The notes under the pieces: generated by a model
The model's database searches: none
What the model was told of the DNA's origin: nothing
Seen by the model: only the letters and a program-made list of their open reading frames with translations
Assembly: GCF_004360225.1 (NCBI RefSeq)
Contig: NZ_SNUA01000012.1
Location: 81,859-145,858, forward strand
Reading direction: 5' to 3'
Length of the DNA: 64,000 bases
Source of the DNA: Alcanivorax sp. 24
Lineage (GTDB): Bacteria > Pseudomonadota > Gammaproteobacteria > Pseudomonadales > Alcanivoracaceae
Program-made: the position numbers and the translations under genes
Shown: positions 1 through 64,000 of the stretch, one piece after another
How positions within the stretch are numbered: the stretch's first letter is position 1
Layout: each line of letters opens with the position of its first letter

Positions 1-329
1 TCGAGCAGGCCGAAGCCGTCCATGTGCTCGATCAGATGATGGCCGGCGGAAAAGAAGCGGGCATCGAAGCCGATTGCCACCAGCGTATTGCGGTCGTAGC
101 CACGGGCGGTGATTTCCCCGGCGGAGGTGCAACCGCAAATGGGCAAATCCCGAAACTCACCGTTCAGGGCATCGGCGAGACGGTCCAGGTCATACTCGAT
201 CGAACAGAAAAACAGCACGAACCCCAGATTGGGGTGAATCAGGCTCTCGGCGATCTGACGCGCCGCCACCTGTTCGTCGCGGGCGTCGCTGTAGGCGGTC
301 AACACCGCCTGTGGCGGGGCAGCGGTCAT
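1..329 (-). CDS. FIST N-terminal domain sensor protein (3' end cut by window edge)
   Basis: The start codon (complement of 327-329) follows a GGGAG ribosome site. The 109 visible residues match the start of FIST-family sensory proteins: a short N-terminal strand, a hydrophobic strand with FVLFFCS at about 38-44, and the family-typical GCTSAGEI at 66-73. FIST domains bind small ligands (amino acids are predicted; NosP-type members bind haem/NO) and usually signal to kinases or response regulators. The gene lies 72 bp downstream of a NarL-type response regulator on the same strand, so the two probably share a transcript and a pathway. The rest of the protein, including any FIST C-terminal domain, is outside the window. 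Confidence 0.8.
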   Translation of the reverse strand, partial: MTAAPPQAVLTAYSDARDEQVAARQIAESLIHPNLGFVLFFCSIEYDLDRLADALNGEFRDLPICGCTSAGEITARGYDRNTLVAIGFDARFFSAGHHLIEHMDGFGLL

Positions 330-401
330 GGTCTACTCCCGGATACTTGTTGTTATTTACCCGGCCTTCGTTACCCGGTTCATGCACTCCGACGGCCAGG
401 A

Positions 402-1103
402 CTAACGGGGACTCACCGCCGAATCCCGCGCCGCTACCGAAGGCGCTTTCAGATAGGCGGAAAAATCGATATCGCTGGCGGACAGGATCGCCTGCACCCG
501 ATTGGTGGCGCCGAGCTTGCGCAGTATCGCCGAAACGTGGGCCTTGACAGTACTCTCGGCGATATTGAGCTTATAGGCGATGACCTTGTTGGACTCGCCT
601 TGAGCCATGCGTTCGAAAACCTGCAGTTGTTTGCGAGTCAGTGTCTCCAGCAATGCCGGCAGGAACGAGGGATCGTAACGCCCCATCGCCGCCCCGGCGC
701 CCTCAGCTCGGATAATGTGGGAAGGCAGATACACCGAACCATCAAGAATCTGACGCAGCGCCTGAATCATCTGTTTACGGGGCGAGGATTTGGTGATGAA
801 ACCCACCGCGCCATAGGTGATGCACTGCAAAATAACGCTTTTTTCTTCTTCCGCCGAGACGATCACCGCCGGTACCGTGGGAAACTCGTTACGCAGCCGT
901 ACCAGGCCGCTGAGCCCCTGCATACCCGGCATATGGATATCCAGCAACACCAGGTCCAGGTCGTCGTTTTCGGCCACCAGGCGCAGCGTGGAATCCAGGT
1001 CCGATGCTTCCAGCAACGTGGTGCCGGGGAAACCATCGTCAATGACACGGGCGATAGCTTCACGAAACAGCGGATGATCGTCGGCAACCAGAACCTGATA
1101 CAT
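402..1103 (-). CDS. NarL/LuxR-type two-component response regulator
   Basis: A 233-residue regulator with an N-terminal receiver domain (DD at 8-9, phospho-acceptor Asp55 in LLDIHMPG, conserved Lys105) and a C-terminal LuxR-type helix-turn-helix at about 165-225 ([15 protein letters not shown], then [14 protein letters not shown]). I chose the internal ATG at 1103 because [10 protein letters not shown] is the normal receiver start; the reading frame stays open upstream but is not family-like. The cognate kinase is not in the window. The downstream FIST gene suggests a FIST-sensed signal, as in Pseudomonas loci where a NosP-type FIST gene sits near hybrid kinases and ErbR-like regulators (analogy only). 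A heptamer repeat element lies directly upstream. Confidence 0.9.
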
Positions 1104-1260
1104 GGGGTTCCGCTCCTGCCTCAATCGGTCCAAGGTCGGTGTCTCCCGCCATCGGCCGGAGACACTTATACCAAGGAGCATAGCACAGGGTTTTGACGGT
1201 CCCCGCCATCAAATGAGGGAATTAGCCGAAAGTACTATAAAGACGGGACTTAGGGATAGG

Positions 1261-1451
1261 ACGCCGGACGCCGGACGCCGGACGCCGGACGCCGGACGCC
1301 GGACGCCGGACGCCGGACGCCGGTAATGCAAAACCAGACCCAACGCCCTGGCAAGCACTAAAACGCTTTTTTTTATTTCCGCAATGTTCGAAGAGGAGGT
1401 GTTCTAAAGCGTCCGGCGTCCAGCCTCTTACCTAAAGCGTCCGGCGTCCGG
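1261..1451. repeat. Heptamer-bracketed element: (ACGCCGG)x9 with inverted CCGGCGT copies
   Basis: Nine perfect tandem ACGCCGG copies run from 1261 to 1323. Inverted copies of the same heptamer lie at 1409-1421 and 1437-1451 (15 bp complementary to the array). The spacer contains a phrase (GGCAAGCACTAAAACGC, then a T-run) that recurs beside the 62487-62675 heptamer array. The element fills most of the 357-bp gap between the thioesterase 3' end and the response-regulator start, so it may lie in the regulator's leader or promoter. I see no gene in this gap. Confidence 0.9.
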
Positions 1452-1460
1452 TCACCTCGC

Positions 1461-1928
1461 CTAGTAATCCACCACCACGCCCTTGGGATCCTCGGAACCG
1501 CCACGCAGGCGGAAAGTGCCTTCGCCAAACGCCAGCAACCGGTCGTTGGCATCCAACACCTCCATGGACGAGTTGAAGATACGGTTACCGCCGGCCCGCT
1601 TCACGCCGATGGCACGCACCAGACCCGGGCCGGCTTGACCGGTGAAGGTGGTGGTCAGCGACAGGGTCAACGCCTTGCGCACCCGCCCCGGATAGGGGCA
1701 ATAGGTGCCGGAGCAGGCTCCAGACACATCCAGCAGCGTGGCCAGCACACCGCCGTGAATCACGTTACCCAGGTTGAGATGCTTATCTTCCACGTTGAGT
1801 CCGAGCACCACCCGGTCCTCTTCCCATTCCAGAAAGTGGAAACCAATGGTCCCCAGAAACCCGTGTTTGAATTTCTCCGCGGCCTGGTTCAGGGCCGGCA
1901 CCACGTCCGGCGTCATACTACTGCTCAC
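1461..1928 (-). CDS. PaaI-family hotdog thioesterase
   Basis: A 155-residue single-hotdog protein. The PaaI-type signature HGGVLATLLDVSG begins at residue 58 and Asp67 follows; in this family these help activate water for acyl-CoA thioester hydrolysis. Its role would be releasing free acid and CoA from a blocked or excess acyl-CoA intermediate. The start is a GTG at 1928; an ATG four codons in (1916) is an alternative. It lies 43 bp downstream of the IclR regulator gene on the same strand, so the two are probably co-transcribed. The substrate cannot be inferred from sequence. Confidence 0.85.
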   Translation of the reverse strand: MSSSMTPDVVPALNQAAEKFKHGFLGTIGFHFLEWEEDRVVLGLNVEDKHLNLGNVIHGGVLATLLDVSGACSGTYCPYPGRVRKALTLSLTTTFTGQAGPGLVRAIGVKRAGGNRIFNSSMEVLDANDRLLAFGEGTFRLRGGSEDPKGVVVDY

Positions 1929-1971
1929 TCACTGCTCTCCCGGACCGGACGCGGAGTCGGCTCACCGATCG

Positions 1972-2781
1972 TCACACGTCCCGGCCCTGCAACATTTCCT
2001 TGACTTGTCCCACCAGCTCCTTGAGCCGGGGGCCGAGATTTTCCACCAGAATCCGCCGGCTCAAACGCAGCGAGGAGCCGCCGCAGTTGAAGGGGATCAC
2101 GGTGGAATCGTTGTCCAGCACCAGGGGAACCCCCACGGCGCTGATATCGCGGTTCCATTCCCCATCGGAGGTGCAGAAACCGTATTCTTCATATTCGCGA
2201 TAAGCCTTCCGCAAGCCTTTCTCCCACTCCGGCCAGCCTTCCGGATCGTGCTCGCGGATCAGGCGGTGATGGGTGTCGCGATCCTCTTCGGAGAGACCGG
2301 CCAGATAGGCCCGGCCCACCGCCGACCCCGCCATCGGCACCCGTGACCCCACGGTCAATCGCAGCACCAGCGGCCCACTGCCCTGGCACACCTGGATGTA
2401 GCTCATCCACGGACCATTGGGGGCGGCGATCGCCACCATGCAATCGGTGGCATCGGCCAGATCCTGCATGAATGGACGGGCGATATCGCGGACGCCCTCC
2501 CCGGCCAGATAACGGTAACCGAGATCCAGCACGCCGGGGCCAAGGCGGTATTTTTCCAATCGCTCCACATAACGCAGGTAGCCCAATTGCGTCAGAGTAG
2601 CGGTCATTCGCGATACCGTGGGGCGGGGAATATTGGTGCGTTTGGCCAATTCCGCGTTACCCAGGTAATCGTCGGAAGGGCCGAAACAACGCAGGATCTC
2701 CAGTCCCCGCGCCAGGGCGGTGACGAAGTTCCGGTCTTTCTCCGCCGACTGGGCCTCTTTACCCATAGGGGCTCGTCGCAT
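1972..2781 (-). CDS. IclR-family transcriptional regulator
   Basis: A 269-residue protein with an N-terminal winged helix (about 20-85; ALARGLEILRCFG, then IPRPTVSRMTATL as the recognition helix) and the IclR effector domain (about 95-260; GSRVPMAGSAVGRAYLAG, and the late ISAVGVPL and SRRILVENL stretches). IclR proteins typically respond to small aromatic or aliphatic acids and control adjacent catabolic genes. Here the likely targets are the thioesterase downstream and the SDR upstream at 2911-3699, all on the minus strand. The effector is unknown. Confidence 0.92.
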   Translation of the reverse strand: MRRAPMGKEAQSAEKDRNFVTALARGLEILRCFGPSDDYLGNAELAKRTNIPRPTVSRMTATLTQLGYLRYVERLEKYRLGPGVLDLGYRYLAGEGVRDIARPFMQDLADATDCMVAIAAPNGPWMSYIQVCQGSGPLVLRLTVGSRVPMAGSAVGRAYLAGLSEEDRDTHHRLIREHDPEGWPEWEKGLRKAYREYEEYGFCTSDGEWNRDISAVGVPLVLDNDSTVIPFNCGGSSLRLSRRILVENLGPRLKELVGQVKEMLQGRDV

Positions 2782-2910
2782 TGTGTTCTTTCCTCGGTCA
2801 GGCTTCGGGATTATGGCGAGCGGGTTTATCCCGCTCTTTCTTTATGAATGAATCTTATAGTTGTCGATAAAAGCGCCAAATATACCAGACTGACCCGGTA
2901 TTCGCGTCAA

Positions 2911-3699
2911 TCAGACTTTCATACCAGGCAGGTTCAACGAGGCGGTATTGCCACCGTCCACCGCCAACGCCTGACCGGTGACGTAACTGGCGTCGTCGCT
3001 GGCCAGGAAGGCCATGGCCGCGGCGATTTCCGCAGGGCGCCCATAGCGACGCAGTTCGCAACGGCTGCCCAGCTTTTCCTCTTTGTTGTTTTCGCGGGCG
3101 TAATCGAATACCGGCTTGGTCATGCCGGTCTCGATCAATCCCGGGCAGACCGCGTTGACGCGAATGTTATAGCCGCCCAGATCACAGGCGGTGGTTTTGG
3201 TCAGGCTGATCACGCCGGCCTTGGAAGCACTGTAGGCGTTACCACCAGCTCCGGAACGAATGCCCGCCACCGAGGCGGTATTGACGATGGCACCGCCTCC
3301 CTGCTCTTTCATATAAGGCGCCACCGCGCGGATGAAGAACATGGGACCGAGCAGATTCACGGACAGGATGGTGTTCCAGTTGTCGGTATTGTTCTCGGTC
3401 ACTGGAGAGTGGTCGTTACCGGCGGTACCGGCGTTGTTGATCAGAACCTGGATGCCGCCGTGGGAAGCGGCGATGTCATCCACCAGCGCCTTCACCGCCT
3501 GCTCGTCGGCCACATTCACTTCACGCAGCGTGGCCTCGGTTCCGGCGGGCAGCGCGGCCCGGGTTTCCTTGAGCCCCGCCAGGTTACGGTCCACCAGTAC
3601 CAGGCGCGCGCCTTCCTCGGCAAAGCGCAGGGCGGCGGCACGGCCAATGCCACTGGCGGCACCGGTGATCAGGACAGTCTTCTGATCGAAGCGGTTCAT
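2911..3699 (-). CDS. Classical SDR-family oxidoreductase
   Basis: A 262-residue Rossmann enzyme with the cofactor loop TGAASGIG at 12-19, NNAG at 88-91, and the catalytic Ser143/Tyr156/Lys160 set (YSASK). Asp37 at the end of strand beta-2 (VLVDRN) points to NAD(H) preference. C-terminal VTGQALAVDGG is typical of classical SDRs. It sits between the IclR gene and a divergent aldehyde dehydrogenase, which suggests an alcohol-to-aldehyde/ketone step followed by aldehyde oxidation. The substrate is not determinable. Confidence 0.92.
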   Translation of the reverse strand: MNRFDQKTVLITGAASGIGRAAALRFAEEGARLVLVDRNLAGLKETRAALPAGTEATLREVNVADEQAVKALVDDIAASHGGIQVLINNAGTAGNDHSPVTENNTDNWNTILSVNLLGPMFFIRAVAPYMKEQGGGAIVNTASVAGIRSGAGGNAYSASKAGVISLTKTTACDLGGYNIRVNAVCPGLIETGMTKPVFDYARENNKEEKLGSRCELRRYGRPAEIAAAMAFLASDDASYVTGQALAVDGGNTASLNLPGMKV

Positions 3700-4011
3700 G
3701 CATTCTCCTCATTTGTTATTGGGAACCCACTGAAAACCACGACATATCGCCGTTGCCACGACCGGGCCGGCGGAACGGTTCGGATTGGGAGCGTCCGGGA
3801 AAGAGCGCAGCCGGGCAAAAACGGCCACCGGTTCGTTCAGGGGGTTCCTTGGATTGTCGTTTTCCAGGAAGATGACATGAGCGGGCCGGCCGGTCAACAT
3901 TTTGGAATAGTGTTTCATTAATTTGTTTTGACCCTCTGGCCGCCCCGGGGGCATTGTATTGTCCCTGTCCTCTCACGAAGAACGGTCCACCAAATAACAA
4001 GGAGCACTCTC
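3700..4011. promoter_or_regulatory. Divergent intergenic region between SDR and aldehyde dehydrogenase
   Basis: A 312-bp gap between divergently transcribed genes, so it must hold promoters for both. The stretch 3900-3962 is locally AT-richer and includes a TTGACC at 3928-3933 as a possible -35 for the aldehyde dehydrogenase, but no good -10 at normal spacing. An AAGGAG ribosome site precedes the ATG at 4012. I find no coding sequence or clear operator. Confidence 0.4.
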
Positions 4012-5436
4012 ATGGAAAACCTGGCTCGGTTTTATATCAACGGCGCCTGGGTAAAACCCGGCGACGACGCCCGCGAATATCCCGTCATCAACCCCGCTAC
4101 CGAAGCCTCCGAGGGCACTCTGTATCTGGCCGGCAACAGTGACACCGACCGTGCCATACAGGCCGCGCGCGACGCCTTCGATGACTTCGCCGCCACACCG
4201 GTGGAAGAGCGTCTGGCGCTGCTGGAAAAAATCCTGGCCGCCTACAAGCGCCGTCTGGACGACATGGCCGACGCCATCAGCCGGGAAATGGGCGCGCCCC
4301 GCCACGGTCTGGCCGCTAAAGTGCAGGCCCCCACCGGTCTCGGTCACCTGGCCACCGCTCTGGAAGTGGCACGCAATTTCGAATTCGAAACCAACACCGG
4401 CAAAACCCTGATCCGCCATGAACCCGCCGGTGTGGTGTCCATGATCACGCCCTGGAACTGGCCCATGAATCAGGTCACCTGCAAGGTCGGCCCGGCCATC
4501 GCCGCCGGCTGCACCATGATTCTCAAACCCAGCGAGTTCGCGCCACTGTCGGCCTGCGTGTTCGCCGAAATCATGGACGAAGCAGGAGTGCCCGCCGGCG
4601 TCTTCAACATGATCTACGGTGACGGCGCCGAGATCGGCCCGATGCTCTCCTCCGACCCCCGTGTGGACATGGTGTCCCTTACCGGCTCCACCCGTGCCGG
4701 AGCCTCGGTGAGCCGGGAGGCCGCCGACTCCTTCAAGAAGGTGTCGCTGGAACTGGGCGGCAAGTCCGCCAATATCCTGACCCCGGACTGCGACCTGGAG
4801 AAGGCCGTGACCCATGGCGTCATGTCGATGATGACCAATACCGGGCAGAGCTGTAACGCCCCATCCCGTATGCTGGTGCCGGCGGACAAGCTGGCCCAGG
4901 CCGAGGAAATCGCCGCCAAGGTCTGTGCGTCCATAAAGGTGGGACCGTCCGCCGAAAAGGAGACGCAGATGGGACCGATCGCCAACGCCCGCCAATTCGA
5001 GCGCGTGCAGACGCTGATCCAGCGCGGCATCGATGAAGGCGCCAAGCTGGTGTGCGGTGGTCCGGGCAAACCGGAAGGTCTGGAGAAAGGCTACTTCGCC
5101 CGTCCCACCGTGTTCAGCGAGGTGAACAATCAGATGACCATCGCCCGTGAAGAAATCTTCGGGCCGGTGCTGACCATGCTGCCGTACAACACCCTCGACG
5201 AGGCGGTGGCCATCGCCAACGATTCCGACTACGGGCTGTCCGGCTATGTCTACGCCGCGGATAAGGACGAGGCCGCCGCCATCGCCCGCCGCCTGCGTAC
5301 CGGCATGGTGCATCTGAACGGCGCCCAGTTGGATCTCAATGCGCCATTTGGCGGCTACAAACATTCCGGCGTCGGCCGTGAGTGGGGCAGCCATGGTCTG
5401 GAGGAGTTCACCGAGGTGAAATCGATCATGCTGTGA
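4012..5436 (+). CDS. NAD(P)-dependent aldehyde dehydrogenase
   Basis: A 474-residue aldehyde dehydrogenase of full family length. Visible signatures are the cofactor/oxyanion region TPWNWP (147-151), the general-base Glu247 in LELGGKSAN, the nucleophile Cys281 in NTGQSCNAPSR, and EEIFGPV before the C-terminal oligomerisation strands. It oxidises an aldehyde to the carboxylic acid. The start at ATG 4012 is set by AAGGAG 8 bp upstream and by the family-like MENLARFYINGAW. It is divergent from the SDR and followed by the PAS-AAA regulator, which may control it. Substrate unknown. Confidence 0.95.
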   Translation: MENLARFYINGAWVKPGDDAREYPVINPATEASEGTLYLAGNSDTDRAIQAARDAFDDFAATPVEERLALLEKILAAYKRRLDDMADAISREMGAPRHGLAAKVQAPTGLGHLATALEVARNFEFETNTGKTLIRHEPAGVVSMITPWNWPMNQVTCKVGPAIAAGCTMILKPSEFAPLSACVFAEIMDEAGVPAGVFNMIYGDGAEIGPMLSSDPRVDMVSLTGSTRAGASVSREAADSFKKVSLELGGKSANILTPDCDLEKAVTHGVMSMMTNTGQSCNAPSRMLVPADKLAQAEEIAAKVCASIKVGPSAEKETQMGPIANARQFERVQTLIQRGIDEGAKLVCGGPGKPEGLEKGYFARPTVFSEVNNQMTIAREEIFGPVLTMLPYNTLDEAVAIANDSDYGLSGYVYAADKDEAAAIARRLRTGMVHLNGAQLDLNAPFGGYKHSGVGREWGSHGLEEFTEVKSIML

Positions 5437-5538
5437 TAGTCGGGGCGGTTCGTGAGCGGAGCGCCAAAATTCGCTGGCACGCTATGTTCAATGCCGGACA
5501 GCGGGCCTTGGAAAGATCCATTCAGAGGTCTCGACAAG

Positions 5539-5565
5539 GCCGCTGTGGGAAGCTTTAGCAGCGAT
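5539..5565. repeat. Single REP-like half-palindrome
   Basis: One copy of the REP motif family seen elsewhere in the window: GTGGGAAGC, then an internal palindrome (GCTTTAGCAGC), then GCGA. It lies in the 275-bp gap between the aldehyde dehydrogenase and the regulator gene. No inverted partner is visible. Confidence 0.5.
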
Positions 5566-5711
5566 TTACGTGTCAGCGTGGTGGTGTACGCGGGCTGCCC
5601 TCAAACCGTGGGACAGCCATGCTTCAGGGGGCGCCATCCCTCTTTCACGCCCCTCTCTCACATCTCTTTTTCACATCTCTTTTTCACAATAATGAGTAAC
5701 GGAGGCGTCCC

Positions 5712-7100
5712 ATGACCGTCTCTCTGTCCGATATCACCAGAGCGGTGGAATCCTCTTACGACGGTATCTGGATCACCGATGCCATCGGCACCACGCTGTT
5801 CATCAATGAAGCGATTTGCCGCATCACCCACCTCAAGCGGGAAAATGTGATCGGTCTGAACATGCGAACCCTGGTCGAGCGGGGAATGTTCGACGTCAGC
5901 GCCACTCTGCTGGCACTGGAGAAGCAGGACGTCGTCACCATCCTTCAACACGTCAGCACCGGAGTGGAGACCATCGTCACCGCGACACCGGTATTCAATA
6001 CCGACGGCACTATCGACAAAGTCATTTCCAACGTGCGCGACATTACCGAACTGAGCGCGCTGAAAGAAAAGCTGGAACGGGCCGAGGCCCGCAACCTGGC
6101 CTATCAGAACGAAATCGCCCACCTGAAATCCCGGCTCGACGAAGACGGCAAACTAATCGCCGAAGATCAGAGCATGCAATCGGTGATGCACCAGGCCGAA
6201 CGCATCTCGGCCTTTGAAACGCCCGTGTTACTGCATGGCGAACCCGGTTCCGGCCGGCATCGTCTGGCCCGCTGGATCCATGATCACAGTGAGCGGCGGC
6301 ACCAACCGTTCATCAAACTCGGCTGCGGCGCTTTGCCCGAGGAGCGGATGGAGCGGGAACTGTTCGGCAGCGAGGAGACCGGCGATACCCAGGGCTCCCC
6401 GCGAGTACGGCCGGGACTACTGGAGCTGGCCCGGGGCGGGACGCTTTATCTTGAGGATATCGCGGCCCTGCCCGTGGCGATCCAGATGAAGCTGGCCAGC
6501 GCTTTCGCCTGCGGAGTCCATTATCGCCACGGCGGCGACAAACCGGTTGAGTTGGATGTGAGGGTGCTGTCCTCCAGCATCGACGATCTTGAACAGCAAC
6601 GCCGTGATGGCCGTATTCGCGACGATTTGTACTACCACGTCAACGTGTACCGTATCGATATTCCGCCGCTACGCCGGCGCCGCAAGGACATCCCACTGCT
6701 GGCCCGTCAGTTCCTCGACCAGTTGTCGAAACGCTACGGCAGAAAAATCGGCATCTCCACCGCGCTATTGGCGAAACTTCGCGATGCACCCTGGAGTGGC
6801 AATATCCGCGAACTGCGCAACACCATGGAACGCCTTTATGTGAACAGCGAAGGCCACACCATTGTTGGCGGCCTGTCATCGGCGGAAGGGGCCGTCAGCG
6901 CCCGGGGGAGGCCCGAAGCCACGTCGCTGAAACAGATCCTGGAAGACACTGAGCGGCGCGTCCTGCAGCAAGCCTACTCGCGATACGAAACCACCTACGG
7001 GGTGGCCAATGCGCTCGGCATCAGCCAGACCTCCGCGGTGAGAAAAGCGCGCAAGTACGCCATCAAAGTGCGCCAGCCAGGACGCCCCGGGCTGGCCTGA
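5712..7100 (+). CDS. PAS-AAA+-TyrR-type HTH transcriptional regulator lacking GAFTGA
   Basis: A 462-residue protein with a PAS domain (about 5-112), a charged coiled linker (112-150), an AAA+ domain of enhancer-binding-protein type (about 152-385) and a C-terminal TyrR/Fis-like HTH (about 424-450, VANALGISQTSAVRKA). The AAA+ motifs are degenerate. Walker A reads GEPGSGRH (176-183), with Arg replacing the phosphate-binding Lys. Walker B ends LYLEDI instead of LFLDEI. The GAFTGA loop that contacts sigma-54 is replaced by ETGDTQGS (222-229). It therefore probably acts like TyrR at sigma-70 promoters rather than as a sigma-54 activator. It ends 2 bp from the convergent nitrilase gene; that gene and the aldehyde dehydrogenase are candidate targets. 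Confidence 0.88.
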   Translation: MTVSLSDITRAVESSYDGIWITDAIGTTLFINEAICRITHLKRENVIGLNMRTLVERGMFDVSATLLALEKQDVVTILQHVSTGVETIVTATPVFNTDGTIDKVISNVRDITELSALKEKLERAEARNLAYQNEIAHLKSRLDEDGKLIAEDQSMQSVMHQAERISAFETPVLLHGEPGSGRHRLARWIHDHSERRHQPFIKLGCGALPEERMERELFGSEETGDTQGSPRVRPGLLELARGGTLYLEDIAALPVAIQMKLASAFACGVHYRHGGDKPVELDVRVLSSSIDDLEQQRRDGRIRDDLYYHVNVYRIDIPPLRRRRKDIPLLARQFLDQLSKRYGRKIGISTALLAKLRDAPWSGNIRELRNTMERLYVNSEGHTIVGGLSSAEGAVSARGRPEATSLKQILEDTERRVLQQAYSRYETTYGVANALGISQTSAVRKARKYAIKVRQPGRPGLA

Positions 7101-7102
7101 CG

Positions 7103-8083
7103 TCAATCATCAAACTCGAAGCCGAGCGGTTGGGGACGGGCATTGGTAAACCCCGTCACCGGCTGCTTGCCACCGTCATCGATGACCAGTCGCGCCACGT
7201 CCGGGCGGGCGTAGTGCCCGACGCAGTCGATCATGTGCTTGGCTTTGCGAATATCCCCCAGGTCCAGATCCGCGTAGACAATGCCTTCCCGGTCGGTCAT
7301 GGGCGTGCCGACCGGCTCGCCGAACGGGTTGTACACCGCCGCGATACCGCCGCCGGCGGCAAAGCTCTCCTTCAACTCCGGGCACAGCTGGTGGTAGAAG
7401 CGCACTTCCTCCTCGCCAATGCAGGAGGACGACGCCACCACGAAAGTCTGCCCCTCGAAAGCGATAAATCGGCATACGGTATCAATGGTGCGGGTCCGGT
7501 CACGGGGCTGACTTTTGAAGTTGGAACCGGGCCAGTTCGCCACATGGATCTGCAGCCCCTGGCTATAGAGTGCGTAACGGGACAACGCCATGGAATTCTC
7601 ATAGCAGATCAGACCGCCCAGCCGTCCTATTTCGGTCTCCAGTACCATCAGATCGCTGCCATCCCCCCTGCCCCACAAGGTGCGCTCCTCACCGGTGGGC
7701 ACCAGCTTGCGGCGCAAGCCGATCAGATCACCACGGTTATCGATGAACGCCTGGCTGTTGTACAAAGTGTCGCCGCCGATTTCGTTGAGGCCGATGACCA
7801 CGTGAACGTTACGGCGGCGTGCCTGGTAACAGATGGACTTGAACGCATCGCCATGTACATCCACCGACTCCCCCGCCAGGCGTTCGTACAGTTCCAGGCG
7901 CTTGACGTTATCCACCGCCATCCAGATCCACCAGGGATACATGGGCAGAAAGGTTTCCGGAAACACCACCAGCGACGCCCCTTTGTCCGCCGCTTCGTTA
8001 ATGATGCCACGGCATTTTTTCGCCGTGGCTTCCAGATCGAAGATCACCGGGGACGCAATCACCGTGGCTATCTTGTGTTTCAT
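7103..8083 (-). CDS. Nitrilase-superfamily hydrolase (probable nitrilase)
   Basis: A 326-residue carbon-nitrogen hydrolase with the complete catalytic triad: Glu43 (FPETFLP), Lys126 (RRKLVPTGEE) and Cys160 (GGLICYEN). The following ENSMALSRYALY and the full nitrilase length favour a true nitrilase (nitrile to acid plus ammonia) over an amidase, cyanide dihydratase being an alternative. I placed the start at ATG 8083 because MKHKIATV is the canonical beginning; the frame extends 11 codons further without support. It is convergent with the TyrR-type regulator. Confidence 0.88.
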   Translation of the reverse strand: MKHKIATVIASPVIFDLEATAKKCRGIINEAADKGASLVVFPETFLPMYPWWIWMAVDNVKRLELYERLAGESVDVHGDAFKSICYQARRRNVHVVIGLNEIGGDTLYNSQAFIDNRGDLIGLRRKLVPTGEERTLWGRGDGSDLMVLETEIGRLGGLICYENSMALSRYALYSQGLQIHVANWPGSNFKSQPRDRTRTIDTVCRFIAFEGQTFVVASSSCIGEEEVRFYHQLCPELKESFAAGGGIAAVYNPFGEPVGTPMTDREGIVYADLDLGDIRKAKHMIDCVGHYARPDVARLVIDDGGKQPVTGFTNARPQPLGFEFDD

Positions 8084-8281
8084 CGTCGACCTCGCTCGTC
8101 TTTGTTGTTGAATCATTCGAGCTTAGCGGCCGGTGTGCGATGGCTTCATTATCGGAATCGAACTGCTTTTGGTTTGATTTCAGGGGCACGGAAAGAGATT
8201 CAAGACGGGGTCATGCCAGAATGAGGGGCACGATCAAAAAGAGTCGTTTTCGGCTCAATAAGTTCGTTCTGACTTATTGGG

Positions 8282-8341
8282 TTCGCCTGCGGGGCTGGCT
8301 CCTACAGGGACTCCTTGGAGACCTCCGCAGGAGCGGCGAAT
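8282..8341. repeat. Imperfect REP-like hairpin
   Basis: A roughly 60-bp imperfect palindrome with TTCGCC at its left and GGCGAA at its right, containing GGCTGGCTCCTACAGG and a CTCCTTGGAG hairpin. It resembles the Pseudomonas-type REP consensus more than the GTGGGAAGC family in the rest of this window. It is intergenic, just past the 3' end of the SMP-30 gene. Confidence 0.5.
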
Positions 8342-8346
8342 AGCCC

Positions 8347-9264
8347 TTATTTATTAAGGAAATTCAGCGCCAGACCGGGCCTTTCCCACGGCACCGCCAC
8401 CAGCCTTCCGGAACTGGACAAGGTGATGTAAGCGATGCGCAGATCCTCACCACCGAAGCAGATGTTGGTGGTGATGGCATCGTCGGTGGGGAAATGACGA
8501 ATGCTGGAGCCGTCGGGAGCGAAAATGGTGATACCCGGGTTGAAGATGGTGGCCACACAGACATTGCCGTCCCCATCCACCGCCAGGGAGTCAAAGAAGT
8601 TCAGCCCCTCGGGGGAACCGACGAAGCGGCCGGGGAAAGGTCCGGGCGCCCGTTTGATCTCTCCTTCTCCGGCGATCTCGAAAGCCCAAAGGCGGCCGGG
8701 GATCGTGTCCGCCACGAACACGGTTTTTTCATCCGGTGACAGGCCCACCCCATTGGGACTGACGATGGGAAACACCACTTCCTTGACCATGGAACCGTCG
8801 GCCTTGGCGTAGTACAAACCACCCCGGTCCTGAGTGCGGCCACGCCCCTTGCCCAGATCGGTGAACCAGAAGCCGCCGGCTTTATCGAAAACAATATCGT
8901 TGGGTCCCTTGAGCGGTTCACCGTCCACCTCGGTGTACAGCACTTCCACCTTACCGGTGTTCAGGTCAATGCGCTCGATACGGCCACCGCTGTAATCCTT
9001 GGGCATGTCGCCGGGAAACAGCAGGCCGTTCTTTTCGTGGAAACGCATGCCGCCATTGTTGCACACGTAACAAGCGCCGTCGGGGCCGATGGCGGCACCA
9101 TTGGGGCCACCGCCGGGCTCGGCCACCACTTCCTTACGGCCATCGGGTAATACCCGGGTCAGGCGTCCGGCGGCGATTTCCACCAGAATCACACTGCCAT
9201 CGGGCATGGCGATGGGGCCTTCGGGAAACTTCAGGCCCTCGGCAATCACGGTCATCTCGGACAT
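8347..9264 (-). CDS. SMP-30/gluconolactonase-family lactonase
   Basis: A 305-residue six-bladed beta-propeller of the SMP-30/LRE family. Markers are the early EGP metal-ligand motif (FPEGPIAMPDGS), PNGAAIGPDG, the central GPNDIVFDKAGGFWFTD, and SPNGVGLSPDE with a later DSLAVDGDGNVCVAT. Such enzymes hydrolyse lactones in a divalent-metal-dependent way. It is 35 bp downstream of an SDR, which suggests a dehydrogenase-then-lactonase step on a cyclic alcohol or lactol. That pairing is inference; the substrate is unknown. Confidence 0.88.
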   Translation of the reverse strand: MSEMTVIAEGLKFPEGPIAMPDGSVILVEIAAGRLTRVLPDGRKEVVAEPGGGPNGAAIGPDGACYVCNNGGMRFHEKNGLLFPGDMPKDYSGGRIERIDLNTGKVEVLYTEVDGEPLKGPNDIVFDKAGGFWFTDLGKGRGRTQDRGGLYYAKADGSMVKEVVFPIVSPNGVGLSPDEKTVFVADTIPGRLWAFEIAGEGEIKRAPGPFPGRFVGSPEGLNFFDSLAVDGDGNVCVATIFNPGITIFAPDGSSIRHFPTDDAITTNICFGGEDLRIAYITLSSSGRLVAVPWERPGLALNFLNK

Positions 9265-9299
9265 ACGGCTCGTCCTTTGTTATGGAATCGACAGGAGCC

Positions 9300-10100
9300 T
9301 CAGGGGTTCTCGTTGAACATGGCGATCCGGCCGCCGTCCACCACCAGATCATGGCTGTTGATGAAAGAACCTTCATCACTGGCCAGGAACACCGCCGCGT
9401 AGGCGATATCGTCGGCGAAGCCGGAGCGCGGCATCGGCGTGGCCTTGGCCAGGTTGGACTGCAACTTGGCCATTTTCTTGTCGTTCTCTTCGTCACTGAG
9501 ATTCTGAGCACGCTGGGAGCCGCCCCAGAAGATCGGCGTGGCCACCGCCCCCGGGGAAATGGCGTTGACGCGGATACCATAAGGGCCGAGGTCCGCGCCA
9601 GCCAAACGGGTCATGTGCGCCACCGCCGCCTTGGCGGAGGAATACAGGTAGCCACCTTGATTGCGGCGTAACCCGGCGATCGAGGCGTTGTTGATGATGG
9701 CCCCGCCACCACTGTCCTTCATCACCCGGGCGGCATGCTTGATGCCGAACGCCGGAGCGCCGACCAGCAATCGCATAATGCGGGCGAACTCTTCTTCATC
9801 GAAGGATTCATACGTGGTGCGGTCACCGGCACCGGCGTTGTTGAACAGCGCGTCCAGACGGCCGAACCGATCCACGGTGAAATCCACCAGGGCGGCAATA
9901 TCCTCTTCCTTCATGACGTCGGTGCGTTTGAACACCGCGCGCTCACCCAGTTCCTTGGCCAGTTCCTGGCCCTTCTCCTCGGAGCGGCCGGCCAGTACCA
10001 CGGTGGCGCCCTGCTCGATGAAGCGACGCGCGGTGGCTTCACCAATGCCACTGGTGGCGCCGGTAATGATGGTGATTTTGTCCGCCAAACGATTGCTCAT
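9300..10100 (-). CDS. SDR-family oxidoreductase
   Basis: A 266-residue classical SDR with TGATSGIG at 13-20, NNAG at 87-90, catalytic Ser140 and Tyr153-Lys157 (YSSAK), and VVDGG near the end. The start at ATG 10100 is supported by AGGAGA 8 bp upstream; the 12 codons upstream in frame fall in repeat DNA. It is the second gene of the pair with the SMP-30 lactonase and the third in a run of minus-strand SDRs. A heptamer/octamer repeat element separates it from the next SDR, so it may have its own promoter. Confidence 0.9.
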   Translation of the reverse strand: MSNRLADKITIITGATSGIGEATARRFIEQGATVVLAGRSEEKGQELAKELGERAVFKRTDVMKEEDIAALVDFTVDRFGRLDALFNNAGAGDRTTYESFDEEEFARIMRLLVGAPAFGIKHAARVMKDSGGGAIINNASIAGLRRNQGGYLYSSAKAAVAHMTRLAGADLGPYGIRVNAISPGAVATPIFWGGSQRAQNLSDEENDKKMAKLQSNLAKATPMPRSGFADDIAYAAVFLASDEGSFINSHDLVVDGGRIAMFNENP

Positions 10101-10120
10101 GATTGTTCTCCTGTTATTTC

Positions 10121-10258
10121 GCTTGCACGCTTGCACGCTTGCACGCCGGCAAAAGCGTATGCATCCAGGTTACGGCGTCAAGATTCCAGCCTGTAATCAA
10201 GGTCGGCGAACGACTACCGCCTTTAGCGTGCCAGCGTGTAAGCGTGTCGCGTGCAAGC
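10121..10258. repeat. Tandem-repeat-bracketed inverted element
   Basis: Left arm: three tandem GCTTGCAC octamers (10121-10144) followed by GCCGGC. Right arm: AGCGTGCCAGCGTGTAAGCGT, continuing to GCGTGCAAGC (10225-10258). The outermost 10 bp (10121-10130 and 10249-10258) are perfect inverted repeats, and arm sequence matches the TIR-like consensus GCTnnCACGCAACACGC seen at 15167, 20109 and 62819. The spacer holds no REP and no gene. Confidence 0.8.
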
Positions 10259-10267
10259 AGTTTCTAA

Positions 10268-11050
10268 TCAAAACGCCGAAACGCCGCCGTCCACCGCCAA
10301 CGCCTGACCATTCATAAACGTATTGGCCGGCGACAACAGCATCATCATCACCGCCACGATTTCCTCGGGGCGGCCCAACCGTTTCATCGGTGTACCGGAA
10401 GCCATCATCGCCAGTGTCTTCCCGGCATCCTCACCGGCGGCGATACCCTCATTGCCCTCCAGCATCGGAGTCAGCGTGTAATAGGGGCAAACCGCGTTGA
10501 CGCGAATATTGCGCCGGCCGTAATCCACCGCCGCGGTGCGGGTGACACCAATCACCGCGTGTTTGGCGGCGGCGTAGGGCGCCAGCTTGGGCGCGCCGCC
10601 GATACCGGCCATGGAGGCGGTGTTGACCACCGCCCCACCGCCGGCTTCGATCAACGCCGGCAACTGGTATTTCATGCCGAAGATCACGCCTTTGACATTG
10701 ACGTTGATCTGCCGGTCCAACAGCGCTTCATCGATATCGTGCATGGCGACGAAATCATGAGCGATGCCGGCGTTATTCACCGCCATGTCCAGCCGTCCGA
10801 ACTCCGTCACGGCGGTGTCCACCATGGCCTTGCAGTCCGCTTCCCGGGATACATCGCAACGCAATGCACGCACCGGAATATCCTGCCCGGCCAGTTCCTC
10901 CGCCACCTGTTGCAAGGCAGCTTCATTGATATCCCCGATCACCAGGGAAGCGCCACGGCGCCCCAGTTCCTCGGCCAACATCTTGCCGAAGCCGCTGGCG
11001 GCGCCGGTGATCAGTCCCACCTTGCCGGTGAAGTCCAGCATCGGATCCAT
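10268..11050 (-). CDS. SDR-family oxidoreductase
   Basis: A 260-residue classical SDR with cofactor loop TGAASGFG (15-22), Asp38 after strand beta-2 (LVIGDINE, NAD-type), NNAG, catalytic Ser and a YAAAK catalytic Tyr/Lys. AAGGAGAGA lies upstream of the ATG at 11050; the second Met (residue 4) is an alternative start. It is in a minus-strand series with SDRs at 9300 and 11100 and the kinase at 11999, presumably oxidising hydroxyacyl or alcohol intermediates of one pathway. Confidence 0.9.
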   Translation of the reverse strand: MDPMLDFTGKVGLITGAASGFGKMLAEELGRRGASLVIGDINEAALQQVAEELAGQDIPVRALRCDVSREADCKAMVDTAVTEFGRLDMAVNNAGIAHDFVAMHDIDEALLDRQINVNVKGVIFGMKYQLPALIEAGGGAVVNTASMAGIGGAPKLAPYAAAKHAVIGVTRTAAVDYGRRNIRVNAVCPYYTLTPMLEGNEGIAAGEDAGKTLAMMASGTPMKRLGRPEEIVAVMMMLLSPANTFMNGQALAVDGGVSAF

Positions 11051-11099
11051 GCATTCTCTCCTTGGTTAATCACCTGCCTCTATGGCTCACCCGTTCGCA

Positions 11100-11864
11100 T
11101 TAAATGGTGAAGCCGCCATCCACCACCACGCATTCGCCAGTGACGTAGCTGGACGCGTCGGACACCAGGTAGAGTACCGTGCCGGCCATTTCACGCGGCT
11201 CGGCGTGACGATGCATGGGGATCTGAGCAATGGCGCTGTTGTAGATCTCTTCCTGCTCGAACAACGCCCCGGCGAACTTGGTTTTGGTCAGACCGGGCAA
11301 CAAAGCGTTCACCCGCACATTGAATTGAGCGCATTCCTGAGCGAAGGATTTGGTCATGCTGATCACCGCCGCCTTGGAGATGGAATAGATGCCCTGCATG
11401 TTGCCCGGTGACAGGCCATTGATGGAGGCGGTGTTGACGATGGCGCCGCCGCCATGGTCACGCATCAGTTTGGCGCCTTCCACGGACATATAGAAATAGC
11501 CGCGCAGGTTCACGTCCACGGTCTTGTCGAACGCGGTGACCGGAGTATCGAGGATGTGGCCGAAGTACGGATTGGCGGCGGCATTGTTGACCAGGATGTC
11601 CAGCTTGCCGTGCTTTTCCTTGATGAAGGCGAAGATGGCCTCGATTTGCGACATCTCACCGATATGACAGGCGAAGGCCTCGGCACTGCCGCCGGCGGCG
11701 TTGATCACGTCCGCTACCGCCTGGCAGCCGTCGATCTTGCGGCTGGAGACGATCACGTGAGCGCCCTGCTCCGCCAACAGCTTGGCGATTTCCTCACCGA
11801 TGCCACGGCTGGCGCCGGTGACCAGGGCGATTTTTCCGGTCAGATCAAACAGGTTGGTGCTCAT
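11100..11864 (-). CDS. SDR-family oxidoreductase
   Basis: A 254-residue classical SDR with TGASRGIG (residues 15-22) and Ser37-Ser38-Arg39 after strand beta-2 (VIVSSRK), which usually means NADP(H) preference, unlike its two neighbours. It also has NNAA in place of NNAG, a YSISK catalytic pair and CVVDGG at the end. It lies 50 bp upstream of the 10268 SDR and about 135 bp downstream of the kinase, in the same direction. Within the proposed hydroxy-acid module it could supply the 3-hydroxyacyl dehydrogenase step; that is inference. Confidence 0.9.
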   Translation of the reverse strand: MSTNLFDLTGKIALVTGASRGIGEEIAKLLAEQGAHVIVSSRKIDGCQAVADVINAAGGSAEAFACHIGEMSQIEAIFAFIKEKHGKLDILVNNAAANPYFGHILDTPVTAFDKTVDVNLRGYFYMSVEGAKLMRDHGGGAIVNTASINGLSPGNMQGIYSISKAAVISMTKSFAQECAQFNVRVNALLPGLTKTKFAGALFEQEEIYNSAIAQIPMHRHAEPREMAGTVLYLVSDASSYVTGECVVVDGGFTI

Positions 11865-11924
11865 TCATGCTCTCCTTGAAAATTCTTGGAAGGACCTTTG
11901 GAAAGGTCTCTGGAATCCCGCCGG

Positions 11925-11970
11925 GCGGCAAAGCCGCCCTTTCGCTGGCAGGCCAGCTCCCACAGCGGCT
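11925..11970. repeat. REP-like fragment
   Basis: The stretch includes GGGCGGCAAAGCCGCCC (a perfect hairpin) followed by TTTCGCTGGCAGGCCAGC and TCCCACAGCGGCTTCG, the right half of the local REP unit. It lies between the kinase 3' end and the SDR start. Confidence 0.55.
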
Positions 11971-11998
11971 TCGAAACCCGCATCAGCGAGGTGCTGTC

Positions 11999-13030
11999 TC
12001 AAGCGCCCTCGCGGACCACCTGCATGGCCATTTGCGAAAGTGGCTCCACCACCTGGGCGGCCCACCCAGCGGTTTTGCTGGAAGCGTTACCGTCAAGAGC
12101 GCGCTTGGCCACGCCCTGGGCAATCGCCGCCAGCCGGAAGAAGCTGAACGCCAGATAGAATTCCCAATGGTCTATGCCGTCAATACCGCGCCGTTGGCAG
12201 TACGCCGCCACATACTCTTTTTCCGAGGGGATACCCAGGGCCGCCCGGTCCTTGCCCTGCAGCCCGGACAGGTTTCCACTCTTCGGCGGCATGCGCAGCT
12301 GCATGCACTGATAGGCGAGATCGGCCAGCGGGTGCCCCAGAGTGGACAGTTCCCAATCGAGCACCGCGATAACGCGGCTTTCCTTGGGAGCCCACATCAT
12401 GTTGTCCAGACGATAGTCGCCGTGCACCAGCGAAACCTGGCCGTCATCGGCGGGCTGATTCGCTTCCAGCCAGGTCATCAGTTCTTCCATGGCTTCGATG
12501 CGGTGGGTTTCCGAGGCGCGGTACTGTTTGCCCCAACGGCCCAACTGACGTTCAAAGTAACTGCCGGGCTTGCCGTAGTCGGCCAGCCCCACCGCCGCCG
12601 GGTCCACGCTGTGCAGCGCCGCCAGCACACGATTCATTTCGTCATACATGGCGGTGCGCTCGGCATTGTCCACTTCGGGAATGGCCGCGTCCCAGAAGAT
12701 CCGGCCTTCACAGAACTCCATCAAGTAGAACATGGAGCCGATCACGTCGCGGTCCTCGCACAGATGGAATACCTTCGGCACCGGCACTTCGGTGTCCTTC
12801 AGCGCGGCCATCACCCGGTACTCCCGGTCCACCGCATGGGCGGACTTGAGCAGTTTCCCCGGCGGTTGCCGGCGCAGTACGTATTCGCCGGAACCGGCCT
12901 TGATTCGAAACGTGGGATTGGACTGACCGCCAGCGAATTTTTCCGCGGTGACCGGGCCTTTGAACCCGTCCACATGCTGTTGCAAATAGTCCGCCAGACG
13001 TTGGGTATCCAGGGTATCCACCTGGGACAT
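11999..13030 (-). CDS. APH-fold phosphotransferase, ACAD10/11 kinase-domain-like
   Basis: A 343-residue protein with the aminoglycoside-phosphotransferase/choline-kinase fold: nucleotide-loop region GGQSNPTF (34-41), the Brenner-type catalytic HGDYRLDN (203-210, Asp205 as base) and the metal-binding DWE (LDWELSTLGHPLADLAY). The sequence type matches the kinase half of eukaryotic ACAD10/11 and bacterial LvaA rather than antibiotic kinases; those phosphorylate 4-hydroxyacyl-CoA. An acyl-CoA dehydrogenase of ACAD10/11 type is next upstream on the same strand, which supports this reading. The start at ATG 13030 is chosen over one nine codons upstream because MSQVDTLD is family-like. Confidence 0.88.
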   Translation of the reverse strand: MSQVDTLDTQRLADYLQQHVDGFKGPVTAEKFAGGQSNPTFRIKAGSGEYVLRRQPPGKLLKSAHAVDREYRVMAALKDTEVPVPKVFHLCEDRDVIGSMFYLMEFCEGRIFWDAAIPEVDNAERTAMYDEMNRVLAALHSVDPAAVGLADYGKPGSYFERQLGRWGKQYRASETHRIEAMEELMTWLEANQPADDGQVSLVHGDYRLDNMMWAPKESRVIAVLDWELSTLGHPLADLAYQCMQLRMPPKSGNLSGLQGKDRAALGIPSEKEYVAAYCQRRGIDGIDHWEFYLAFSFFRLAAIAQGVAKRALDGNASSKTAGWAAQVVEPLSQMAMQVVREGA

Positions 13031-13055
13031 GCGATTCCTCCTTATGCCGATACGC

Positions 13056-13096
13056 AAAAGCCGGCAACGTCGCTAAGCGACGCCGCCGGCGTTTGT
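13056..13096 (-). terminator. Hairpin with T-run between ACAD and kinase genes
   Basis: Read on the minus strand: GCCGGC, GCGTCGCTTAGCGACG as a nested hairpin, GCCGGC, then TTTT. It lies in the 101-bp gap downstream of the acyl-CoA dehydrogenase stop and just before the kinase start, so it may attenuate read-through between the two genes. Confidence 0.55.
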
Positions 13097-13131
13097 TTCA
13101 ACGTAACTCAGTGATAACCGGTTGTCCGGTT

Positions 13132-14340
13132 TCAGCCGAGTTGTTTGGCCAGGTTACGACCCAACTGCATCATGTGCACCTGATCCGGGCCGTCGGCCAG
13201 ACGCAGAGTACGGGCGTAGGCGAAGAAGCCGGCCAGCGGGGTGTCCTGGCTCAGACCCACGGCACCGTGAATCTGCATGGCACGGTCGATCACCCGCAAC
13301 GCCATGTTCGGAGCGATGATTTTGATCATGGCGATCAGTTCCTTCGCTTCCTTGTTGCCATAGCGGTCCATGGCGTCCGCCGCTTTCAGAGTCAGCAGAC
13401 GGGCCTGCTCGATCTCGCAGGCGCTCTTGGCGATGTCCTCGCGCACGGAGCCATGCTTGATCATCGGCTGACCGAATACCACTCGCTCGTTGGCGCGCTT
13501 GCACATCAGTTCCAGCGCGCGCTGGGAAGCGCCGATCAAACGCATGCAGTGGTGAATCCGGCCCGGGCCGAGACGCCCCTGGGCGATTTCGAAGCCACGC
13601 CCTTCACCCAGGATGATGTTTGCCTTCGGCACGCGCACGTTCTCGAAGATCACTTCGGCGTGGCCTTCCGGCGCATCAGCGGAACCGAGCACGTACATCG
13701 GACGTTTAACGGTAACACCCGGAGTATTGGTGGGCACCAGGATCTGTGACTGCTGCTGGTGACGGTTAGGGTTGTCCGGATCGGTCTTGCCCATCACGAT
13801 CATGATTTCGCAAGACTTGCGCATGGCGCCACTGATATAGAACTTGCGGCCATTGATGACATAATCGTCACCATCGCGGGTGATCGAGGTTTCAATGTTG
13901 GTGGCGTCGGAAGAAGCCACTTCCGGCTCGGTCATGGCGAAGGCGGAACGGATCTTGCCTTCCAGCAATGGCTTGAGCCACTGTTCTTGCTGCTGGGCGT
14001 TACCGTACTTGGCCAGCACTTCCATGTTTCCGGTGTCCGGGGCGGCGCAGTTGAACGCCTCGGAAGCAATGTGGTGGCGGCCCATCAGTTCGGCCAGCGG
14101 TGCGTATTCCAGGTTGGTCAGGCCGGCGGTGAAATCTCCGTGCTCACGCGGCAGAAACAGATTCCACAGCCCTTTCGCCTTGGCTTTCTCTTTCAACTGG
14201 TCCAACACCGGCGGCGTTTCCCACGGGCTTTTCGCCAGTTGCTCTTCATAGGTCGGTTCCGCCGGGATTACTTCACTGTCGATGAAGTCGCGCACCTGGG
14301 CGATCAGTTCCTTAACCTTGTCGGAATACTCGAAGTTCAT
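13132..14340 (-). CDS. Acyl-CoA dehydrogenase, ACAD10/11-like
   Basis: A 402-residue full-length acyl-CoA dehydrogenase. Visible are the FAD-binding [16 protein letters not shown] (about 134-149), the beta-domain [13 protein letters not shown], and the C-terminal [16 protein letters not shown] with [11 protein letters not shown], a C-terminus characteristic of ACAD10/ACAD11. In those enzymes the dehydrogenase domain acts on phosphorylated 4-hydroxyacyl-CoA and is fused to an APH kinase domain; here the kinase is a separate gene 101 bp downstream. A histidine phosphatase gene lies 39 bp upstream on the same strand. Together they suggest a pathway for 4-hydroxy fatty acids (inference). Confidence 0.92.
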
Positions 14341-14379
14341 TTCTCTCTCCCCGGGGGTTACTGCCCCGTGCCACTGATT

Positions 14380-15057
14380 TCAGGTATAGGTAACGGCGTC
14401 CTGCCGGTCTTCGCGGTCCAGGTGGGGAACCTGATTGAACGCGGACAGGCGAAACGCCTTCTGGTTGAAGAAGCCTTCCGTGACGCTGGTGTTACGTATC
14501 TGCAGATTCAGCTCCACCACGGTTTCGTCGGCGGTTTTGAGCAAGTGGTGCATCCACATGGCAATGGCGCCACCGGAGCTGACCACCAGTACCCGGTCGT
14601 GATCGCTGTAACGACCCTGCAGGTGGGCCATGGCGGCGGCCACGCGATCGGAGAACTGACGCCAGGTCTCCGGCAAATTGCCGCTCAGACGCTGTTCCCG
14701 CCATTCCACCATGGCCCGCTTGAGCAGGCGGTAAAAGGCGGATACCGGCGCACCGGGCTCCGGCATCTGCTCCGGATAGGCACTCAGATAGGCGTCCACC
14801 AGGGCATGAAACTGGAATTCATTGAGGCCAGGCTGCCGGTCGGTGGGCAGGTCCTGCCCCAGCCCTTCGCAGATGCCGGCGCCGGTTTCCACATGGCGCA
14901 CCAGATCGCCGGTGATCAGGGCATCGAACCCGGTGCCCCGCTCGCGAAAATACTCACCCAGCCAGCGGGACTGTTGGTGTCCCAGATCAGAGAGCTTGTC
15001 GTAATTGGCCGCGCCAAAGGACGCCTGACCATGCCGGATGAGGTAGAAACGGGCCAT
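14380..15057 (-). CDS. Histidine phosphatase superfamily protein
   Basis: A 225-residue phosphoglycerate-mutase-like phosphatase. It has the N-terminal catalytic LIRHGQASF (His9, Arg8), Glu at about 109 in NEFQFH as likely proton donor, and a second His region that is unusual: the expected SHG reads VSSGGAIAMW, so the second catalytic His of the usual S/T-H-G motif is not in its normal place. It is first in the run with the acyl-CoA dehydrogenase and APH kinase. Eukaryotic ACAD10 carries an unrelated HAD phosphatase domain, so a phosphatase partner is plausible. Activity may be reduced if the second His is truly missing. Confidence 0.82.
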   Translation of the reverse strand: MARFYLIRHGQASFGAANYDKLSDLGHQQSRWLGEYFRERGTGFDALITGDLVRHVETGAGICEGLGQDLPTDRQPGLNEFQFHALVDAYLSAYPEQMPEPGAPVSAFYRLLKRAMVEWREQRLSGNLPETWRQFSDRVAAAMAHLQGRYSDHDRVLVVSSGGAIAMWMHHLLKTADETVVELNLQIRNTSVTEGFFNQKAFRLSAFNQVPHLDREDRQDAVTYT

Positions 15058-15166
15058 GTAACGACTCTGCCTGTGAGCAAATGATGGTTACAGCCTAGAA
15101 CAGGGGGTAAAGTTAGTGAAATTGATATTTTGAATGTCAGCGGATTAGTTTGGTGCATGACAAGAT

Positions 15167-15348
15167 GCTTGCACGCAACACGCAACACGCAACACGCAAC
15201 ACGCAACACGCAACACGCAACACGCAACACGCAACAAATAGCGTTGCCAGGCCTCACTACCTGTCAACCCCGCTGAGATCAACATCAGCGCGACCGACAG
15301 GTCGTCCCCTCATTTGCGTGCCAGCGTGCCGGCGTGTTGCGTGCTAGC
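15167..15348. repeat. Heptamer-bracketed element: (ACGCAAC)x9 with inverted arm
   Basis: Nine perfect ACGCAAC copies occupy 15173-15235. The inverted arm at 15315-15349 is a degenerate series of GCGTGNN units. The outer 17 bp (15167-15183 and 15332-15348) form an inverted repeat with one mismatch, consensus GCTnnCACGCAACACGC. The spacer (15236-15314) includes a short imperfect palindrome around CTGAGATCAACATCAGCG. It lies between the divergent phosphatase and enoyl-CoA hydratase genes, so it occupies their shared upstream region. Confidence 0.9.
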
Positions 15349-15433
15349 GCTCTTTTCTGTTGCAAAACGAAACCGAATTCCGATATTTTCCCAAGCCCTG
15401 CCCCCTACAAATGATGCCAACCGGGAGACCGAA

Positions 15434-16204
15434 ATGAGTTCACTGGAGCTGAAAAGCGGCCACATCCGCATTACCGAGCACGACGCCCTGATGCAAGTCA
15501 CCCTGGATCGCGCCGACAAGTTGAACGCGCTCACCGCCGAGATGTACCGGGACCTGGCCCGCGCCGTGGACCATTTCCGTGATCGTGATGATCTCAATGC
15601 CCTGCTGATCGACGGCGATGGCCGTTCGTTCTGTGCCGGCAACGACATCGGTGATTTCCTCAACGCCGATCCGGAAGCCCGCAAGAACGGCAAGATCAGT
15701 CCCGCCATGGAGGTGGTGCACCGCCTGATTGAGCTGGACAAGCCCGTGCTCGCCGCCGTCCAAGGCAACTGCACCGGTATCGGCACTACCTTGCTGCTGC
15801 ATTGCGACCTGGTGATGGCCGCCGACAGCGCCCGCTTCTACACCGCCTTCATTAATCTCGGCCTGGTGCCGGAAGCCGGTTCCAGCCTGATTCTTCCCGG
15901 CTTGCTGGGCCGCCAGAACGCCAACCGTCTGCTGATCGCCGGTGACACCCTGACCGCCGAGGAAGCCGAGCGCATGGGCCTGATCGCTTACCGGGTGAGT
16001 GATGAAGAACTGCGCGAGCGCGCTCTGGAACTGGGCAAGAAAGTAGCGGCCAAGCCGCCGCAGGCCATGCAGTACACCAAGCAGCTGACCCGCCACGGGG
16101 CTGACGCCATCCGTGAGCAGATCAAGAAAGAAACCGTTTTGTTCGGTGAGCGCCTGTTCAGCGACGAGACCCGGGCGATTTTCGACCGGTTCCTGAACAA
16201 GTAA
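15434..16204 (+). CDS. Enoyl-CoA hydratase/isomerase-family protein
   Basis: A 256-residue crotonase-fold enzyme. Oxyanion-hole motifs are SFCAGNDIGDF (about 71-81) and GNCTGIGTTLLLHCDLVMA (about 114-132), followed by FYTAFINLGLVPEAGSS carrying the acidic residue typical of hydratase/isomerase members. Only one of the two hydratase Glu positions is obvious, so isomerase activity is possible. The start at ATG 15434 is set by GGGAGACCGAA upstream and the MSSLELKSG beginning. It is divergent from the phosphatase/ACAD/kinase run and may feed the same beta-oxidation. Confidence 0.9.
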   Translation: MSSLELKSGHIRITEHDALMQVTLDRADKLNALTAEMYRDLARAVDHFRDRDDLNALLIDGDGRSFCAGNDIGDFLNADPEARKNGKISPAMEVVHRLIELDKPVLAAVQGNCTGIGTTLLLHCDLVMAADSARFYTAFINLGLVPEAGSSLILPGLLGRQNANRLLIAGDTLTAEEAERMGLIAYRVSDEELRERALELGKKVAAKPPQAMQYTKQLTRHGADAIREQIKKETVLFGERLFSDETRAIFDRFLNK

Positions 16205-16220
16205 CGCCGGCACCCTCCCA

Positions 16221-16289
16221 TTCGCGGCCAAGGCCGCTTCCCACAGCGACTCCGTAGTGCCCTCTGTGGGAAGCGGCCTTGGCCGCGAA
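16221..16289. repeat. BIME: inverted pair of REP palindromes
   Basis: A perfect 26-bp inverted repeat, 16221-16246 versus 16264-16289, with a 17-bp loop. Each arm contains GCGGCCTTGGCCGC flanked by GTGGGAA and GAA. It is the same REP type that makes up half of each unit of the 22718-24853 array. It sits between the convergent ends of the enoyl-CoA hydratase and TetR genes and could serve as a bidirectional terminator or transcript stabiliser. Confidence 0.9.
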
Positions 16290-16298
16290 GTCAGCGGG

Positions 16299-16928
16299 CT
16301 ACCCCTTACCCGGCACCACGACGCCGGCCAGGGCCACCCGCACTACCTCCTCGACGACCTCATCACGCGCCCCCGGTCCGCTTTCCCGGCGCGGCTGGTA
16401 CCAATTGATCACCGAGTTGAGCGCTCCGAACAAGGGCTTGATGGCAATACGCGGCTGTTCCGCCCGCAATTTGCCCTCGACGATGCCCTGCTCCAATACC
16501 GTCAGGAACATTTGTTCATAGCGGCGACGGCGGTTTTGCAACCGGGTCAGTTGCGCCCGCTGGGCACGAGTGGTGCTGATGCGTAAATGCATTTGCACGC
16601 CCTCGGCAACGGCGCGCTGATAATGCTGGGTCTGAATCAGGGAATGAACGTGGGCGGCACTCATGGTCCGCAGTTTGCTCACCGCGTCCCCCGTGCCCTC
16701 GGACAAGGGCTCCACGGCCTTGAACAAGGCGTCCATGCCGATCTGGTGAATCTCGAAGAACAGATCCGCCTTGGAGGAAAAGTAGTGATACACCATGCCT
16801 TTGGTGGCGCCCAGGCGACTGGCGATGTCGTCAATGCTGGTGGCGTTGAAGCCACGATCCATGAAGCAGCGCGCGGCGGCATCCAGGATGGTATCGCGGG
16901 GGCTCGCGGTGAGGTCGATGTCCGTCAT
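16299..16928 (-). CDS. TetR/AcrR-family transcriptional regulator
   Basis: A 209-residue TetR-type repressor with an N-terminal HTH at about 12-55 (ILDAAARCFMDRGFNATSID, then the recognition helix TKGMVYHYF) and an all-helical ligand domain. It is divergent from the five-gene beta-oxidation operon starting at 17245, the standard arrangement for a repressor released by an acyl-CoA or lipid ligand. The ligand is not predictable from sequence. Confidence 0.92.
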   Translation of the reverse strand: MTDIDLTASPRDTILDAAARCFMDRGFNATSIDDIASRLGATKGMVYHYFSSKADLFFEIHQIGMDALFKAVEPLSEGTGDAVSKLRTMSAAHVHSLIQTQHYQRAVAEGVQMHLRISTTRAQRAQLTRLQNRRRRYEQMFLTVLEQGIVEGKLRAEQPRIAIKPLFGALNSVINWYQPRRESGPGARDEVVEEVVRVALAGVVVPGKG

Positions 16929-17244
16929 GGTTCTGGTTATTCCCTGTTGGGGCGTTGGAAAGGCCTCATTCTGCCACAGCCGGTGAGGACCGACATATTA
17001 TTGGCGAAAACGGACATTATGACCTATTCGTTCCAAGTTTTGCATTGGCCTAAGGTCTACGCTCATCTGGCGTTGAGGCCTTTAAATACGCTCTCCCGCC
17101 TCCATCGGGCGGCATGTCGCTTTTCACCAATGACACAACTGCCTTTGCCAATGGCGTTTTTCACACTGGACGCTCCACAACCCGCCTCACATACTTTCGG
17201 CCGTGTCCATAAATGAAAAACTATTTCAAAACAGGAGGTGGACG
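16929..17244. promoter_or_regulatory. Divergent control region, tetR and beta-oxidation operon
   Basis: The 316-bp gap must contain promoters for both directions and, by analogy, the TetR operator. A locally AT-rich stretch lies at about 16990-17045. I cannot identify a convincing operator palindrome by eye. An AGGAGG ribosome site at 17233-17238 sets the operon's first start at GTG 17245. Confidence 0.45.
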
Positions 17245-18429
17245 GTGTCGGACCTTGAACAGTTCCGCGCGGAAACCCGGGAGTGGTTGCAAGCCAACTG
17301 TCCCGAAGAGATGCGCCAACCCGTACGCGGCCCCGAGGACCACTGCTGGGGCGGTCGCAAATGGCAATTCCAATCCGACGCCCAGCGCGTCTGGATGGAG
17401 CGGATGGCCGAAAAAGGCTGGACCGCGCCACAATGGCCGCAAGAATATGGCGGCGGTGGTCTGACCCCGGAACAGGCGGCGATCCTCGACGAAGAAATGA
17501 AGCGCATCAACGCACGTTCCCCGGTGAGCAACTTCGGTTTCTGGATGCTCGGCCCGGCTCTGCTGAAGTTCGGCAGCGACGAACTCAAGCGCAAGCACCT
17601 CCCGCCGATCTGCCGCGGCGAGATCCGCTGGTGCCAGGGTTATTCCGAACCGAATGCCGGTTCCGACCTGGCCAGCCTGCAAACCCGCGCCGAAGACCAA
17701 GGCGACCACTTCCTCGTCAACGGCCAGAAAATCTGGACCTCCTACGCGGACAAAGCGGACTGGATTTTCTGCCTGGTGCGCACCGACCCCAACGCCACCA
17801 AGCACAACGGCATTTCCTTCGTGCTGTTCGATATGGAAACCCCGGGCGTGACCACTCGTCCGATCGAGTTGATCTCCGGCGAATCACCGTTCTGTGAAAC
17901 CTTCTTTGACGACGTCAAAGTGGAAAAAGACGCCGTGGTCGGTGAACTGAACCGTGGCTGGGACGTGGCCAAGTATCTGCTCACCCACGAGCGCAACAAC
18001 ATCGGCGGCGAGCCGCCGGGCTACCTGAAAGGGCGCGCCCTGGGGCCGCTGGCCGCCGAGCACGTGGGCACCGAGAACGGCAAGCTGGCGGACAGCGCCC
18101 TGCGCGCCGACATCGCCCGCCTGGAAACCGATCACATGGCGTTCCGCGCTCTGGTCGCCAAGGTGCGCGCGGAAGCGGAAGCCGGCGAAGGAGTCGGCGC
18201 TCTGTCCGCGGTACTCAAGTACTACGGCACCGAACTCAACAAACGCCGCTATGAGTTGATGATGGACGCCATGGGCGCCGAAGGTCTGGAATGGGAAAGC
18301 GAGCGCACTCAGGGCGGCATGTTCGCCAGTGAGTGGCTGCGCTCCAAGGGTAACTCCATTGAAGGTGGTACCTCCGAGGTGATGCTGGGCATCGTTTCCA
18401 AACGGGTACTGGGTCTGCCGGACGCTTAA
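17245..18429 (+). CDS. Acyl-CoA dehydrogenase (first of adjacent pair)
   Basis: A 394-residue acyl-CoA dehydrogenase with FAD/substrate motif WCQGYSEPNAGSDLASL, beta-domain VNGQKIWTSYADKADW and the C-terminal SIEGGTSEVMLGIV. The MCAD-type catalytic Glu position (YEGT) is Gly here (EGGTS), as in many bacterial relatives that place the base elsewhere. The GTG at 17245 has AGGAGG six bases upstream and is preferred over an in-frame GTG 14 codons earlier. A second, divergent dehydrogenase gene follows 27 bp later, a layout typical of heteromeric alpha2beta2 dehydrogenases (ChsE1-ChsE2/FadE28-29 type). Confidence 0.93.
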   Translation: MSDLEQFRAETREWLQANCPEEMRQPVRGPEDHCWGGRKWQFQSDAQRVWMERMAEKGWTAPQWPQEYGGGGLTPEQAAILDEEMKRINARSPVSNFGFWMLGPALLKFGSDELKRKHLPPICRGEIRWCQGYSEPNAGSDLASLQTRAEDQGDHFLVNGQKIWTSYADKADWIFCLVRTDPNATKHNGISFVLFDMETPGVTTRPIELISGESPFCETFFDDVKVEKDAVVGELNRGWDVAKYLLTHERNNIGGEPPGYLKGRALGPLAAEHVGTENGKLADSALRADIARLETDHMAFRALVAKVRAEAEAGEGVGALSAVLKYYGTELNKRRYELMMDAMGAEGLEWESERTQGGMFASEWLRSKGNSIEGGTSEVMLGIVSKRVLGLPDA

Positions 18430-18456
18430 GGAGCCCCTTTTCTGGGAGTAAAGACT

Positions 18457-19542
18457 ATGAGACTGAACGACGAACAACAGATGCTCCAGGACTCCGTGGC
18501 CCGGCTGATGGCCGACAAGGGCCCGGTGTCCCGCCTGCGCGAGCTGCGTGACAGCCGCGACGAGAAAGGCTATGACCAGCCCCTGTGGCAAGCCATGGTG
18601 GAAGCTGGCCTGACCGGCATTCTGGTGCCCGAGGAACATGGCGGCATCGCCTTTGGCCTGGTCGGCGCCGGCCTGGTGGCCCAGGAAATCGGCCGCAATC
18701 TCTCGGTGACTCCGTTCCTGTCCACCGCGGTATTGGGCGCCACCGCGCTGAGCACCGGCGCCACCGCCGAGCAGCAAAGCCAATGGCTACCGGCCATCGC
18801 CGAAGGCACCGCGCTGGTGGCCCTGGCCGTGGACGAAGGCGCCAAGCATCGTCCCGACAACCTGAGCACCCGTTATGAAGGCGGCAAGATCAGCGGCGAC
18901 AAACTGCTGGTCCTGGACGGCCACGTGGCCGACCTGTTGCTGGTCGCCGCCACCGATGGCCAGGATATCGCCCTTTACCTGGTAGACCCGAAAGCGTCCG
19001 GCGTCACCATCGAGCGGACCATCATGGCCGACAGCCGTAACGCCGCCCGCATCCACTTCGATAACGTTGACGCCGAACCCATGGCCGACGGCGCCGCCGC
19101 TCTGCGGGCCGCTCTGCGCGCCGGCCGCGCGGTACTGGCCGCGGAACTGGCGGGCCTGTCCCGGGAGGTGTTCGAACGCACCCTGGGCTACCTGAAGGAA
19201 CGCAAGCAGTTCGGCCGTCTGATCGGTACTTTCCAGGCATTGCAGCATCGTGCCGCGCAGTTGATGATCGATGTCACCATGACCGAAGCGCTGGCGCTTC
19301 AGGCCCTGGATGCCTGCGACAACAACGCCGACAACGCCGATGCCCAGGTGTTCGCCGCCAAGGGCAAAGCCGCCCGCACCGCCCTGCTGGCCGGCCAGGA
19401 AGGCGTGCAGATGCACGGTGGTATCGGTATGACCGACGAGTTCGATATCGGCTTCTTCCTGAAGCGGGCCCGCGCCGGTGGCGAAACCCTCGGTGACGCC
19501 AACTTCTGCGCTGACCGCTTCGCCACGCTTGGCGGTTATTGA
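18457..19542 (+). CDS. Acyl-CoA dehydrogenase (second of adjacent pair)
   Basis: A 361-residue protein with the acyl-CoA dehydrogenase fold but weak N-terminal FAD motifs: an ALAVDEGAKHRP region replaces the usual TEPxAGSD segment. The C-terminal half is clear, with YLKERKQFGRLIGTFQALQHRAAQ and QMHGGIGMTDEFDIGFFLKRA. The degeneration and shorter length suggest the non-catalytic or half-site partner of the upstream dehydrogenase in a heterotetramer. It lies 27 bp downstream of the first dehydrogenase and 55 bp before the MaoC gene, within the operon. Confidence 0.9.
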   Translation: MRLNDEQQMLQDSVARLMADKGPVSRLRELRDSRDEKGYDQPLWQAMVEAGLTGILVPEEHGGIAFGLVGAGLVAQEIGRNLSVTPFLSTAVLGATALSTGATAEQQSQWLPAIAEGTALVALAVDEGAKHRPDNLSTRYEGGKISGDKLLVLDGHVADLLLVAATDGQDIALYLVDPKASGVTIERTIMADSRNAARIHFDNVDAEPMADGAAALRAALRAGRAVLAAELAGLSREVFERTLGYLKERKQFGRLIGTFQALQHRAAQLMIDVTMTEALALQALDACDNNADNADAQVFAAKGKAARTALLAGQEGVQMHGGIGMTDEFDIGFFLKRARAGGETLGDANFCADRFATLGGY

Positions 19543-19597
19543 GCCCGGATGGGAGCGGGTACGCCCGCTCCTCCAGTGACGATCAGGAGATAATAAT

Positions 19598-20065
19598 ATG
19601 TTCAACAACAAACTCAGCGTCGAACAACTGCGGGCCAAGGTGGGCGAGGATCTGGGTACCTCCCGCTGGTTCCCGGTATCCCAGGAACGCATTGATCAAT
19701 TCGCCGACCTCACCGAGGATCCGCAGTGGATCCACATCGACCCGGAACGGGCGGCCAAGGAAACACCTTTCGGCGGCACCATCGCCCACGGTTTCCTCAG
19801 CCTGTCCCTGCTGTCCGCCATGGCCATGGACGTGGTACCCGGCGTGCAAGGCACGGTGATGGGTATCAACTACGGGTTCGACAAGATCCGTTTTCTCAAC
19901 CCGGTACGCTCCGGCTCCCAGGTGCGCGGCCACTTCAAACTGGCCCAGGTGGAACCCCGGGGCGACAACCAGTTGTTGATCCGCTATGCCATCTCCGTGG
20001 AGATCGAAGGCGTGGACAAGCCCGCCATCGCCTGCGAATGGCTGAGCCTGGTGGTGTTGGGGTAA
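19598..20065 (+). CDS. MaoC-family (R)-specific enoyl-CoA hydratase
   Basis: A 155-residue hotdog-fold hydratase. The hydratase-2 motif is present: FADLTEDPQWIHID (about residues 32-45), then AAKETPFGGTIAHGFLSLSLL. Asp and His in this motif hydrate trans-2-enoyl-CoA to (3R)-hydroxyacyl-CoA. This stereochemistry fits the next gene, an MFE-2-type (3R)-hydroxyacyl-CoA dehydrogenase. A 273-bp repeat-containing gap separates the two genes. GGAGA precedes the ATG. Confidence 0.92.
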   Translation: MFNNKLSVEQLRAKVGEDLGTSRWFPVSQERIDQFADLTEDPQWIHIDPERAAKETPFGGTIAHGFLSLSLLSAMAMDVVPGVQGTVMGINYGFDKIRFLNPVRSGSQVRGHFKLAQVEPRGDNQLLIRYAISVEIEGVDKPAIACEWLSLVVLG

Positions 20066-20100
20066 ACGATCGGACGCTGAACGAATCGCAGTCGATGTCC

Positions 20101-20284
20101 CATAATTCGCTTACACGCAACACGCTGGCACGCCTGCATGCCAATTCGCTGGCAAGCCAGCTTCCCACGGAAGGGGTTACAACGCTGCTGTGGGAAGCTG
20201 CCTTGGCAGCGAATACTGTGCCCATTCATGTCTGCAAGACTACGAGGTTTTGCGTGTTGCGTGTAGGCGTGCCAGCGAATTATG
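20101..20284. repeat. Heptamer-bracketed element with internal BIME
   Basis: The outer 10 bp (20101-20110 and 20275-20284) are perfect inverted repeats. Just inside, GCTTACACGCAACACGC (20109-20125) pairs with 20252-20268 with one mismatch. The spacer contains an imperfect inverted pair of REP palindromes, 20144-20168 and 20190-20214. The element sits inside the beta-oxidation operon, between the MaoC and SDR genes, where a stable RNA fold could separate the two halves of the transcript. Confidence 0.9.
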
Positions 20285-20338
20285 AACACCATGAATCACG
20301 ATCTCCCTGGTGCACCGACAATATTCAGGAGAACATTG

Positions 20339-21259
20339 ATGAGCATTAATTTCGAAGGCCGGGTGGCGATCGTCACCGGTGCCGCCAACGGCCTGGGCCG
20401 TTCCCACGCGCTGGAACTGGCCCGGCTGGGCGCCAAGGTGGTGGTCAATGATTTCGGCGGCGCCCGCGACGGCACCGGTGGCTCCAGCGAAGCCGCGGAA
20501 AAAGTGGTGGCGGAAATCGTCGAAGCCGGCGGCGAAGCCATCGCCAACGGTGCCGACGTGTCCAATCAGGAACAGGTGCAGGCCATGGTCCAGCAGACCC
20601 TGGACCAGTGGGGCCGCATCGACATCCTGGTCAACAACGCTGGTATCCTGCGCGACAAAAGCTTCGCGAAAATGGAAATGAGCGACTGGGACAAAGTGAT
20701 CGCCGTGCATCTCACCGGCTCCGCCATCTGCACCCGCGCGGTCTGGCCGGTAATGCGTGAGCAAGGCTACGGCCGGGTGATCATGACCACCTCCACCTCC
20801 GGTCTGTATGGCAACTTCGGCCAGACCAACTACGGCGCCGCCAAGATGGGCGTGGCCGGAATGATGAACACCCTCTGTCTGGAAGGTGAGAAGTACGACA
20901 TCAAGATCAACTGCGTGGCGCCCACCGCCGCCACCCGCATGACCGAGGATCTGATGCCCAAGGAAGTGCTGGCCCTGCTGGAACCCGGCGAGATCACTCC
21001 CGCGGTATTGTTCCTGGCCAGCGACCAGGCGCCCAACCGTCGCATCCTGCTGGCCGGCGCCGGCTGTTACGCCACCGTGCGTCTGATGGAGAGCGAAGGT
21101 ATCTATCTGCGGGAAGGTGAGCGCACGCCGGACGCCATCGCCGCCCATTTCGAGGAACTCGCGGACATGAGCAACGCCCGTGAAATGCACAACGGCGGCG
21201 AACATGTCTCCAAGATCCTGACCAAAGCCGCCCAGGCCAAAGGCATTAAACTGGGCTAA
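20339..21259 (+). CDS. MFE-2-type (3R)-hydroxyacyl-CoA dehydrogenase (SDR)
   Basis: A 306-residue SDR, longer than classical members. TGAANGLG (13-20) and VVVNDFGGARDGTGG with Asp after beta-2 (NAD-type) are the hallmark of the peroxisomal multifunctional enzyme type 2 / 17-beta-HSD4 dehydrogenase. NNAG and a YGAAK catalytic pair are present, and a roughly 60-residue C-terminal extension follows. It would oxidise (3R)-hydroxyacyl-CoA made by the MaoC hydratase upstream. The start at ATG 20339 has CAGGAGA upstream; the frame begins earlier inside the repeat without support. The thiolase follows 37 bp later. Confidence 0.92.
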   Translation: MSINFEGRVAIVTGAANGLGRSHALELARLGAKVVVNDFGGARDGTGGSSEAAEKVVAEIVEAGGEAIANGADVSNQEQVQAMVQQTLDQWGRIDILVNNAGILRDKSFAKMEMSDWDKVIAVHLTGSAICTRAVWPVMREQGYGRVIMTTSTSGLYGNFGQTNYGAAKMGVAGMMNTLCLEGEKYDIKINCVAPTAATRMTEDLMPKEVLALLEPGEITPAVLFLASDQAPNRRILLAGAGCYATVRLMESEGIYLREGERTPDAIAAHFEELADMSNAREMHNGGEHVSKILTKAAQAKGIKLG

Positions 21260-21296
21260 CCTGAACCCCCTTTTTATTTGAGCAACGAGGCCCATC

Positions 21297-22499
21297 ATGA
21301 GAGAAGCTGTCATTGTTTCCACCGCCCGCACCCCCATCGGCAAAGCCTACCGGGGTGCCTTCAACGATACCCAGGGTCAGGCTCTGGGTGCCCACGCCAT
21401 CAAGCACGCCGTGGAGCGCGCCAAGATCGATCCGGAAACCATCCAGGACGTGATCATGGGCGCCGCCCTGCAGCAAGGCAGCACCGGCGGTAACGTGGCT
21501 CGCCAGGCCGCTCTGCGCGCTGGCCTGCCGACCTCCGTTTCCGCCATGACCATGGACCGTCAGTGTTCCTCCGGCCTGATGTCCATCGCCACCGCCGCCA
21601 AGCAGATCATGGTGGATAACATGGACGTGGCCGTGGCTGGTGGCCTGGAATCCATCTCCCTGGTGCAGAACGACAAGCAGAACCGCTACCGCGCCGCGGA
21701 TCCATGGTTGAAGGAACACCGCCCGGACATCTACATGTCCATGCTGGAAACCGCTGAGATCGTCGCCGACCGCTACAACGTTTCCCGGGAAGCTCAGGAC
21801 GAATACGCCTATCAGTCCCAGATGCGTACCGCCGCCGCCCAGGAAGCCGGCAAGTTCGACGATGAAATCGTGCCCATGACCACCATCATGAAGGTCATGA
21901 ACAAGGAGACCAAAGAGGTTTCCGATCAGGAAGTGACCCTGTCCAAGGACGAGGGCAACCGTCCGCAAACCAAACTGGAAGACCTGCAGAAACTGCAGCC
22001 GGTGTTCAAGGATGGCCAGCAGGTGAGCGAAGGCCGCTTCATCACCGCCGGTAACGCCTCCCAACTGTCCGACGGCGCCAGCGCCAGCGTGCTGATGGAA
22101 GCCAAGGAAGCCGAGCGTCTGGGTCTGGCCCCGCTGGGTGCCTACCGTGGCATGGCCGTGGCCGGCTGCGATCCGAACGAAATGGGCATTGGTCCGGTGT
22201 TCGCCGTTCCCAAGCTGCTGCAACGCTTCGGTCTGAAAATCGATGACATCGGCCTGTGGGAACTGAACGAAGCGTTCGCCAGCCAGTGTCTGTACTGCCG
22301 TGACGAGCTGGGCATCGACCCGGAAAAATACAACGTCAACGGCGGCGCCATCTCCATCGGCCACCCCTACGGCATGTCCGGCGCCCGCATGGTCGGCCAC
22401 GCGCTGATCGAAGGTAAGCGTCGCGGCGCCAAGTACGTGGTGGTGAGCATGTGCATCGGCGGCGGCATGGGTGGCGCCGGTCTGTTCGAGGTATTCTGA
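21297..22499 (+). CDS. Acetyl-CoA C-acyltransferase (thiolase)
   Basis: A 400-residue thiolase with acyl-accepting Cys90 ([11 protein letters not shown]), His356 in [10 protein letters not shown] and the second Cys386 in [10 protein letters not shown]. It cleaves 3-ketoacyl-CoA with CoA to release acetyl-CoA or propionyl-CoA, completing the cycle encoded by the operon. It is the last gene; a GC-rich hairpin lies 22 bp after the stop. Length and motifs fit degradative thiolases rather than condensing enzymes. Confidence 0.95.
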
Positions 22500-22520
22500 T
22501 CCCATCCCCTCGATAACTCT

Positions 22521-22556
22521 CCGGCGGCCCTCCCCGGCCGCCGGATTCCCGGTTTT
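22521..22556 (+). terminator. Probable intrinsic terminator of the beta-oxidation operon
   Basis: A 9-bp perfect stem (CCGGCGGCC, loop CTCCCC, GGCCGCCGG; 22521-22544) ending in a short TTTT at 22553. It is placed just after the thiolase stop. The T-tract is weak and displaced, so termination efficiency is uncertain. Confidence 0.6.
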
Positions 22557-22717
22557 ACCGCACCAGCCTGGACGGCCTCCCAACCGGCCGTCCGCGTTGG
22601 CCGTGCCCCTACCCTCTCTGGGTACCCTTCCCCGGGCACGACCACATCATGAGGGCCGCTGGTGCGGTTTTTTTCGCCACCATTACTTTCTCCAGATAGA
22701 ATCTCCCACGGAGTAGC

Positions 22718-24853
22718 GTGGGAAGCGGTCTTGGCCGCGAATGCCCCCGGACCGTTGCCCATTCGCTTGCAAGCACGCTCCCACAGCGGCTTCGTAGCCC
22801 ATTGCCGTGGGAAGCGGCCTTGGCCGCGAATGCCCCCGAACCGTTGCCCATTCGCTTGCAAGCGCGCTCCCACAGCGGCTTCGTCGCCCATTGCCGTGGG
22901 AAGCGGCCTTGGCCGCGAATGCCCCCGGACCGTTGCCCATTCGCTTGCAAGCACGCTCCCACAGCGGCTTCGTAGCCCATTGCCGTGGGAAGCGGCCTTG
23001 GCCGCGAATACCCCCGGACCGTTGCTCACTCGCTTGCAAGCACGCTCCCACAGCGGCTTCGTCGCCCATTGCCGTGGGAAGCGGCCTTGGCCGCGAATGC
23101 CCCCGGACCGTTGCCCATTCGCTTGCAAGCACGCTCCCACAGAAGCTTCGTAGCCTGTTGCCGTGGGAAGCGGCCTTGGCCGCGAATACCCCTGGACCGT
23201 TGCCCATTCGCTTGCAAGCACGCTCCCACAGCGGCTTCGTAGCCCATTGCCGTGGGAAGCGGCCTTGGCCGCGAATACCCCCGGACCGTTGCCCATTCGC
23301 TTGCAAGCACGCTCCCACAGCGGCTTCGTAGCCTGTTGCCGTGGGAAGCGGTCTTGGCCGCGAATGCCCCCGGACCGTTGCCCATTCGCTTGCAAGCACG
23401 CTCCCACAGCGGCTTCGTCGCCCATTGCCGTGGGAAGCGGCCTTGGCCGCGAATACCCCCGGACCGTTGCCCATTCGCTTGCAAGCGCGCTCCCACAGCG
23501 GCTTCGTAGCCCATTGCCGTGGGAAGCGGCCTTGGCCGCGAATGCCCCCGGACCGTTGCCCATTCGCTTGCAAGCACGCTCCCACAGCGGCTTCGTAGCC
23601 CATTGCCGTGGGAAGCGGCCTTGGCCGCGAATGCCCCCGAACCGTTGCCCATTCGCTTGCAAGCGCGCTCCCACAGCGGCTTCGTCGCCCATTGCCGTGG
23701 GAAGCGGCCTTGGCCGCGAATGCCCCCGAACCGTTGCCCATTCGCTTGCAAGCGCGCTCCCACAGCGGCTTCGTCGCCCATTGCCGTGGGAAGCGGCCTT
23801 GGCCGCGAATGCCCCCGAACCGTTGCCCATTCGCTTGCAAGCGCGCTCCCACAGCGGCTTCGTCGCCCATTGCCGTGGGAAGCGGCCTTGGCCGCGAATG
23901 CCCCCGAACCGTTGCCCATTCGCTTGCAAGCGCGCTCCCACAGCGGCTTCGTCGCCCATTGCCGTGGGAAGCGGCCTTGGCCGCGAATGCCCCCGAACCG
24001 TTGCCCATTCGCTTGCAAGCGCGCTCCCACAGCGGCTTCGTCGCCCATTGCCGTGGGAAGCGGCCTTGGCCGCGAATGCCCCCGGACCGTTGCCCATTCG
24101 CTTGCAAGCACGCTCCCACAGCGGCTTCGTAGCCCATTGCCGTGGGAAGCGGCCTTGGCCGCGAATACCCCCGGACCGTTGCTCACTCGCTTGCAAGCAC
24201 GCTCCCACAGCGGCTTCGTCGCCCATTGCCGTGGGAAGCGGCCTTGGCCGCGAATGCCCCCGGACCGTTGCCCATTCGCTTGCAAGCACGCTCCCACAGA
24301 AGCTTCGTAGCCTGTTGCCGTGGGAAGCGGCCTTGGCCGCGAATACCCCTGGACCGTTGCCCATTCGCTTGCAAGCACGCTCCCACAGCGGCTTCGTAGC
24401 CCATTGCCGTGGGAAGCGGCCTTGGCCGCGAATACCCCCGGACCGTTGCCCATTCGCTTGCAAGCACGCTCCCACAGCGGCTTCGTAGCCTGTTGCCGTG
24501 GGAAGCGGTCTTGGCCGCGAATGCCCCCGGACCGTTGCCCATTCGCTTGCAAGCACGCTCCCACAGCGGCTTCGTCGCCCATTGCCGTGGGAAGCGGCCT
24601 TGGCCGCGAATACCCCCGGACCGTTGCCCATTCGCTTGCAAGCGCGCTCCCACAGCGGCTTCGTAGCCCATTGCCGTGGGAAGCGGCCTTGGCCGCGAAT
24701 GCCCCCGGACCGTTGCCCATTCGCTTGCAAGCACGCTCCCACAGCGGCTTCGTAGCCCATTGCCGTGGGAAGCGGCCTTGGCCGCGAATGCCCCCGAACC
24801 GTTGCCCATTCGCTTGCAAGCGCGCTCCCACAGCGGCTTCGTAGCGTGATCCG
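22718..24853. repeat. Tandem array of 24 x 89-bp REP/BIME units
   Basis: Twenty-four consecutive units with exact 89-bp period (24 x 89 = 2136 bp). Each unit carries two palindromes: GCGGCCTTGGCCGC, and GCTTGCAAGC within a GCGA/GCTCCCA frame. Its outer GTGGGAAGC/GCTCCCAC parts are inverted, so a unit equals a BIME. Units differ at a few diagnostic sites (tAcccc/tGcccc, ggacc/gaacc, gcAcgc/gcGcgc, cgtAgcc/cgtCgcc, a CTGTTG variant). The variant order shows units 3-10 repeated as units 16-23 (offset 1157 bp, 13 units), with one unit type five-fold in a row (units 11-15). It lies between convergent operons. No stop codon occurs in several frames on both strands, creating long spurious reading frames. 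Confidence 0.97.
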
Positions 24854-24904
24854 TGGGAACCAGCCTGCTGGCAATGGCGTTTTCAGCCCGTCAGGAAGGC
24901 CGCA

Positions 24905-26251
24905 TCACGTGGTCGCGAGCGCCGGCCGCGCCACAATCCTGGTCTTCACCACCGCCATGAGAATAAGACCGGCCACCAGCCAGAAGCCCGCCACTAGGTA
25001 GAGCGAGGCGTTGGGCGTCCCCGTGGCGGTGTTGACGAAAGACACCACCGAGGGCATGACCGCGGGTCCCAGATTGCCCAGGCTGCTGACCAGCGCGATA
25101 CCTCCGGCCGCGATCTTCTTGGGAATGACCTCACTGGTGGCGGCAAAGAACAGCGGCGTCGCTGACGACTGGCCAACCGTGAGAATAACCAGGCCCAGAA
25201 GCGACAACACCAGCGTGCCTTGAGTGAAGACGAGAACGACCGCACCGATCGCACACAATGAGCAGCAGAACATGAAATGCCGGCGCCGCTCGTTATGCCT
25301 GTCGGAGCTGCGCCCGATGAATACCATGGCGAAGACAGTAATCGCCGGGCCGATGGACGAAAGCAAACCGACGGTGAAAACATCCTTCACGCCCCAGCTT
25401 TTGATCAGTGTCGGCGCCCAGAACACCATCACGTAAGTGGCGCCCAGAACCAAAAAATACACAAGCGACATCACCCAGACCTGGGGGCTGGCCAGCAGTG
25501 TGCCAAATGAACCGTGCGAGGCTCCCTGGCCGGCCTGTGCCTCGTCATCGTCAAGCAGTTGGCGCAAACGGGACTTTTCATCAGCGGACAGCCAGTTGGC
25601 GTCTTCCGGTTTGTCCTTGAGATAAAAGAAAGCAAAAACGCCGAGAAATGTGGCGGGCAGGCCTTGCATGACGAACAGCCACTGCCAACCCCGATACCCC
25701 ATCACACCATCCATGTACTTCATGATGGCACCCGACATGGGGCCCGCGAGCAGATAGGCGATAGTGGCACCGGTCATGAACAGGGCGATCGCCTTGTCAC
25801 GCCGCGGCCCCGGATACCAATAGGTCAGATACAGAATGATGCCGGGAAAGAAACCGGCCTCGAAGACCCCCAGCAAGAAGCGCAGGACATAGAACACCGT
25901 GGTGGTTTGCACAAACATCATGGCCGAAGCGACCAGGCCCCAGCAGAACATAATACGCAGCAGGGTTTTACGCGCGCCGATCCGCTCGAGAATCAGGTTG
26001 CTGGGCACCTCGAACAGAAAGTAACCGACAAAGAAGACACCCGCGCCAAAGGCGTAGGCGGCATCACTGAATGGCAGCGACTCCTTCATCTGTAACTGTG
26101 CAAAACCGATATTAACGCGGTCGAGGAAGGCGATGATGTAACAGACGATCAACAGTGGCAGCAGACGCCAACTGATTTTGGAAAACAACGCCTCATCCCG
26201 TGGGCTGTACTGAACGGTGGGCGCCTTGTGATCCGGAGCATGGTGAGCCAT
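24905..26251 (-). CDS. MFS transporter, anion:cation symporter (ACS)-type
   Basis: A 448-residue, 12-helix major facilitator. The first helix SWRLLPLLIVCYIIAFLDR with the DRVNIGFAQ motif is typical of the ACS family (phthalate, tartrate and other organic-anion symporters), as are VPSNLILERIGARKTL and FFPGIILYLTYWYPGPRRDKA. It imports an organic anion with protons. I chose ATG 26251 (GGGAGA upstream) over an extension that would nearly reach the ligase stop. It lies 56 bp downstream of the acyl-CoA ligase, so uptake and CoA activation of the same acid is the natural inference. Confidence 0.9.
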   Translation of the reverse strand: MAHHAPDHKAPTVQYSPRDEALFSKISWRLLPLLIVCYIIAFLDRVNIGFAQLQMKESLPFSDAAYAFGAGVFFVGYFLFEVPSNLILERIGARKTLLRIMFCWGLVASAMMFVQTTTVFYVLRFLLGVFEAGFFPGIILYLTYWYPGPRRDKAIALFMTGATIAYLLAGPMSGAIMKYMDGVMGYRGWQWLFVMQGLPATFLGVFAFFYLKDKPEDANWLSADEKSRLRQLLDDDEAQAGQGASHGSFGTLLASPQVWVMSLVYFLVLGATYVMVFWAPTLIKSWGVKDVFTVGLLSSIGPAITVFAMVFIGRSSDRHNERRRHFMFCCSLCAIGAVVLVFTQGTLVLSLLGLVILTVGQSSATPLFFAATSEVIPKKIAAGGIALVSSLGNLGPAVMPSVVSFVNTATGTPNASLYLVAGFWLVAGLILMAVVKTRIVARPALATT

Positions 26252-26307
26252 GACAGGTCTCCCTTTTTGTTCTTTCGTTTTATCGTTGTTGGGCTGCTCG
26301 ACAGGCG

Positions 26308-28008
26308 TCACACGGCGACACGGCGCCGGGCGTCTTCATCAACCAGATCTTTCTTCGACAGCTTGCCCACGGCGGTCTTGGGCAGTGCCTCACGGATCTC
26401 CAGGCCGTGCACCATCTCGTGCTTGCCCAGCTTGTCCTTGAGGAAAACCTGCAGCTGTTCCAGCGTGAAGGGACTGGCGCCGTGCTTGAGCGTGACAAAA
26501 GCCTTGGGAGACTGTCCCCGGTACTCATCCGGCACGCCGATAACAGCCACTTCCGCAACGGCGGGGTGTTGGTAGATAGCTTCTTCAAGCACACGCGGAT
26601 AGACGTTGTAGCCACTGCACAACAGCATGTCCTTGCAGCGATCAACGATGAAAACGAAGCCGTCCTCGTCCATGTAGCCGATGTCGCCGGTGCGGAAGAA
26701 GCCGTCGAAGGTAGTGCTCTCGACGGTGGCCTCCGGTTTGTTCCAGTAGCCCTTCATTACATTGGGCCCCTGGATGCAGATCTCGCCTTTCTCACCCAGC
26801 GGCACGTAGCGCGTCGGGTCGTCCAGATCGAGCATTTTGATGGTCACGCCAGGATGTGGAATGCCGCAGGAACCGGCCTTACGCTTGCCTGGAATGGGCG
26901 AGAAAGTCCCGGTCGGCGAGGTTTCGGTCATACCCCAGCCTTCCGCCAGCCGGGTGCCGGTAATGGCGTTGAAGCGATTTCCCACCTCCACTGGCAACGG
27001 CGCGCCACCCGAATTGCACATCTTGAGCGTACGCAGGTCATAGCGGGCGGCATCGGGATCGTTGATGACGGCGGTGAACATGGTCGGCACGCCACAGAAA
27101 AAAGTGAGCTTCTTCTCGGTGATATCATGCAGCGCCGTCTTCGGATCGAAGCGCACATGCTGCACGATTTCCGCCGCGAGGCGCACGGCCAGCAGCAGGT
27201 TGACGGTCAGCGCGTAGATATGGAAAGGCGGCAGCACCGCGAGCACGCGTTCCTTGCCCATCTCGAACATCGGCGGCGTGCCCAGTCCGGTGGTGACCAC
27301 CTGCTCCACCGCCGAGGACAAATTACCGTGTGTCAGCATCGCCCCCTTGGGCAGCCCCGTGGTACCCCCCGTGTACTGCAGAATGGCGAGAGTCTCGCGC
27401 GGATCGTCGATGCCGTGGGCCCGGTACCAGCCATCGTTATCGACCAGCTCGGCGAAGCACATATGCCGCCCATCGGCAGGAATAGCCACGGTCTCTCCCC
27501 TGGCGGCCATCGCCGCCGCCACCTGCTCCGGGGCACCCGCCATTTCCGCCAGATTGCCGACAATCAACGTTTTCAGCCGTGTCGTGCCCAGCATGGCGGC
27601 CATCTGCGGGTATAGAGCAGCCATATCCAGCGTAATGAGAAAATCGGTCTGGCTGTCCTCGATCTTGTGCTTGAGCACATTGGCGGCGTCGAGCGGCGAA
27701 TAGTTCACCACCGTGCCGCCGGCTTGCAGTACGCCAAAAAGGCAGACCAGGTAATGTGGCGTGTTGGGCAGGAACAGGCCGACATGAACGCCCGGCCCGA
27801 CACCGAGCTTCTGCAGCCCGGCGGCGACCCGATCGGTCAACGCGCCGAGCTCGCGGTAGTTCATGTTTCGCCCCATAAAGTCGATCGCGGGTTGCTCCGG
27901 GTGATTAGCCACCGCATCAGCCAGGATCCGCTGTACCGCTTTGGGGGTGGTTTCGGCGTCCCAACGCACGCCCGGGGGGTAGGACTTCAGCCAGGGTTGG
28001 TTATTCAT
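26308..28008 (-). CDS. AMP-forming acyl-CoA ligase
   Basis: A 566-residue ANL-superfamily ligase of full length. Visible: the phosphate-binding loop YTGGTTGLPKGAMLTH (about residues 213-228), the ATP motif GWGMTETSPTGTFSP, the hinge-preceding GFFRTGDIGYMDEDG, the hinge DRCKD and the C-terminal catalytic Lys region PKTAVGKLSKKDL. It activates a carboxylic acid to acyl-AMP and then acyl-CoA. The domain pattern fits long-chain fatty acid or dicarboxylate ligases; exact chain length is not predictable. It is followed by an organic-anion transporter in the same operon. Confidence 0.93.
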   Translation of the reverse strand: MNNQPWLKSYPPGVRWDAETTPKAVQRILADAVANHPEQPAIDFMGRNMNYRELGALTDRVAAGLQKLGVGPGVHVGLFLPNTPHYLVCLFGVLQAGGTVVNYSPLDAANVLKHKIEDSQTDFLITLDMAALYPQMAAMLGTTRLKTLIVGNLAEMAGAPEQVAAAMAARGETVAIPADGRHMCFAELVDNDGWYRAHGIDDPRETLAILQYTGGTTGLPKGAMLTHGNLSSAVEQVVTTGLGTPPMFEMGKERVLAVLPPFHIYALTVNLLLAVRLAAEIVQHVRFDPKTALHDITEKKLTFFCGVPTMFTAVINDPDAARYDLRTLKMCNSGGAPLPVEVGNRFNAITGTRLAEGWGMTETSPTGTFSPIPGKRKAGSCGIPHPGVTIKMLDLDDPTRYVPLGEKGEICIQGPNVMKGYWNKPEATVESTTFDGFFRTGDIGYMDEDGFVFIVDRCKDMLLCSGYNVYPRVLEEAIYQHPAVAEVAVIGVPDEYRGQSPKAFVTLKHGASPFTLEQLQVFLKDKLGKHEMVHGLEIREALPKTAVGKLSKKDLVDEDARRRVAV

Positions 28009-28414
28009 TGTATGTCTCCCGAAAAAAAGCCTGCACGCGCTCCATGGGCAGCGTGTCTTTACGTCGGGGAAAGCCGGTGATTACCGGGCACGTTCGAGGC
28101 GAGCCTTCACCGGCAGGGTGGATGGAGGCATGTGGGAAGAACATCCGCACCGTCTTTTCCTGACGCTCAACCATCTTTTCGCGCCCCAGGAGGCCTGAAA
28201 AGGTGCGAATAGCCGGTCTACCGGTGAGTTCAGGTCAGGCGCGCGACGAGCGGAGGTTTTTCGTGGAGAGCCGTGAGGCGGTTCAGCCGCTTCGTTGAGA
28301 ACAACCACTTTTTCTCTGAACCGTGACAAAAAAACCCGTCCAGAGGACGGGTCAGCTCAAAGCTCAATGGAATGCGTAAAGGGTAGCGATGGCGACCAGG
28401 GCCGCCATCGAAAT
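28009..28414. other. Intergenic region, ABC operon end to ligase start
   Basis: A 406-bp gap. It contains the terminator of the LivFGMHK-type operon (28328-28352) and, near 28009-28080, the presumed promoter region of the acyl-CoA ligase. I see no open reading frame or repeat of the window's families here. Confidence 0.5.
28328..28352 (-). terminator. Intrinsic terminator of the ABC uptake operon
   Basis: Read on the minus strand, an 8-bp perfect stem ACCCGTCC/GGACGGGT with loop TCT is followed directly by a seven-T run. It lies 63 bp beyond the stop of the last ABC gene. This is a textbook rho-independent terminator. Confidence 0.9.
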
Positions 28415-29113
28415 TCATACTTCGAGCCACTCCTTGCGGATCGCCTCATCGACGCGCAGTTCTTCCGGCGTACCCTCGAAAACGATCTGGCCGTGGCCCA
28501 TTACCAGCACCCGGTGTGAAATATCCATGGCGATGGAGAGTTTCTGTTCCACCAGCAGAATGGACACACCGGCGTTGGCGATGTCACTGATCAATTCACC
28601 GATTTGCTTGACGATCAACGGTGCCAACCCTTCGGTGGGTTCGTCGATCATCATCAGCTCCGGGTCACCCATCAGCGTCCGGCACATGGTCAGCATCTGT
28701 TTTTCCCCGCCGGAGAGCACCCCAGCTGGAGAGTCCGCGCGGCGTGCCAGGTTGGGGAACATATCCAGCATCTGCTGAACCTTCCATTTGCCTGGTTTGC
28801 GCGGATTCTTTATGCCCAGCTCCAGATTCTGGCGAACCGTCAGGGTGGGGAAAATATCCCGGTCCTCCGGCACATACCCCAACCCGCGGCGGGCGATGGC
28901 ATGGCTGGGCAGGCCGGCGATTTCCTTGCCCCGGAAGCGGATCGATCCCTGCGGCGGCACTTCGCCCATGATCGATTTCACCGTGGTGGAACGGCCAACG
29001 CCATTTCGCCCCAGCAGCGACACCACTTCGCCTTCGTTGAGATGGAAATTCACCCCGTTGAGGATGTGACTTTTGCCGTAGTAAGCGTGCAGATCGTTGA
29101 CTTCCAGCATCAT
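28415..29113 (-). CDS. livF: Branched-chain-amino-acid-type ABC transporter ATPase (LivF-like)
   Basis: A 232-residue ABC ATPase with Walker A GRNGVGRST (Arg in place of the usual Lys: GVGRST rather than GxGKST), signature LSGGEKQML, Walker B LMMIDEPTEGL and H-loop/SILLVEQ typical of LivF. The Lys-to-Arg change in Walker A is notable because that Lys contacts ATP phosphates; LivF/LivG pairs can tolerate one weak site. It is the last gene of the operon, and its ATGATG start overlaps the LivG stop. It energises uptake together with LivG. Confidence 0.9.
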   Translation of the reverse strand: MMLEVNDLHAYYGKSHILNGVNFHLNEGEVVSLLGRNGVGRSTTVKSIMGEVPPQGSIRFRGKEIAGLPSHAIARRGLGYVPEDRDIFPTLTVRQNLELGIKNPRKPGKWKVQQMLDMFPNLARRADSPAGVLSGGEKQMLTMCRTLMGDPELMMIDEPTEGLAPLIVKQIGELISDIANAGVSILLVEQKLSIAMDISHRVLVMGHGQIVFEGTPEELRVDEAIRKEWLEV

Positions 29114-29856
29114 GCCGCCTCCTCGCCAAGATAGGCTTCCCGTACTTTGGGATCGTTACGGATGTCCTCCGGTTTGCCGGTGGCGATGATTTTGCCGTAC
29201 ACCAGAACCGAGATACGGTCGGCCAGTTCGAACACCACCCCCATATCGTGTTCCACGATCATCAGGGTCCGGCCTTCGGCCACCTGACGGATCAACTTGA
29301 TGGCCTGGGCGGTTTCGCTATTACTCATCCCCGCGGTGGGCTCATCCAGTAATACCACCGGGGCATCGCAGGCGATGGTCATGCCGATTTCCAGCGCCCG
29401 CTGGCTGGCATACGGCAGAGAGCCGGCCGGCACGTCACGCAGTGCTTGCAGACCAATCATTTCCAGCACTTCCTCGGCACGCCGATTGGCTTCTCGTACC
29501 CGCGCCGCCGGGCGCCAGAAAACGTAGCCGGCATGGCTTTGCTTGAAGCAGGCGCAACGCAAATTCTCAAACACACTGAGATTGACAAATACGTTGCTCA
29601 CCTGGAACGAACGCGCCAGCCCCCGTTGCTGAATCTTCTCCGGCGACAGGCCGTCGATGCGTTCCCCGAACAGCTGAATTTCTCCACTGGTGGGAGGAAA
29701 AGCGCCGGACAGCAGATTGAAGAACGTGGATTTACCGGCACCGTTGGGGCCGATAACAGCGTGGACCTCGTTTTTCTCCACTTCCAGGTCCACGCCACGG
29801 ATTACTTCCGCGGGGCCGAACTGCTTTTTCAGCCCCTTGATGGTCAAGGCGCTCAT
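29110..29856 (-). CDS. livG: Branched-chain-amino-acid-type ABC transporter ATPase (LivG-like)
   Basis: A 248-residue ABC ATPase with canonical Walker A GPNGAGKST, the LivG-type QQRGLARSFQVSNVF, Walker B VVLLDEPTAGMSN and the LMIVEHDMGVVF H-loop segment. The usual LSGGQ signature is altered (LPYASQRALEIGM), as often in LivG-family subunits of non-amino-acid transporters. Its ends overlap LivM and LivF by 4 bp, implying translational coupling. Confidence 0.92.
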   Translation of the reverse strand: MSALTIKGLKKQFGPAEVIRGVDLEVEKNEVHAVIGPNGAGKSTFFNLLSGAFPPTSGEIQLFGERIDGLSPEKIQQRGLARSFQVSNVFVNLSVFENLRCACFKQSHAGYVFWRPAARVREANRRAEEVLEMIGLQALRDVPAGSLPYASQRALEIGMTIACDAPVVLLDEPTAGMSNSETAQAIKLIRQVAEGRTLMIVEHDMGVVFELADRISVLVYGKIIATGKPEDIRNDPKVREAYLGEEAA

Positions 29857-31121
29857 GCGTTCACCTCCCGGTTTTTCTTGGTCGCCCGCATTACCAGCAC
29901 GCCGATCACCAACGCCGCCACGGCGGCCAGCCAGCCGGTGATGCCACCCGCCTGGAATTGCATGCCGAAGACGTTCACGGTATCGCCACCACCATGGCCG
30001 GCGAACATCAGCTCGATGGCAATGATCAACCCTAGCGCGATCAACAAGACCGCCACCGCACCTCCGAGCCAGCCCGGCAGACGTCGCGCCAAATGGCCTT
30101 CACGGTAAGCGGTCCGAACATGCTCGATACCGCCGCCCAGACCACGCGGCGCGAACATCACGATGGCCAGGAAAATCAGCCCCACATACAAAATCGAGGC
30201 GTCCGAGTAATCGCTCAGCAACGAGTTCATCAGCGTTACCAGCACCGCGCCGACGATCGGACCGTAAAACACACCCAGTCCGCCCACGGCGGCCATCAGC
30301 AGAGCCAGCCCCGAAGGAATCAGCCCCAACGACTCCGGCGTGATGATCTCGTAATTCACCGCCGCCATACCGCCGGCAAGACCGCCAAAGGAGCCGGACG
30401 CGATGAACACCAGGAAGCGGATATTGCGTGGTTGGTAGCCGATGAACTGCATCCGGTCCGGGTTATCCCGCACCGCGTTGGACATACGCCCCAGCGGCGT
30501 GCGGGTGAAAGCCCACATGGCCAGAACCGCGGCGAAGGTCCAGAACGCGATGAACCAGTACACATCCGCTGCCTGTGCCAGCTCCAGACCGAACCATTGC
30601 GGTCCGACCATGCGATTACCGTAGATGCCCGCCTCACCACCGAACACGGAGGGGAACATCTGGCCGGCGGCGGCGATCATCTCGCCGAGCCCGAGCGTGA
30701 TCATGGCAAAGGCGGTACCGGCACGGCGGCAGAACGGCCAGCCCAGAATCAAGGCCACCAGGCCACCGCCGATCATGCCGATCAGCGGCATGACCACCAC
30801 TGGCACGTGCGCCCAGAATCCCTCTCCCGCATAGGAGGCGTCGTCAATGGCGATCATCGCGTGCATGGCGGCATAGCTGCCAAGGCCAAAAAATACCGCA
30901 TGACCAAAGGACAACATACCGCCCTGCCCCAACAGCATGTTGTAGGACAGCGCGAAAACAATATTGATACCGATAGCGTTCATCAGCGTGAAGCTGAAGC
31001 CATCGGTAAAGATGAAAGGCAGGATCAACAGCACCGCGGCGAACACCAGCCACGGCACCAGCCCGCGCAGAGAAAAACGGTTATTGGAGCGGATCATGGT
31101 AGCAGTCATGTCGTCACTCAT
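29853..31121 (-). CDS. livM: Branched-chain-type ABC transporter permease (LivM-like)
   Basis: A 422-residue polytopic permease with the LivM signature NIVFALSYNMLLGQGGMLSFGHAVFFG and GGLGVFYGPIVGAVLV near the conserved EAA-like loop. It has extra C-terminal membrane segments (IALGLIIAIELMFAG, and LAAVAALVIGVLVM), making it longer than typical. It forms the transmembrane channel with LivH. The 4-bp overlaps on both sides indicate a tight operon. Confidence 0.92.
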   Translation of the reverse strand: MSDDMTATMIRSNNRFSLRGLVPWLVFAAVLLILPFIFTDGFSFTLMNAIGINIVFALSYNMLLGQGGMLSFGHAVFFGLGSYAAMHAMIAIDDASYAGEGFWAHVPVVVMPLIGMIGGGLVALILGWPFCRRAGTAFAMITLGLGEMIAAAGQMFPSVFGGEAGIYGNRMVGPQWFGLELAQAADVYWFIAFWTFAAVLAMWAFTRTPLGRMSNAVRDNPDRMQFIGYQPRNIRFLVFIASGSFGGLAGGMAAVNYEIITPESLGLIPSGLALLMAAVGGLGVFYGPIVGAVLVTLMNSLLSDYSDASILYVGLIFLAIVMFAPRGLGGGIEHVRTAYREGHLARRLPGWLGGAVAVLLIALGLIIAIELMFAGHGGGDTVNVFGMQFQAGGITGWLAAVAALVIGVLVMRATKKNREVNA

Positions 31122-32059
31122 GGTTCAAGCTCCCCCATCAGACCGCGGGGCCGGAAGATCAGAATCAGCACCAGCAGAATGAAAGGAGTCATCGGAGCCA
31201 GGTTGGCCAGGGTGATGCGCGCCACTTCGCCATACGGGTCGATCTGCAATCCGAAGATACCGAGAATGTCGGCAATGGAAGCGTCAATGGCCACGAAGAA
31301 CGTCTGCAGCAGGCCAATCAGCAAAGAGGCGTAGAACGCCCCGGGCAGCGAACCCATGCCGCCCACCACGACCACCACGAAGACAATCGGGCCCAGAGTG
31401 GCCGCCATACCCGGTTCCGTGGCCAGCAGAGGACCACCGATAACACCGGCAAGCCCGGCAAGCGCACAGCCGAAGCCGAACACCAGCATGAACAGCCGCG
31501 GTACGTTATGGCCCAGATGTCCGACCATGGCGCCATGAGTGAGGGCGGCGCGGATCATCATGCCAACCCGGGTTTTCTTCAGCAGGTACCAGAGGGCGAC
31601 GAACATCAAAATGGAAATCAGAATGACCACGCCGCGGAAAATGGAGTAGTCCGTACCGAACAGAGTAAACAAGGGCTCACGCAGGTATTCCGGCTCGCGG
31701 TACGGCACCGCCACCGTACCCCAGGTGAGTTGCACCAGTTCGTCAATGACATAGGCCAGACCGAAGGTAAACAATAGCTCGGCCACGTGACCGTTGGCGT
31801 GCACGCGGCGCAGACCGAAACGTTCCACCACGCTGCCCACAACGCCCACCAGAATGGGGGCCAGGATCAGAGCCGGCCAGAATCCGGTGTGCATACCCAG
31901 GGTGTAGGCAAAATAGGCGCCCAGCATATAGAAGCTGGCATGGGCGAAGTTGAGCACCCCCATCATGGAGAAGATCAGGGTGAGACCGCTGGACAGCATG
32001 AACAGCAAAAGGCCGTACAAAATACCGTTCAGCAGCGAAAAGAGGATAATTTCGAGCAT
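31118..32059 (-). CDS. livH: Branched-chain-type ABC transporter permease (LivH-like)
   Basis: A 313-residue membrane permease with the LivH start NGILYGLLLFMLSSGLTLIFSMMGVLNFAHASFYMLGAYF, in which the GLTLIFSMMGVLNFAHA helix is diagnostic, and a GGPLLATEPGM-containing central loop. It pairs with LivM. It is 67 bp downstream of the solute-binding-protein gene. Confidence 0.92.
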   Translation of the reverse strand: MLEIILFSLLNGILYGLLLFMLSSGLTLIFSMMGVLNFAHASFYMLGAYFAYTLGMHTGFWPALILAPILVGVVGSVVERFGLRRVHANGHVAELLFTFGLAYVIDELVQLTWGTVAVPYREPEYLREPLFTLFGTDYSIFRGVVILISILMFVALWYLLKKTRVGMMIRAALTHGAMVGHLGHNVPRLFMLVFGFGCALAGLAGVIGGPLLATEPGMAATLGPIVFVVVVVGGMGSLPGAFYASLLIGLLQTFFVAIDASIADILGIFGLQIDPYGEVARITLANLAPMTPFILLVLILIFRPRGLMGELEP

Positions 32060-32126
32060 GAGCAGGCTCCCGGGGCAGCGGAATCTCCGCTGCCCTTACT
32101 GCATCAACAAGGAGTCATGGCCGCCT

Positions 32127-33350
32127 TTAGTTGGGGCGGCGCATGCGGCAAGTGGTGGGCAGGGTCACGTCCTCACGAGCGATCTCGGCCACCTTGTGGA
32201 AGTTGTAGTCGGTGCCTTCCGCGCCGTATTTCATGCCGTCTTGCATTACGGAAATGAACATCGGCAGTTGGATCTGGTGATCCTCGGCCCGCATGGTCAC
32301 TTCACCGGTGGGCGTTTCGATGCTCAGTCCTTCCAGCGCCTTGGCCAGATCCTTCGGATCGGTGGAACCGGCTTTATCGGCAGCCGCCTTGAGCATGTCG
32401 AGCATGGTGCTCAAACGCAGGTAGTAGAAGTCCCAACCGGTTTTTTCATACATTTCCACCTGACGCTTGGCCATCTCCGGATCTTCGAAATCGCCGTAGT
32501 ACTCGTTGATCTGATAGATGCGGTCCACACCCTTGTCACCCAACTGGGTCACCACGCCGGAGCTGGCACCATAGTAGGTGTAGAACGGCGCTTTCAGACC
32601 GAATTCGGCGGCGGCTTTCACCAGCAAGGTGATGTCCTGACCCCAGTTACCGGAAATCACCGCGTCGGCGCCGGAAGCCTGGATCTTGGACACATACGGA
32701 GTGAAGTCCTTGACCTTGGCCAGCGGATGGAAGTCATTGCCGACGATTTCGATGTCCGGGCGCTTCTGCTTCAGCATTTCCTGAGCGGACTTGGACACCG
32801 CGTGACCGAAGCTGTAGTCCTGGTTGATCAGATAGACTTTGTGAATGTCCTTATTACTGGCGATATAGTTGGTCAACGCGTTCATTTTCATGTCCGCGTT
32901 GGCATCGAAGCGGAAGTGCCAGTAGGAGCAGCGATCATTGGTGAACGCCGGATCCACCGCCGCGTAGTTCAGGTACAACACTTCCTCGCCCGGGTTGCGG
33001 CGGTTGTGTTTCTCCACGGAGGTAATCAGCGCGGACGCGACGGAGGAACCGTTGCCCTGGGTCACCAGCTGGATACCATCATTGATGGCCTTCTGCAGTT
33101 GTACCAGGCTCTCCTGCGGGTTCACTTTGTTATCCAAACCGACGATTTCCAGTTTGGCACCGTTCAGGCCGCCATTGGCATTGATGCGTTCGGCTTCAAG
33201 CTTGAGGTGTTCGAACGCCGGTTGGCCGGCGGCGGCCATGGGACCGGTGAGCGGGTCGATCAAAGCGAGTTTCACCGTCTCCGCGGCGCTAACAGCGGTG
33301 CCTGCCAGCAGCAAGGAGGCGGTGACGAGGGTACGAACGGACTTCAACAT
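32127..33350 (-). CDS. livK: Periplasmic solute-binding protein of Liv-type ABC transporter
   Basis: A 407-residue secreted protein with a Sec signal peptide (basic start, LVTASLLLAGTAVSAAE with cleavage after AxA at about residue 23) and a Peripla_BP_6 fold: VKLALIDPLTGPMAAAGQP, then YLINQDYSFGHAVSKSAQEML and GADAVISGNWGQD. It captures the substrate in the periplasm for LivFGHM. In hydrocarbon degraders Liv-like systems also serve aromatic or carboxylic substrates, so branched-chain amino acids are only one option. First gene of the operon. Confidence 0.92.
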   Translation of the reverse strand: MLKSVRTLVTASLLLAGTAVSAAETVKLALIDPLTGPMAAAGQPAFEHLKLEAERINANGGLNGAKLEIVGLDNKVNPQESLVQLQKAINDGIQLVTQGNGSSVASALITSVEKHNRRNPGEEVLYLNYAAVDPAFTNDRCSYWHFRFDANADMKMNALTNYIASNKDIHKVYLINQDYSFGHAVSKSAQEMLKQKRPDIEIVGNDFHPLAKVKDFTPYVSKIQASGADAVISGNWGQDITLLVKAAAEFGLKAPFYTYYGASSGVVTQLGDKGVDRIYQINEYYGDFEDPEMAKRQVEMYEKTGWDFYYLRLSTMLDMLKAAADKAGSTDPKDLAKALEGLSIETPTGEVTMRAEDHQIQLPMFISVMQDGMKYGAEGTDYNFHKVAEIAREDVTLPTTCRMRRPN

Positions 33351-33761
33351 TTAGGCTCTCCACTTTGTTGTTGTTTTGCCGTTTTATTTCATCGCCGCGA
33401 GTAGGCGACGATCCACTTTCGTGGAACATCCTTCCGTTTCACAGGCCGGGGACGTTCCTTTGAATGATGCCAAGGAGGCATTCAATGTAATTTCAATGTT
33501 TCTGTCAGGGCCGGCGAAAGCGGCCATGCCGTTAAGTATGTTCCTAAGTTTTTTTACCTGTCCAGCCCCATCGCATATCCAATTTACGAACACTAAGTTG
33601 CTGTTTTTCCTTCATCTTTCTTCTAATTCCACCTCTATTCTTAAAGTAATGCGCTGTACTCCGTCCACCACCAAAACCGATAGAAATACGGTGAAAACCG
33701 TCATCCCCAAGCCCGCCCAGCCCCATTGTCGCCGATGACTGTTTGGTCACAGTGAACGGAG

Positions 33762-33783
33762 ACAGCAGCGCTGCTGTTTTTTT
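33762..33783 (+). terminator. Orphan plus-strand intrinsic terminator
   Basis: The perfect palindrome ACAGCAGCGCTGCTGT (33762-33777) is followed by a run of Ts to 33783. No plus-strand gene lies between 33351 and this site, so it may terminate a small RNA or stop antisense transcription toward the DUF1302 gene. Confidence 0.75.
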
Positions 33784-34152
33784 GAACGAAACTTTTTATG
33801 TTTCGGCGAATTTACCGCCTTTACGCAGCAGACCAGCCTCTTTTTTTTCGGCGTGTTACTTTTTTTCCCACAAACAGTAACAGCCTTCACCCTGTCTGAT
33901 CCTCGCCTTTGCTTTTCCGTGGCACGGCCGTACCATGAAAGGCCTTTCCGGCTTACCTGGCCGCTCCCCACCGGACGCCGAGACGTTACGCAAAGTAACA
34001 CCAGGGGAGAAAAGGTATACATGTCTGTTATTTTTTTCTCTTTTTGAGCATTTCTTGAGCAGATCCCGCCATCACTGATCACTTTTAAACCATTTCAACC
34101 CGCTTTCCCTTATTGACCCTCACGGCGGCGGCGGGTTGAATGCCCGCGCATC

Positions 34153-34232
34153 GTTTTATGCGGCCGCCCTCCATGGCGATCGCCCTCCGGGCGGTCACAT
34201 CGGTGACGTGAAGAATCACTCCCGGCGTTTTT
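34153..34232. repeat. Diverged copy of a dispersed hairpin element
   Basis: It shares with 62721-62797 and 63086-63165 the order: T-run, GCCGNCCNCCATGGCG hairpin, CCCTNNGGGC, then a second hairpin ending CTCCCGGC and a T-run. It is less conserved than the other two copies. Confidence 0.55.
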
Positions 34233-34543
34233 TAAAACACTGATTTACAAGAACACTCCGCCATGGACGGCGGCCAAACCAAAAGAACAACGCCTGCCTG
34301 CTCCATTTCCGGTGCCATGCGGATCGTCCCAATCTTGCCGGATGGCTGCCATGGCCGAAATGGCCAGCCCCGGTGCCCTGTCCGGTACCGGCCTCCACTT
34401 CGAAGGATCGTTCACGCGGTGCGGACGGTGACGTCGTCCGGTTTTCGCCGTTGGTCGGAACAGCCCGGCTTGTCGTGACACCAAGAGAAAAACAGTAACG
34501 ATCAGGGACCATTCGACCGGTCCCCAGCGGAGAGCGAAATACA

Positions 34544-36289
34544 ATGAGGATAACAGTCCTGGCCGGGGCGGCTTGCGCCCTTGGCACCCTGCCCCTGTGC
34601 CTGCCGTCCTGGGCCGGAGAAAACCAACTGAACGAGGACGCCGGTGTCGCCTGGACGGTGAAGGGCGCCCTCGGTACCGCCATGCGGGTGCAGTCCGCCA
34701 ACAAGGACCTGCTGTTCGCCCCGGACGTGCCCGGTGGCGGCCAAACCAATTCGGCGGTGGCCGATGACGGCAACATGAATTACGACGCCGGCGACCTGGT
34801 CAACGGCGTGGCGCAGCTGTTCGGCCGCTTCGACTTCAAATACCGGGATTACGGCGCGGTGATCAGCGCCAAGGCCTGGTACGACTACGTCCTCAAGGAA
34901 CAGGACGTCCCCCACGGCCATTTCCCCAACGGCTACCAACCGGATACCCCCCTCAACGACGATGACTTCGACCGGCGCGCGCGATTCTCCGGCGGTAATG
35001 TTCAGGAAGCCTACGTGTACGGCAACTTTGATTTGAACGGCCACCCGCTGTCGGTAAAAGTCGGGGATCAATTTCTGCTGTGGGGCCGTAGTATGTACTC
35101 GCGCGGCTCACTGTCGTCCTTGAACGCAGTGGATCTGGCCGCGCTGCACCGTCCGGGTTCTGGCTATCAGGAGTATCTGATTCCATCCGGCATGGTGAGT
35201 CTGGAATTCAGCCCATTCGAGCAGCTTTCCGCCAAGGCGTTCTATCAGTATGACTGGGAGAAAGCCGTGCTGGACGGCTGCGGCACTTTCTATTCTTCCC
35301 TGGACAACACCGCCATCGGTTGTAACGGCACCTTCTCCGGTGGCACACCGCTACCGAGCCAGGATGCCAAGGAACAGGGATTGTATTTCGTGCGGGAGGG
35401 AGACGACGACGCTCGCGACGACGGTCAGTACGGCTTCAAGTTCGACTACCAGTTCGCTAAAGCCAAGGCCAAGGTCGGCGCCTACTATTTCAACTATCAC
35501 ATGCGTTTGCCGATCTACTCCACCCGTAAACTGGATACGCCCACCCCACAACCGTCGCCGTTCAACCGCGTACACTACTTTTATGAGTACCCGGAAGACA
35601 TCAAGGTCTTTGGTCTGACCGCGGACAAGACCTTCGCCGGGATCGGCAATCTGTCCATGAATCTGAGCTACCTGAAGGACATGCCGATCCAGATCAATAC
35701 CTCGGACCTCACTTCGCAAACCGCCAACAGTACCCTGGGCGGCAACAACGCCAAAGTGCCCCCGGGCACCCAGGATTACATCAACGCAGTGGCAAACGGC
35801 GAAGTGGTCCACGGCTACCGGGAATTCGACATCCAACGGGCCGAGTTCACCTTCACCACGGTAATCCCCGAACTTCTCAAGGCGCAAAAAACCGTCGTGT
35901 CCCTGCAAACCGCCTTTGAATGGATTCCGGATCTGCCGGGCACCAGCGAAATGCGTTTCCGCCGCCACACCCAGTACGGAGTGGGCGACCCCGGCGACAA
36001 AGGTTACGTAACCGATTTCAGTTGGGGTTACCAGGTGTCGGTGAAATCCACCTACGCCAACCTGCTCGGCCCGGTCACCGTGACCCCGGGCTTGTCATTC
36101 CGCCACGGCGTGGACGGCTACGCCAGCGATGATTCCCTGCAGGAAGACCAGCGCTCGCTGGGTCTGTCGCTGGGGTTCGATTATGGCAACAGCACCACCA
36201 CGCTGTCTTACACCACCTATAATGATCAGGCCTACAGCACTGTCTCCGATCGTGATTACGTGGCACTGAGCACCAGCGTGACTTTCTGA
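34544..36289 (+). CDS. DUF1302-family outer-membrane protein
   Basis: A 581-residue protein with a signal peptide (cleavage likely after SWA, about residue 24) and the DUF1302 pattern of alternating beta strands, including VKVGDQFLLWGRSMYSRGSLSSLNAVD, where DQFLLWGRS is characteristic. It ends in Phe (ALSTSVTF), the outer-membrane barrel signature. DUF1302 proteins are usually paired with DUF1329 proteins and linked to lipid or hydrophobic-compound handling; no DUF1329 gene is in view. The start is supported by GGAGAGCGAAATACA before ATG 34544. Neighbours are a lipoprotein and an epoxide-hydrolase-like enzyme. Confidence 0.9.
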   Translation: MRITVLAGAACALGTLPLCLPSWAGENQLNEDAGVAWTVKGALGTAMRVQSANKDLLFAPDVPGGGQTNSAVADDGNMNYDAGDLVNGVAQLFGRFDFKYRDYGAVISAKAWYDYVLKEQDVPHGHFPNGYQPDTPLNDDDFDRRARFSGGNVQEAYVYGNFDLNGHPLSVKVGDQFLLWGRSMYSRGSLSSLNAVDLAALHRPGSGYQEYLIPSGMVSLEFSPFEQLSAKAFYQYDWEKAVLDGCGTFYSSLDNTAIGCNGTFSGGTPLPSQDAKEQGLYFVREGDDDARDDGQYGFKFDYQFAKAKAKVGAYYFNYHMRLPIYSTRKLDTPTPQPSPFNRVHYFYEYPEDIKVFGLTADKTFAGIGNLSMNLSYLKDMPIQINTSDLTSQTANSTLGGNNAKVPPGTQDYINAVANGEVVHGYREFDIQRAEFTFTTVIPELLKAQKTVVSLQTAFEWIPDLPGTSEMRFRRHTQYGVGDPGDKGYVTDFSWGYQVSVKSTYANLLGPVTVTPGLSFRHGVDGYASDDSLQEDQRSLGLSLGFDYGNSTTTLSYTTYNDQAYSTVSDRDYVALSTSVTF

Positions 36290-36345
36290 TCCGTTTCACA
36301 AGGAAGCCGGTGGCCCGCGGTTGCCGGCAAGCAAGAGGAAAACCA

Positions 36346-36966
36346 ATGAAAGCAAGGAAATACGCCCTTCCCGCTCTGCTGTTGATGTTGTTGAGCGGTT
36401 GTCTCTCGGTGTACAGCAACACCAGACTGGTGGACGTGAAGCCCGACACAGAGAAGGCGGCGCGGCCCCCCTATCAATCGGTGGTGGTGGGCCTGCTGGT
36501 GGACCATGAAATACGGCCCCTGTTGGAGCATGCCATCGTCGACCGGCTGCGCGACCGGGGTATCGACGCCCACGCGGCTCTGGATGTCTACGGCCACAAA
36601 GGCATTGAAGGCAAAAGCCGTGATTATCTGGCACAGCGCATGCGTGACGAAGACTTCGACAGTGCCGTGGCGATTCATTTACTCGATAAAAAAGTCGAGG
36701 ACGTGCATGTGGGGGGCGGAGCCTCCTCCCAGGCGCCGGTCACCGCCGGTCTGACCATGCAACCGGAGACCTTCGGGCCGGACTTTTTTATTACTGAAAC
36801 ACTGTATGTGACCCGCACCGATTTCTGGGACGTGGCGCAGCAGGCGATTGTCTGGCAAGGCACCACGGTGACGGCGAATCAACGCGGCCTGGAAGCCGGC
36901 GCGGAAAAATTCGCCGATACCATCGCCGATGGTCTGATCACCGCCGGTTTGTTTCAGGCGCAATAG
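36346..36966 (+). CDS. Outer-membrane or periplasmic lipoprotein, function unknown
   Basis: A 206-residue protein with a clear lipobox (LMLLSGC, Cys at about residue 18) after a basic, hydrophobic signal. The residue after Cys is Leu rather than Asp, which favours outer-membrane sorting. The mature part is alpha/beta with SVVVGLLVDHEIRPLLEHAI and YLAQRMRDEDFDSAVAIHLL, resembling small nucleotide-like-fold lipoproteins, but I do not recognise a named family. It lies 56 bp after the DUF1302 gene, in the same direction, so a shared envelope role is likely. Confidence 0.75.
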   Translation: MKARKYALPALLLMLLSGCLSVYSNTRLVDVKPDTEKAARPPYQSVVVGLLVDHEIRPLLEHAIVDRLRDRGIDAHAALDVYGHKGIEGKSRDYLAQRMRDEDFDSAVAIHLLDKKVEDVHVGGGASSQAPVTAGLTMQPETFGPDFFITETLYVTRTDFWDVAQQAIVWQGTTVTANQRGLEAGAEKFADTIADGLITAGLFQAQ

Positions 36967-37087
36967 CCTAGGGCGGAGCACCCGGCGTTTTTGTTTTGTT
37001 CCGCCCATTCCCCACGGTATGCTGTCGATTCTGTCGGGCCGGAACCAGCCGCGCCCCCATTCCAATAACAGCAGGCAGCATTTCGAC

Positions 37088-38056
37088 ATGGCAAACGCTA
37101 CAGAGCAGCGCGTGGAAGCAAATGGTCTCACCTTCCACGTCGGTGAGTACGGTGAACGGGGCCACCCCGCCATTATCCTGTTGCACGGGTTCCCCGAATG
37201 CGGGTACTCCTGGCGTTATCAGGCCCCCTTTCTCGCCGAGCTGGGCTACCACGTTCTGGTACCGGATCTGCGCGGCTACGGTTACAGTGACGCGCCCAAG
37301 GAGCCGATGGCCTATCGGCAGAGCGAACTGGTCAAGGACGTCATGGGCATACTCGATGCTTTTGGCGCCGAGCAGGCGGTGGTCATCGGTCATGACTGGG
37401 GTTGCGCCCTCGCCTGGCAGGTGGCCCGCGAGAATCCCCGGCGGGTGCGGGCGGTGGTGGGTCTGTCGGTGCCCTACCCCGGGATCGGTCCCCGTCATCC
37501 CACCGAGCAAATGCGTCAAGCCTTCGGCGAGCGCTTTTTCTATCAGCTGTATTTTCAGCAACCGGAAATCCCGGAGCGGGAGCTGGAAGCGGATGTACGG
37601 GATTTCCTGCGTCGCATGTACCACGCGTTGTCCGGCCCCGGCATGCGGGAGAAACATCGTGCCGCCAAGCCGGTCACCGGTTTCCTCGACATCCTGCAAC
37701 CGCCCAAAGGGCCGCAACCGGCCTGGATGAGCGAGGCGGACCTGGATGTCTATGTGCAGCGTTTCGAGCACAGCGGCCTGACCGGCCCCATCAACTGGTA
37801 CCGGGCCATGGACGCCTCCTGGGAAGAACAGCACGCCGACGGCCGCCAACGAATCCAGCCCACCGCCCTGTTCATTGGCGGCGAGGAGGATCCGGTGATC
37901 CAATTCGCCGCCAAGGCGCTGGAGCGCATGCCCTCGCAGATGGATGATCTCACCGATATCATCATCCTCGACGGCATCGGGCACTGGATCCAGATGGAAG
38001 CGCCGGACCAGGTCAACCAGCATCTCAAAACCTTTCTGGACAAACTGGACGCTTGA
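37088..38056 (+). CDS. Alpha/beta hydrolase, epoxide hydrolase-like
   Basis: A 322-residue alpha/beta hydrolase with oxyanion motif HGFPE (33-37), nucleophile Asp103 in GHDWG and catalytic His299 in GIGHWIQ. HGFPE plus an Asp nucleophile is typical of epoxide hydrolases (fluoroacetate dehalogenases are a related alternative). Tyr residues in the cap needed for epoxide opening are plausible (WYRAMDAS region) but not certain. The start at ATG 37088 is chosen because MANATEQRVEANG is family-like; the frame continues upstream. It could detoxify or process epoxides formed from alkenes. Confidence 0.88.
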   Translation: MANATEQRVEANGLTFHVGEYGERGHPAIILLHGFPECGYSWRYQAPFLAELGYHVLVPDLRGYGYSDAPKEPMAYRQSELVKDVMGILDAFGAEQAVVIGHDWGCALAWQVARENPRRVRAVVGLSVPYPGIGPRHPTEQMRQAFGERFFYQLYFQQPEIPERELEADVRDFLRRMYHALSGPGMREKHRAAKPVTGFLDILQPPKGPQPAWMSEADLDVYVQRFEHSGLTGPINWYRAMDASWEEQHADGRQRIQPTALFIGGEEDPVIQFAAKALERMPSQMDDLTDIIILDGIGHWIQMEAPDQVNQHLKTFLDKLDA

Positions 38057-38095
38057 ACCTGGACGCTTGAACAATGGCGAACCGCCGCGGCGTCC

Positions 38096-39040
38096 TCAGT
38101 GACGCCGCTGCCTTGCCGATCGCCTCAACGCCTGGGGCGGCAGTTCAAAAGCGCGCAGAAAAGCCCTGCGCATACGCCCGGGATCCTTGAATCCGGCTTC
38201 CTCGGCGATCCGTTCGAACGACGCGAACCCCGTTTCCACCGCGTTACGCGCCACTTCCAGGCGCAGACGCTCCACTGCTTTCGCCGGCGTTACTCCGGTT
38301 TCCGCCATGAAGCCGCGGGCAAAGTGCCGGGGGCTCATGGCGGCGCGTTCGGCCAGACGTTCCACCGTCAACGGCTCCGCCAGATGCAAGCGCATCCACT
38401 GGATCAGTTCAGCGAAACGGCCGCTGCGCCCACCCAGCGACACCAGCGCCGAGAACTGCGACTGCCCTCCCGGCCTGCGGTGATGCACCACCAGTTGTTG
38501 CGCGGTACGACGCGCCGGCTCCTCCCCCAGGTCGTCCTCGATCAAGGCCAGGGCCAGATCAATGCCGGCGGAAATACCCGCCGAGCTCCAGATGTGGCCA
38601 TCTCTGACAAAGATGCATTCCGTGTCCAACCGCACCCGCGGATAGCGCCGACGAAACGCGTCACACCCTTCCCAATGCGTGGTAGCGCGACGCCCGTCCA
38701 GCAAACCGGCTTCCGCCAGCAGAAAGGCACCGGAACACACACTGGTGATACGCCGCGCCCTCACGCCGGCGAGCCAGCCGATCAGCGCCCCGACCGCCGA
38801 CGGCGAGCGCACGATCTCGCCCCCCGCCACCAGGACGGTATCGAAAGGGCCGGCATCCAGCGGTTCGGCCATCACGCTGACCCCGGACGAACTGATCACG
38901 GCTCCTGCCTCCGGCGCCAGCCAGCGCAACCGATAGCTACCGGGGCAAAACCTTTCGGCGATCTCGAACGCCGTGGCCGGGCCAGTGGCGTCCAACACCT
39001 GAAAACCGGGATGGATAACCACCGCAATGGTTCGCATCAT
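38096..39040 (-). CDS. GlxA-type transcriptional regulator (DJ-1/PfpI-AraC)
   Basis: A 314-residue protein: an N-terminal DJ-1/PfpI-like domain (about 1-190) with the nucleophile-elbow-like SVCSGAFLLAEAGLLDGRRATTHW, and a C-terminal AraC double HTH (about 215-310; AMSPRHFARGFMAETG). GlxA-like regulators sense small metabolites through the DJ-1 domain. It is divergent, with an 86-bp gap, from another DJ-1 protein at 39127, which repeats the CxGAxxLGxAGLLDGxxATTHW motif. The regulator probably controls that gene. Confidence 0.92.
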   Translation of the reverse strand: MMRTIAVVIHPGFQVLDATGPATAFEIAERFCPGSYRLRWLAPEAGAVISSSGVSVMAEPLDAGPFDTVLVAGGEIVRSPSAVGALIGWLAGVRARRITSVCSGAFLLAEAGLLDGRRATTHWEGCDAFRRRYPRVRLDTECIFVRDGHIWSSAGISAGIDLALALIEDDLGEEPARRTAQQLVVHHRRPGGQSQFSALVSLGGRSGRFAELIQWMRLHLAEPLTVERLAERAAMSPRHFARGFMAETGVTPAKAVERLRLEVARNAVETGFASFERIAEEAGFKDPGRMRRAFLRAFELPPQALRRSARQRRH

Positions 39041-39126
39041 GGCGGTTTTTGCCTGTTTTATGACATTTCAGACAAAGCCTAGCCGGTCTAGGGTAAAGAT
39101 CAAACAATCCCATGGGAGACGGCACG

Positions 39127-40272
39127 ATGACTCGGCGACTTGGGTTATGGGGCGGCCTTGGCGCCGCCGGTTTGTTTCTTATCCTGGCCGGAGGCGGGTT
39201 GCTGTCCCTGCCACCGACACCGGCCGCCAGCCCGCGGCCACCGATCGCCCGGCAGGAAATCGACGCCACACTCCGGGCTCTGGCGCCACCGAAACGCGCG
39301 CGCCCCCTGATCGCCATCATCGGCATCAATGACGCCACCGAAACCAACGATTACCTGACCAGCTACGGTATCCTGAAGCGTGCCGACGTGGCGGATGTGG
39401 TGGCGCTGGCCACCGGCCCCGGCCCGATGCGGCTCTATCCGGCACTGAAACTGGAACCGCAGGCCACCATCGCTGATTTCGACCTGCGCTACCCGAACGG
39501 CGCCGACTATGTGGTGGTGCCCGCCATGACCCGCGATGACGATCCGGTCGCGCTACGTTGGATTCAACAGCAAGCGCGGAGCGGCGCGATCATCATCGGC
39601 GTCTGCGCCGGCGCCAAAGTGTTGGGCGCCGCCGGGCTGCTGGATGGCAAAAGGGCCACCACACACTGGTACTATCTCGAGGCGCTGCTGCAGCGGAGCC
39701 CGTCCGTGCGTTATGTCCCGAATCGCCGTTTCGTGGTCGACCAGGGCGTGGCCACCACCACCGGCATCACCGCCTCCATGCCGATGATGCTGACACTGAT
39801 CGAGGCGATCGCCGGTACCGACCGGGCCCGGCGGGTTGCCGAGGGCCTCGGCGTGAGCCGCTGGGACGCACGCCACGACAGCCGCCCCTTCACCTTCACC
39901 CGCCCATTCGCGCTCACCGTGATCGGCAACACCCTGGCGTTCTGGAACCGGGACCAATGGGCCATGCCTTTGCGCGACGGCGTGGACGAAGTGTCCCTGG
40001 CCCTGACTCTGGACGCCTGGTCGCGCACCTATCGCTCCACAGCGATCACCTTCGCCGCCAGCGCCAGCGTGGCCAGCCGCGGCGGCATCCGCCTGCTCGC
40101 CGATCAGGTGCGGCGGGACTGGCCACGGTCTCAGCGCCTGCCGCCGCCGGCACAACAGCCGCCGGCTGGAGTACTGGACCAGACCCTGCGTGAGATCCGT
40201 CAACGCTATGGCCAAGGCACCGCCCGGGTGGTCGCGATGCAGCTTGAATACCCCTGGGACGCGTCCCCCTGA
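39127..40272 (+). CDS. Membrane-anchored/exported DJ-1/PfpI-family protein
   Basis: A 381-residue protein with a hydrophobic N-terminal segment (GLWGGLGAAGLFLILAGGG; signal peptide or anchor) followed by a DJ-1/PfpI domain (about 45-230). It retains IGVCAGAKVLGAAGLLDGKRATTHW, including the Cys elbow, and FVVDQGVATTTGITAS. The C-terminal 140 residues are unique to this type. There is no DNA-binding domain, unlike its divergent neighbour. The start at ATG 39127 has GGGAGA 7 bp upstream; an ATG five codons earlier is possible. Function unknown; extracytoplasmic glyoxalase, amidase or sensor roles are all possible. Confidence 0.85.
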   Translation: MTRRLGLWGGLGAAGLFLILAGGGLLSLPPTPAASPRPPIARQEIDATLRALAPPKRARPLIAIIGINDATETNDYLTSYGILKRADVADVVALATGPGPMRLYPALKLEPQATIADFDLRYPNGADYVVVPAMTRDDDPVALRWIQQQARSGAIIIGVCAGAKVLGAAGLLDGKRATTHWYYLEALLQRSPSVRYVPNRRFVVDQGVATTTGITASMPMMLTLIEAIAGTDRARRVAEGLGVSRWDARHDSRPFTFTRPFALTVIGNTLAFWNRDQWAMPLRDGVDEVSLALTLDAWSRTYRSTAITFAASASVASRGGIRLLADQVRRDWPRSQRLPPPAQQPPAGVLDQTLREIRQRYGQGTARVVAMQLEYPWDASP

Positions 40273-40291
40273 CACCAGGTCAGGGAGGCCT

Positions 40292-41194
40292 TCAGCGCGC
40301 GGATCGCGCCAACATGCCGCGCACCTCGGCCACCAGCGCCGACACCGCCGGCGTCGACGAGGTCATATGAAAACGGACTGGCGGCAGCCGGGGCAGGTTG
40401 AGCGCGCCAGCGCTCCGTGTCAGCCCCTCGGGTACCGCCGAGGCGTTCAGGCAAGCAACGCCGAGCCCCGCGGACAACGCCAGGTGCATACCCGCCACGC
40501 CGGACGCCGAATGGGCGATGTAATAGGGTCGCCGGTGGGATTCCAGCATGCCCATCGTGTACCGATGCAAGGCACAGCTGGCCGGCAGCGCCACTATCGG
40601 CACCGGTTCGGAGGACGTCAGCTCAAGAGAAGAATGGGCCACCCAGCATAAGGGCTCACGGCGCAACAGCCGTCGTTGTCCGGCATCAGCGAAGGACTCC
40701 GGCACCACGTCAGGCAGCACCATGGAAATGCCCAGATCGTATTCCCGCGCCGTCACTTCCTGCTCGATCAGGGCGCTCTTCAGAATCGCCACATGCAAAC
40801 GCAGGCGCGGATAGCGGCCACGGATGCGACGCAGCAAGGTGGGCACCCAGTCCGGCCGGAAATAATCGGTGATCGCCAACCGCACGTCCCCCGCCATCAG
40901 CAAGCCCTGCATGTCCTGATAGGCGGTGTCGTTCAGCGCCAGCAGCTTGCGGGCATGGTCGACCAGCCGCTCTCCCGCCGGTGTCGGCACCACCCCCTGC
41001 TTGCCACGCACCAGCAGCGGCACACCGCACTGTTGCTCCAACTTTCTCACCTGCTCACTAAGGGTGGACTGAGAACGGCACAGGATCGGCACCGCCGCCG
41101 ACAGGCTGCCCTGTTCCACCGCCGTCACCAGGGTGTTCAGCAACTCCAGATCAAAGCGTTTCACCACGCATTCTTCCAAGCTTGCGCCAGCCAT
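40292..41194 (-). CDS. LysR-family transcriptional regulator
   Basis: A 300-residue LysR regulator with an N-terminal winged HTH (about 12-72; LLNTLVTAVEQGSLSAAVPIL, then SQSTLSEQVRKLEQQCGVPLL) and a substrate-binding domain (about 95-295). Divergent from a tautomerase gene 109 bp away, the classic LysR target arrangement. A downstream alternative start (GTG at residue 10) would give a more standard N-terminus. Confidence 0.9.
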   Translation of the reverse strand: MAGASLEECVVKRFDLELLNTLVTAVEQGSLSAAVPILCRSQSTLSEQVRKLEQQCGVPLLVRGKQGVVPTPAGERLVDHARKLLALNDTAYQDMQGLLMAGDVRLAITDYFRPDWVPTLLRRIRGRYPRLRLHVAILKSALIEQEVTAREYDLGISMVLPDVVPESFADAGQRRLLRREPLCWVAHSSLELTSSEPVPIVALPASCALHRYTMGMLESHRRPYYIAHSASGVAGMHLALSAGLGVACLNASAVPEGLTRSAGALNLPRLPPVRFHMTSSTPAVSALVAEVRGMLARSAR

Positions 41195-41303
41195 CGGTCT
41201 GGCCGATGGACAGTATCTTATATTCCCGTTATTCGGATGACCAAATCTGTTCTAACCTGCCTTCTGCTCACCCCTGAAACCTCACTCGATGGAGACCCGA
41301 GTC

Positions 41304-41702
41304 ATGCCCGGGATTGATCTGACCCTGTCCGCTGGCCCCGACCCCGACCCCGAACAGGCCCGACGTATCGCCCAAGCGCTCACTACCCTGACCTGCCGGG
41401 TACTGGACAAGGAAGTGCAACGCACCATGGTGCAAATCCGCTATCTCCCCCGGGAGCAATGGTTCATCGGCGGGCGCTCACTGGCCGAACTGAATCAGGA
41501 TTCCTTCCGGCTGGTGGTCACCATCACCGACGAGACCAATACCAAGCGACAGAAAGCGGACTACCAGGCGCTCGCTTTCAAGGAAATGTGCCAGCTGCTC
41601 GGCGATGTGCACCCCCATTCCAACATCCACATCGTCGACTGCCGCGCCGCCGCCTACGGCTACGGCGGAATTTCCCAGGAGGCTTACGCCTACCGCGCCT
41701 GA
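41304..41702 (+). CDS. Tautomerase-superfamily protein
   Basis: A 132-residue protein. Starting at ATG 41304 places Pro directly after the initiator Met, as the catalytic N-terminal Pro of the 4-oxalocrotonate tautomerase/MIF superfamily requires; an upstream ATG at 41289 would bury it. One beta-alpha-beta unit (about 1-60, with KEVQRTMVQIRYLPREQWFIGG) is followed by a second partial unit. Size fits MSAD/cis-CaaD-like or fused-tautomerase groups better than 62-residue 4-OT. It is presumably regulated by the divergent LysR protein. Confidence 0.82.
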   Translation: MPGIDLTLSAGPDPDPEQARRIAQALTTLTCRVLDKEVQRTMVQIRYLPREQWFIGGRSLAELNQDSFRLVVTITDETNTKRQKADYQALAFKEMCQLLGDVHPHSNIHIVDCRAAAYGYGGISQEAYAYRA

Positions 41703-41716
41703 GCACCATCGCGGAC

Positions 41717-41742
41717 AAACCGGAAGCCCCGGCTTCCGGTTT
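41717..41742 (+). terminator. Probable intrinsic terminator after tautomerase gene
   Basis: A 12-bp perfect stem AAACCGGAAGCC/GGCTTCCGGTTT separated by CC, 14 bp after the stop, followed by GCTTTGCC. The stem supplies its own T-rich end. Confidence 0.7.
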
Positions 41743-41805
41743 GCTTTGCCCCCGCCTCTCGGCTAGCCTCTGCGGCTCCGTCCACTACCGATTCATGAGA
41801 GCACC

Positions 41806-41985
41806 GTGTCCGCCTCCCGACTTGTCGCCCTGCTTCTCGGCCTCGCCGCCGTTATCCTCGCCGCCTGGTTCTTCTTTGGTTTCGATGAAATGTGGCGCCT
41901 GATTCCCACCGGTCTGCTAATCGGCTTTGCCTATGCGGCACTGAAAACCGCGGCGTCGAAAGAGGACAAGGGAGACAACAAGTAA
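41806..41985 (+). CDS. Small two-helix membrane protein
   Basis: A 59-codon frame from GTG 41806 to TAA 41983-41985: SASRLVALLLGLAAVILAAW forms a first membrane helix, LIPTGLLIGFAYAALKTA a second, and KEDKGDNK a charged tail. No close ATG is in frame, and the ribosome site is weak (GAGAGCACC). The well-formed hydrophobic pattern, positive-inside-like ends and stop placement argue for a real gene. It lies downstream of the tautomerase terminator and upstream of the tRNA-Ser locus. No family recognised. Confidence 0.55.
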   Translation: MSASRLVALLLGLAAVILAAWFFFGFDEMWRLIPTGLLIGFAYAALKTAASKEDKGDNK

Positions 41986-42186
41986 CCCGGCACCCCTACT
42001 CTCCACGAAAACTCGCCGGGTGGCCGACGGACGGCCGCCTTCGCCCTCCCCTGGGTTCGTGCCACTTCAATGACACCCGGAGCATGGCGGGGATGGTTTC
42101 GGAAATGATCAGGTTTAGAGCGTCCGGCGGCGGACTGGGAAACGGCGATTCTGCCCCAATTTTGCCCCAGTGATCGGCCTAAAACG

Positions 42187-42213
42187 AAAAAAGCCCTGAA
42201 AAATCAGGGCTTT
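42187..42213 (-). terminator. Intrinsic terminator beyond tRNA-Ser 3'-end copy
   Basis: On the minus strand a 10-bp stem (AAAGCCCTGA/TCAGGGCTTT, loop TTTT) is followed by TTT. It lies just beyond the duplicated tRNA-Ser 3' end at 42215-42236. Confidence 0.8.
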
Positions 42214-42214
42214 A

Positions 42215-42236
42215 ATTTGGCGGTGAGGGAGGGATT
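42215..42236 (-). repeat. Copy of tRNA-Ser 3' end plus flank
   Basis: 22 bp identical to 42379-42400 (offset 164), covering the last 19 nt of tRNA-Ser (including CCA) and 3 bp of downstream flank. Between this copy and the tRNA lie three consecutive hairpins (GGGGCTTCGCCCC, GTCGCCCAAGGGCGAC, GCCGGCCAAGGCCGGC) and a terminator. Confidence 0.9.
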
Positions 42237-42349
42237 GACTCGCTGACGCTCGGGGCTTCGCCCCGTCGCCCAAGGGCGACGTCCTGCGCCGGCCAAGGCC
42301 GGCTGGTCGAACCGGAGGGCCCTTATCAAAGCCGCCCACGACCACCAAA

Positions 42350-42374
42350 TAAAAAGCCCCGCTTACGCGGGGCT
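42350..42374 (-). terminator. tRNA-Ser intrinsic terminator
   Basis: Minus strand: stem AGCCCCGC/GCGGGGCT with loop GTAA, followed by TTTTT, immediately after the tRNA-Ser 3' end. Confidence 0.85.
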
Positions 42375-42381
42375 CTTTATT

Positions 42382-42469
42382 TGGCGGTGAGGGAGGGATT
42401 CGAACCCTCGATACGTTTCCGTATACACACTTTCCAGGCGTGCTCCTTCGGCCACTCGGACACCTCACC
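42382..42469 (-). tRNA. tRNA-Ser (GGA anticodon)
   Basis: An 88-nt tRNA including encoded CCA. The minus strand begins GGTGAGGTGTCCGAGTGG and has anticodon loop CCTGGAAAG (anticodon GGA), a long variable arm typical of class II Ser tRNA, the GGTTCGAATCC T-arm and an acceptor end CCTCACCGCCA pairing with GGTGAGG. It reads UCC/UCU codons. Confidence 0.96.
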
Positions 42470-42560
42470 GGGGAAACTCTTTGTCGTCCCAGCCCGTAGG
42501 CTGAGGGCGCGTAGAGTACCGGAGGGGCGCGGGTTAGGCAAGGGTTGGGAGGGCGACTGT

Positions 42561-42995
42561 TCAGGGTTTAATCAGATCACAAAGGATCGGAAAGGTATCC
42601 ACCGCCAGCCAGGCCAGCAGCACCATCTGCACCAGTAAAAAGGCGAAGCGGATCTGCACCAGCCAGTGGTTCACCCCGAGCAGATGAACCAGGCTCTGAC
42701 CGATACGGGCGGCGAGAATCCAGGGCAGCAGCCGGCCGGCCAGGTCGTTGCCAACAACCATCGCCGCGCCGGCAATGACAATCACCACACCGAGCAGTTC
42801 CAGGGTGTTCTGATAGGCGCGCGAGAGACGGCTGAGAAATTCCGCCGGCTCATAGTGATACGGCGGGAAAGCATCGGCACGTCGGCGGCCGGACATCACT
42901 TGTAGCCCGCGGCCGGCGACCAGGGCGAAGAGCAGAAACAACGCCCAGCTACCGAAGCCGAGCAGATAGAGCAACGCGGAAGTATCCAGGGTCAT
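42561..42995 (-). CDS. MAPEG-family membrane protein
   Basis: A 144-residue, four-helix membrane protein. RAYQNTLELLGVV (about 59-71) and ARIGQSLVHLLGVNHWLVQIRF carry the MAPEG signature (helix-2 RxxxNxxE and helix-3 ARxxxxxxH). MAPEG members are glutathione-dependent or eicosanoid-type transferases; bacterial ones are mostly uncharacterised. It overlaps the upstream thioesterase gene by 4 bp (ATGA), so the two are probably coupled. Confidence 0.9.
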   Translation of the reverse strand: MTLDTSALLYLLGFGSWALFLLFALVAGRGLQVMSGRRRADAFPPYHYEPAEFLSRLSRAYQNTLELLGVVIVIAGAAMVVGNDLAGRLLPWILAARIGQSLVHLLGVNHWLVQIRFAFLLVQMVLLAWLAVDTFPILCDLIKP

Positions 42996-43450
42996 GGTTT
43001 CAGTATCCGGGCAAGAAAGGTGCCCTGATACTGGCAGACCGGCTGCCCCTGTTCATTGTCCGCCCGCGCCATAATGCGCAGCGACGCCTTGCCGCGCCGT
43101 TGCAGCCGCTCGCGGAAACGTTCCCGGTCAGCGGCTTCGGATTCGGCGGTGATCACCATATCGATGTCGAGTGGCAGCAAATAGTCCAGCGACGAGGTGA
43201 CCGCCACCACGTCCACCTTCTGATCCGGCAGGATCCGTTCCGCCAGCACCGAGGTCAGTGACCAGCCCGCCAGGGTCACCAGCGCCGCCTGGCTGCCGGC
43301 GAAAAAGGTACCCTTGTCGTTATGGTTGGGCGCCAGTGGTGCCCGCAACCGCAGCTGTTCGCCATCGAAATCCAGGTACTCGAACGCCAGGTGACGGGTC
43401 AGCGGGATCGCCGCGCGAACTTTTCCGGCCAGGGCCGTGAGATCAGTCAT
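42992..43450 (-). CDS. YiiD C-terminal-type hotdog thioesterase domain protein
   Basis: A 152-residue protein with the putative thioesterase (YiiD_C) pattern: an IPLTRHLAFEYLDFD beginning, APLAPNHNDKGTFFAGSQAALVTLAGWSL (NHNDKGTFFAGS is diagnostic) and a central beta sheet. It probably hydrolyses an acyl-thioester. The ATG at 43450 overlaps the nitroreductase stop by 8 bp; it is preferred over one six codons upstream. Middle gene of a three-gene run with nitroreductase and MAPEG. Confidence 0.85.
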   Translation of the reverse strand: MTDLTALAGKVRAAIPLTRHLAFEYLDFDGEQLRLRAPLAPNHNDKGTFFAGSQAALVTLAGWSLTSVLAERILPDQKVDVVAVTSSLDYLLPLDIDMVITAESEAADRERFRERLQRRGKASLRIMARADNEQGQPVCQYQGTFLARILKP

Positions 43451-44006
43451 CGGGCAGCTCCCGTACATACCGATCCGGCGTTTCGTCCGGCACGGTCTTG
43501 AGCGCGCCGGCCGGCGTACCCAGGTAAATGAACGCCACCACCTGATCCTTGTCGGCGAAGCCCAGGCGCCGTTTCACCGCCGCGTCCTCGGCGATGGCGC
43601 CGGTACGCCACATGGCGCCGATACCCAGCGCATGGGCGGCAAGCATGATGTTCTGGGCCGCCGCGCCAGCCGCCAGCACCTGCTCCCAGACCGGCACTTT
43701 GTGGCCTTCGGTCACTTCCGCCGCCACCACGATCACCGCCGGTGCGCGCAGCGCTTTGTTGCGGGCATTGGCGAGGGTGCACGGGTCCGCTTCGGCGACG
43801 GTCTCGGCGGCGTGTTTTTCCATGATGTCCGCCAACCGCTCACGCCGGTCACCACGCAGCACAATGAATCGCCAGGGTCGCAGCATGCCGTGGTCCGGTG
43901 CCCGGATCGCGGCGCGCAGCAGCAGGTCGATCTGCTCATCGCTGGGGCCGGGATCGGTCAGCCGCGGCACTGACACCCGCGTGGTCAAGGCGGTGAGGGT
44001 ATCCAT
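43443..44006 (-). CDS. Nitroreductase-family protein (YdjA-like)
   Basis: A 187-residue flavoprotein: LLLRAAIRAPDHGMLRPWRFIVLRG (the RAPDHGxxxPWRF motif defines the YdjA group) and GIGAMWRTG late in the chain. Members are small NADPH:FMN-dependent nitroreductases. The ATG at 44006 has AAGGAG at proper spacing; the frame extends 34 codons upstream without support. Confidence 0.92.
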   Translation of the reverse strand: MDTLTALTTRVSVPRLTDPGPSDEQIDLLLRAAIRAPDHGMLRPWRFIVLRGDRRERLADIMEKHAAETVAEADPCTLANARNKALRAPAVIVVAAEVTEGHKVPVWEQVLAAGAAAQNIMLAAHALGIGAMWRTGAIAEDAAVKRRLGFADKDQVVAFIYLGTPAGALKTVPDETPDRYVRELPDD

Positions 44007-44170
44007 GCAATCTCCTTTTTTAATAAGAGCGCCATTGTAGCCTCGTGGCGCGGAGACGCCACCAGGGCAAGCGGCAGAGGCGGCCGTTTGTCCGCCGGCA
44101 AAAATCATTCTTTTTTCTTATAAAAAATTCTAATAAGCTCTTCGGTTACCCCCAGGACAAGGAGTCAACC

Positions 44171-44242
44171 ATGCGCCGTGCCGCCGCCGCTCTCGCGGTG
44201 TTTTCTTTGCTTCCGGTCGGGATCGACACCGTCCATGGCTGA
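44171..44242 (+). CDS. Short upstream reading frame coupled to adenylate cyclase
   Basis: A 23-residue frame, hydrophobic in the middle (AAALAVFSLLPVG) with a basic MRR start, preceded by a strong AAGGAG 8 bp upstream. Its TGA stop overlaps the cyclase ATG (44235) by 8 bp. The cyclase itself lacks a clear ribosome site, so this frame probably couples translation. It could also be a secreted micro-peptide. Confidence 0.5.
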   Translation: MRRAAAALAVFSLLPVGIDTVHG

Positions 44243-45782
44243 CCCCGCCCTGTCATCACGCCAGTTCCTGGATCTGAAGGAACAGACCCGCCGGCAAACC
44301 CATCTGACCCGGATACTGGCGTTTCTGGTCGCCAGCGGCATGCTCGGGGCGGGTATCGGCCTGCGGGTCTATCCCTTCTCTTTATTGTGGGCGGTGGCGC
44401 CGCTGCTGGCCTATCCGTTGCTGATCCAGTTGTTGGCGATGGTGGCGGAAAAGCGCGGTGTGGCGGCGGCCACGCTGTCACAGACACTGCTGCAGGCGGA
44501 CGCTCTGTGCATTGGTTTTGCCTGTGCCTGCCTGTGGTTCGCGGTGGTGCCCAGTCTGGCGTTGCTGGCCATTGTGCACGCCAACGCCATGAGCCATGGG
44601 GGCTGGCGTCCCTGGCTGGGCAGCGTGGTGATGACCGCGCTGGGCGCGGGCGTCGGCGGCGCTCTGTTCTATCTGCTGGATCCCGCTTTCGAGCCGGTAC
44701 CACAGGCTCCGTTATCCTTGATTATCCTCGCCCTGCTGGGGCTGGCGGTGTACATGGGGGCCAGCGCCTTCTTCGCGCAGCGCCAGACCCGGTATCTGCG
44801 CCTGGCACAGCAGCAAGTGCGCGAGCAGCAGCGGCAGGCGCTGAATATGTCGCGCAAACTGGCCAAGTATCTGCCACCGCAGATCTGGGGGTCGCTGTTC
44901 ACCGGCAAACGGGACGCCAAACTGGAAACCCGGCGCAAACGCCTCACCGTGTTTTTCTCCGACATCAAGGGGTTCAGCGCGATCTCCGAGGAACTGCCTC
45001 TGGACACGCTGACAGCCATGCTCAATACCTACCTGAGCGAGATGACCCGCATTGCTTTGCGTCATGGCGGTACCATCGACAAATTCATCGGTGACGCGGT
45101 GATGGTGTTCTTCGGCGACCCGAAAAGCGAAGGCGCCCAGGAAGACGCCTTCCGCTGCGTGGCCATGGCCATCGAGATGCAGCGCCATATGCGGCTGCTG
45201 CGTCAGCGCTGGAAGCACGAGGGCATCAAGCAGCCGCTGGAGATCCGTATCGGCATCAACACCGGCTATGTCACGGTCGGCAACTTCGGTACCGATAGCC
45301 GCATGGACTACACCATTCTCGGCACCGATGTGAATCTGGCCAGCCGGCTGGAATCCGCCTGCCGTCCGGGCCAGGTGCTGATTTCCGAATCCACCCATGA
45401 ACTGGTGCGGGAACGGATTCAATGTCGCAGCGTCGGCGACATCAGCGCCAAGGGCTTCAGCCGCCCGATTCCGGTCTACGAAGCCCGCGATCTGAAGCGC
45501 CACGCCGGATCCCGAAGCCGTTATGTCAGTGCCGAAACCGGGGGGTTCGCCTTGCATATGGACCTCGAGCGTATTCACAATTTCGACAAAAAACGCATAC
45601 TCGGGACATTGGCCCGTTCGGCCACGGACTTGAAAGACAACAAACCGGTGTCCCTGGACTTCGAAGCGGAAGGCTTCGTGCTGCACCTGGACTCCGGCCG
45701 CCTGCATCATCGGGAGCGTCCCCGGGTACTGGAATTCATGGGGCGGGCGGCGCGGCGGGTACAGGAGCAGCTCCGTCTCTGA
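44235..45782 (+). CDS. MASE2-domain class III adenylate cyclase
   Basis: A 515-residue cyclase with a MASE2-type membrane domain (about 20-185, six hydrophobic segments), a coiled linker (185-215) and a class III catalytic domain (about 232-415). Metal-binding Asp243 (FFSDIKGFS) and Asp287 (KFIGDAVMVFFG) are present; Lys283 is the adenine-selecting position and a Thr-type second position (DYTILG) follows, as in bacterial adenylate cyclases. Architecture matches Pseudomonas CyaB, which makes cAMP for Vfr signalling. A roughly 90-residue C-terminal extension of unknown role is unusual for CyaB-like proteins. ATG 44235 is chosen for MADPALSSRQF. Confidence 0.92.
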   Translation: MADPALSSRQFLDLKEQTRRQTHLTRILAFLVASGMLGAGIGLRVYPFSLLWAVAPLLAYPLLIQLLAMVAEKRGVAAATLSQTLLQADALCIGFACACLWFAVVPSLALLAIVHANAMSHGGWRPWLGSVVMTALGAGVGGALFYLLDPAFEPVPQAPLSLIILALLGLAVYMGASAFFAQRQTRYLRLAQQQVREQQRQALNMSRKLAKYLPPQIWGSLFTGKRDAKLETRRKRLTVFFSDIKGFSAISEELPLDTLTAMLNTYLSEMTRIALRHGGTIDKFIGDAVMVFFGDPKSEGAQEDAFRCVAMAIEMQRHMRLLRQRWKHEGIKQPLEIRIGINTGYVTVGNFGTDSRMDYTILGTDVNLASRLESACRPGQVLISESTHELVRERIQCRSVGDISAKGFSRPIPVYEARDLKRHAGSRSRYVSAETGGFALHMDLERIHNFDKKRILGTLARSATDLKDNKPVSLDFEAEGFVLHLDSGRLHHRERPRVLEFMGRAARRVQEQLRL

Positions 45783-45822
45783 GCTCTCCAACCCGGACAA
45801 AGGGACACCACCGGGAGCGACT

Positions 45823-47307
45823 ATGGCGATTTCTGCATCGGCGGGCTGGTTGAGCCGCCTGGAACGGCTGGGCAACCGGCTGCCCCACCCCACCCTTCTG
45901 TTCGTTTGGCTGTGCCTGCTGATGCTGCCTCTGAGTGCGATCCTGGCGGCGCTGGGCACCAACGCCTTCCACCCTCAAGAGCAAACGGAAATCGTGGTGC
46001 GTTCGCTGCTTGATAGCGAGGGCTTGCGGTACCTGTTCAGCCACATGGTCAGCAACTTCACCGGTTTCGCCCCCCTGGGCGTGGTGCTGGTGGCGATGCT
46101 TGGCCTGGGCATCGCCGAGCATTCCGGTCTACTGGGCGGCAGCCTGGCGGCGCTGGTACGCCGGGCGTCCCACCGTACGCTGGTGGCCACGGTGGCGTTC
46201 GCCGGCGTCATGTCCAGTATCGCCTTCGATGCCGGCTATGTGGTGCTGATCCCGCTGGCCGGGTTGTTGTTCCAACTGGCCGGCCGTTCCCCGCTGGCCG
46301 GTATCGCCACCGCTTTCGCGGCGGTGTCCGGCGGCTACAGCGCCAATCTGTTGCTGGGCCCGGTGGACGCGGTGCTGGCCGGGATTTCCACCGAAGCGGC
46401 GCACATCATCGATCCCCAGCGCGACGTCAGCGCCGCCGGCAATTACTGGTTCATTATCGTTTCCACGGTACTGGTGACCGCGCTGGTGACCCTGGTGACG
46501 GTGCGCTTTGTCGAACCCCGGCTGACCGCCGGCACGATGGACGGGAGCAGCCGGGACGAGCAGCCGCGCCTGCACCGGCGCGCGGCGATCTGGACCCTGG
46601 TTACGCTGATTCTCGGGCTGGCGTTTCTGGCCTGGCTGGGGCTGCCGTCGGGCGCGCCGCTGCGTGATGCGGACACCGGTTCTCTGCTGCAATCCCCGTT
46701 CATGTCCAGCATCGTGGTGTTGATCGCGCTGGTGGCCGCCGCCTGCGGCGTGGTCTACGGCCGCGTCAGCGGCGCATTCCGCTCCGCCGGTGATGTCATC
46801 ACCGCCATGGAAACCACCATGGCGTCCATGGCCGGTTATCTGGTACTGATGTTCTTCGCCGCCCAGTTCGTGGCCTGGTTCAACTACAGCCAACTGGGAC
46901 TGGTGCTTGCCATTCGCGGCGCCGCCTGGCTGGGCACGCTGTCCTTGCCCACGGTATTGCTGCTATTGCTGTTCGTGTTGATGAGCACCACCATCAATCT
47001 GCTGATCGGCAGCGCCTCGGCCAAATGGTCGATTCTGGCGCCGGTGTTCATCCCCATGCTGATGCTGCTCGGTATCGACCCGGAAGCCACTCAGGCCGCC
47101 TATCGGGTAGGCGATTCCAGCACCAATATCATCACCCCACTGATGCCCTACTTCGCCCTGGTGTTGGGCTTCGCCCGCCGCTACCAGGCGGACACCGGCG
47201 TCGGCACCCTGATCGCGCTAATGCTGCCCTACAGCCTCACGCTGCTGCTGGGCTGGTCGATCCTGCTCGGCGTCTGGATCACGGTGGGATGGCCGCTGGG
47301 AACGTAA
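45823..47307 (+). CDS. AbgT-family transporter
   Basis: A 494-residue polytopic protein of the AbgT family (p-aminobenzoyl-glutamate uptake, or sulfonamide/PABA efflux): RLGNRLPHPTLLFVWLCLL at the start, VVLVAMLGLGIAEHSGLLG, AFDAGYVVLIPLAG, and DSSTNIITPLMPYF near the end are all family-typical, including re-entrant hairpin segments. It lies 40 bp after the cyclase in the same direction. No pab or abg enzyme genes are nearby, so the substrate is uncertain. Confidence 0.92.
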   Translation: MAISASAGWLSRLERLGNRLPHPTLLFVWLCLLMLPLSAILAALGTNAFHPQEQTEIVVRSLLDSEGLRYLFSHMVSNFTGFAPLGVVLVAMLGLGIAEHSGLLGGSLAALVRRASHRTLVATVAFAGVMSSIAFDAGYVVLIPLAGLLFQLAGRSPLAGIATAFAAVSGGYSANLLLGPVDAVLAGISTEAAHIIDPQRDVSAAGNYWFIIVSTVLVTALVTLVTVRFVEPRLTAGTMDGSSRDEQPRLHRRAAIWTLVTLILGLAFLAWLGLPSGAPLRDADTGSLLQSPFMSSIVVLIALVAAACGVVYGRVSGAFRSAGDVITAMETTMASMAGYLVLMFFAAQFVAWFNYSQLGLVLAIRGAAWLGTLSLPTVLLLLLFVLMSTTINLLIGSASAKWSILAPVFIPMLMLLGIDPEATQAAYRVGDSSTNIITPLMPYFALVLGFARRYQADTGVGTLIALMLPYSLTLLLGWSILLGVWITVGWPLGT

Positions 47308-47312
47308 AAGAG

Positions 47313-47516
47313 AGTTGACAGTTGATAGTGGACAGTTGACAGCGAAAGAAAAAAGTCGATCCATGAATTCTCTGTGGGAAGCTTGCTTGCAAGCGAATGG
47401 AGCTCACCTAGGCGTTTGTAATATTCGCTTGCAAGCAAGCTCCCACAGCGGCTAAAGATTAGCTGCTTTTTATTTTTCGTCTTTCGCTGTCAACTGTCCA
47501 CTATCAACTGTCAACT
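47313..47516. repeat. Nested palindrome: 36-bp heptamer TIRs around a BIME
   Basis: Outer arms 47313-47348 and 47481-47516 are a perfect 36-bp inverted repeat; the first part is four near-identical heptamers (AGTTGAC, AGTTGAT, AGTGGAC, AGTTGAC). Inside, REP arms at 47372-47398 and 47428-47453 (GTGGGAAGCTTGCTTGCAAGC type) are inverted with one extra base. No reading frame is enclosed. It lies between the convergent abgT-like and queF genes. Confidence 0.95.
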
Positions 47517-47524
47517 GCCCCCCT

Positions 47525-48349
47525 TCACTGTCTTATCGTGCGTCGGTTCTCCCGCGCCGGTTCGAAGTTGCTGCGGAACGGGTTGATGTCGAGACCGCCG
47601 CGGCGGGTGAAGCGGCCGAGGACGGAGAGTTTGGCGGGGGCGCATTGGCGTTGCAGGTCGACGAACATCTGCTCGACGATCTGCTCATGGAAGCCCTGGT
47701 GGTTGCGCAGGGAGACCACATAGCGCAGAAAACCCGCCGGATCGATGGGCCTACCTTCATAACGTACCACCACGGTGCCCCAGTCCGGCTGATTGGTCAC
47801 CGGGCAATGGCTGCGCAGCAGGTGCGAATAGAGCTCGCCCTGATGGTCCTCGCCGGTGCCGGCGGTGAGCAGAGCCGCGTCGTACGCGAAGGTATCGATG
47901 GTCAGGTCCAGTTCATCCACGCAGACGCCGTCGCCATGCCAGACCGGTTGCGCCGCGGCGTCCCCCAGAGACAGAATCCGTACCGTCACCTTTTCTCCAG
48001 CCACCTTGCCCAGATCGGCGGTGATGATTTCCCGTACCGCATCGGCGTCGGTATAGCGGCTGTTGGCGAACGAGTTCAGGTACAGCTTCAGCGACTTGGA
48101 TTCGATGATGTTGTCCGAGGTACACGGCACCCGGATTTCCGCCAGCGCCACCCGGGGTTTGCCGCCCTGGTCCAACCAGGACAGCTCGTAGCCGGTCCAC
48201 AGGTCCTCGCCCTGGAACGGCAGGGCGCCGTTTTCCAGGGCCAGGCTTTCCCGCGCCAGCGCCCGGGGCACCGGATACAGCAGTTCCGGTGCGTATTGGT
48301 CCACGTAGTCACTGGTTTGCCCCAGCGGGGCGTCTTTCAGATAGCTCAT
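47525..48349 (-). CDS. queF: NADPH-dependent 7-cyano-7-deazaguanine reductase
   Basis: A 274-residue bimodular Que[26 protein letters not shown] (start type shared with E. coli), the [12 protein letters not shown] substrate motif, and the catalytic Cys/Asp in [21 protein letters not shown]. It reduces preQ0 to preQ1 in queuosine synthesis. The start at ATG 48349 leaves 10 bp after the ABC permease stop; the frame upstream overlaps that gene and is not used. Confidence 0.95.
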
Positions 48350-48359
48350 CGGTCTTGTC

Positions 48360-49133
48360 TCAGGCGCGAATACCGGTGCCACGCCGCAGCAGCCACAGGG
48401 CCAGAATATAGAACCCCAGCACGAACAGCGCGATGGTCCCCAGGGAGGTGTACACATTGACGTCGCTGACCCCCAGGATACCGTAACGGAAGGCGTTGAC
48501 CATGTAGACGATGGGGTTGGCCAGGGTCACCGCGCGCCAGAAATCCGGTAGCAGCTCCAGCGAATAGAACACTCCGCCCAGGTAGGTCAGCGGCGTCAGC
48601 ACGAAATTGGGAATAATGCTGATGTCATCGAAGTTACGGGCGAACACCGCGTTGATGAAACCACCGAGAGAGAACAACGCCGCCGTCATCACCACCACCG
48701 ACAGCGTGATCCAGGCGTGCTGGAGAGTCAGGTGGGTGAAGAACAGACTCAGCACGGTGACGATGCCACCGACCATCAAGCCCCGCGCGATCCCTCCCAC
48801 CATGTAACCGGTGAGGATGACGTGGGCCGGCATTGGCGACACCATCATTTCCTCGATGGAATGCTGGAACTTGGTGGAAAAGAACGAACTGACCACGTTG
48901 CCGTAGCTGTTCTGGATCACGCTCATCATGATCAGGCCAGGGACGATGTACTGCATGTAATCGAAGCCGCCCATGTCGCCGATGCGGCTGCCCACCAGGT
49001 TGCCAAAGATAACGAAATACAGGGACATGGTGATTGCTGGGGGCAGCAAAGTCTGCGGCCAGATGCGCACGAAACGGCGAATTTCCTTGGTCACCAGGGT
49101 GAGAAACGCCACCCACTGTTCGGTAAAACTCAC
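48360..49133 (-). CDS. ABC-2-type transporter permease (YadH-like)
   Basis: A 257-residue membrane permease with about six helices and the ABC-2 signature region ([28 protein letters not shown], then [23 protein letters not shown]). It is the YadH type, paired by a 4-bp overlap with the YadG-like ATPase upstream. The substrate is unknown; such exporters move lipids, polysaccharides or drugs. Confidence 0.92.
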
Positions 49134-50071
49134 GAGGCGGCCTCCTTGCCGGCAAGATCCGCGTTGCGTTCCACCAGTCGCACGAACAATTCCTCCAGCC
49201 GGTTGGCTTTGTTACGCATGCTCAGCACCTGAATGTCCTGTTCCGCCAGGGCGCCGAACAGGCGATTGAGACTTTCGGTTTTGGGCACATCCACTTCCAG
49301 GGTGGCGGCGTCACGCAGGCGCACGTGAAAACCGCATAATTCCGGCGCGCTTTGCAACGGCCGTTGCAGGTCGAGCACGAAGGTCTCCACCTGCAGTTTC
49401 TCCAGCAACGATCGCATATCCGTGTTCTCGACGATCACCCCATGGTCGATGATGGCGATGCGCCGGCACAGCGACTCCGCCTCTTCCAGATAGTGGGTGG
49501 TGAGAATGATGGTGCGGCCCTGTTCGTTCAGGCCGATGAGAAAATCCCACATGGAGCGGCGCAACTCGATGTCGACGCCGGCGGTGGGTTCATCCAGGAT
49601 CAGCAGCTCCGGTTCATGCACCAGCGCGCGGGCGATCATCAAGCGGCGCTTCATACCCCCGGAGAGCATGCGCGCGGCGGACTGGCGTTTCTCCCACAAG
49701 CCAAGCTGTCGCAGATATTTCTCCGCCTGCCGTCTGGCCTCGGCGATGGGGATGCCGTAGAACCCGGCCTGGGTGACGACGATGTCGTACACTTTCTCGA
49801 ATTGATTGAAATTGAATTCCTGCGGCACCACGCCGATCTTCTTTTTCGCCAGCGCCCGCTCCCGGTCCAGCGAGTGGCCGAAGATCTCGACGTCGCCGCC
49901 ACTTTTGTTCACCAGGGAACTGACAATGCCGATGGTGGTGGATTTGCCGGCGCCATTGGGACCCAGCAATGCGAAGAATTCGCCTTTTTCAACGGTCAGG
50001 TCGATGCCCTTGAGCGCCTGGACACCGTTGCTGTAGGTTTTGGTCAGATTACGAATGCTCAAGGCCGACAA
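49130..50071 (-). CDS. ABC transporter ATP-binding protein (YadG-like)
   Basis: A 313-residue ATPase: Walker A GPNGAGKSTT (about 37-46), signature MLSGGMKRRLMIARAL, Walker B LLILDEPTAGVD, His switch LTTHYLEEAE, and a roughly 80-residue C-terminal extension seen in DrrA/YadG exporters. It overlaps the permease gene and forms a two-gene exporter. Confidence 0.93.
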   Translation of the reverse strand: MSALSIRNLTKTYSNGVQALKGIDLTVEKGEFFALLGPNGAGKSTTIGIVSSLVNKSGGDVEIFGHSLDRERALAKKKIGVVPQEFNFNQFEKVYDIVVTQAGFYGIPIAEARRQAEKYLRQLGLWEKRQSAARMLSGGMKRRLMIARALVHEPELLILDEPTAGVDIELRRSMWDFLIGLNEQGRTIILTTHYLEEAESLCRRIAIIDHGVIVENTDMRSLLEKLQVETFVLDLQRPLQSAPELCGFHVRLRDAATLEVDVPKTESLNRLFGALAEQDIQVLSMRNKANRLEELFVRLVERNADLAGKEAAS

Positions 50072-50272
50072 AAATCACCTCTCTTTCCGGTCTGGGGCGG
50101 AAAACGGTTTTAAACCGAATGCTTTACTCATCGATGCGTGGCGGACAAACAGGACGGTGCCGGGTGCCCCCAATCAGGATATAACCGCCCGCCCCGGCTG
50201 CCGCACCATAACGCGATCACAGCAACGGACGGTTGCCCAATCCAGCTTAATTGGGGGTAGCCGAAGACAAAA

Positions 50273-50950
50273 TCAAGCGGAGGCGCGCAGCGCGCGGCGG
50301 CCGCGCTCGCCGCGCCACACCCAGTGCATACCGCCGTCCTGGAACCAGACCCAGAGGCCTTCCATCATCCAGGGCCAATCGTCCTGGTTGATGGAGCGCC
50401 GCCCTTCCAGCTCCGCCACCAACACCGCGAGAATGGTGTCATGGGTCACGTGAACCGCCAGTTCGCCGCTGTCCGGTTCCCGGTCACGCAAATAGCTGGC
50501 CAGTTTGGCACACCCCTCCGCCGGCGACAGCATGCCCTCGAATGGATTCTGCAAATGGCGATTGAGGAATCGCATGGCGCCCATCTTGAGAAAGGTGGGC
50601 CCCACCCGGTTCATGTCCTGCACATAGCAACCCGGTTCCACCAGCGTGTTGTCGGTGAGCACATCCATGGGGCGATCGATCAAGCCAGCACGCAGCGCCC
50701 CCTCGGCCATGGCCTTGGCGGTGTCCACGCAACGCCCCACCGGGCTGGAATAAAACGCCGACACCGGGCGCGCCAACTGCCCTCCCCAATCCCGGGCCAG
50801 TTCAATGCCTTCCGGCGTCAACGGCAGCCGGTAATCCGCAAACCCGTTCTTGGCCAGCTCGCGAACCGAATGGCGGGTCAACAAATGCACCGGCCGGTCC
50901 GTCGGCAACAGATTCAGGGCGTGCAATAAACGCGGATGTAATCGGGCCAT
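50273..50950 (-). CDS. Histidine phosphatase superfamily protein
   Basis: A 225-residue phosphatase with the first catalytic motif LLTRHSVRE (RH pair; the canonical RHG reads RHS) and the second, VTHDTILA (His). A mid-chain EGCAKLASYL is present but the acid donor is unclear. It is more similar to the SixA/acid-phosphatase-like branch than to phosphoglycerate mutase. A 200-bp gap separates it from the ABC exporter. Confidence 0.82.
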   Translation of the reverse strand: MARLHPRLLHALNLLPTDRPVHLLTRHSVRELAKNGFADYRLPLTPEGIELARDWGGQLARPVSAFYSSPVGRCVDTAKAMAEGALRAGLIDRPMDVLTDNTLVEPGCYVQDMNRVGPTFLKMGAMRFLNRHLQNPFEGMLSPAEGCAKLASYLRDREPDSGELAVHVTHDTILAVLVAELEGRRSINQDDWPWMMEGLWVWFQDGGMHWVWRGERGRRALRASA

Positions 50951-51054
50951 GGTCGGGGTTGGGGCCTTTTCCTGACTATCCGGACCATCTTAGAGCCTGA
51001 GGTTCTTTTCTGCACCTCCAGTGGAGACCTTATTACATATAACCAGCGGCCGAC

Positions 51055-52362
51055 ATGCCCGGGACGCATGCCAACCATGCGTATTGGTACATTGATACCG
51101 GCTTTGCGCCGCCGCTATGGTTGACGCTTCCGGGATCAGGGGCATCGCATTTGGACAAGGACCTTCCCACGGCAACGGCGACGGTGACGACGCCGATCAC
51201 CGGCCGTCTTACCCTGTTGTTCGCCGTGGCGGTGGGCATCATTGTCACTAATCTGTTCGCGCCACAAACGCTGGTGGGGATGATTGGCGGCTCACTGGGG
51301 CTGTCGCAAAGCCAGCAGGGACTGGTTGCCATGGCACCGCTGGCCGGCTACGCCGCCGGGCTGTTGTTGCTGGTGCCGCTGGCTGACCGTCTGGAAAACC
51401 GTGCCCTGGTGCTGCGTCTGCTATTGATTGCCATCATCGCCGCCAGCCTCTGCTCGGTGGCACCCAACGCGCCCCTGTTGCTGGTCGCGCTGGTGGTGCT
51501 GGGGCTGAGTTGCTCGGCGATCCAGGTGCTGGTGCCGCTGGCCGCGTCCATGGCGCCAGCGGCGCAACGCGGGCGGACCATCGGCAATGTCATGTCCGGC
51601 CTGATGTTCGGCATTCTGCTGTCCCGGCCCATGGCCAGCCTGATCGCCGATCTGTACCAGTGGCGCGCTTTTTATCTCTGCAACGCGACCTTGATGTTAC
51701 TGCTCTGGGCCGCGCTCTACCGCGCCCTGCCCCGCCGCCATCCGGGCAACCCGCAACGCTATCCGGCACTGCTTCTGTCCCTCTGGGAACTACTGCGCGA
51801 GCAGCCGGTACTGCGCCAACGGGCACTGACCGCAGCCCTGGTGATGGCCACGTTCAGTCTGTTCTGGACCACCGTGGCCCTGCGTCTGGTGCGGCCGCCG
51901 TTTCAATTGGACTACAAGGAGGTCGCCCTGTTTGCTCTGGTCGGTGTCACCGGCGCCCTGGCCACGCCCTGGTTCGGCCGCCTGGGCGACCGTGGCGGTA
52001 CTCGCCCCGGCACCGTGGCCAGTCATTTGATGGTCATCGCCGCCTTTCTGATCGCAGCCCGAGCCGGCAACGGGGCGCTGCCGTTCTGGCCCGGGCTGGG
52101 TCTGCTGGCCTTCAGCGCGGTGCTACTGGATGTCGGTGTTACGGGTGATCAAACCCTGGGCCGGCGCGTGATCAATTTGATTGAACCGGATAGCGTGCGT
52201 GGACGGATCAACGCCCTGTTCGTAGGCCTGTTCTTCGTCGGCGGCGCCCTGGGTTCCGCGCTCAGTGGCCTGGCCTGGGCCCATGGTGGCTGGAGCCTGA
52301 CCTGCCTGTTGGGCGCGGGGCTGGCACTGACGGCCCTGGTAGCCCAGGCCCGGCAACGCTGA
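51055..52362 (+). CDS. MFS transporter (YnfM/YtbD-like efflux type)
   Basis: Up to 435 residues with 12 predicted helices from GRLTLLFAVAVGIIVTNLFA onward; motif A-like PLADRLENRAL (loop 2-3) and WFGRLGDRGG (loop 8-9). The first 40 residues are poorly supported: no clear ribosome site precedes ATG 51055, and a TTG at 51151 (MDKDLPTATAT) preceded by AGGGGC is a realistic alternative start. Function is drug or metabolite efflux by family; substrate unknown. Confidence 0.85.
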   Translation: MPGTHANHAYWYIDTGFAPPLWLTLPGSGASHLDKDLPTATATVTTPITGRLTLLFAVAVGIIVTNLFAPQTLVGMIGGSLGLSQSQQGLVAMAPLAGYAAGLLLLVPLADRLENRALVLRLLLIAIIAASLCSVAPNAPLLLVALVVLGLSCSAIQVLVPLAASMAPAAQRGRTIGNVMSGLMFGILLSRPMASLIADLYQWRAFYLCNATLMLLLWAALYRALPRRHPGNPQRYPALLLSLWELLREQPVLRQRALTAALVMATFSLFWTTVALRLVRPPFQLDYKEVALFALVGVTGALATPWFGRLGDRGGTRPGTVASHLMVIAAFLIAARAGNGALPFWPGLGLLAFSAVLLDVGVTGDQTLGRRVINLIEPDSVRGRINALFVGLFFVGGALGSALSGLAWAHGGWSLTCLLGAGLALTALVAQARQR

Positions 52363-52437
52363 AACGATGCCATCGGCGAGCAGGGCCGGGCTGGCCGGGA
52401 CAGCCCGGCGTTTCCTCGACCCGCCAGCGTTCGCCGT

Positions 52438-53604
52438 CTAGTCTGACGGATAGCGCCCGTTGAACGGGGCTCTCTGAATCCACCATCGCGGTGTGTCGGC
52501 GCGCCGGATCGGACAGCGCACCAGAGCATCGCCGTCAATGCTGATGGCGCGGCCATGCTCATGGCGCAACACGGCGGTGGTCTCTCTCCCCGTGGCACCA
52601 TCACGCAAGGCGGTGTCCTGATCCGGGCCGTCGCCGCAACGCAGTTGCAGGGTGCTTTGGAATTCACCGGGCGCGGGTGTTTCTCCCCCGGCCGCGAGCA
52701 CGGCGCAATACTGGTCGAACCACTGCAGCGCACCGCCGGCCGGTCGTGACAGATCCAGGGACACCCGCTCGTCAGCGCCGCCACGTTCACAGCCTCCGTC
52801 CTCGCGCGCGTAAACCCCGTCATGGAATCGGCCCGCCCGTCGCCGGTACGGCTCCGCCGGATCGGGCACGTCATCGATCTTCTGAACAGACAACACCTGA
52901 CGAATCTCCCGCCGTTCCCGCCGGGGGTCCGCCAGCACCATCGCTTCCACTTTACAGAGGGCGTCCTCCTGGCAAGCCGCGTCAACCAGGTTCAGGATCT
53001 CACTGTCGGCGGGGATAACGCAGTGATGGTCGCCTTTGATGACAGCCCCCGCCTCACCGGAGGCCATTTTCGGATAGCCGTAGCAGACCGCCCATTGCAG
53101 CGCCCCCGGCTCCGTGGCGGGCGCCACCCTTGCCCGAATCGCCGCCGGGATCTGGTCCGCTTCGGAGGGGCAAGGCTCGTACCGGGTGGCGATACGCGCT
53201 CCCTCCATATACCAATCCGCACCACGCACGCCCGGCTCAACTCCGGTGGAGAAACAGGCCGCCGCCGACCCGCCCCGCGGTGAAATCAGCAACGCCCAGT
53301 TAACGTCACCGCCACTGGCGGGGTCGAAGGCATGCATCAGCAGGCCATGGTCCGTCGCCAGGATTTTCCCGGCGACCGCATCCCGGGTCTCGACCAGGAG
53401 GGCCTGGCGAATCCCGGGGTCATCCACCGCCGTGGTGACCGCGGCTTTCACCGAGGGCGCATCCAGGAAGGACACGCCATCGACGTCATCCCATGGATAC
53501 TGGCTCACGTAGCGGTCCAGTGCCGCCGCCCTATCCGCGCTGCCAATAGTGGACAGCGCCATCAACATGGCGGCCGCCACCGCCGGCAATTTCCTTTGCG
53601 TCAT
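52438..53604 (-). CDS. Secreted Cys-containing protein, function unknown
   Basis: A 388-residue protein with a signal peptide (MTQRKLPAVAAAMLMALSTIGSA, cleavage near AAA/LDR). The mature part has scattered paired Cys residues (CFSTG, PCPSE, CYGYP, HHCVIP, CQEDALC, CERGG, QYCAV, LRCG) suitable for periplasmic disulfides, and no catalytic motif I recognise. It lies 33 bp downstream of a small membrane protein gene on the same strand, so the two are possibly co-transcribed. I cannot assign a family. Confidence 0.7.
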   Translation of the reverse strand: MTQRKLPAVAAAMLMALSTIGSADRAAALDRYVSQYPWDDVDGVSFLDAPSVKAAVTTAVDDPGIRQALLVETRDAVAGKILATDHGLLMHAFDPASGGDVNWALLISPRGGSAAACFSTGVEPGVRGADWYMEGARIATRYEPCPSEADQIPAAIRARVAPATEPGALQWAVCYGYPKMASGEAGAVIKGDHHCVIPADSEILNLVDAACQEDALCKVEAMVLADPRRERREIRQVLSVQKIDDVPDPAEPYRRRAGRFHDGVYAREDGGCERGGADERVSLDLSRPAGGALQWFDQYCAVLAAGGETPAPGEFQSTLQLRCGDGPDQDTALRDGATGRETTAVLRHEHGRAISIDGDALVRCPIRRADTPRWWIQRAPFNGRYPSD

Positions 53605-53637
53605 CCCGGATTCCCCTTTTCCCTATCAGATCCGCGT

Positions 53638-54102
53638 TCAGCGCGTCTTGCGCAACAGAATACCGCCGACGATCAGCCCGGCCGCGCCGATCACCGTGTA
53701 AGGCAGTGCCATGGCCAGCAGCCAGAACCAGAACGCGGTGGAGGCATCGCTTTCCGCCCGGGAGCCCGGGTTGATCAGGGCGCCGAGGTTCAGCCCCGAA
53801 AACAGCAGCGTGGAGACGATGTTCATCAACAATACCGCGCCCAGTGCCACGAGCCCCCAGCCAATCAGGCGTTTCATCACGGTGATCCGCGCCAACCATA
53901 CGGCGATGGCAATGGCCACCAGCAACTGGATCACCAGCGCCGCGATGATCACATAATGAAATGCCGCGGGGTCCTCGGCCAACCAATCAGGCTCGGCGCC
54001 AAGAACGGGAGAAAGGAAGGGCGCGACAATGCCAAAACTGACCCGTCCGATAACCAGACCGAACAGAATCCCCACCAGCCACCTGATCCATGTGGATTTC
54101 AT
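53638..54102 (-). CDS. Small integral membrane protein, function unknown
   Basis: A 154-residue protein with four hydrophobic helices (WLVGILFGLVIGRVSFGIV; FHYVIIAALVIQLLVAIAI; LIGWGLVALGAVLLMNIVS; FWFWLLAMALPYTVIGAAG) ending in LLRKTR. The start at ATG 54102 (MKSTWIRW) is chosen over an upstream frame lacking a ribosome site. It resembles small DUF-type inner-membrane proteins but no family is certain. Confidence 0.7.
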   Translation of the reverse strand: MKSTWIRWLVGILFGLVIGRVSFGIVAPFLSPVLGAEPDWLAEDPAAFHYVIIAALVIQLLVAIAIAVWLARITVMKRLIGWGLVALGAVLLMNIVSTLLFSGLNLGALINPGSRAESDASTAFWFWLLAMALPYTVIGAAGLIVGGILLRKTR

Positions 54103-54376
54103 TCGGTCCCTGCCCTGTTTGTGAAAGCGGATTGGTGATAACGGGTTTGGTGCGCAACCGCGCCTGCCCAATAGTAAACGGATGTGGTTGAACGCACCAA
54201 GCATATTGATCGCTGGACCGGCAGCAGCCAACGTCTTGTCGGGAACAGGAGGCGGCCGGGACTTTGATCAGGATCAATTCACCTTCCATCCACCGGCGTA
54301 CTTTTGGAGCGTGGCCCCGTGAATGTTCACGGTGGCGCCGTCAACAGCCCCGCCATTCCATTCGGGAGGAGGTTCC

Positions 54377-55237
54377 ATGTTCACCACCGCACTCGTCGCC
54401 CTGGACCAATCGCCCGCCGCTCCCGCCACGCTGGCACGCCTCACGGACCTGAGCACCTGGGGCATCAAGAAAGTGATCCTGGCCCATGTGGTGCGAGTCA
54501 GTTATAACCAGTTCGCCGCCTACGACCACGGCGAAAATTACCGGGAATGGCTGGAACGTTGCGCCGAGCCGCTCAAGAAAGCGGGCCTTGAGGTAACCGT
54601 CTGCGTGCGGATTTCCGGACTGGTGGCGGATGAATTGCTGGCCATCGCCGGTGAATTCGACGCGGACCTTCTGCTCGTTGGGTCACGGGCACACAGCCGG
54701 GCCAGCACTCTGTTTCTGGGCAGCGTCGCCCGCGATCTGATCCGCAAGACCACGCTGCCGTTGTTTCTGGAATGGGTCGCTCCGGATGCGGAAGACACCG
54801 GCACCGAGGGGGCTCCGCCAGTCACACCGGCGCTGAATCAAGTGCTGCTGGCGACGGATTTGTCCCGATACGCCAGTGGCGCGGAAAACCTTATCCGCGA
54901 GTTATCCACCGAAGCCACCCGCATCGATCTGTTAACCGTGCTAACCCCGGATGGCCTGATTAACACCCCCGCCCTGCCAGTGATGGCCGCCGCCGCGTTG
55001 AACCACATTCGCGATTATCTGCCCGGCAAGCCGGAACAGATCAGCGTGCTGACCCCAAAAGGTTCCCCCGCGGAGACCATAGTGCGCATCGCTTCGGAAC
55101 GGGATGCTACCCTGATCATCATCGGCAAGCACGGTCAGGGATGGCTGGAAAGCAAGCTGATCGGCACCACCGCCACCGAAGTGTGCGAAGCCGCGCAGCG
55201 CCCGGTGCTGATAGCGCCGTTGAAGAAAGGCGAATAG
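54377..55237 (+). CDS. Tandem universal stress protein (UspE-type)
   Basis: A 286-residue protein with two Usp domains. The first (about 1-145) has TTALVALDQSPAA and ADLLLVGSRAHSRASTLFLGSVARDLI; the second (about 158-286) has QVLLATDLSRYASGAENL and ATLIIIGKHGQGWLESKLIGTTATEV. Each ends with the Usp ATP-binding G-x2-G-x9-G-like pattern. GGAGGAGG directly upstream fixes ATG 54377. A degraded gene follows, so a stress-related operon may have decayed. Confidence 0.93.
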   Translation: MFTTALVALDQSPAAPATLARLTDLSTWGIKKVILAHVVRVSYNQFAAYDHGENYREWLERCAEPLKKAGLEVTVCVRISGLVADELLAIAGEFDADLLLVGSRAHSRASTLFLGSVARDLIRKTTLPLFLEWVAPDAEDTGTEGAPPVTPALNQVLLATDLSRYASGAENLIRELSTEATRIDLLTVLTPDGLINTPALPVMAAAALNHIRDYLPGKPEQISVLTPKGSPAETIVRIASERDATLIIIGKHGQGWLESKLIGTTATEVCEAAQRPVLIAPLKKGE

Positions 55238-55272
55238 TCTTCGCCGGGCCACGGCCACGTCAGGGAGCCACC

Positions 55273-55700
55273 ATGAACATCACCTCCACCAAATCAATGA
55301 TTGACTGGACCGGGAACGCTCACCGCCAACTGGCCAAGGCAGTGCAGCAGGTTACGACAGCAAACAGCCCAGAGAACCGGGGCTCGGCTTGCTTACCTGA
55401 AACGCCACGAAACGCTGTTGGCAAAACTGGAGGAAGGGTCTGAAGCCGAAGCGGCCCCAAGGCACTATTCACCTTACTCTATGACTACGGCAAACACGCG
55501 CTGCTGGAGGTGGACCGCGCGTGTGGCCACTCCAGCGGAAATTTGCCCTACCATGGCATGGTCCACGAAGTGTTCGCCATCCACGGTCAGATCATGGACC
55601 TGTACCGGTATGTGTTGGAACAATCCACCCTACCCGAACAACAACCCCTATTTGAGTCGCGGCTATGCGCGGAAGAAAGTGGACCGCGACGCGTCCCTCC
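55273..55700 (+). pseudogene. Frameshifted gene downstream of universal stress protein
   Basis: The ATG at 55273 starts a frame (MNITSTKSMIDWTG) that stops at 55441-55443. Coding-like sequence continues in the second frame (ARLAYLKRHETLLAKLEEG, about 55375-55440) and then back in the first frame (KALFTLLYDYGKHALLEVDR, then MVHEVFAIHGQIMDLYRYVL, to about 55690). Two compensating shifts would rebuild a helical protein of about 140 residues, of the kind often encoded near Usp genes. A sequencing error cannot be excluded. Family unassigned. Confidence 0.45.
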
Positions 55701-55765
55701 GGCTGGTAGCAACCTTTCCCTTTCATTGTTGTCTGGAGCAGCGCCGGCTGGAACCGGCGGAGCGC

Positions 55766-56827
55766 TCAACAATCGTATTGCGGTTCCGGCACCCGCAGCG
55801 GAAGGTTCAGGGTGTTGCTGAGAAGAGAAGCGAGATCGTCCAGTACGTCCATGTCACCGAAGGATTCGGAAATACCCAATGTTCGCTCCACGCCAGGCGC
55901 GGCATGAAAGAGCAGGACCAGGAAGGCGCCACCGCCTCCCTTGGCGGGTCTGAGCTTTTGAAGACGGAGCGCGACAATACGCTCGACCGGTACGATATGC
56001 AGTTGTTTCGCACAAACAATCAAGGCCTCATGGTCCGACGACAAGCCGATCCGGCCCAGGAAATCATCCTGATCCAGCGGCGGCAGACAGACAAAATCCT
56101 GGCTGTAGCCATCAGGGATGCTGGCCCACAGTGCCTTCAGTGTTGACGCCGACACCATGCCTCGCACCTCGTCAAGAGGCGTAAAAGACCCCAGCCATTC
56201 TCTCTCCCGCACACTCATCGGGCGACGATAGCCAGGCTCGATAAGAATCGAGCAGGCCGTTTTCAGTCGCCGGTCCCGCTCATGGGCCGGAACATTCCGA
56301 TTCCACCCCGGGGGTTGCAGCTTTGGCGGCCAGACAGTGAGCGAAATACGGGCCGGGCCGGCGCGCCAGATCGACGAGATCGTATTGTTACGCACCCCGA
56401 TCGGGGCCGGGCCCAGCAGCTCAGTGATCCGGCGGTGCGCATGACGAAGGTTGGCAAGCGGGTCATTTTTGATCCATACATCCCCGCTGAACCATAGGGG
56501 CACGTGGTGGCGAGACGGCGCCCTGAATATTTGCGGAGATATGGGATAGAGCAAGCCGTCGAGTGCCAATGGGCAAGGCGTGATCGGGCTTTGCTCCCAG
56601 TCGTAGGCAGGATGACGAACCAGACCAAAGCGGTCAATGAGTTCCTGGCCACTTGCCCGCCAGGGAAAACCAATGCCGTCCAGCGTGTCCTGAATGGCAT
56701 TTCCCTTCCCCGGAGCCCAGGGCAATTCGAGGTCGGCGGGTCGGTCTAACACCGGTGGCGTGTCTTCAGTCAATCCGAAAAGATCGCACAGCTTGCGAAG
56801 AACGCCAGAGAAGCGGGGACTCATCAT
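55766..56827 (-). CDS. Hypothetical protein, function unknown
   Basis: About 353 residues from ATG 56827 (MMSPRFSGVLRKLCDLFG); the frame extends to 57007 but the added 60 residues look less gene-like. Visible features: LPWAPGKGNAIQDTLDGIGFPW, YDWEQSPITPCPLALDGLLYPI, WFSGDVWIKNDPLANLRHAHRRI and a late FGDMDVLDDLASLLSNTLNLPL. There is no signal peptide, membrane segment or recognised motif. It may be an accessory or contact-system protein; that is a guess. Confidence 0.6.
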   Translation of the reverse strand: MMSPRFSGVLRKLCDLFGLTEDTPPVLDRPADLELPWAPGKGNAIQDTLDGIGFPWRASGQELIDRFGLVRHPAYDWEQSPITPCPLALDGLLYPISPQIFRAPSRHHVPLWFSGDVWIKNDPLANLRHAHRRITELLGPAPIGVRNNTISSIWRAGPARISLTVWPPKLQPPGWNRNVPAHERDRRLKTACSILIEPGYRRPMSVREREWLGSFTPLDEVRGMVSASTLKALWASIPDGYSQDFVCLPPLDQDDFLGRIGLSSDHEALIVCAKQLHIVPVERIVALRLQKLRPAKGGGGAFLVLLFHAAPGVERTLGISESFGDMDVLDDLASLLSNTLNLPLRVPEPQYDC

Positions 56828-57115
56828 TGAATTTTCTTCATTCAGGTGCTCCGCTGATCCATCAATCCATGTAAGAACGCATATCGCATCCTTGCCATCT
56901 TTCCAGGTGGAGTCCGACTCATGCGTTGCAAACGAAACGGCGCCCATGACTCTCGCATTCCCGTGAGACTGTTTACCGAAATCGTTCACCCCGTGACAGT
57001 ATTGCATTGCTACAGATTTGTGTGTAACCCCCAGCGTGGATTCCTCCGGTGGCCGGGGTGTTATACCCTGCGAGAGTCTCCACTGCTTTCAACGCAGGAA
57101 TAGAGAGCCTTCTCA

Positions 57116-57469
57116 TTGACCCGCGACGCACTGCTTATTGCCTACAACGCCTCTCTGTATATCCTGCTGCCATTGGGGTTGCTGGCGATGCTCTGGTGGT
57201 GCTGGAAGATTGTCTGGCCAGTTATTGCACGACGTCTGGATAACGGAGTAAGCATCGACGGCCTGATCGGCATTATTTTCTGGACCATGTTGCCCGGTCT
57301 GGCGCTTTTCGTCCTGTTTTCCGTGCCGGCCATCTACATCGGCAAGCAGTTATCACAGGAAGATTATTGTCGCGGGCTTATTCGCGTGAGCGACCTGAAA
57401 GCGGACGATCCGCTAGTGCGGAAGCGCTGTGCCCTCTGGGATATTGAAGCCTTGATGAGTGAGGAGTAA
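57116..57469 (+). CDS. Small two-helix membrane protein, function unknown
   Basis: A 117-residue protein from TTG 57116 (GAGAG upstream). Helices ASLYILLPLGLLAMLWWCWKI and IGIIFWTMLPGLALFVLFSVPAIYI are followed by a soluble C-terminus (KQLSQEDYCRGLIRVSDLKADDPLV) with three Cys near the end. It is divergent from the hypothetical protein at 55766. No family recognised. Confidence 0.6.
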   Translation: MTRDALLIAYNASLYILLPLGLLAMLWWCWKIVWPVIARRLDNGVSIDGLIGIIFWTMLPGLALFVLFSVPAIYIGKQLSQEDYCRGLIRVSDLKADDPLVRKRCALWDIEALMSEE

Positions 57470-57559
57470 ATCCTACTGAATAGCGACCAGGCATATCGGC
57501 GATGTCTGGCGCTCCAGCTCGCGATCCCAACCAAACAGAAAGCCGGGGGCAGCGCAACA

Positions 57560-57723
57560 ATGCTTCATGAATCCCGAAAGGAAAATGGAGCGGGAAACGA
57601 GATTCGAACCGGCCGGCGCCCCGGTCGCGGCCCCAGCCCAATAAAAAGCAGGGGCGCCCAACCAAGGGCGACTATGCTTCATGAATCCCGAAAGGAAAAT
57701 GGAGCGGGAAACGAGATTCGAAC
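57560..57723 (-). repeat. 50-bp direct repeat duplicating tRNA-Gly 3' end and flank
   Basis: 57560-57609 and 57674-57723 are identical over 50 bp (offset 114). Each contains the last 24 nt of tRNA-Gly plus 26 bp of downstream flank (TGCTTCATGAATCCCG, then AAAGGAAAAT). The enclosed stretch has GC-rich hairpins (for example CGCCCAACCAAGGGCG) and an AATAAAAAGC motif. Confidence 0.92.
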
Positions 57724-57775
57724 TCGCGACCCCAACCTTGGCAAGGTTGTGCTCTACCAGCTGAGCTATTCCCGC
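57700..57775 (-). tRNA. tRNA-Gly (GCC anticodon)
   Basis: A 76-nt tRNA with encoded CCA. The minus strand begins GCGGGAATAGCTCAGCTGG, the anticodon loop is CTTGCCAAG (GCC), the T-arm GAGTTCGAATCTC, and the acceptor end TCCCGC-TCCA pairs with GCGGGA. Reads GGC/GGU. Confidence 0.97.
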
Positions 57776-57801
57776 TTGTCACTGCTTCGCCTGAACGAAA
57801 G

Positions 57802-57822
57802 AGTGGCGTCCCCCAGGGGAGT
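57802..57822 (-). repeat. Copy of tRNA-Glu 3' end
   Basis: 21 bp matching 57986-58006 with one C/T change, covering exactly the last 19 nt of tRNA-Glu plus 2 bp of flank, 184 bp downstream in the tRNA's direction. Between copy and tRNA lie three hairpins (CCCCTTCGGGG, GTCTTCGCTAGCGAAGAC, GCCAGCTTTGCTGGC), the same order and number as at tRNA-Ser. Confidence 0.85.
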
Positions 57823-57987
57823 ATTCACCGCTGCGCGGCTCACCCCTTCGGGGCTGTCTTCGCTAGCGAAGACCTTCCGATCCGCCAGCTTTGCTGGCGA
57901 CCGGTCGAACCCCACTAATGAAGGTTCGACCCTTGGGCTCCAATCAACGCGATGCCAGTTCGCGGACCGTTACCGAACCCGATTCAG

Positions 57988-58063
57988 TGGCGTCCCCTAG
58001 GGGAGTCGAACCCCTGTTACCGCCGTGAAAGGGCGGTGTCCTAGGCCACTAGACGAAGGGGAC
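57988..58063 (-). tRNA. tRNA-Glu (TTC anticodon)
   Basis: A 76-nt tRNA with encoded CCA. The minus strand begins GTCCCCTTCGTCTAGTGG, the anticodon loop is CCTTTCACG (TTC), and the T-arm GGGTTCGACTCCC and acceptor end GGGGACGCCA follow. It lies 212 bp upstream of tRNA-Gly in the same orientation; the gap is filled by the tRNA-Glu 3'-end copy and hairpins, so co-transcription is possible. Confidence 0.97.
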
Positions 58064-58357
58064 CCGGACTTGCTGGCCAATCCCGTTGCGGGACTGCCCT
58101 GTCAAGCGGCGCGTAGTCTAGAAACCCGGGCCGGTAGCGTCAAGGAGAAATTCCCCTGGTCGACACCGTTCGTTCATAATCCGTCCAATCTCGGCGATTC
58201 CGACGGTTTTCACCTGACCGGGCGGTCCCCTGTTGACCCTTCCTCGACACTGCTATATGCCTGTTGCAGCCAGCTGCGGGACTTTTTCAACTCCGCCCGC
58301 GGCGGCAGGCACGGGCTCCGGCCCACCCAATCCGACAACGAAAACCGGGAGACCCCA

Positions 58358-59008
58358 ATGACCATCAAACTGTATGGCGCCATGCTGTCGCCGTTCGTGC
58401 GCAAAACCCGCGTGGTACTGGCCCTCAAAGGCGTGGAACATGAGACCGTCAACGTGGACCCGCGCAACGCGCCGGACTGGTATCGGGATCTCAACCCGCT
58501 GGGGCGCATCCCGGCACTGGATTACGACGGCCAGATTCTCGCCGACTCCGGGGTGATCTGCGCTTTCCTGGAAAAGACACACCCGGAACCGTCTCTCTAC
58601 CCGGAGGATCCCTACGAGTACGCCCGCGCCCTGTGGTTCGAGAAATTCGGCGACTACGAGCTGGGGGTCAACTGCACCTTCGGTGTGTTCTTCAATCGGG
58701 TGGTACGGCGTCTGATGGGCAAGGACGCGGATGAAGCCGCGGCACAAAAAGCGTTGCAGGGAGCGGTTCCGCCACTGCTCGAATACCTGGACCGTGAACT
58801 GGAAGGCAAGACCTACTTCGTTGGTGAACGTCTGACCATCGCCGACATCGCGGTGGCCAGTCAGCTGGTGAATTTCCAGCATGCCGGCGAAGGCGTCGAG
58901 TCCTACCCGAACCTGGCCGCCCATAAGGAACGCCTGCACGCGCTGGACCCGTTCACCCAGACCATCGCCAAGGAAAGCGGCTTCCTCACCAAGGTCCTCG
59001 GCGGCTGA
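58358..59008 (+). CDS. Glutathione S-transferase family protein
   Basis: A 216-residue GST: an N-terminal thioredoxin-like domain (MTIKLYGAMLSPFVRKTRVVL; Ser11 in SPF is the likely thiol-activating position), NPLGRIPALDYDGQILADSGVICAFLE for glutathione binding (DSG at about 63-65), and an all-helical C-terminal domain with GERLTIADIAVASQL. The start at ATG 58358 has GGGAGA upstream; the frame runs back into the tRNA-Glu region without support. Detoxification role by family; substrate unknown. Confidence 0.93.
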   Translation: MTIKLYGAMLSPFVRKTRVVLALKGVEHETVNVDPRNAPDWYRDLNPLGRIPALDYDGQILADSGVICAFLEKTHPEPSLYPEDPYEYARALWFEKFGDYELGVNCTFGVFFNRVVRRLMGKDADEAAAQKALQGAVPPLLEYLDRELEGKTYFVGERLTIADIAVASQLVNFQHAGEGVESYPNLAAHKERLHALDPFTQTIAKESGFLTKVLGG

Positions 59009-59539
59009 TCAGGGCCGCTCTCCGGCTCCCTGAACAGAGTCCGCTCCGGTGTCCTCCACGGATACCAGGGCGGCGCGCCCGTCAGTGGCAATACGCACCC
59101 GCGCCAGACCTCCCTGGCGCAGCCGCCGTTCCAGTTCCAGCGCCTTATCCTTGGGCGCGAAATAGGCTTCAATGCCGTATTCCACCGTCACCGAGCCCAC
59201 CCGCACGGTGCGGATGCGGCCACGAATGAAATCCCCCGGCGGCGGTGAGTAACGGGTCTCCACCGCTTTCCATACCTGACCTTTCCGGTGCAGTTGCACA
59301 TACACCTCCCGCCCTACTTTCGGCACCCCCACCTCCGGCATCGGCGCCTCGCTGATGTCATAGCGCAACCGGGCATAGTTACCGCGCAACAGATCGCGGG
59401 GATCCACCGGCACGGTACGCAGCACCACCTCCTTGCCAAACCAGACCGGATAGCGCGCGTAGCCCAGCAGGCCCAGCAGCACCACTACCTGCAACAAAAC
59501 CGCCGCCACCAGGGCGCGTAACCGCCAGCGCCTAGTCAT
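59009..59539 (-). CDS. GDYXXLXY-domain membrane protein
   Basis: A 176-residue protein with one N-terminal membrane helix (LRALVAAVLLQVVVLLGLLG) and the GDYXXLXY-type motif DLLRGNYARLRYD (Asn replaces the usual Asp). C-terminal GIEAYFAPKDKALELERRL is family-typical. The start at ATG 59539 overlaps the DUF2157 gene stop by 8 bp. GDYXXLXY and DUF2157 proteins are a common conserved pair of unknown function. Confidence 0.88.
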   Translation of the reverse strand: MTRRWRLRALVAAVLLQVVVLLGLLGYARYPVWFGKEVVLRTVPVDPRDLLRGNYARLRYDISEAPMPEVGVPKVGREVYVQLHRKGQVWKAVETRYSPPPGDFIRGRIRTVRVGSVTVEYGIEAYFAPKDKALELERRLRQGGLARVRIATDGRAALVSVEDTGADSVQGAGERP

Positions 59540-60776
59540 GGGCCACCTCCGGACCGCGCCGGCGCCAATAACGGGCACCGCCGTAGAGAATGGCGGCCAT
59601 GACCAGGAACAACAAAGCCGCGCCCAGGTAATCCCCGATCAGATCGAGGTAACGCAGTATCGCCAACACCGCCAGCGTGCCCAGACCGGCAAAGAACCGG
59701 CGCGGGTCGGTGCGCAGCAGCCCCTCACGTATCCAGGCCATGGCCACCAGCAGGACCACCAGATTGGCGGCCACGGTCCAGTACAGGCTCTGCTCCGGCC
59801 GCCCCCAACCATGCCCCAGTACCAGCCCGGCCAGCGCCGGCCAGGGCAGGATGCCCCGGGGGTTGAGCGCGATCGCCGCCAACAGCAACGGCAGCGCCGC
59901 CCACAATCCCGGATCCAGCCAGCCCCAATGGCTGTGCAAATAGTCTTTCCAGAGCCCCTCGAACGTCAGCGGCAGCAACACCAGCAACGACAACCGTCCC
60001 AGCCACGGCAAAGGGGCCCAGCGGGAATCGTGACGCCGTTCCAGCCGTTGGCAGAGCACCTGGGCGAGCACCAGCAGGGCAAGGTTGAACGTCAGGTGGC
60101 CGGCCCGCCAATGAGGCCCGAAATCGGTATGGAACACCCAGGACAGCATCAGATTGAGCCACAGCACCAGCGTCGCCAGCACCGGCAGCATCACCACATT
60201 GGCATGACGGCGCCAGGCCAGCCAACCCGCCACGCCGAGAAACAGGATCCCGGCCCAGGGCGGCGAGAACGGGGTTTCCATCACCATCCACACGGCAGTG
60301 AGCGCCACCAGCAGCAGCGTCACCAGCAAACGCCGGGAGAAAAACGCCACCGGCAGCGTGCCGACCATCCACAGCAGCACGCCATTGGGGAAATGCTCGC
60401 CGAGATGGTACATCTGCCCCACCAGCATGATCGAGGCGCCATAGCAGACGGCGCCGAGAAACAGCCAGCCGCCCCCTTCGCCATGACGCCCCCAGCGCCA
60501 CAACCCGACTCCGTTGGCGGCCACGGTGAGGGCCAGCAGACCGGCGAAGCGCACGCCCCGGGGCAGGCCGTCCCAGTGGGCGGACACCACCAGCAGCAGT
60601 GCCAGGCCGATGAACAGCAGCGCGCAGGCGGTCAACACCCTCGTCCCCAGGGAGTCGCCGCTGGTTTCCAGTCCCGTGCCATAACGGGACAGAATACGCC
60701 GGGCCTGATCCTCCTCGATCAGCCCCTCGGCCAACCACTGTCGCAGCTCCCGGCGCAGAGCGTCTTTGCGTATCAC
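59532..60776 (-). CDS. DUF2157-domain polytopic membrane protein
   Basis: A 414-residue protein: a soluble start with LRQWLAEGLIEEDQARRILSRYG (the DUF2157 N-terminal pattern), then about 10-12 membrane helices beginning LTACALLFIGLALLLVVSAHW. It is translationally coupled to the GDYXXLXY protein. The pair probably forms a membrane complex; the process is unknown. Confidence 0.88.
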   Translation of the reverse strand: MIRKDALRRELRQWLAEGLIEEDQARRILSRYGTGLETSGDSLGTRVLTACALLFIGLALLLVVSAHWDGLPRGVRFAGLLALTVAANGVGLWRWGRHGEGGGWLFLGAVCYGASIMLVGQMYHLGEHFPNGVLLWMVGTLPVAFFSRRLLVTLLLVALTAVWMVMETPFSPPWAGILFLGVAGWLAWRRHANVVMLPVLATLVLWLNLMLSWVFHTDFGPHWRAGHLTFNLALLVLAQVLCQRLERRHDSRWAPLPWLGRLSLLVLLPLTFEGLWKDYLHSHWGWLDPGLWAALPLLLAAIALNPRGILPWPALAGLVLGHGWGRPEQSLYWTVAANLVVLLVAMAWIREGLLRTDPRRFFAGLGTLAVLAILRYLDLIGDYLGAALLFLVMAAILYGGARYWRRRGPEVAHD

Positions 60777-60865
60777 GTTCTTCCCAATCCTTTCGGTGCG
60801 GGCTTCCAGAGCATGCTAGCACGCTGGGTGCGCAGCCTTACCGTGATCGTTCAATCCCCGCGCCC

Positions 60866-60935
60866 ATTCGCTGCCCAGGCAGCTTCCCACAGCGGCTCCG
60901 TGGCACTTCCGTGGGAAGCTGCCTGGGCAGCGAAT
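60866..60935. repeat. BIME: perfect 25-bp inverted REP pair
   Basis: 60866-60890 and 60911-60935 are perfectly inverted with a 20-bp loop. Each contains the palindrome GCTGCCCAGGCAGC within the GTGGGAA/GCGAAT frame. It lies between the RimK-like gene's 3' end and the DUF2157 start. Confidence 0.92.
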
Positions 60936-60973
60936 ACGGCGTCTGACCCACGGACCGCGACCTTTTCAAGCCG

Positions 60974-62461
60974 TCAAAGCGGCAGCCCCAGCCGCCGCGC
61001 CTCCATGCGGCGCAGGAATTCCAGCATCACCTGCCGGTACAGATCCTCACCCAGCCACAGGTCCTCGACACCGGCGTCGATGTTGGGATTGTCGTTCACC
61101 TCCATCACCACCACCTGATCGCCGGATTGCTTCAGGTCCACGCCGTACAACCCATTACCCATCAGCCGGGCGGCTTTCAGCGCCACTCTCAGCACCTTCG
61201 GCGGCACTTCGCGGATCGGTACCGTGCGCGCGTTGCCGGAGGCGGTTTTGCCGCTGTCCTTGTGATGATAAATCTGCCAATGCCCCTTGCTCATGAAGTA
61301 CTGGCAGGCAAACAACGGCCGGTTGTTGAGCACGCCAATACGCCAGTCGTAATCGGTGTACATAAAAGCCTGGGCCAGCACCACGGCGGATTGCTTCAAG
61401 TAGCCGTGCAGCGCGGTTGCCAGCGTCTCGCGGTCCTCCACCTTGCTGATGCCCCGGGAAAAACTGCCGTCCGGGATCTTCAGCACCATCGGCAAGCCCA
61501 ATTCCCCGATCAGGCCGTCCACCTGCTCCGCGCTGGCGCTGAACACAAAGGCGGTGGGCGGCACCGGCACGCCATTGGATTGCATCAGCTCGGCCAGATA
61601 AATCTTGTTGGTGCAGCGCAGGATCGAGCGCGGATCGTCGATCACCACCAGGCCTTCCTGCTCAGCCTTGCGGGCGAACTGATAGGTGTGATGATCGATG
61701 GCGGTGGTTTCGCGAATGAACAGGCCATCGTATTCGCCCAGGCGGGCATAGGCGTCCCGGCCGACCTGCCCCACCTTGATGCCGAGTTGGCGGCCGGCCT
61801 GCCTGAAGCGCTTCAACGCGGTGCGATTGCTTGGCGGCATGGCCTCCTGCTCGTTCACCAGCATGGCCAGATCGTAGCGCTCGCCACGGCGCCGGCGTGG
61901 GCCGCGCCAGACTCTCGCGTTGAACTGCTCCAGGGCCCGAGCGAACTGGTCCTCCTCGGCGCCCTTCACCTGTTTCAGACTCGGCGTTCTGATCGCCTCC
62001 AGGACCCACTGGTCGCGACGCCGGAACGACACCCGCAGAATCGGGCATGGCAACTGATCAAAGATCTGCCGCGCCAGTTCCGTCAGCCCTTCCTGTTCGG
62101 TTTGCCCGAAGTAGATATTGAACGTCACCTTGGTGGCATCGCCGCCCTGCTTCTTCATCGCCTTGTCCAGCGCCGATTCGAAGCGCTCGAAGTGCAGGCC
62201 GTACAACGCCTTGTGGCTGAGATCATTGACGGTGCGCACCGAGGGCATGACACGTTGACCACGGGCTTCCGCCAGCAACGAACAGTAGTAGCCGGGGGAC
62301 AGGTATTTATAACTGCGGCACAGATTGATCACCTGCACTTTCTTGTCGGTGCAGACCGGCTCGGTGGCTTGCAGGTAATCACGGGCGGACAGCAGATTAC
62401 GGGCGGGATAGTACGCCGCCCAATCCGCCGGATCGTCCACCAGGATAATGACTTGGCTCAT
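60974..62461 (-). CDS. RLAN-domain RimK-type ATP-grasp ligase
   Basis: A 495-residue protein: an N-terminal RLAN-type region (about 1-190; VIILVDDPADWAAYYPARNLLSARDYL, with LCRSYKYLSPGYYCSLLAEARGQRVMPS) and a C-terminal RimK ATP-grasp (about 285-490; VPVPPTAFVFSAS, LPMVLKIPDGSFSRGISKVED, and the late metal-binding VVVMEVNDNPNIDAG). RimK-type enzymes add Glu or other amino acids to peptide or cofactor C-termini; this fused class is common in gammaproteobacteria but uncharacterised. ATG 62461 is the likely start. The frame stays open upstream through a 27-copy heptamer array beginning 26 bp away, which is odd and possibly regulatory. Confidence 0.9.
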   Translation of the reverse strand: MSQVIILVDDPADWAAYYPARNLLSARDYLQATEPVCTDKKVQVINLCRSYKYLSPGYYCSLLAEARGQRVMPSVRTVNDLSHKALYGLHFERFESALDKAMKKQGGDATKVTFNIYFGQTEQEGLTELARQIFDQLPCPILRVSFRRRDQWVLEAIRTPSLKQVKGAEEDQFARALEQFNARVWRGPRRRRGERYDLAMLVNEQEAMPPSNRTALKRFRQAGRQLGIKVGQVGRDAYARLGEYDGLFIRETTAIDHHTYQFARKAEQEGLVVIDDPRSILRCTNKIYLAELMQSNGVPVPPTAFVFSASAEQVDGLIGELGLPMVLKIPDGSFSRGISKVEDRETLATALHGYLKQSAVVLAQAFMYTDYDWRIGVLNNRPLFACQYFMSKGHWQIYHHKDSGKTASGNARTVPIREVPPKVLRVALKAARLMGNGLYGVDLKQSGDQVVVMEVNDNPNIDAGVEDLWLGEDLYRQVMLEFLRRMEARRLGLPL

Positions 62462-62486
62462 CGGGGTTCCATTGAGAAGGCTAAGG

Positions 62487-62675
62487 ACGCCGGACGCCGG
62501 ACGCCGGACGCCGGACGCCGAACGCCGAACGCCGAACGCCGAACGCCGAACGCCGAACGCCGAACGCCGAACGCCGAACGCCGAACGCCGAACGCCGAAC
62601 GCCGAACGCCGAACGCCGAACGCCGAACGCCGAACGCCGAACGCCGAACGCCGAACGCCGAACGCCGAACGCCGA
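62487..62675. repeat. 27-copy heptamer array, ACGCCGG x4 then ACGCCGA x23
   Basis: Perfect 7-bp units over 189 bp, beginning 26 bp upstream of the RimK-like start codon, so in its leader. The unit is the same as at 1261-1323 (ACGCCGG), with a homogenised G-to-A variant making up the distal 23 copies. On the minus strand the array lies in frame with the ligase and would encode a GVRRSAF heptapeptide repeat if translated. Confidence 0.97.
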
Positions 62676-62720
62676 AAGATGAAAAACCGGGCGCGCCGAC
62701 TTGGCAAGCAATAAAAACGC

Positions 62721-62797
62721 TTTTTTATAACCGCCGTCCATGGCGGTCACCCTTTGGGCCATCGCGGAGCAACCTTAAAAATTGCTCCCGGCCATTA
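62721..62797. repeat. Dispersed hairpin element, copy 1
   Basis: T-run, then the ACCGCCGTCCATGGCGGT hairpin, CCCTTTGGGCC, then GGAGCAACCTTAAAAATTGC as a second hairpin. Closely matches 63086-63165 in direct orientation about 365 bp away. Confidence 0.85.
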
Positions 62798-62818
62798 GTG
62801 TCCCACAATCCGCTGGCA

Positions 62819-63045
62819 CGCTGACACGCAACACGCCGGCACGCCAAACCCAAGGCCCGCTTGCCGGCCTTGGGGACACCAATTCAAAGCACCCCCGTCA
62901 CGCCGGACCCGATCCGGCATCTCCTTCTACGAAGTTGTGCGCCCCGAAGCGGGAGTTCAATGGTCTTAAGCCAGGAAACGCTCTACCCCGGGATGCCCGA
63001 GTGTTTTCAAAGCGTGTTGGCGTGCCAGCGTGTTGCGTGTTAGCG
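62819..63045. repeat. Heptamer-type inverted-repeat element
   Basis: CGCTGACACGCAACACGC (62819-62836) pairs with 63028-63045 with one mismatch; additional ACGCNNN units flank both arms (62811-62845; 63012-63047). The spacer has a CCAAGGCCCGC/GCCGGCCTTGG-type hairpin. It lies between the two hairpin-element copies. Apart from repeats I see no gene in 62462-63222. Confidence 0.8.
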
Positions 63046-63085
63046 GCCCGTTCCACAACGGTGGGACAGCAATGGCTCTCAGCCA

Positions 63086-63165
63086 TTTTTTATGACCGCC
63101 GTCCATGGCGGTCACCCTTCGGGCCGTCGCGCAGCAACGTTAAAAATTGCTCCCGGCAATTTTTT
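63086..63165. repeat. Dispersed hairpin element, copy 2
   Basis: Same order as copy 1: T-run, CCGCCGTCCATGGCGG hairpin, CCCTTCGGGCC, then GCAGCAACGTTAAAAATTGC, ending CTCCCGGC and a T-run. It is followed by TATTTCCGCAATG, a phrase also found at 1375-1387. Confidence 0.85.
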
Positions 63166-63222
63166 ATTTCCGCAATGCCCTCAGCCCCGGGTTTTGACTA
63201 TAGCATCCCGCGTCTGACGCGA

Positions 63223-64000
63223 TCAGCTGCCCTGGTAGACCACGCGGTAGATAACACCGGCATAGTCATCGGCGATCAGCAAACTGCCGTCGGCGGCCTG
63301 CATGACGTCCGCCGGACGTCCCCAGCGGGTGCCGTCCTCACGCAGCCAGCCGCTGATGAACGGTTGGTAGCCGGTAACCTTGTCGATGCCTTCCACGCCA
63401 ACCCGGGTGACCCGGTACCCGGCCGGCGTGCTGCGATTCCAGGAACCGTGCTCGGCGATGAAGATGTCACCCCGGTAGTCCTCGGGAAATTGCTCCCCGG
63501 TATAGAACGTCATGCCCAAGGGAGCATGGTGCGCCGGCATGGTCCGCATCGGCATGGCGAACTCGCCCGGGTCCTTGTTCTTGCCGAACTCGGGGTCCGG
63601 CACCGTGCCACCGTGAATGAAGGGGTAACCGAAATGCTCACCGTCCTCGCGTACCCGGTTGAGCTCCTCCGGCGGGATCTCGTCGCCGAGCATGTCGCGG
63701 CCATTGTCGGTGAACCACAACTGCCCACTGCGCGGATGGAAATCAAATCCCACCGAATTACGCACTCCGCGGGCCACCGTGGTCATGTCCCCCGAATCCA
63801 GGTCATAGCGTTGGATGGTGGCGTAGGGTGCTTCCCGGTCGCAGATGTTGCAGGGCGCGCCCACCGGCACGATCAGCTTCCCTTCCGGGTCGAACGCCAG
63901 GTACTTCCAGCCGTGATGGGAGTCGGAGGGAAACCCGTCCGTCACCAGATCCGGGGCCGGCGGATCGTCCAGATGATCGAGAATGTCCGGCAGTGCCAGG
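63223..64000 (-). CDS. PQQ-dependent sugar dehydrogenase (5' end beyond window)
   Basis: The last 258 residues of a soluble beta-propeller aldose dehydrogenase (Asd/GDH-B type). Motifs: HGWKYLAFDPEGKLIVPVGAPCNICD (Ca/PQQ site region with paired Cys), NSVGFDFHPRSGQLWFTDNGRDMLGDE, then FIAEHGSWNRS and DGSLLIADDYAGVIYRV at the end. These are family-diagnostic. It oxidises aldose sugars or related alcohols with PQQ in the periplasm. The frame is open to the window edge, so the start is not visible. Confidence 0.9.
   Translation of the reverse strand, partial: LALPDILDHLDDPPAPDLVTDGFPSDSHHGWKYLAFDPEGKLIVPVGAPCNICDREAPYATIQRYDLDSGDMTTVARGVRNSVGFDFHPRSGQLWFTDNGRDMLGDEIPPEELNRVREDGEHFGYPFIHGGTVPDPEFGKNKDPGEFAMPMRTMPAHHAPLGMTFYTGEQFPEDYRGDIFIAEHGSWNRSTPAGYRVTRVGVEGIDKVTGYQPFISGWLREDGTRWGRPADVMQAADGSLLIADDYAGVIYRVVYQGS

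Follow-up and report, generated by a model that had tools for sequence, protein, structure and literature searches.

A tandem array of 24 REPINs (BIMEs) separates a thiolase gene from an MFS transporter gene in the window, the stretch of 64,000 nucleotides of contig NZ_SNUA01000012.1 from Alcanivorax sp. 24 that was analyzed. The feature is a real, well-described tandem REPIN array, and what is unusual is its size and, more so, the genome-wide abundance of such arrays, tandem REPIN clusters being already known. The array was most probably (about 0.72) grown by recombination between its units at an ancestral REP site, in a lineage with a burst of arrays. The MFS protein of the window shares 90 to 92% identity with its counterparts in Alloalcanivorax xenomutans JC109 and A. 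balearicus MACL04, and the genome (G000) belongs to the genus Alloalcanivorax.

Each unit comprises REP-a (24 bp, columns 1 to 24), a 20-bp spacer, inverted REP-b (23 bp, columns 45 to 67), and a 22-bp linker, the consensus being GTGGGAAGCGGCCTTGGCCGCGAA, spacer, GTGGGAGCGTGCTTGCAAGCGAA inverted, and linker. Both elements show the hallmarks of a REP, a GTGG-type tag at the 5' end and an imperfect palindrome after it. The unit is a REPIN because two inverted REPs with their GTGG tags outside are what defines one, and the identification as a tandem BIME in the sequence-only reading was correct. The element is dispersed at high copy in the genome, with 140 matches at up to 2 mismatches and none for the reversed control; among the matches listed, 24 made up the window array and the remainder were spread across many contigs.

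TRF returned a period of 89 bp, 23.9 copies, 96% matches, and 0% indels, in agreement with the 24 units of 89 bp counted earlier, a copy number that rests on the assembly, a draft of 99 contigs (4.76 Mb). In this assembled sequence, unit 2 shows no differences from units 11 to 15, and units 16 to 23 repeat units 3 to 10 exactly at an offset of 13 units, as had been claimed. The longest exact direct repeat of the array measures 889 bp (9.99 periods, offset 1157 = 13 x 89) and spans units 2 to 10 plus most of 11 against units 15 to 23 plus most of 24 (Table 1); the duplication is thus present, although its description as nine units with units 3 to 10 repeated slightly understated its extent. Across units 1 to 23, 12 of 89 columns are variable and nine haplotypes occur. 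A unit order at odds with a block duplication, the outcome named beforehand as telling against it, was not seen: eight distinct unit types recur in order, and none of 20,000 order shuffles of units 1 to 23 reached eight (maximum, 5). The unit order is also compatible with the proposed two or more expansion events. The mean divergence within units 1 to 11 is 3.7 of 89 bases (4.1%) versus 0 of 889 between the blocks (95% upper bound, 0.34%), so that the block would be at least about 12 times younger than the unit divergence if no gene conversion erased differences. The four-gamete test was failed by 6 of 66 pairs of variable columns, which fits exchange between units, and repeated mutation could also yield such failures.

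Table 1. Coordinates of the window array, its internal blocks, and its flanks
Feature	Position	Strand	Basis
Thiolase gene, left neighbor, 3' end toward array	21297..22499	+	ORF; Pfam Thiolase_N, Thiolase_C
Inverted repeat with long loop (arms 22557-22567, 22658-22668), then T run	22557..22674	+	Read from sequence
REP remnant CTCCCAC, directly left of unit 1	22703..22709	-	Sequence; aligns with REP end of G001 and G012
Tandem array of 24 REPIN units, period 89	22717..24845	.	TRF and unit comparison
Exact 889-bp higher-order block, copy 1	22797..23685	+	Unit comparison
Five identical units in a row (11-15), type as unit 2	23607..24051	+	Unit comparison
Exact 889-bp higher-order block, copy 2	23954..24842	+	Unit comparison
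Degenerate REP 3' of last unit	24853..24874	+	Read from sequence
MFS transporter gene, 3' end toward array	24905..26311	-	ORF; Pfam MFS_1

Other repeats were recorded elsewhere in the window. The heptamer ACGCCGA is present in 27 copies at 62487-62676, where an ORF on the minus strand (60974-62707) has its 5' end, and copy changes could shift the frame because 7 is not a multiple of 3; TRF found further heptamer arrays at 1259-1323 and 15172-15236. Single tail-to-tail REP pairs, their tags inside, lie at 16222-16288, 20146-20212, and 60868-60933, and a pair with tags outside at 47374-47446.

The array is placed between convergent genes, as previously described, with both the thiolase and MFS genes ending toward it. 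The inverted repeat beyond the thiolase gene is, from its structure, probably the terminator of the thiolase operon; it is kept in two relatives, G001 and G012, and was absent from the output of a scan for short-loop terminators. The sole Rfam match in 22400-25100, isrK at 22572-22674 (17.6 bits against 50, E 0.95), is located outside the array, over this probable terminator, and was discarded as chance. A sigma-70-like promoter match on the plus strand (22674-22702; shuffle mean, 0.3) directly precedes the array.

The thiolase end was present in all 13 genus genomes searched, G000 included, and the MFS gene follows it in 2 of the 12 other loci, namely, G001, whose locus sequence agrees with that of A. 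balearicus, and G012, whose sequence agrees with that of A. xenomutans. The remaining 10 had no MFS match, and no REP pattern was found in these loci, which extend about 1.5 kb past the thiolase match. The thiolase-MFS site holds one REPIN in G001, a REP end only in G012, and the array in G000. Because two relatives hold one REPIN or a REP remnant there, the ancestor shared with these near relatives would already have had a REP-bearing site. Such presence and absence at orthologous sites is compatible with mobilization of REPINs by a RAYT. With up to 1 mismatch, the REP pattern gave 128 matches in G000, 297 in G001, 156 in G012, 42 in G002, 26 in G011, 20 in G009, 19 in G008, and 0 in the other six genus genomes, the reversed controls giving 0 throughout.

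The search for a RAYT gene that the sequence-only reading had suggested was successful, and the gene is bordered by REPs of the same kind. Three Y1_Tnp matches were obtained in the genome, the third bordering the family cut-off. The RAYT, a protein of 151 aa encoded on the same contig as the window (C12:2811-3263, corresponding to L001:1426-1881 on the minus strand), matched Pfam Y1_Tnp at 1.4e-9 and, in the PDB, 4er8 'TnpArep' at E 6.8e-5, the sole distinct solved sequence at E up to 0.001. An alignment of 7 sequences shows residues H66 and H68 (HxH) and the C-terminal Y126 without exception in all 7; together with the Pfam and PDB matches, this makes the protein a Y1 HUH transposase with the HxH motif and tyrosine of the RAYT (TnpA-REP) class, and Y126 the putative catalytic tyrosine. 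On one side of the gene is a REP pair, and on the opposite side a REPIN array with a 93-bp period and 8.8 copies. The other two Y1_Tnp proteins (231 and 243 aa; L002 and L003) have no adjoining tandem REPs, with 0 and 1 REP-pattern matches nearby, respectively. Just upstream of the second Y1_Tnp gene, a 77-bp repeat in 2.3 exact copies (L002:1131-1309) has no REP-pattern match. Within the genus, RAYT homologs with 53 to 67% identity were found in G001, G002, G006, G008, G009, and G011 and with 46 to 49% identity in G003, G004, G005, and G010, and none was found in G007 and G012. Close homologs and REPs mostly co-occur, the exceptions being G006 (61% homolog, 0 matching REPs) and G012 (REPs, no RAYT match).

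Triple REPs in tandem were counted in relatives with two patterns, both of which are restricted to REPs of this class and this spacing; collapsed arrays may also be hidden in draft assemblies. The pattern ending GCTCCCAC gave 36 matches in G000, 2 in G001, 1 in G025, 3 in G040, and 0 in the rest of the 46 family genomes (controls, 0); 6 of 390 genomes drawn from the order had any, the best besides G000 having 3, with one control match (G294). The pattern ending TTCCCAC, searched across the family alone, gave 287 matches in G000, 4 in G001, and 0 in the other 44 genomes, with one match of the reversed control (G002). The GCTCCCAC ending alone badly undercounts arrays, TTCCCAC yielding eight times more. 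G002 and G009 are single contigs, yet showed no TTCCCAC match. G000 is full of tandem REPIN arrays, and by these two patterns the 45 other members of the family have almost none. The earlier claim that REP arrays this long are rare applies to the relatives searched (family and order sample) but not to G000, where tandem REPIN arrays are common.

At least 27 array loci were found in G000 (21 among the 100 of 287 TTCCCAC matches listed and 6 from the GCTCCCAC search), the contig-end arrays of C25 and C26 being counted as one. The whole of contig C12 (153,868 bp) contains 9 arrays that occupy 9,484 bp (6.2%), and 8 of them, with 7 to 15 copies each, lie within positions 1-35468 (L129-L130) at the RAYT-bearing contig end. 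The window array was the longest among 22 own arrays examined, the second having 15.2 copies, in a nonrandom set in which 13 were chosen as search matches and C12 because it carries both the RAYT gene and the window. In eight other arrays (C1, C6, C9, C11, C17, and three on C12), exact repeats measuring 242 to 418 bp were present at an offset of at least two periods. Single-linkage grouping (85% identity across 90% of the unit, spacers included), a procedure that may chain, joined 18 of the 22 own arrays and one G001 array in one group, a pattern that suggests spreading of entire modules in addition to local growth. The window unit belongs to one of the four own arrays that stayed ungrouped; it aligned with C12:1 at 73 of 91 positions and with C11:108727 at 72 of 87, and pieces of contig C99 aligned with it at about 85% across 152 bp.

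These counts leave room for a tentative broader picture, in which tandem REPIN arrays would have broken out recently throughout the genome of this species. Multi-unit modules with both REPs and both spacers would spread from locus to locus and afterwards lengthen through recombination, so that multiplication would concern arrays rather than single REPINs. Since REPs are dispersed but arrays almost lacking in near relatives whose RAYT is similar, a restraint on array growth may have been lost or RAYT activity gained. Loss of mismatch repair was rejected as the cause of the burst because all 13 of the 13 genus genomes have a MutS match above the cut-off. Absence of the hairpin nuclease SbcD was likewise rejected as a specific cause; no SbcD match was found in G000, but this is a shared background, SbcD being above the family cut-off in 2 of 13 genus genomes and having any match in 5 of 13.

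From the unit types, their order, and the exact block seen in the assembly, we infer an 11-unit ancestor, an unequal exchange, and an amplification of the unit type shared by unit 2 and units 11 to 15 (type B). The RAYT transposase of the genome may have seeded the site, where a REPIN with its linker would have been amplified head to tail to about 11 units (1, B, 3-10, and a terminal B), which then diverged and swapped variants. A later unequal exchange between the last unit (B) and unit 2 of the same type would have added nine units, and multiplication of one B unit from one to five would complete the array (11 + 9 + 4 = 24). Growth would have proceeded via homologous recombination or slippage.

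This course of events presupposes that the repeat was assembled correctly. The first 127-mer of contig C12 is found again 455 bases further along, whereas its first 128-mer is not, the end of C25 behaves likewise, and C26 starts with a 219-bp repeat (92 + 127). Among 10 exact-period pieces of contig C99, three equal the period plus 127 (periods 91, 92, and 121), three the period plus 128, perhaps with one chance base extra, and four are off the pattern (90, 90, 109, and 114); the k=127 end signature was not seen at contig C18, which has an array near its end. C99 itself (L118) is a 7.3-kb contig resembling chained short pieces with many tandem REPIN units, apparently collapsed arrays. The signatures suggest a short-read de Bruijn assembly with k = 127 in which several arrays were cut or collapsed. 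That the assembler walked loops in the repeat graph and produced a wrong copy number or block duplication is a serious possibility, although well below an even chance. All 127-mers of 22201-25400 fit a 12-unit sequence without the block, and the 889-bp repeat is about twice as long as the longest exact repeat (418 bp) of the other 21 sampled arrays. On the other hand, real 133-mers would demand at least 22 units (as would lengths of 150 to 213), lengths of 250 to 301 would demand 23 and those from 350 would demand 24, and the junction 1-B-3, which forces at least 22 units, is close to the unique left flank. The duplication holds if junctions of about 133 bp were joined right, for which 150-base reads would suffice, and it is probably real in the genome. 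The exact number of 24 requires spanning information of about 350 bp and is provisional, more copies being possible. It is barely conceivable that the array is instead a gene for a repetitive protein, for which open frames of up to 835 aa, the longest being a minus-strand ORF across the array, could speak, but the 89-bp period is not divisible by 3, the scarcity of stop codons in the unit leaves long frames open on both strands, and variation tends to fall outside the REPs (3 of 47 columns variable within them versus 9 of 42 outside; P = 0.06, not significant).

A RAYT-driven rolling-circle amplification, in which arrays are made in one step, inserted as ready tandem modules, and only later edited by recombination, is the less probable origin, but one to be considered. 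A rolling-circle origin has been put forward for BIMEs in the available text of PMC2817692, arrays at many loci have units and spacers in common, and the arrays of C12 are concentrated in 35.5 kb beside its RAYT-bearing end. The repetition of eight different unit types in order requires a second, recombination-like step even so, and G012 has 156 REP matches but no RAYT match. Retention of the array for a host function, as a transcription barrier between the convergent genes or as a binding site for gyrase or nucleoid proteins, is improbable. The convergent neighbors would suit a barrier, as would a two-unit RNA read from the MFS side, which folds at -91.9 kcal/mol (z -3.35, unmatched by any of 200 shuffles), and a terminator-like site on the minus strand (22724-22703) that straddles the left end of the array. 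However, the region contains three terminator-like sites against a shuffle mean of 2.8, the other two being inside the MFS gene, the thiolase side has its own terminator-like structure that is kept in relatives without the array, and the thiolase-MFS site of those relatives has one REPIN or none. As single-stranded DNA, a single REPIN has only a moderate folding advantage over shuffles (z -1.56, with 14 of 200 folding as well). Gene orientation was mixed around six of the 22 own arrays, those examined with both flanks visible, three being convergent (window, C9, and C13:4395), two co-directional (the RAYT array and C13:115287), and one divergent (C17); three further arrays are cut by contig ends, and flanking ORFs were judged by length and Pfam, L123 left and L124 right being without Pfam match. 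The divergent array (L125:3264-3900) lies between epimerase-like and AMP-binding genes and could affect promoters. Gyrase binding is a feature of BIME-2 of Escherichia coli according to PMC2817692. The suggested IHF binding was not borne out, as the window array contained 0 consensus-like sites with up to 2 mismatches, against a mean of 5.9 in 100 base shuffles, and its inter-REP segments lack the consensus of IHF-binding BIMEs. A host function is possible but unneeded to explain the window array, one of many in the genome, and growth by recombination at an ancestral REP site is the preferred explanation.

Literature searches found nothing on Alcanivorax with 'REP sequences' or RAYT, on Alloalcanivorax with 'tandem repeat', or on REP with tandem arrays and unequal crossing, and the matches for Alcanivorax with 'repetitive extragenic palindromic' were unrelated by title. 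The window array resembles BIME-2 of E. coli in its inverted REPs alternating in tandem; E. coli arrays are not known to exceed about a dozen REPs. The formation of BIME and REPIN clusters, by transposase, recombination, or slippage, is debated in the accessible portions of PMC2817692 and PMC3116915. Dozens of arrays with readable unit order, beside relatives that carry a transposase of the same family but few arrays or none, would make cluster formation testable.

Among other known systems, the BIMEs of Stenotrophomonas, as presented in the excerpted text of PMC2817692, are likewise head-to-tail modules of two inverted REPs and two spacers linked to RAYTs; their inter-REP segments are mutually unrelated, whereas 18 of the 22 arrays sampled here were grouped and share spacers. 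According to the same source, REPs of Thauera and of marine gammaproteobacteria are crowded around rayt genes. The SMAG arrays (PMC2613905, partial text) are also tandem modules of inverted REPs, and their length differs between Stenotrophomonas strains; the window array could similarly serve as a length marker for strain typing. The REP sequences here differ from those of the Stenotrophomonas BIMEs and SMAG. Clusters of GTAG-family REPs, including the Thauera arrays, are similarly large and tandem with flanking DNA, but occur in other taxa, and the available text of PMC3733652 makes no mention of Alcanivorax. In Pseudomonas fluorescens SBW25, PMC3116915 describes REPINs in tandem along with flanking sequence and clusters beside RAYT genes, as found here, with 16 ordered REPIN clusters, the largest of which has four REPINs and one REP over 700 bp. 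The present genome differs from SBW25 in that the window array runs to 24 assembled units in 2.1 kb, with a higher-order duplication visible in it, and in that array loci number at least 27.
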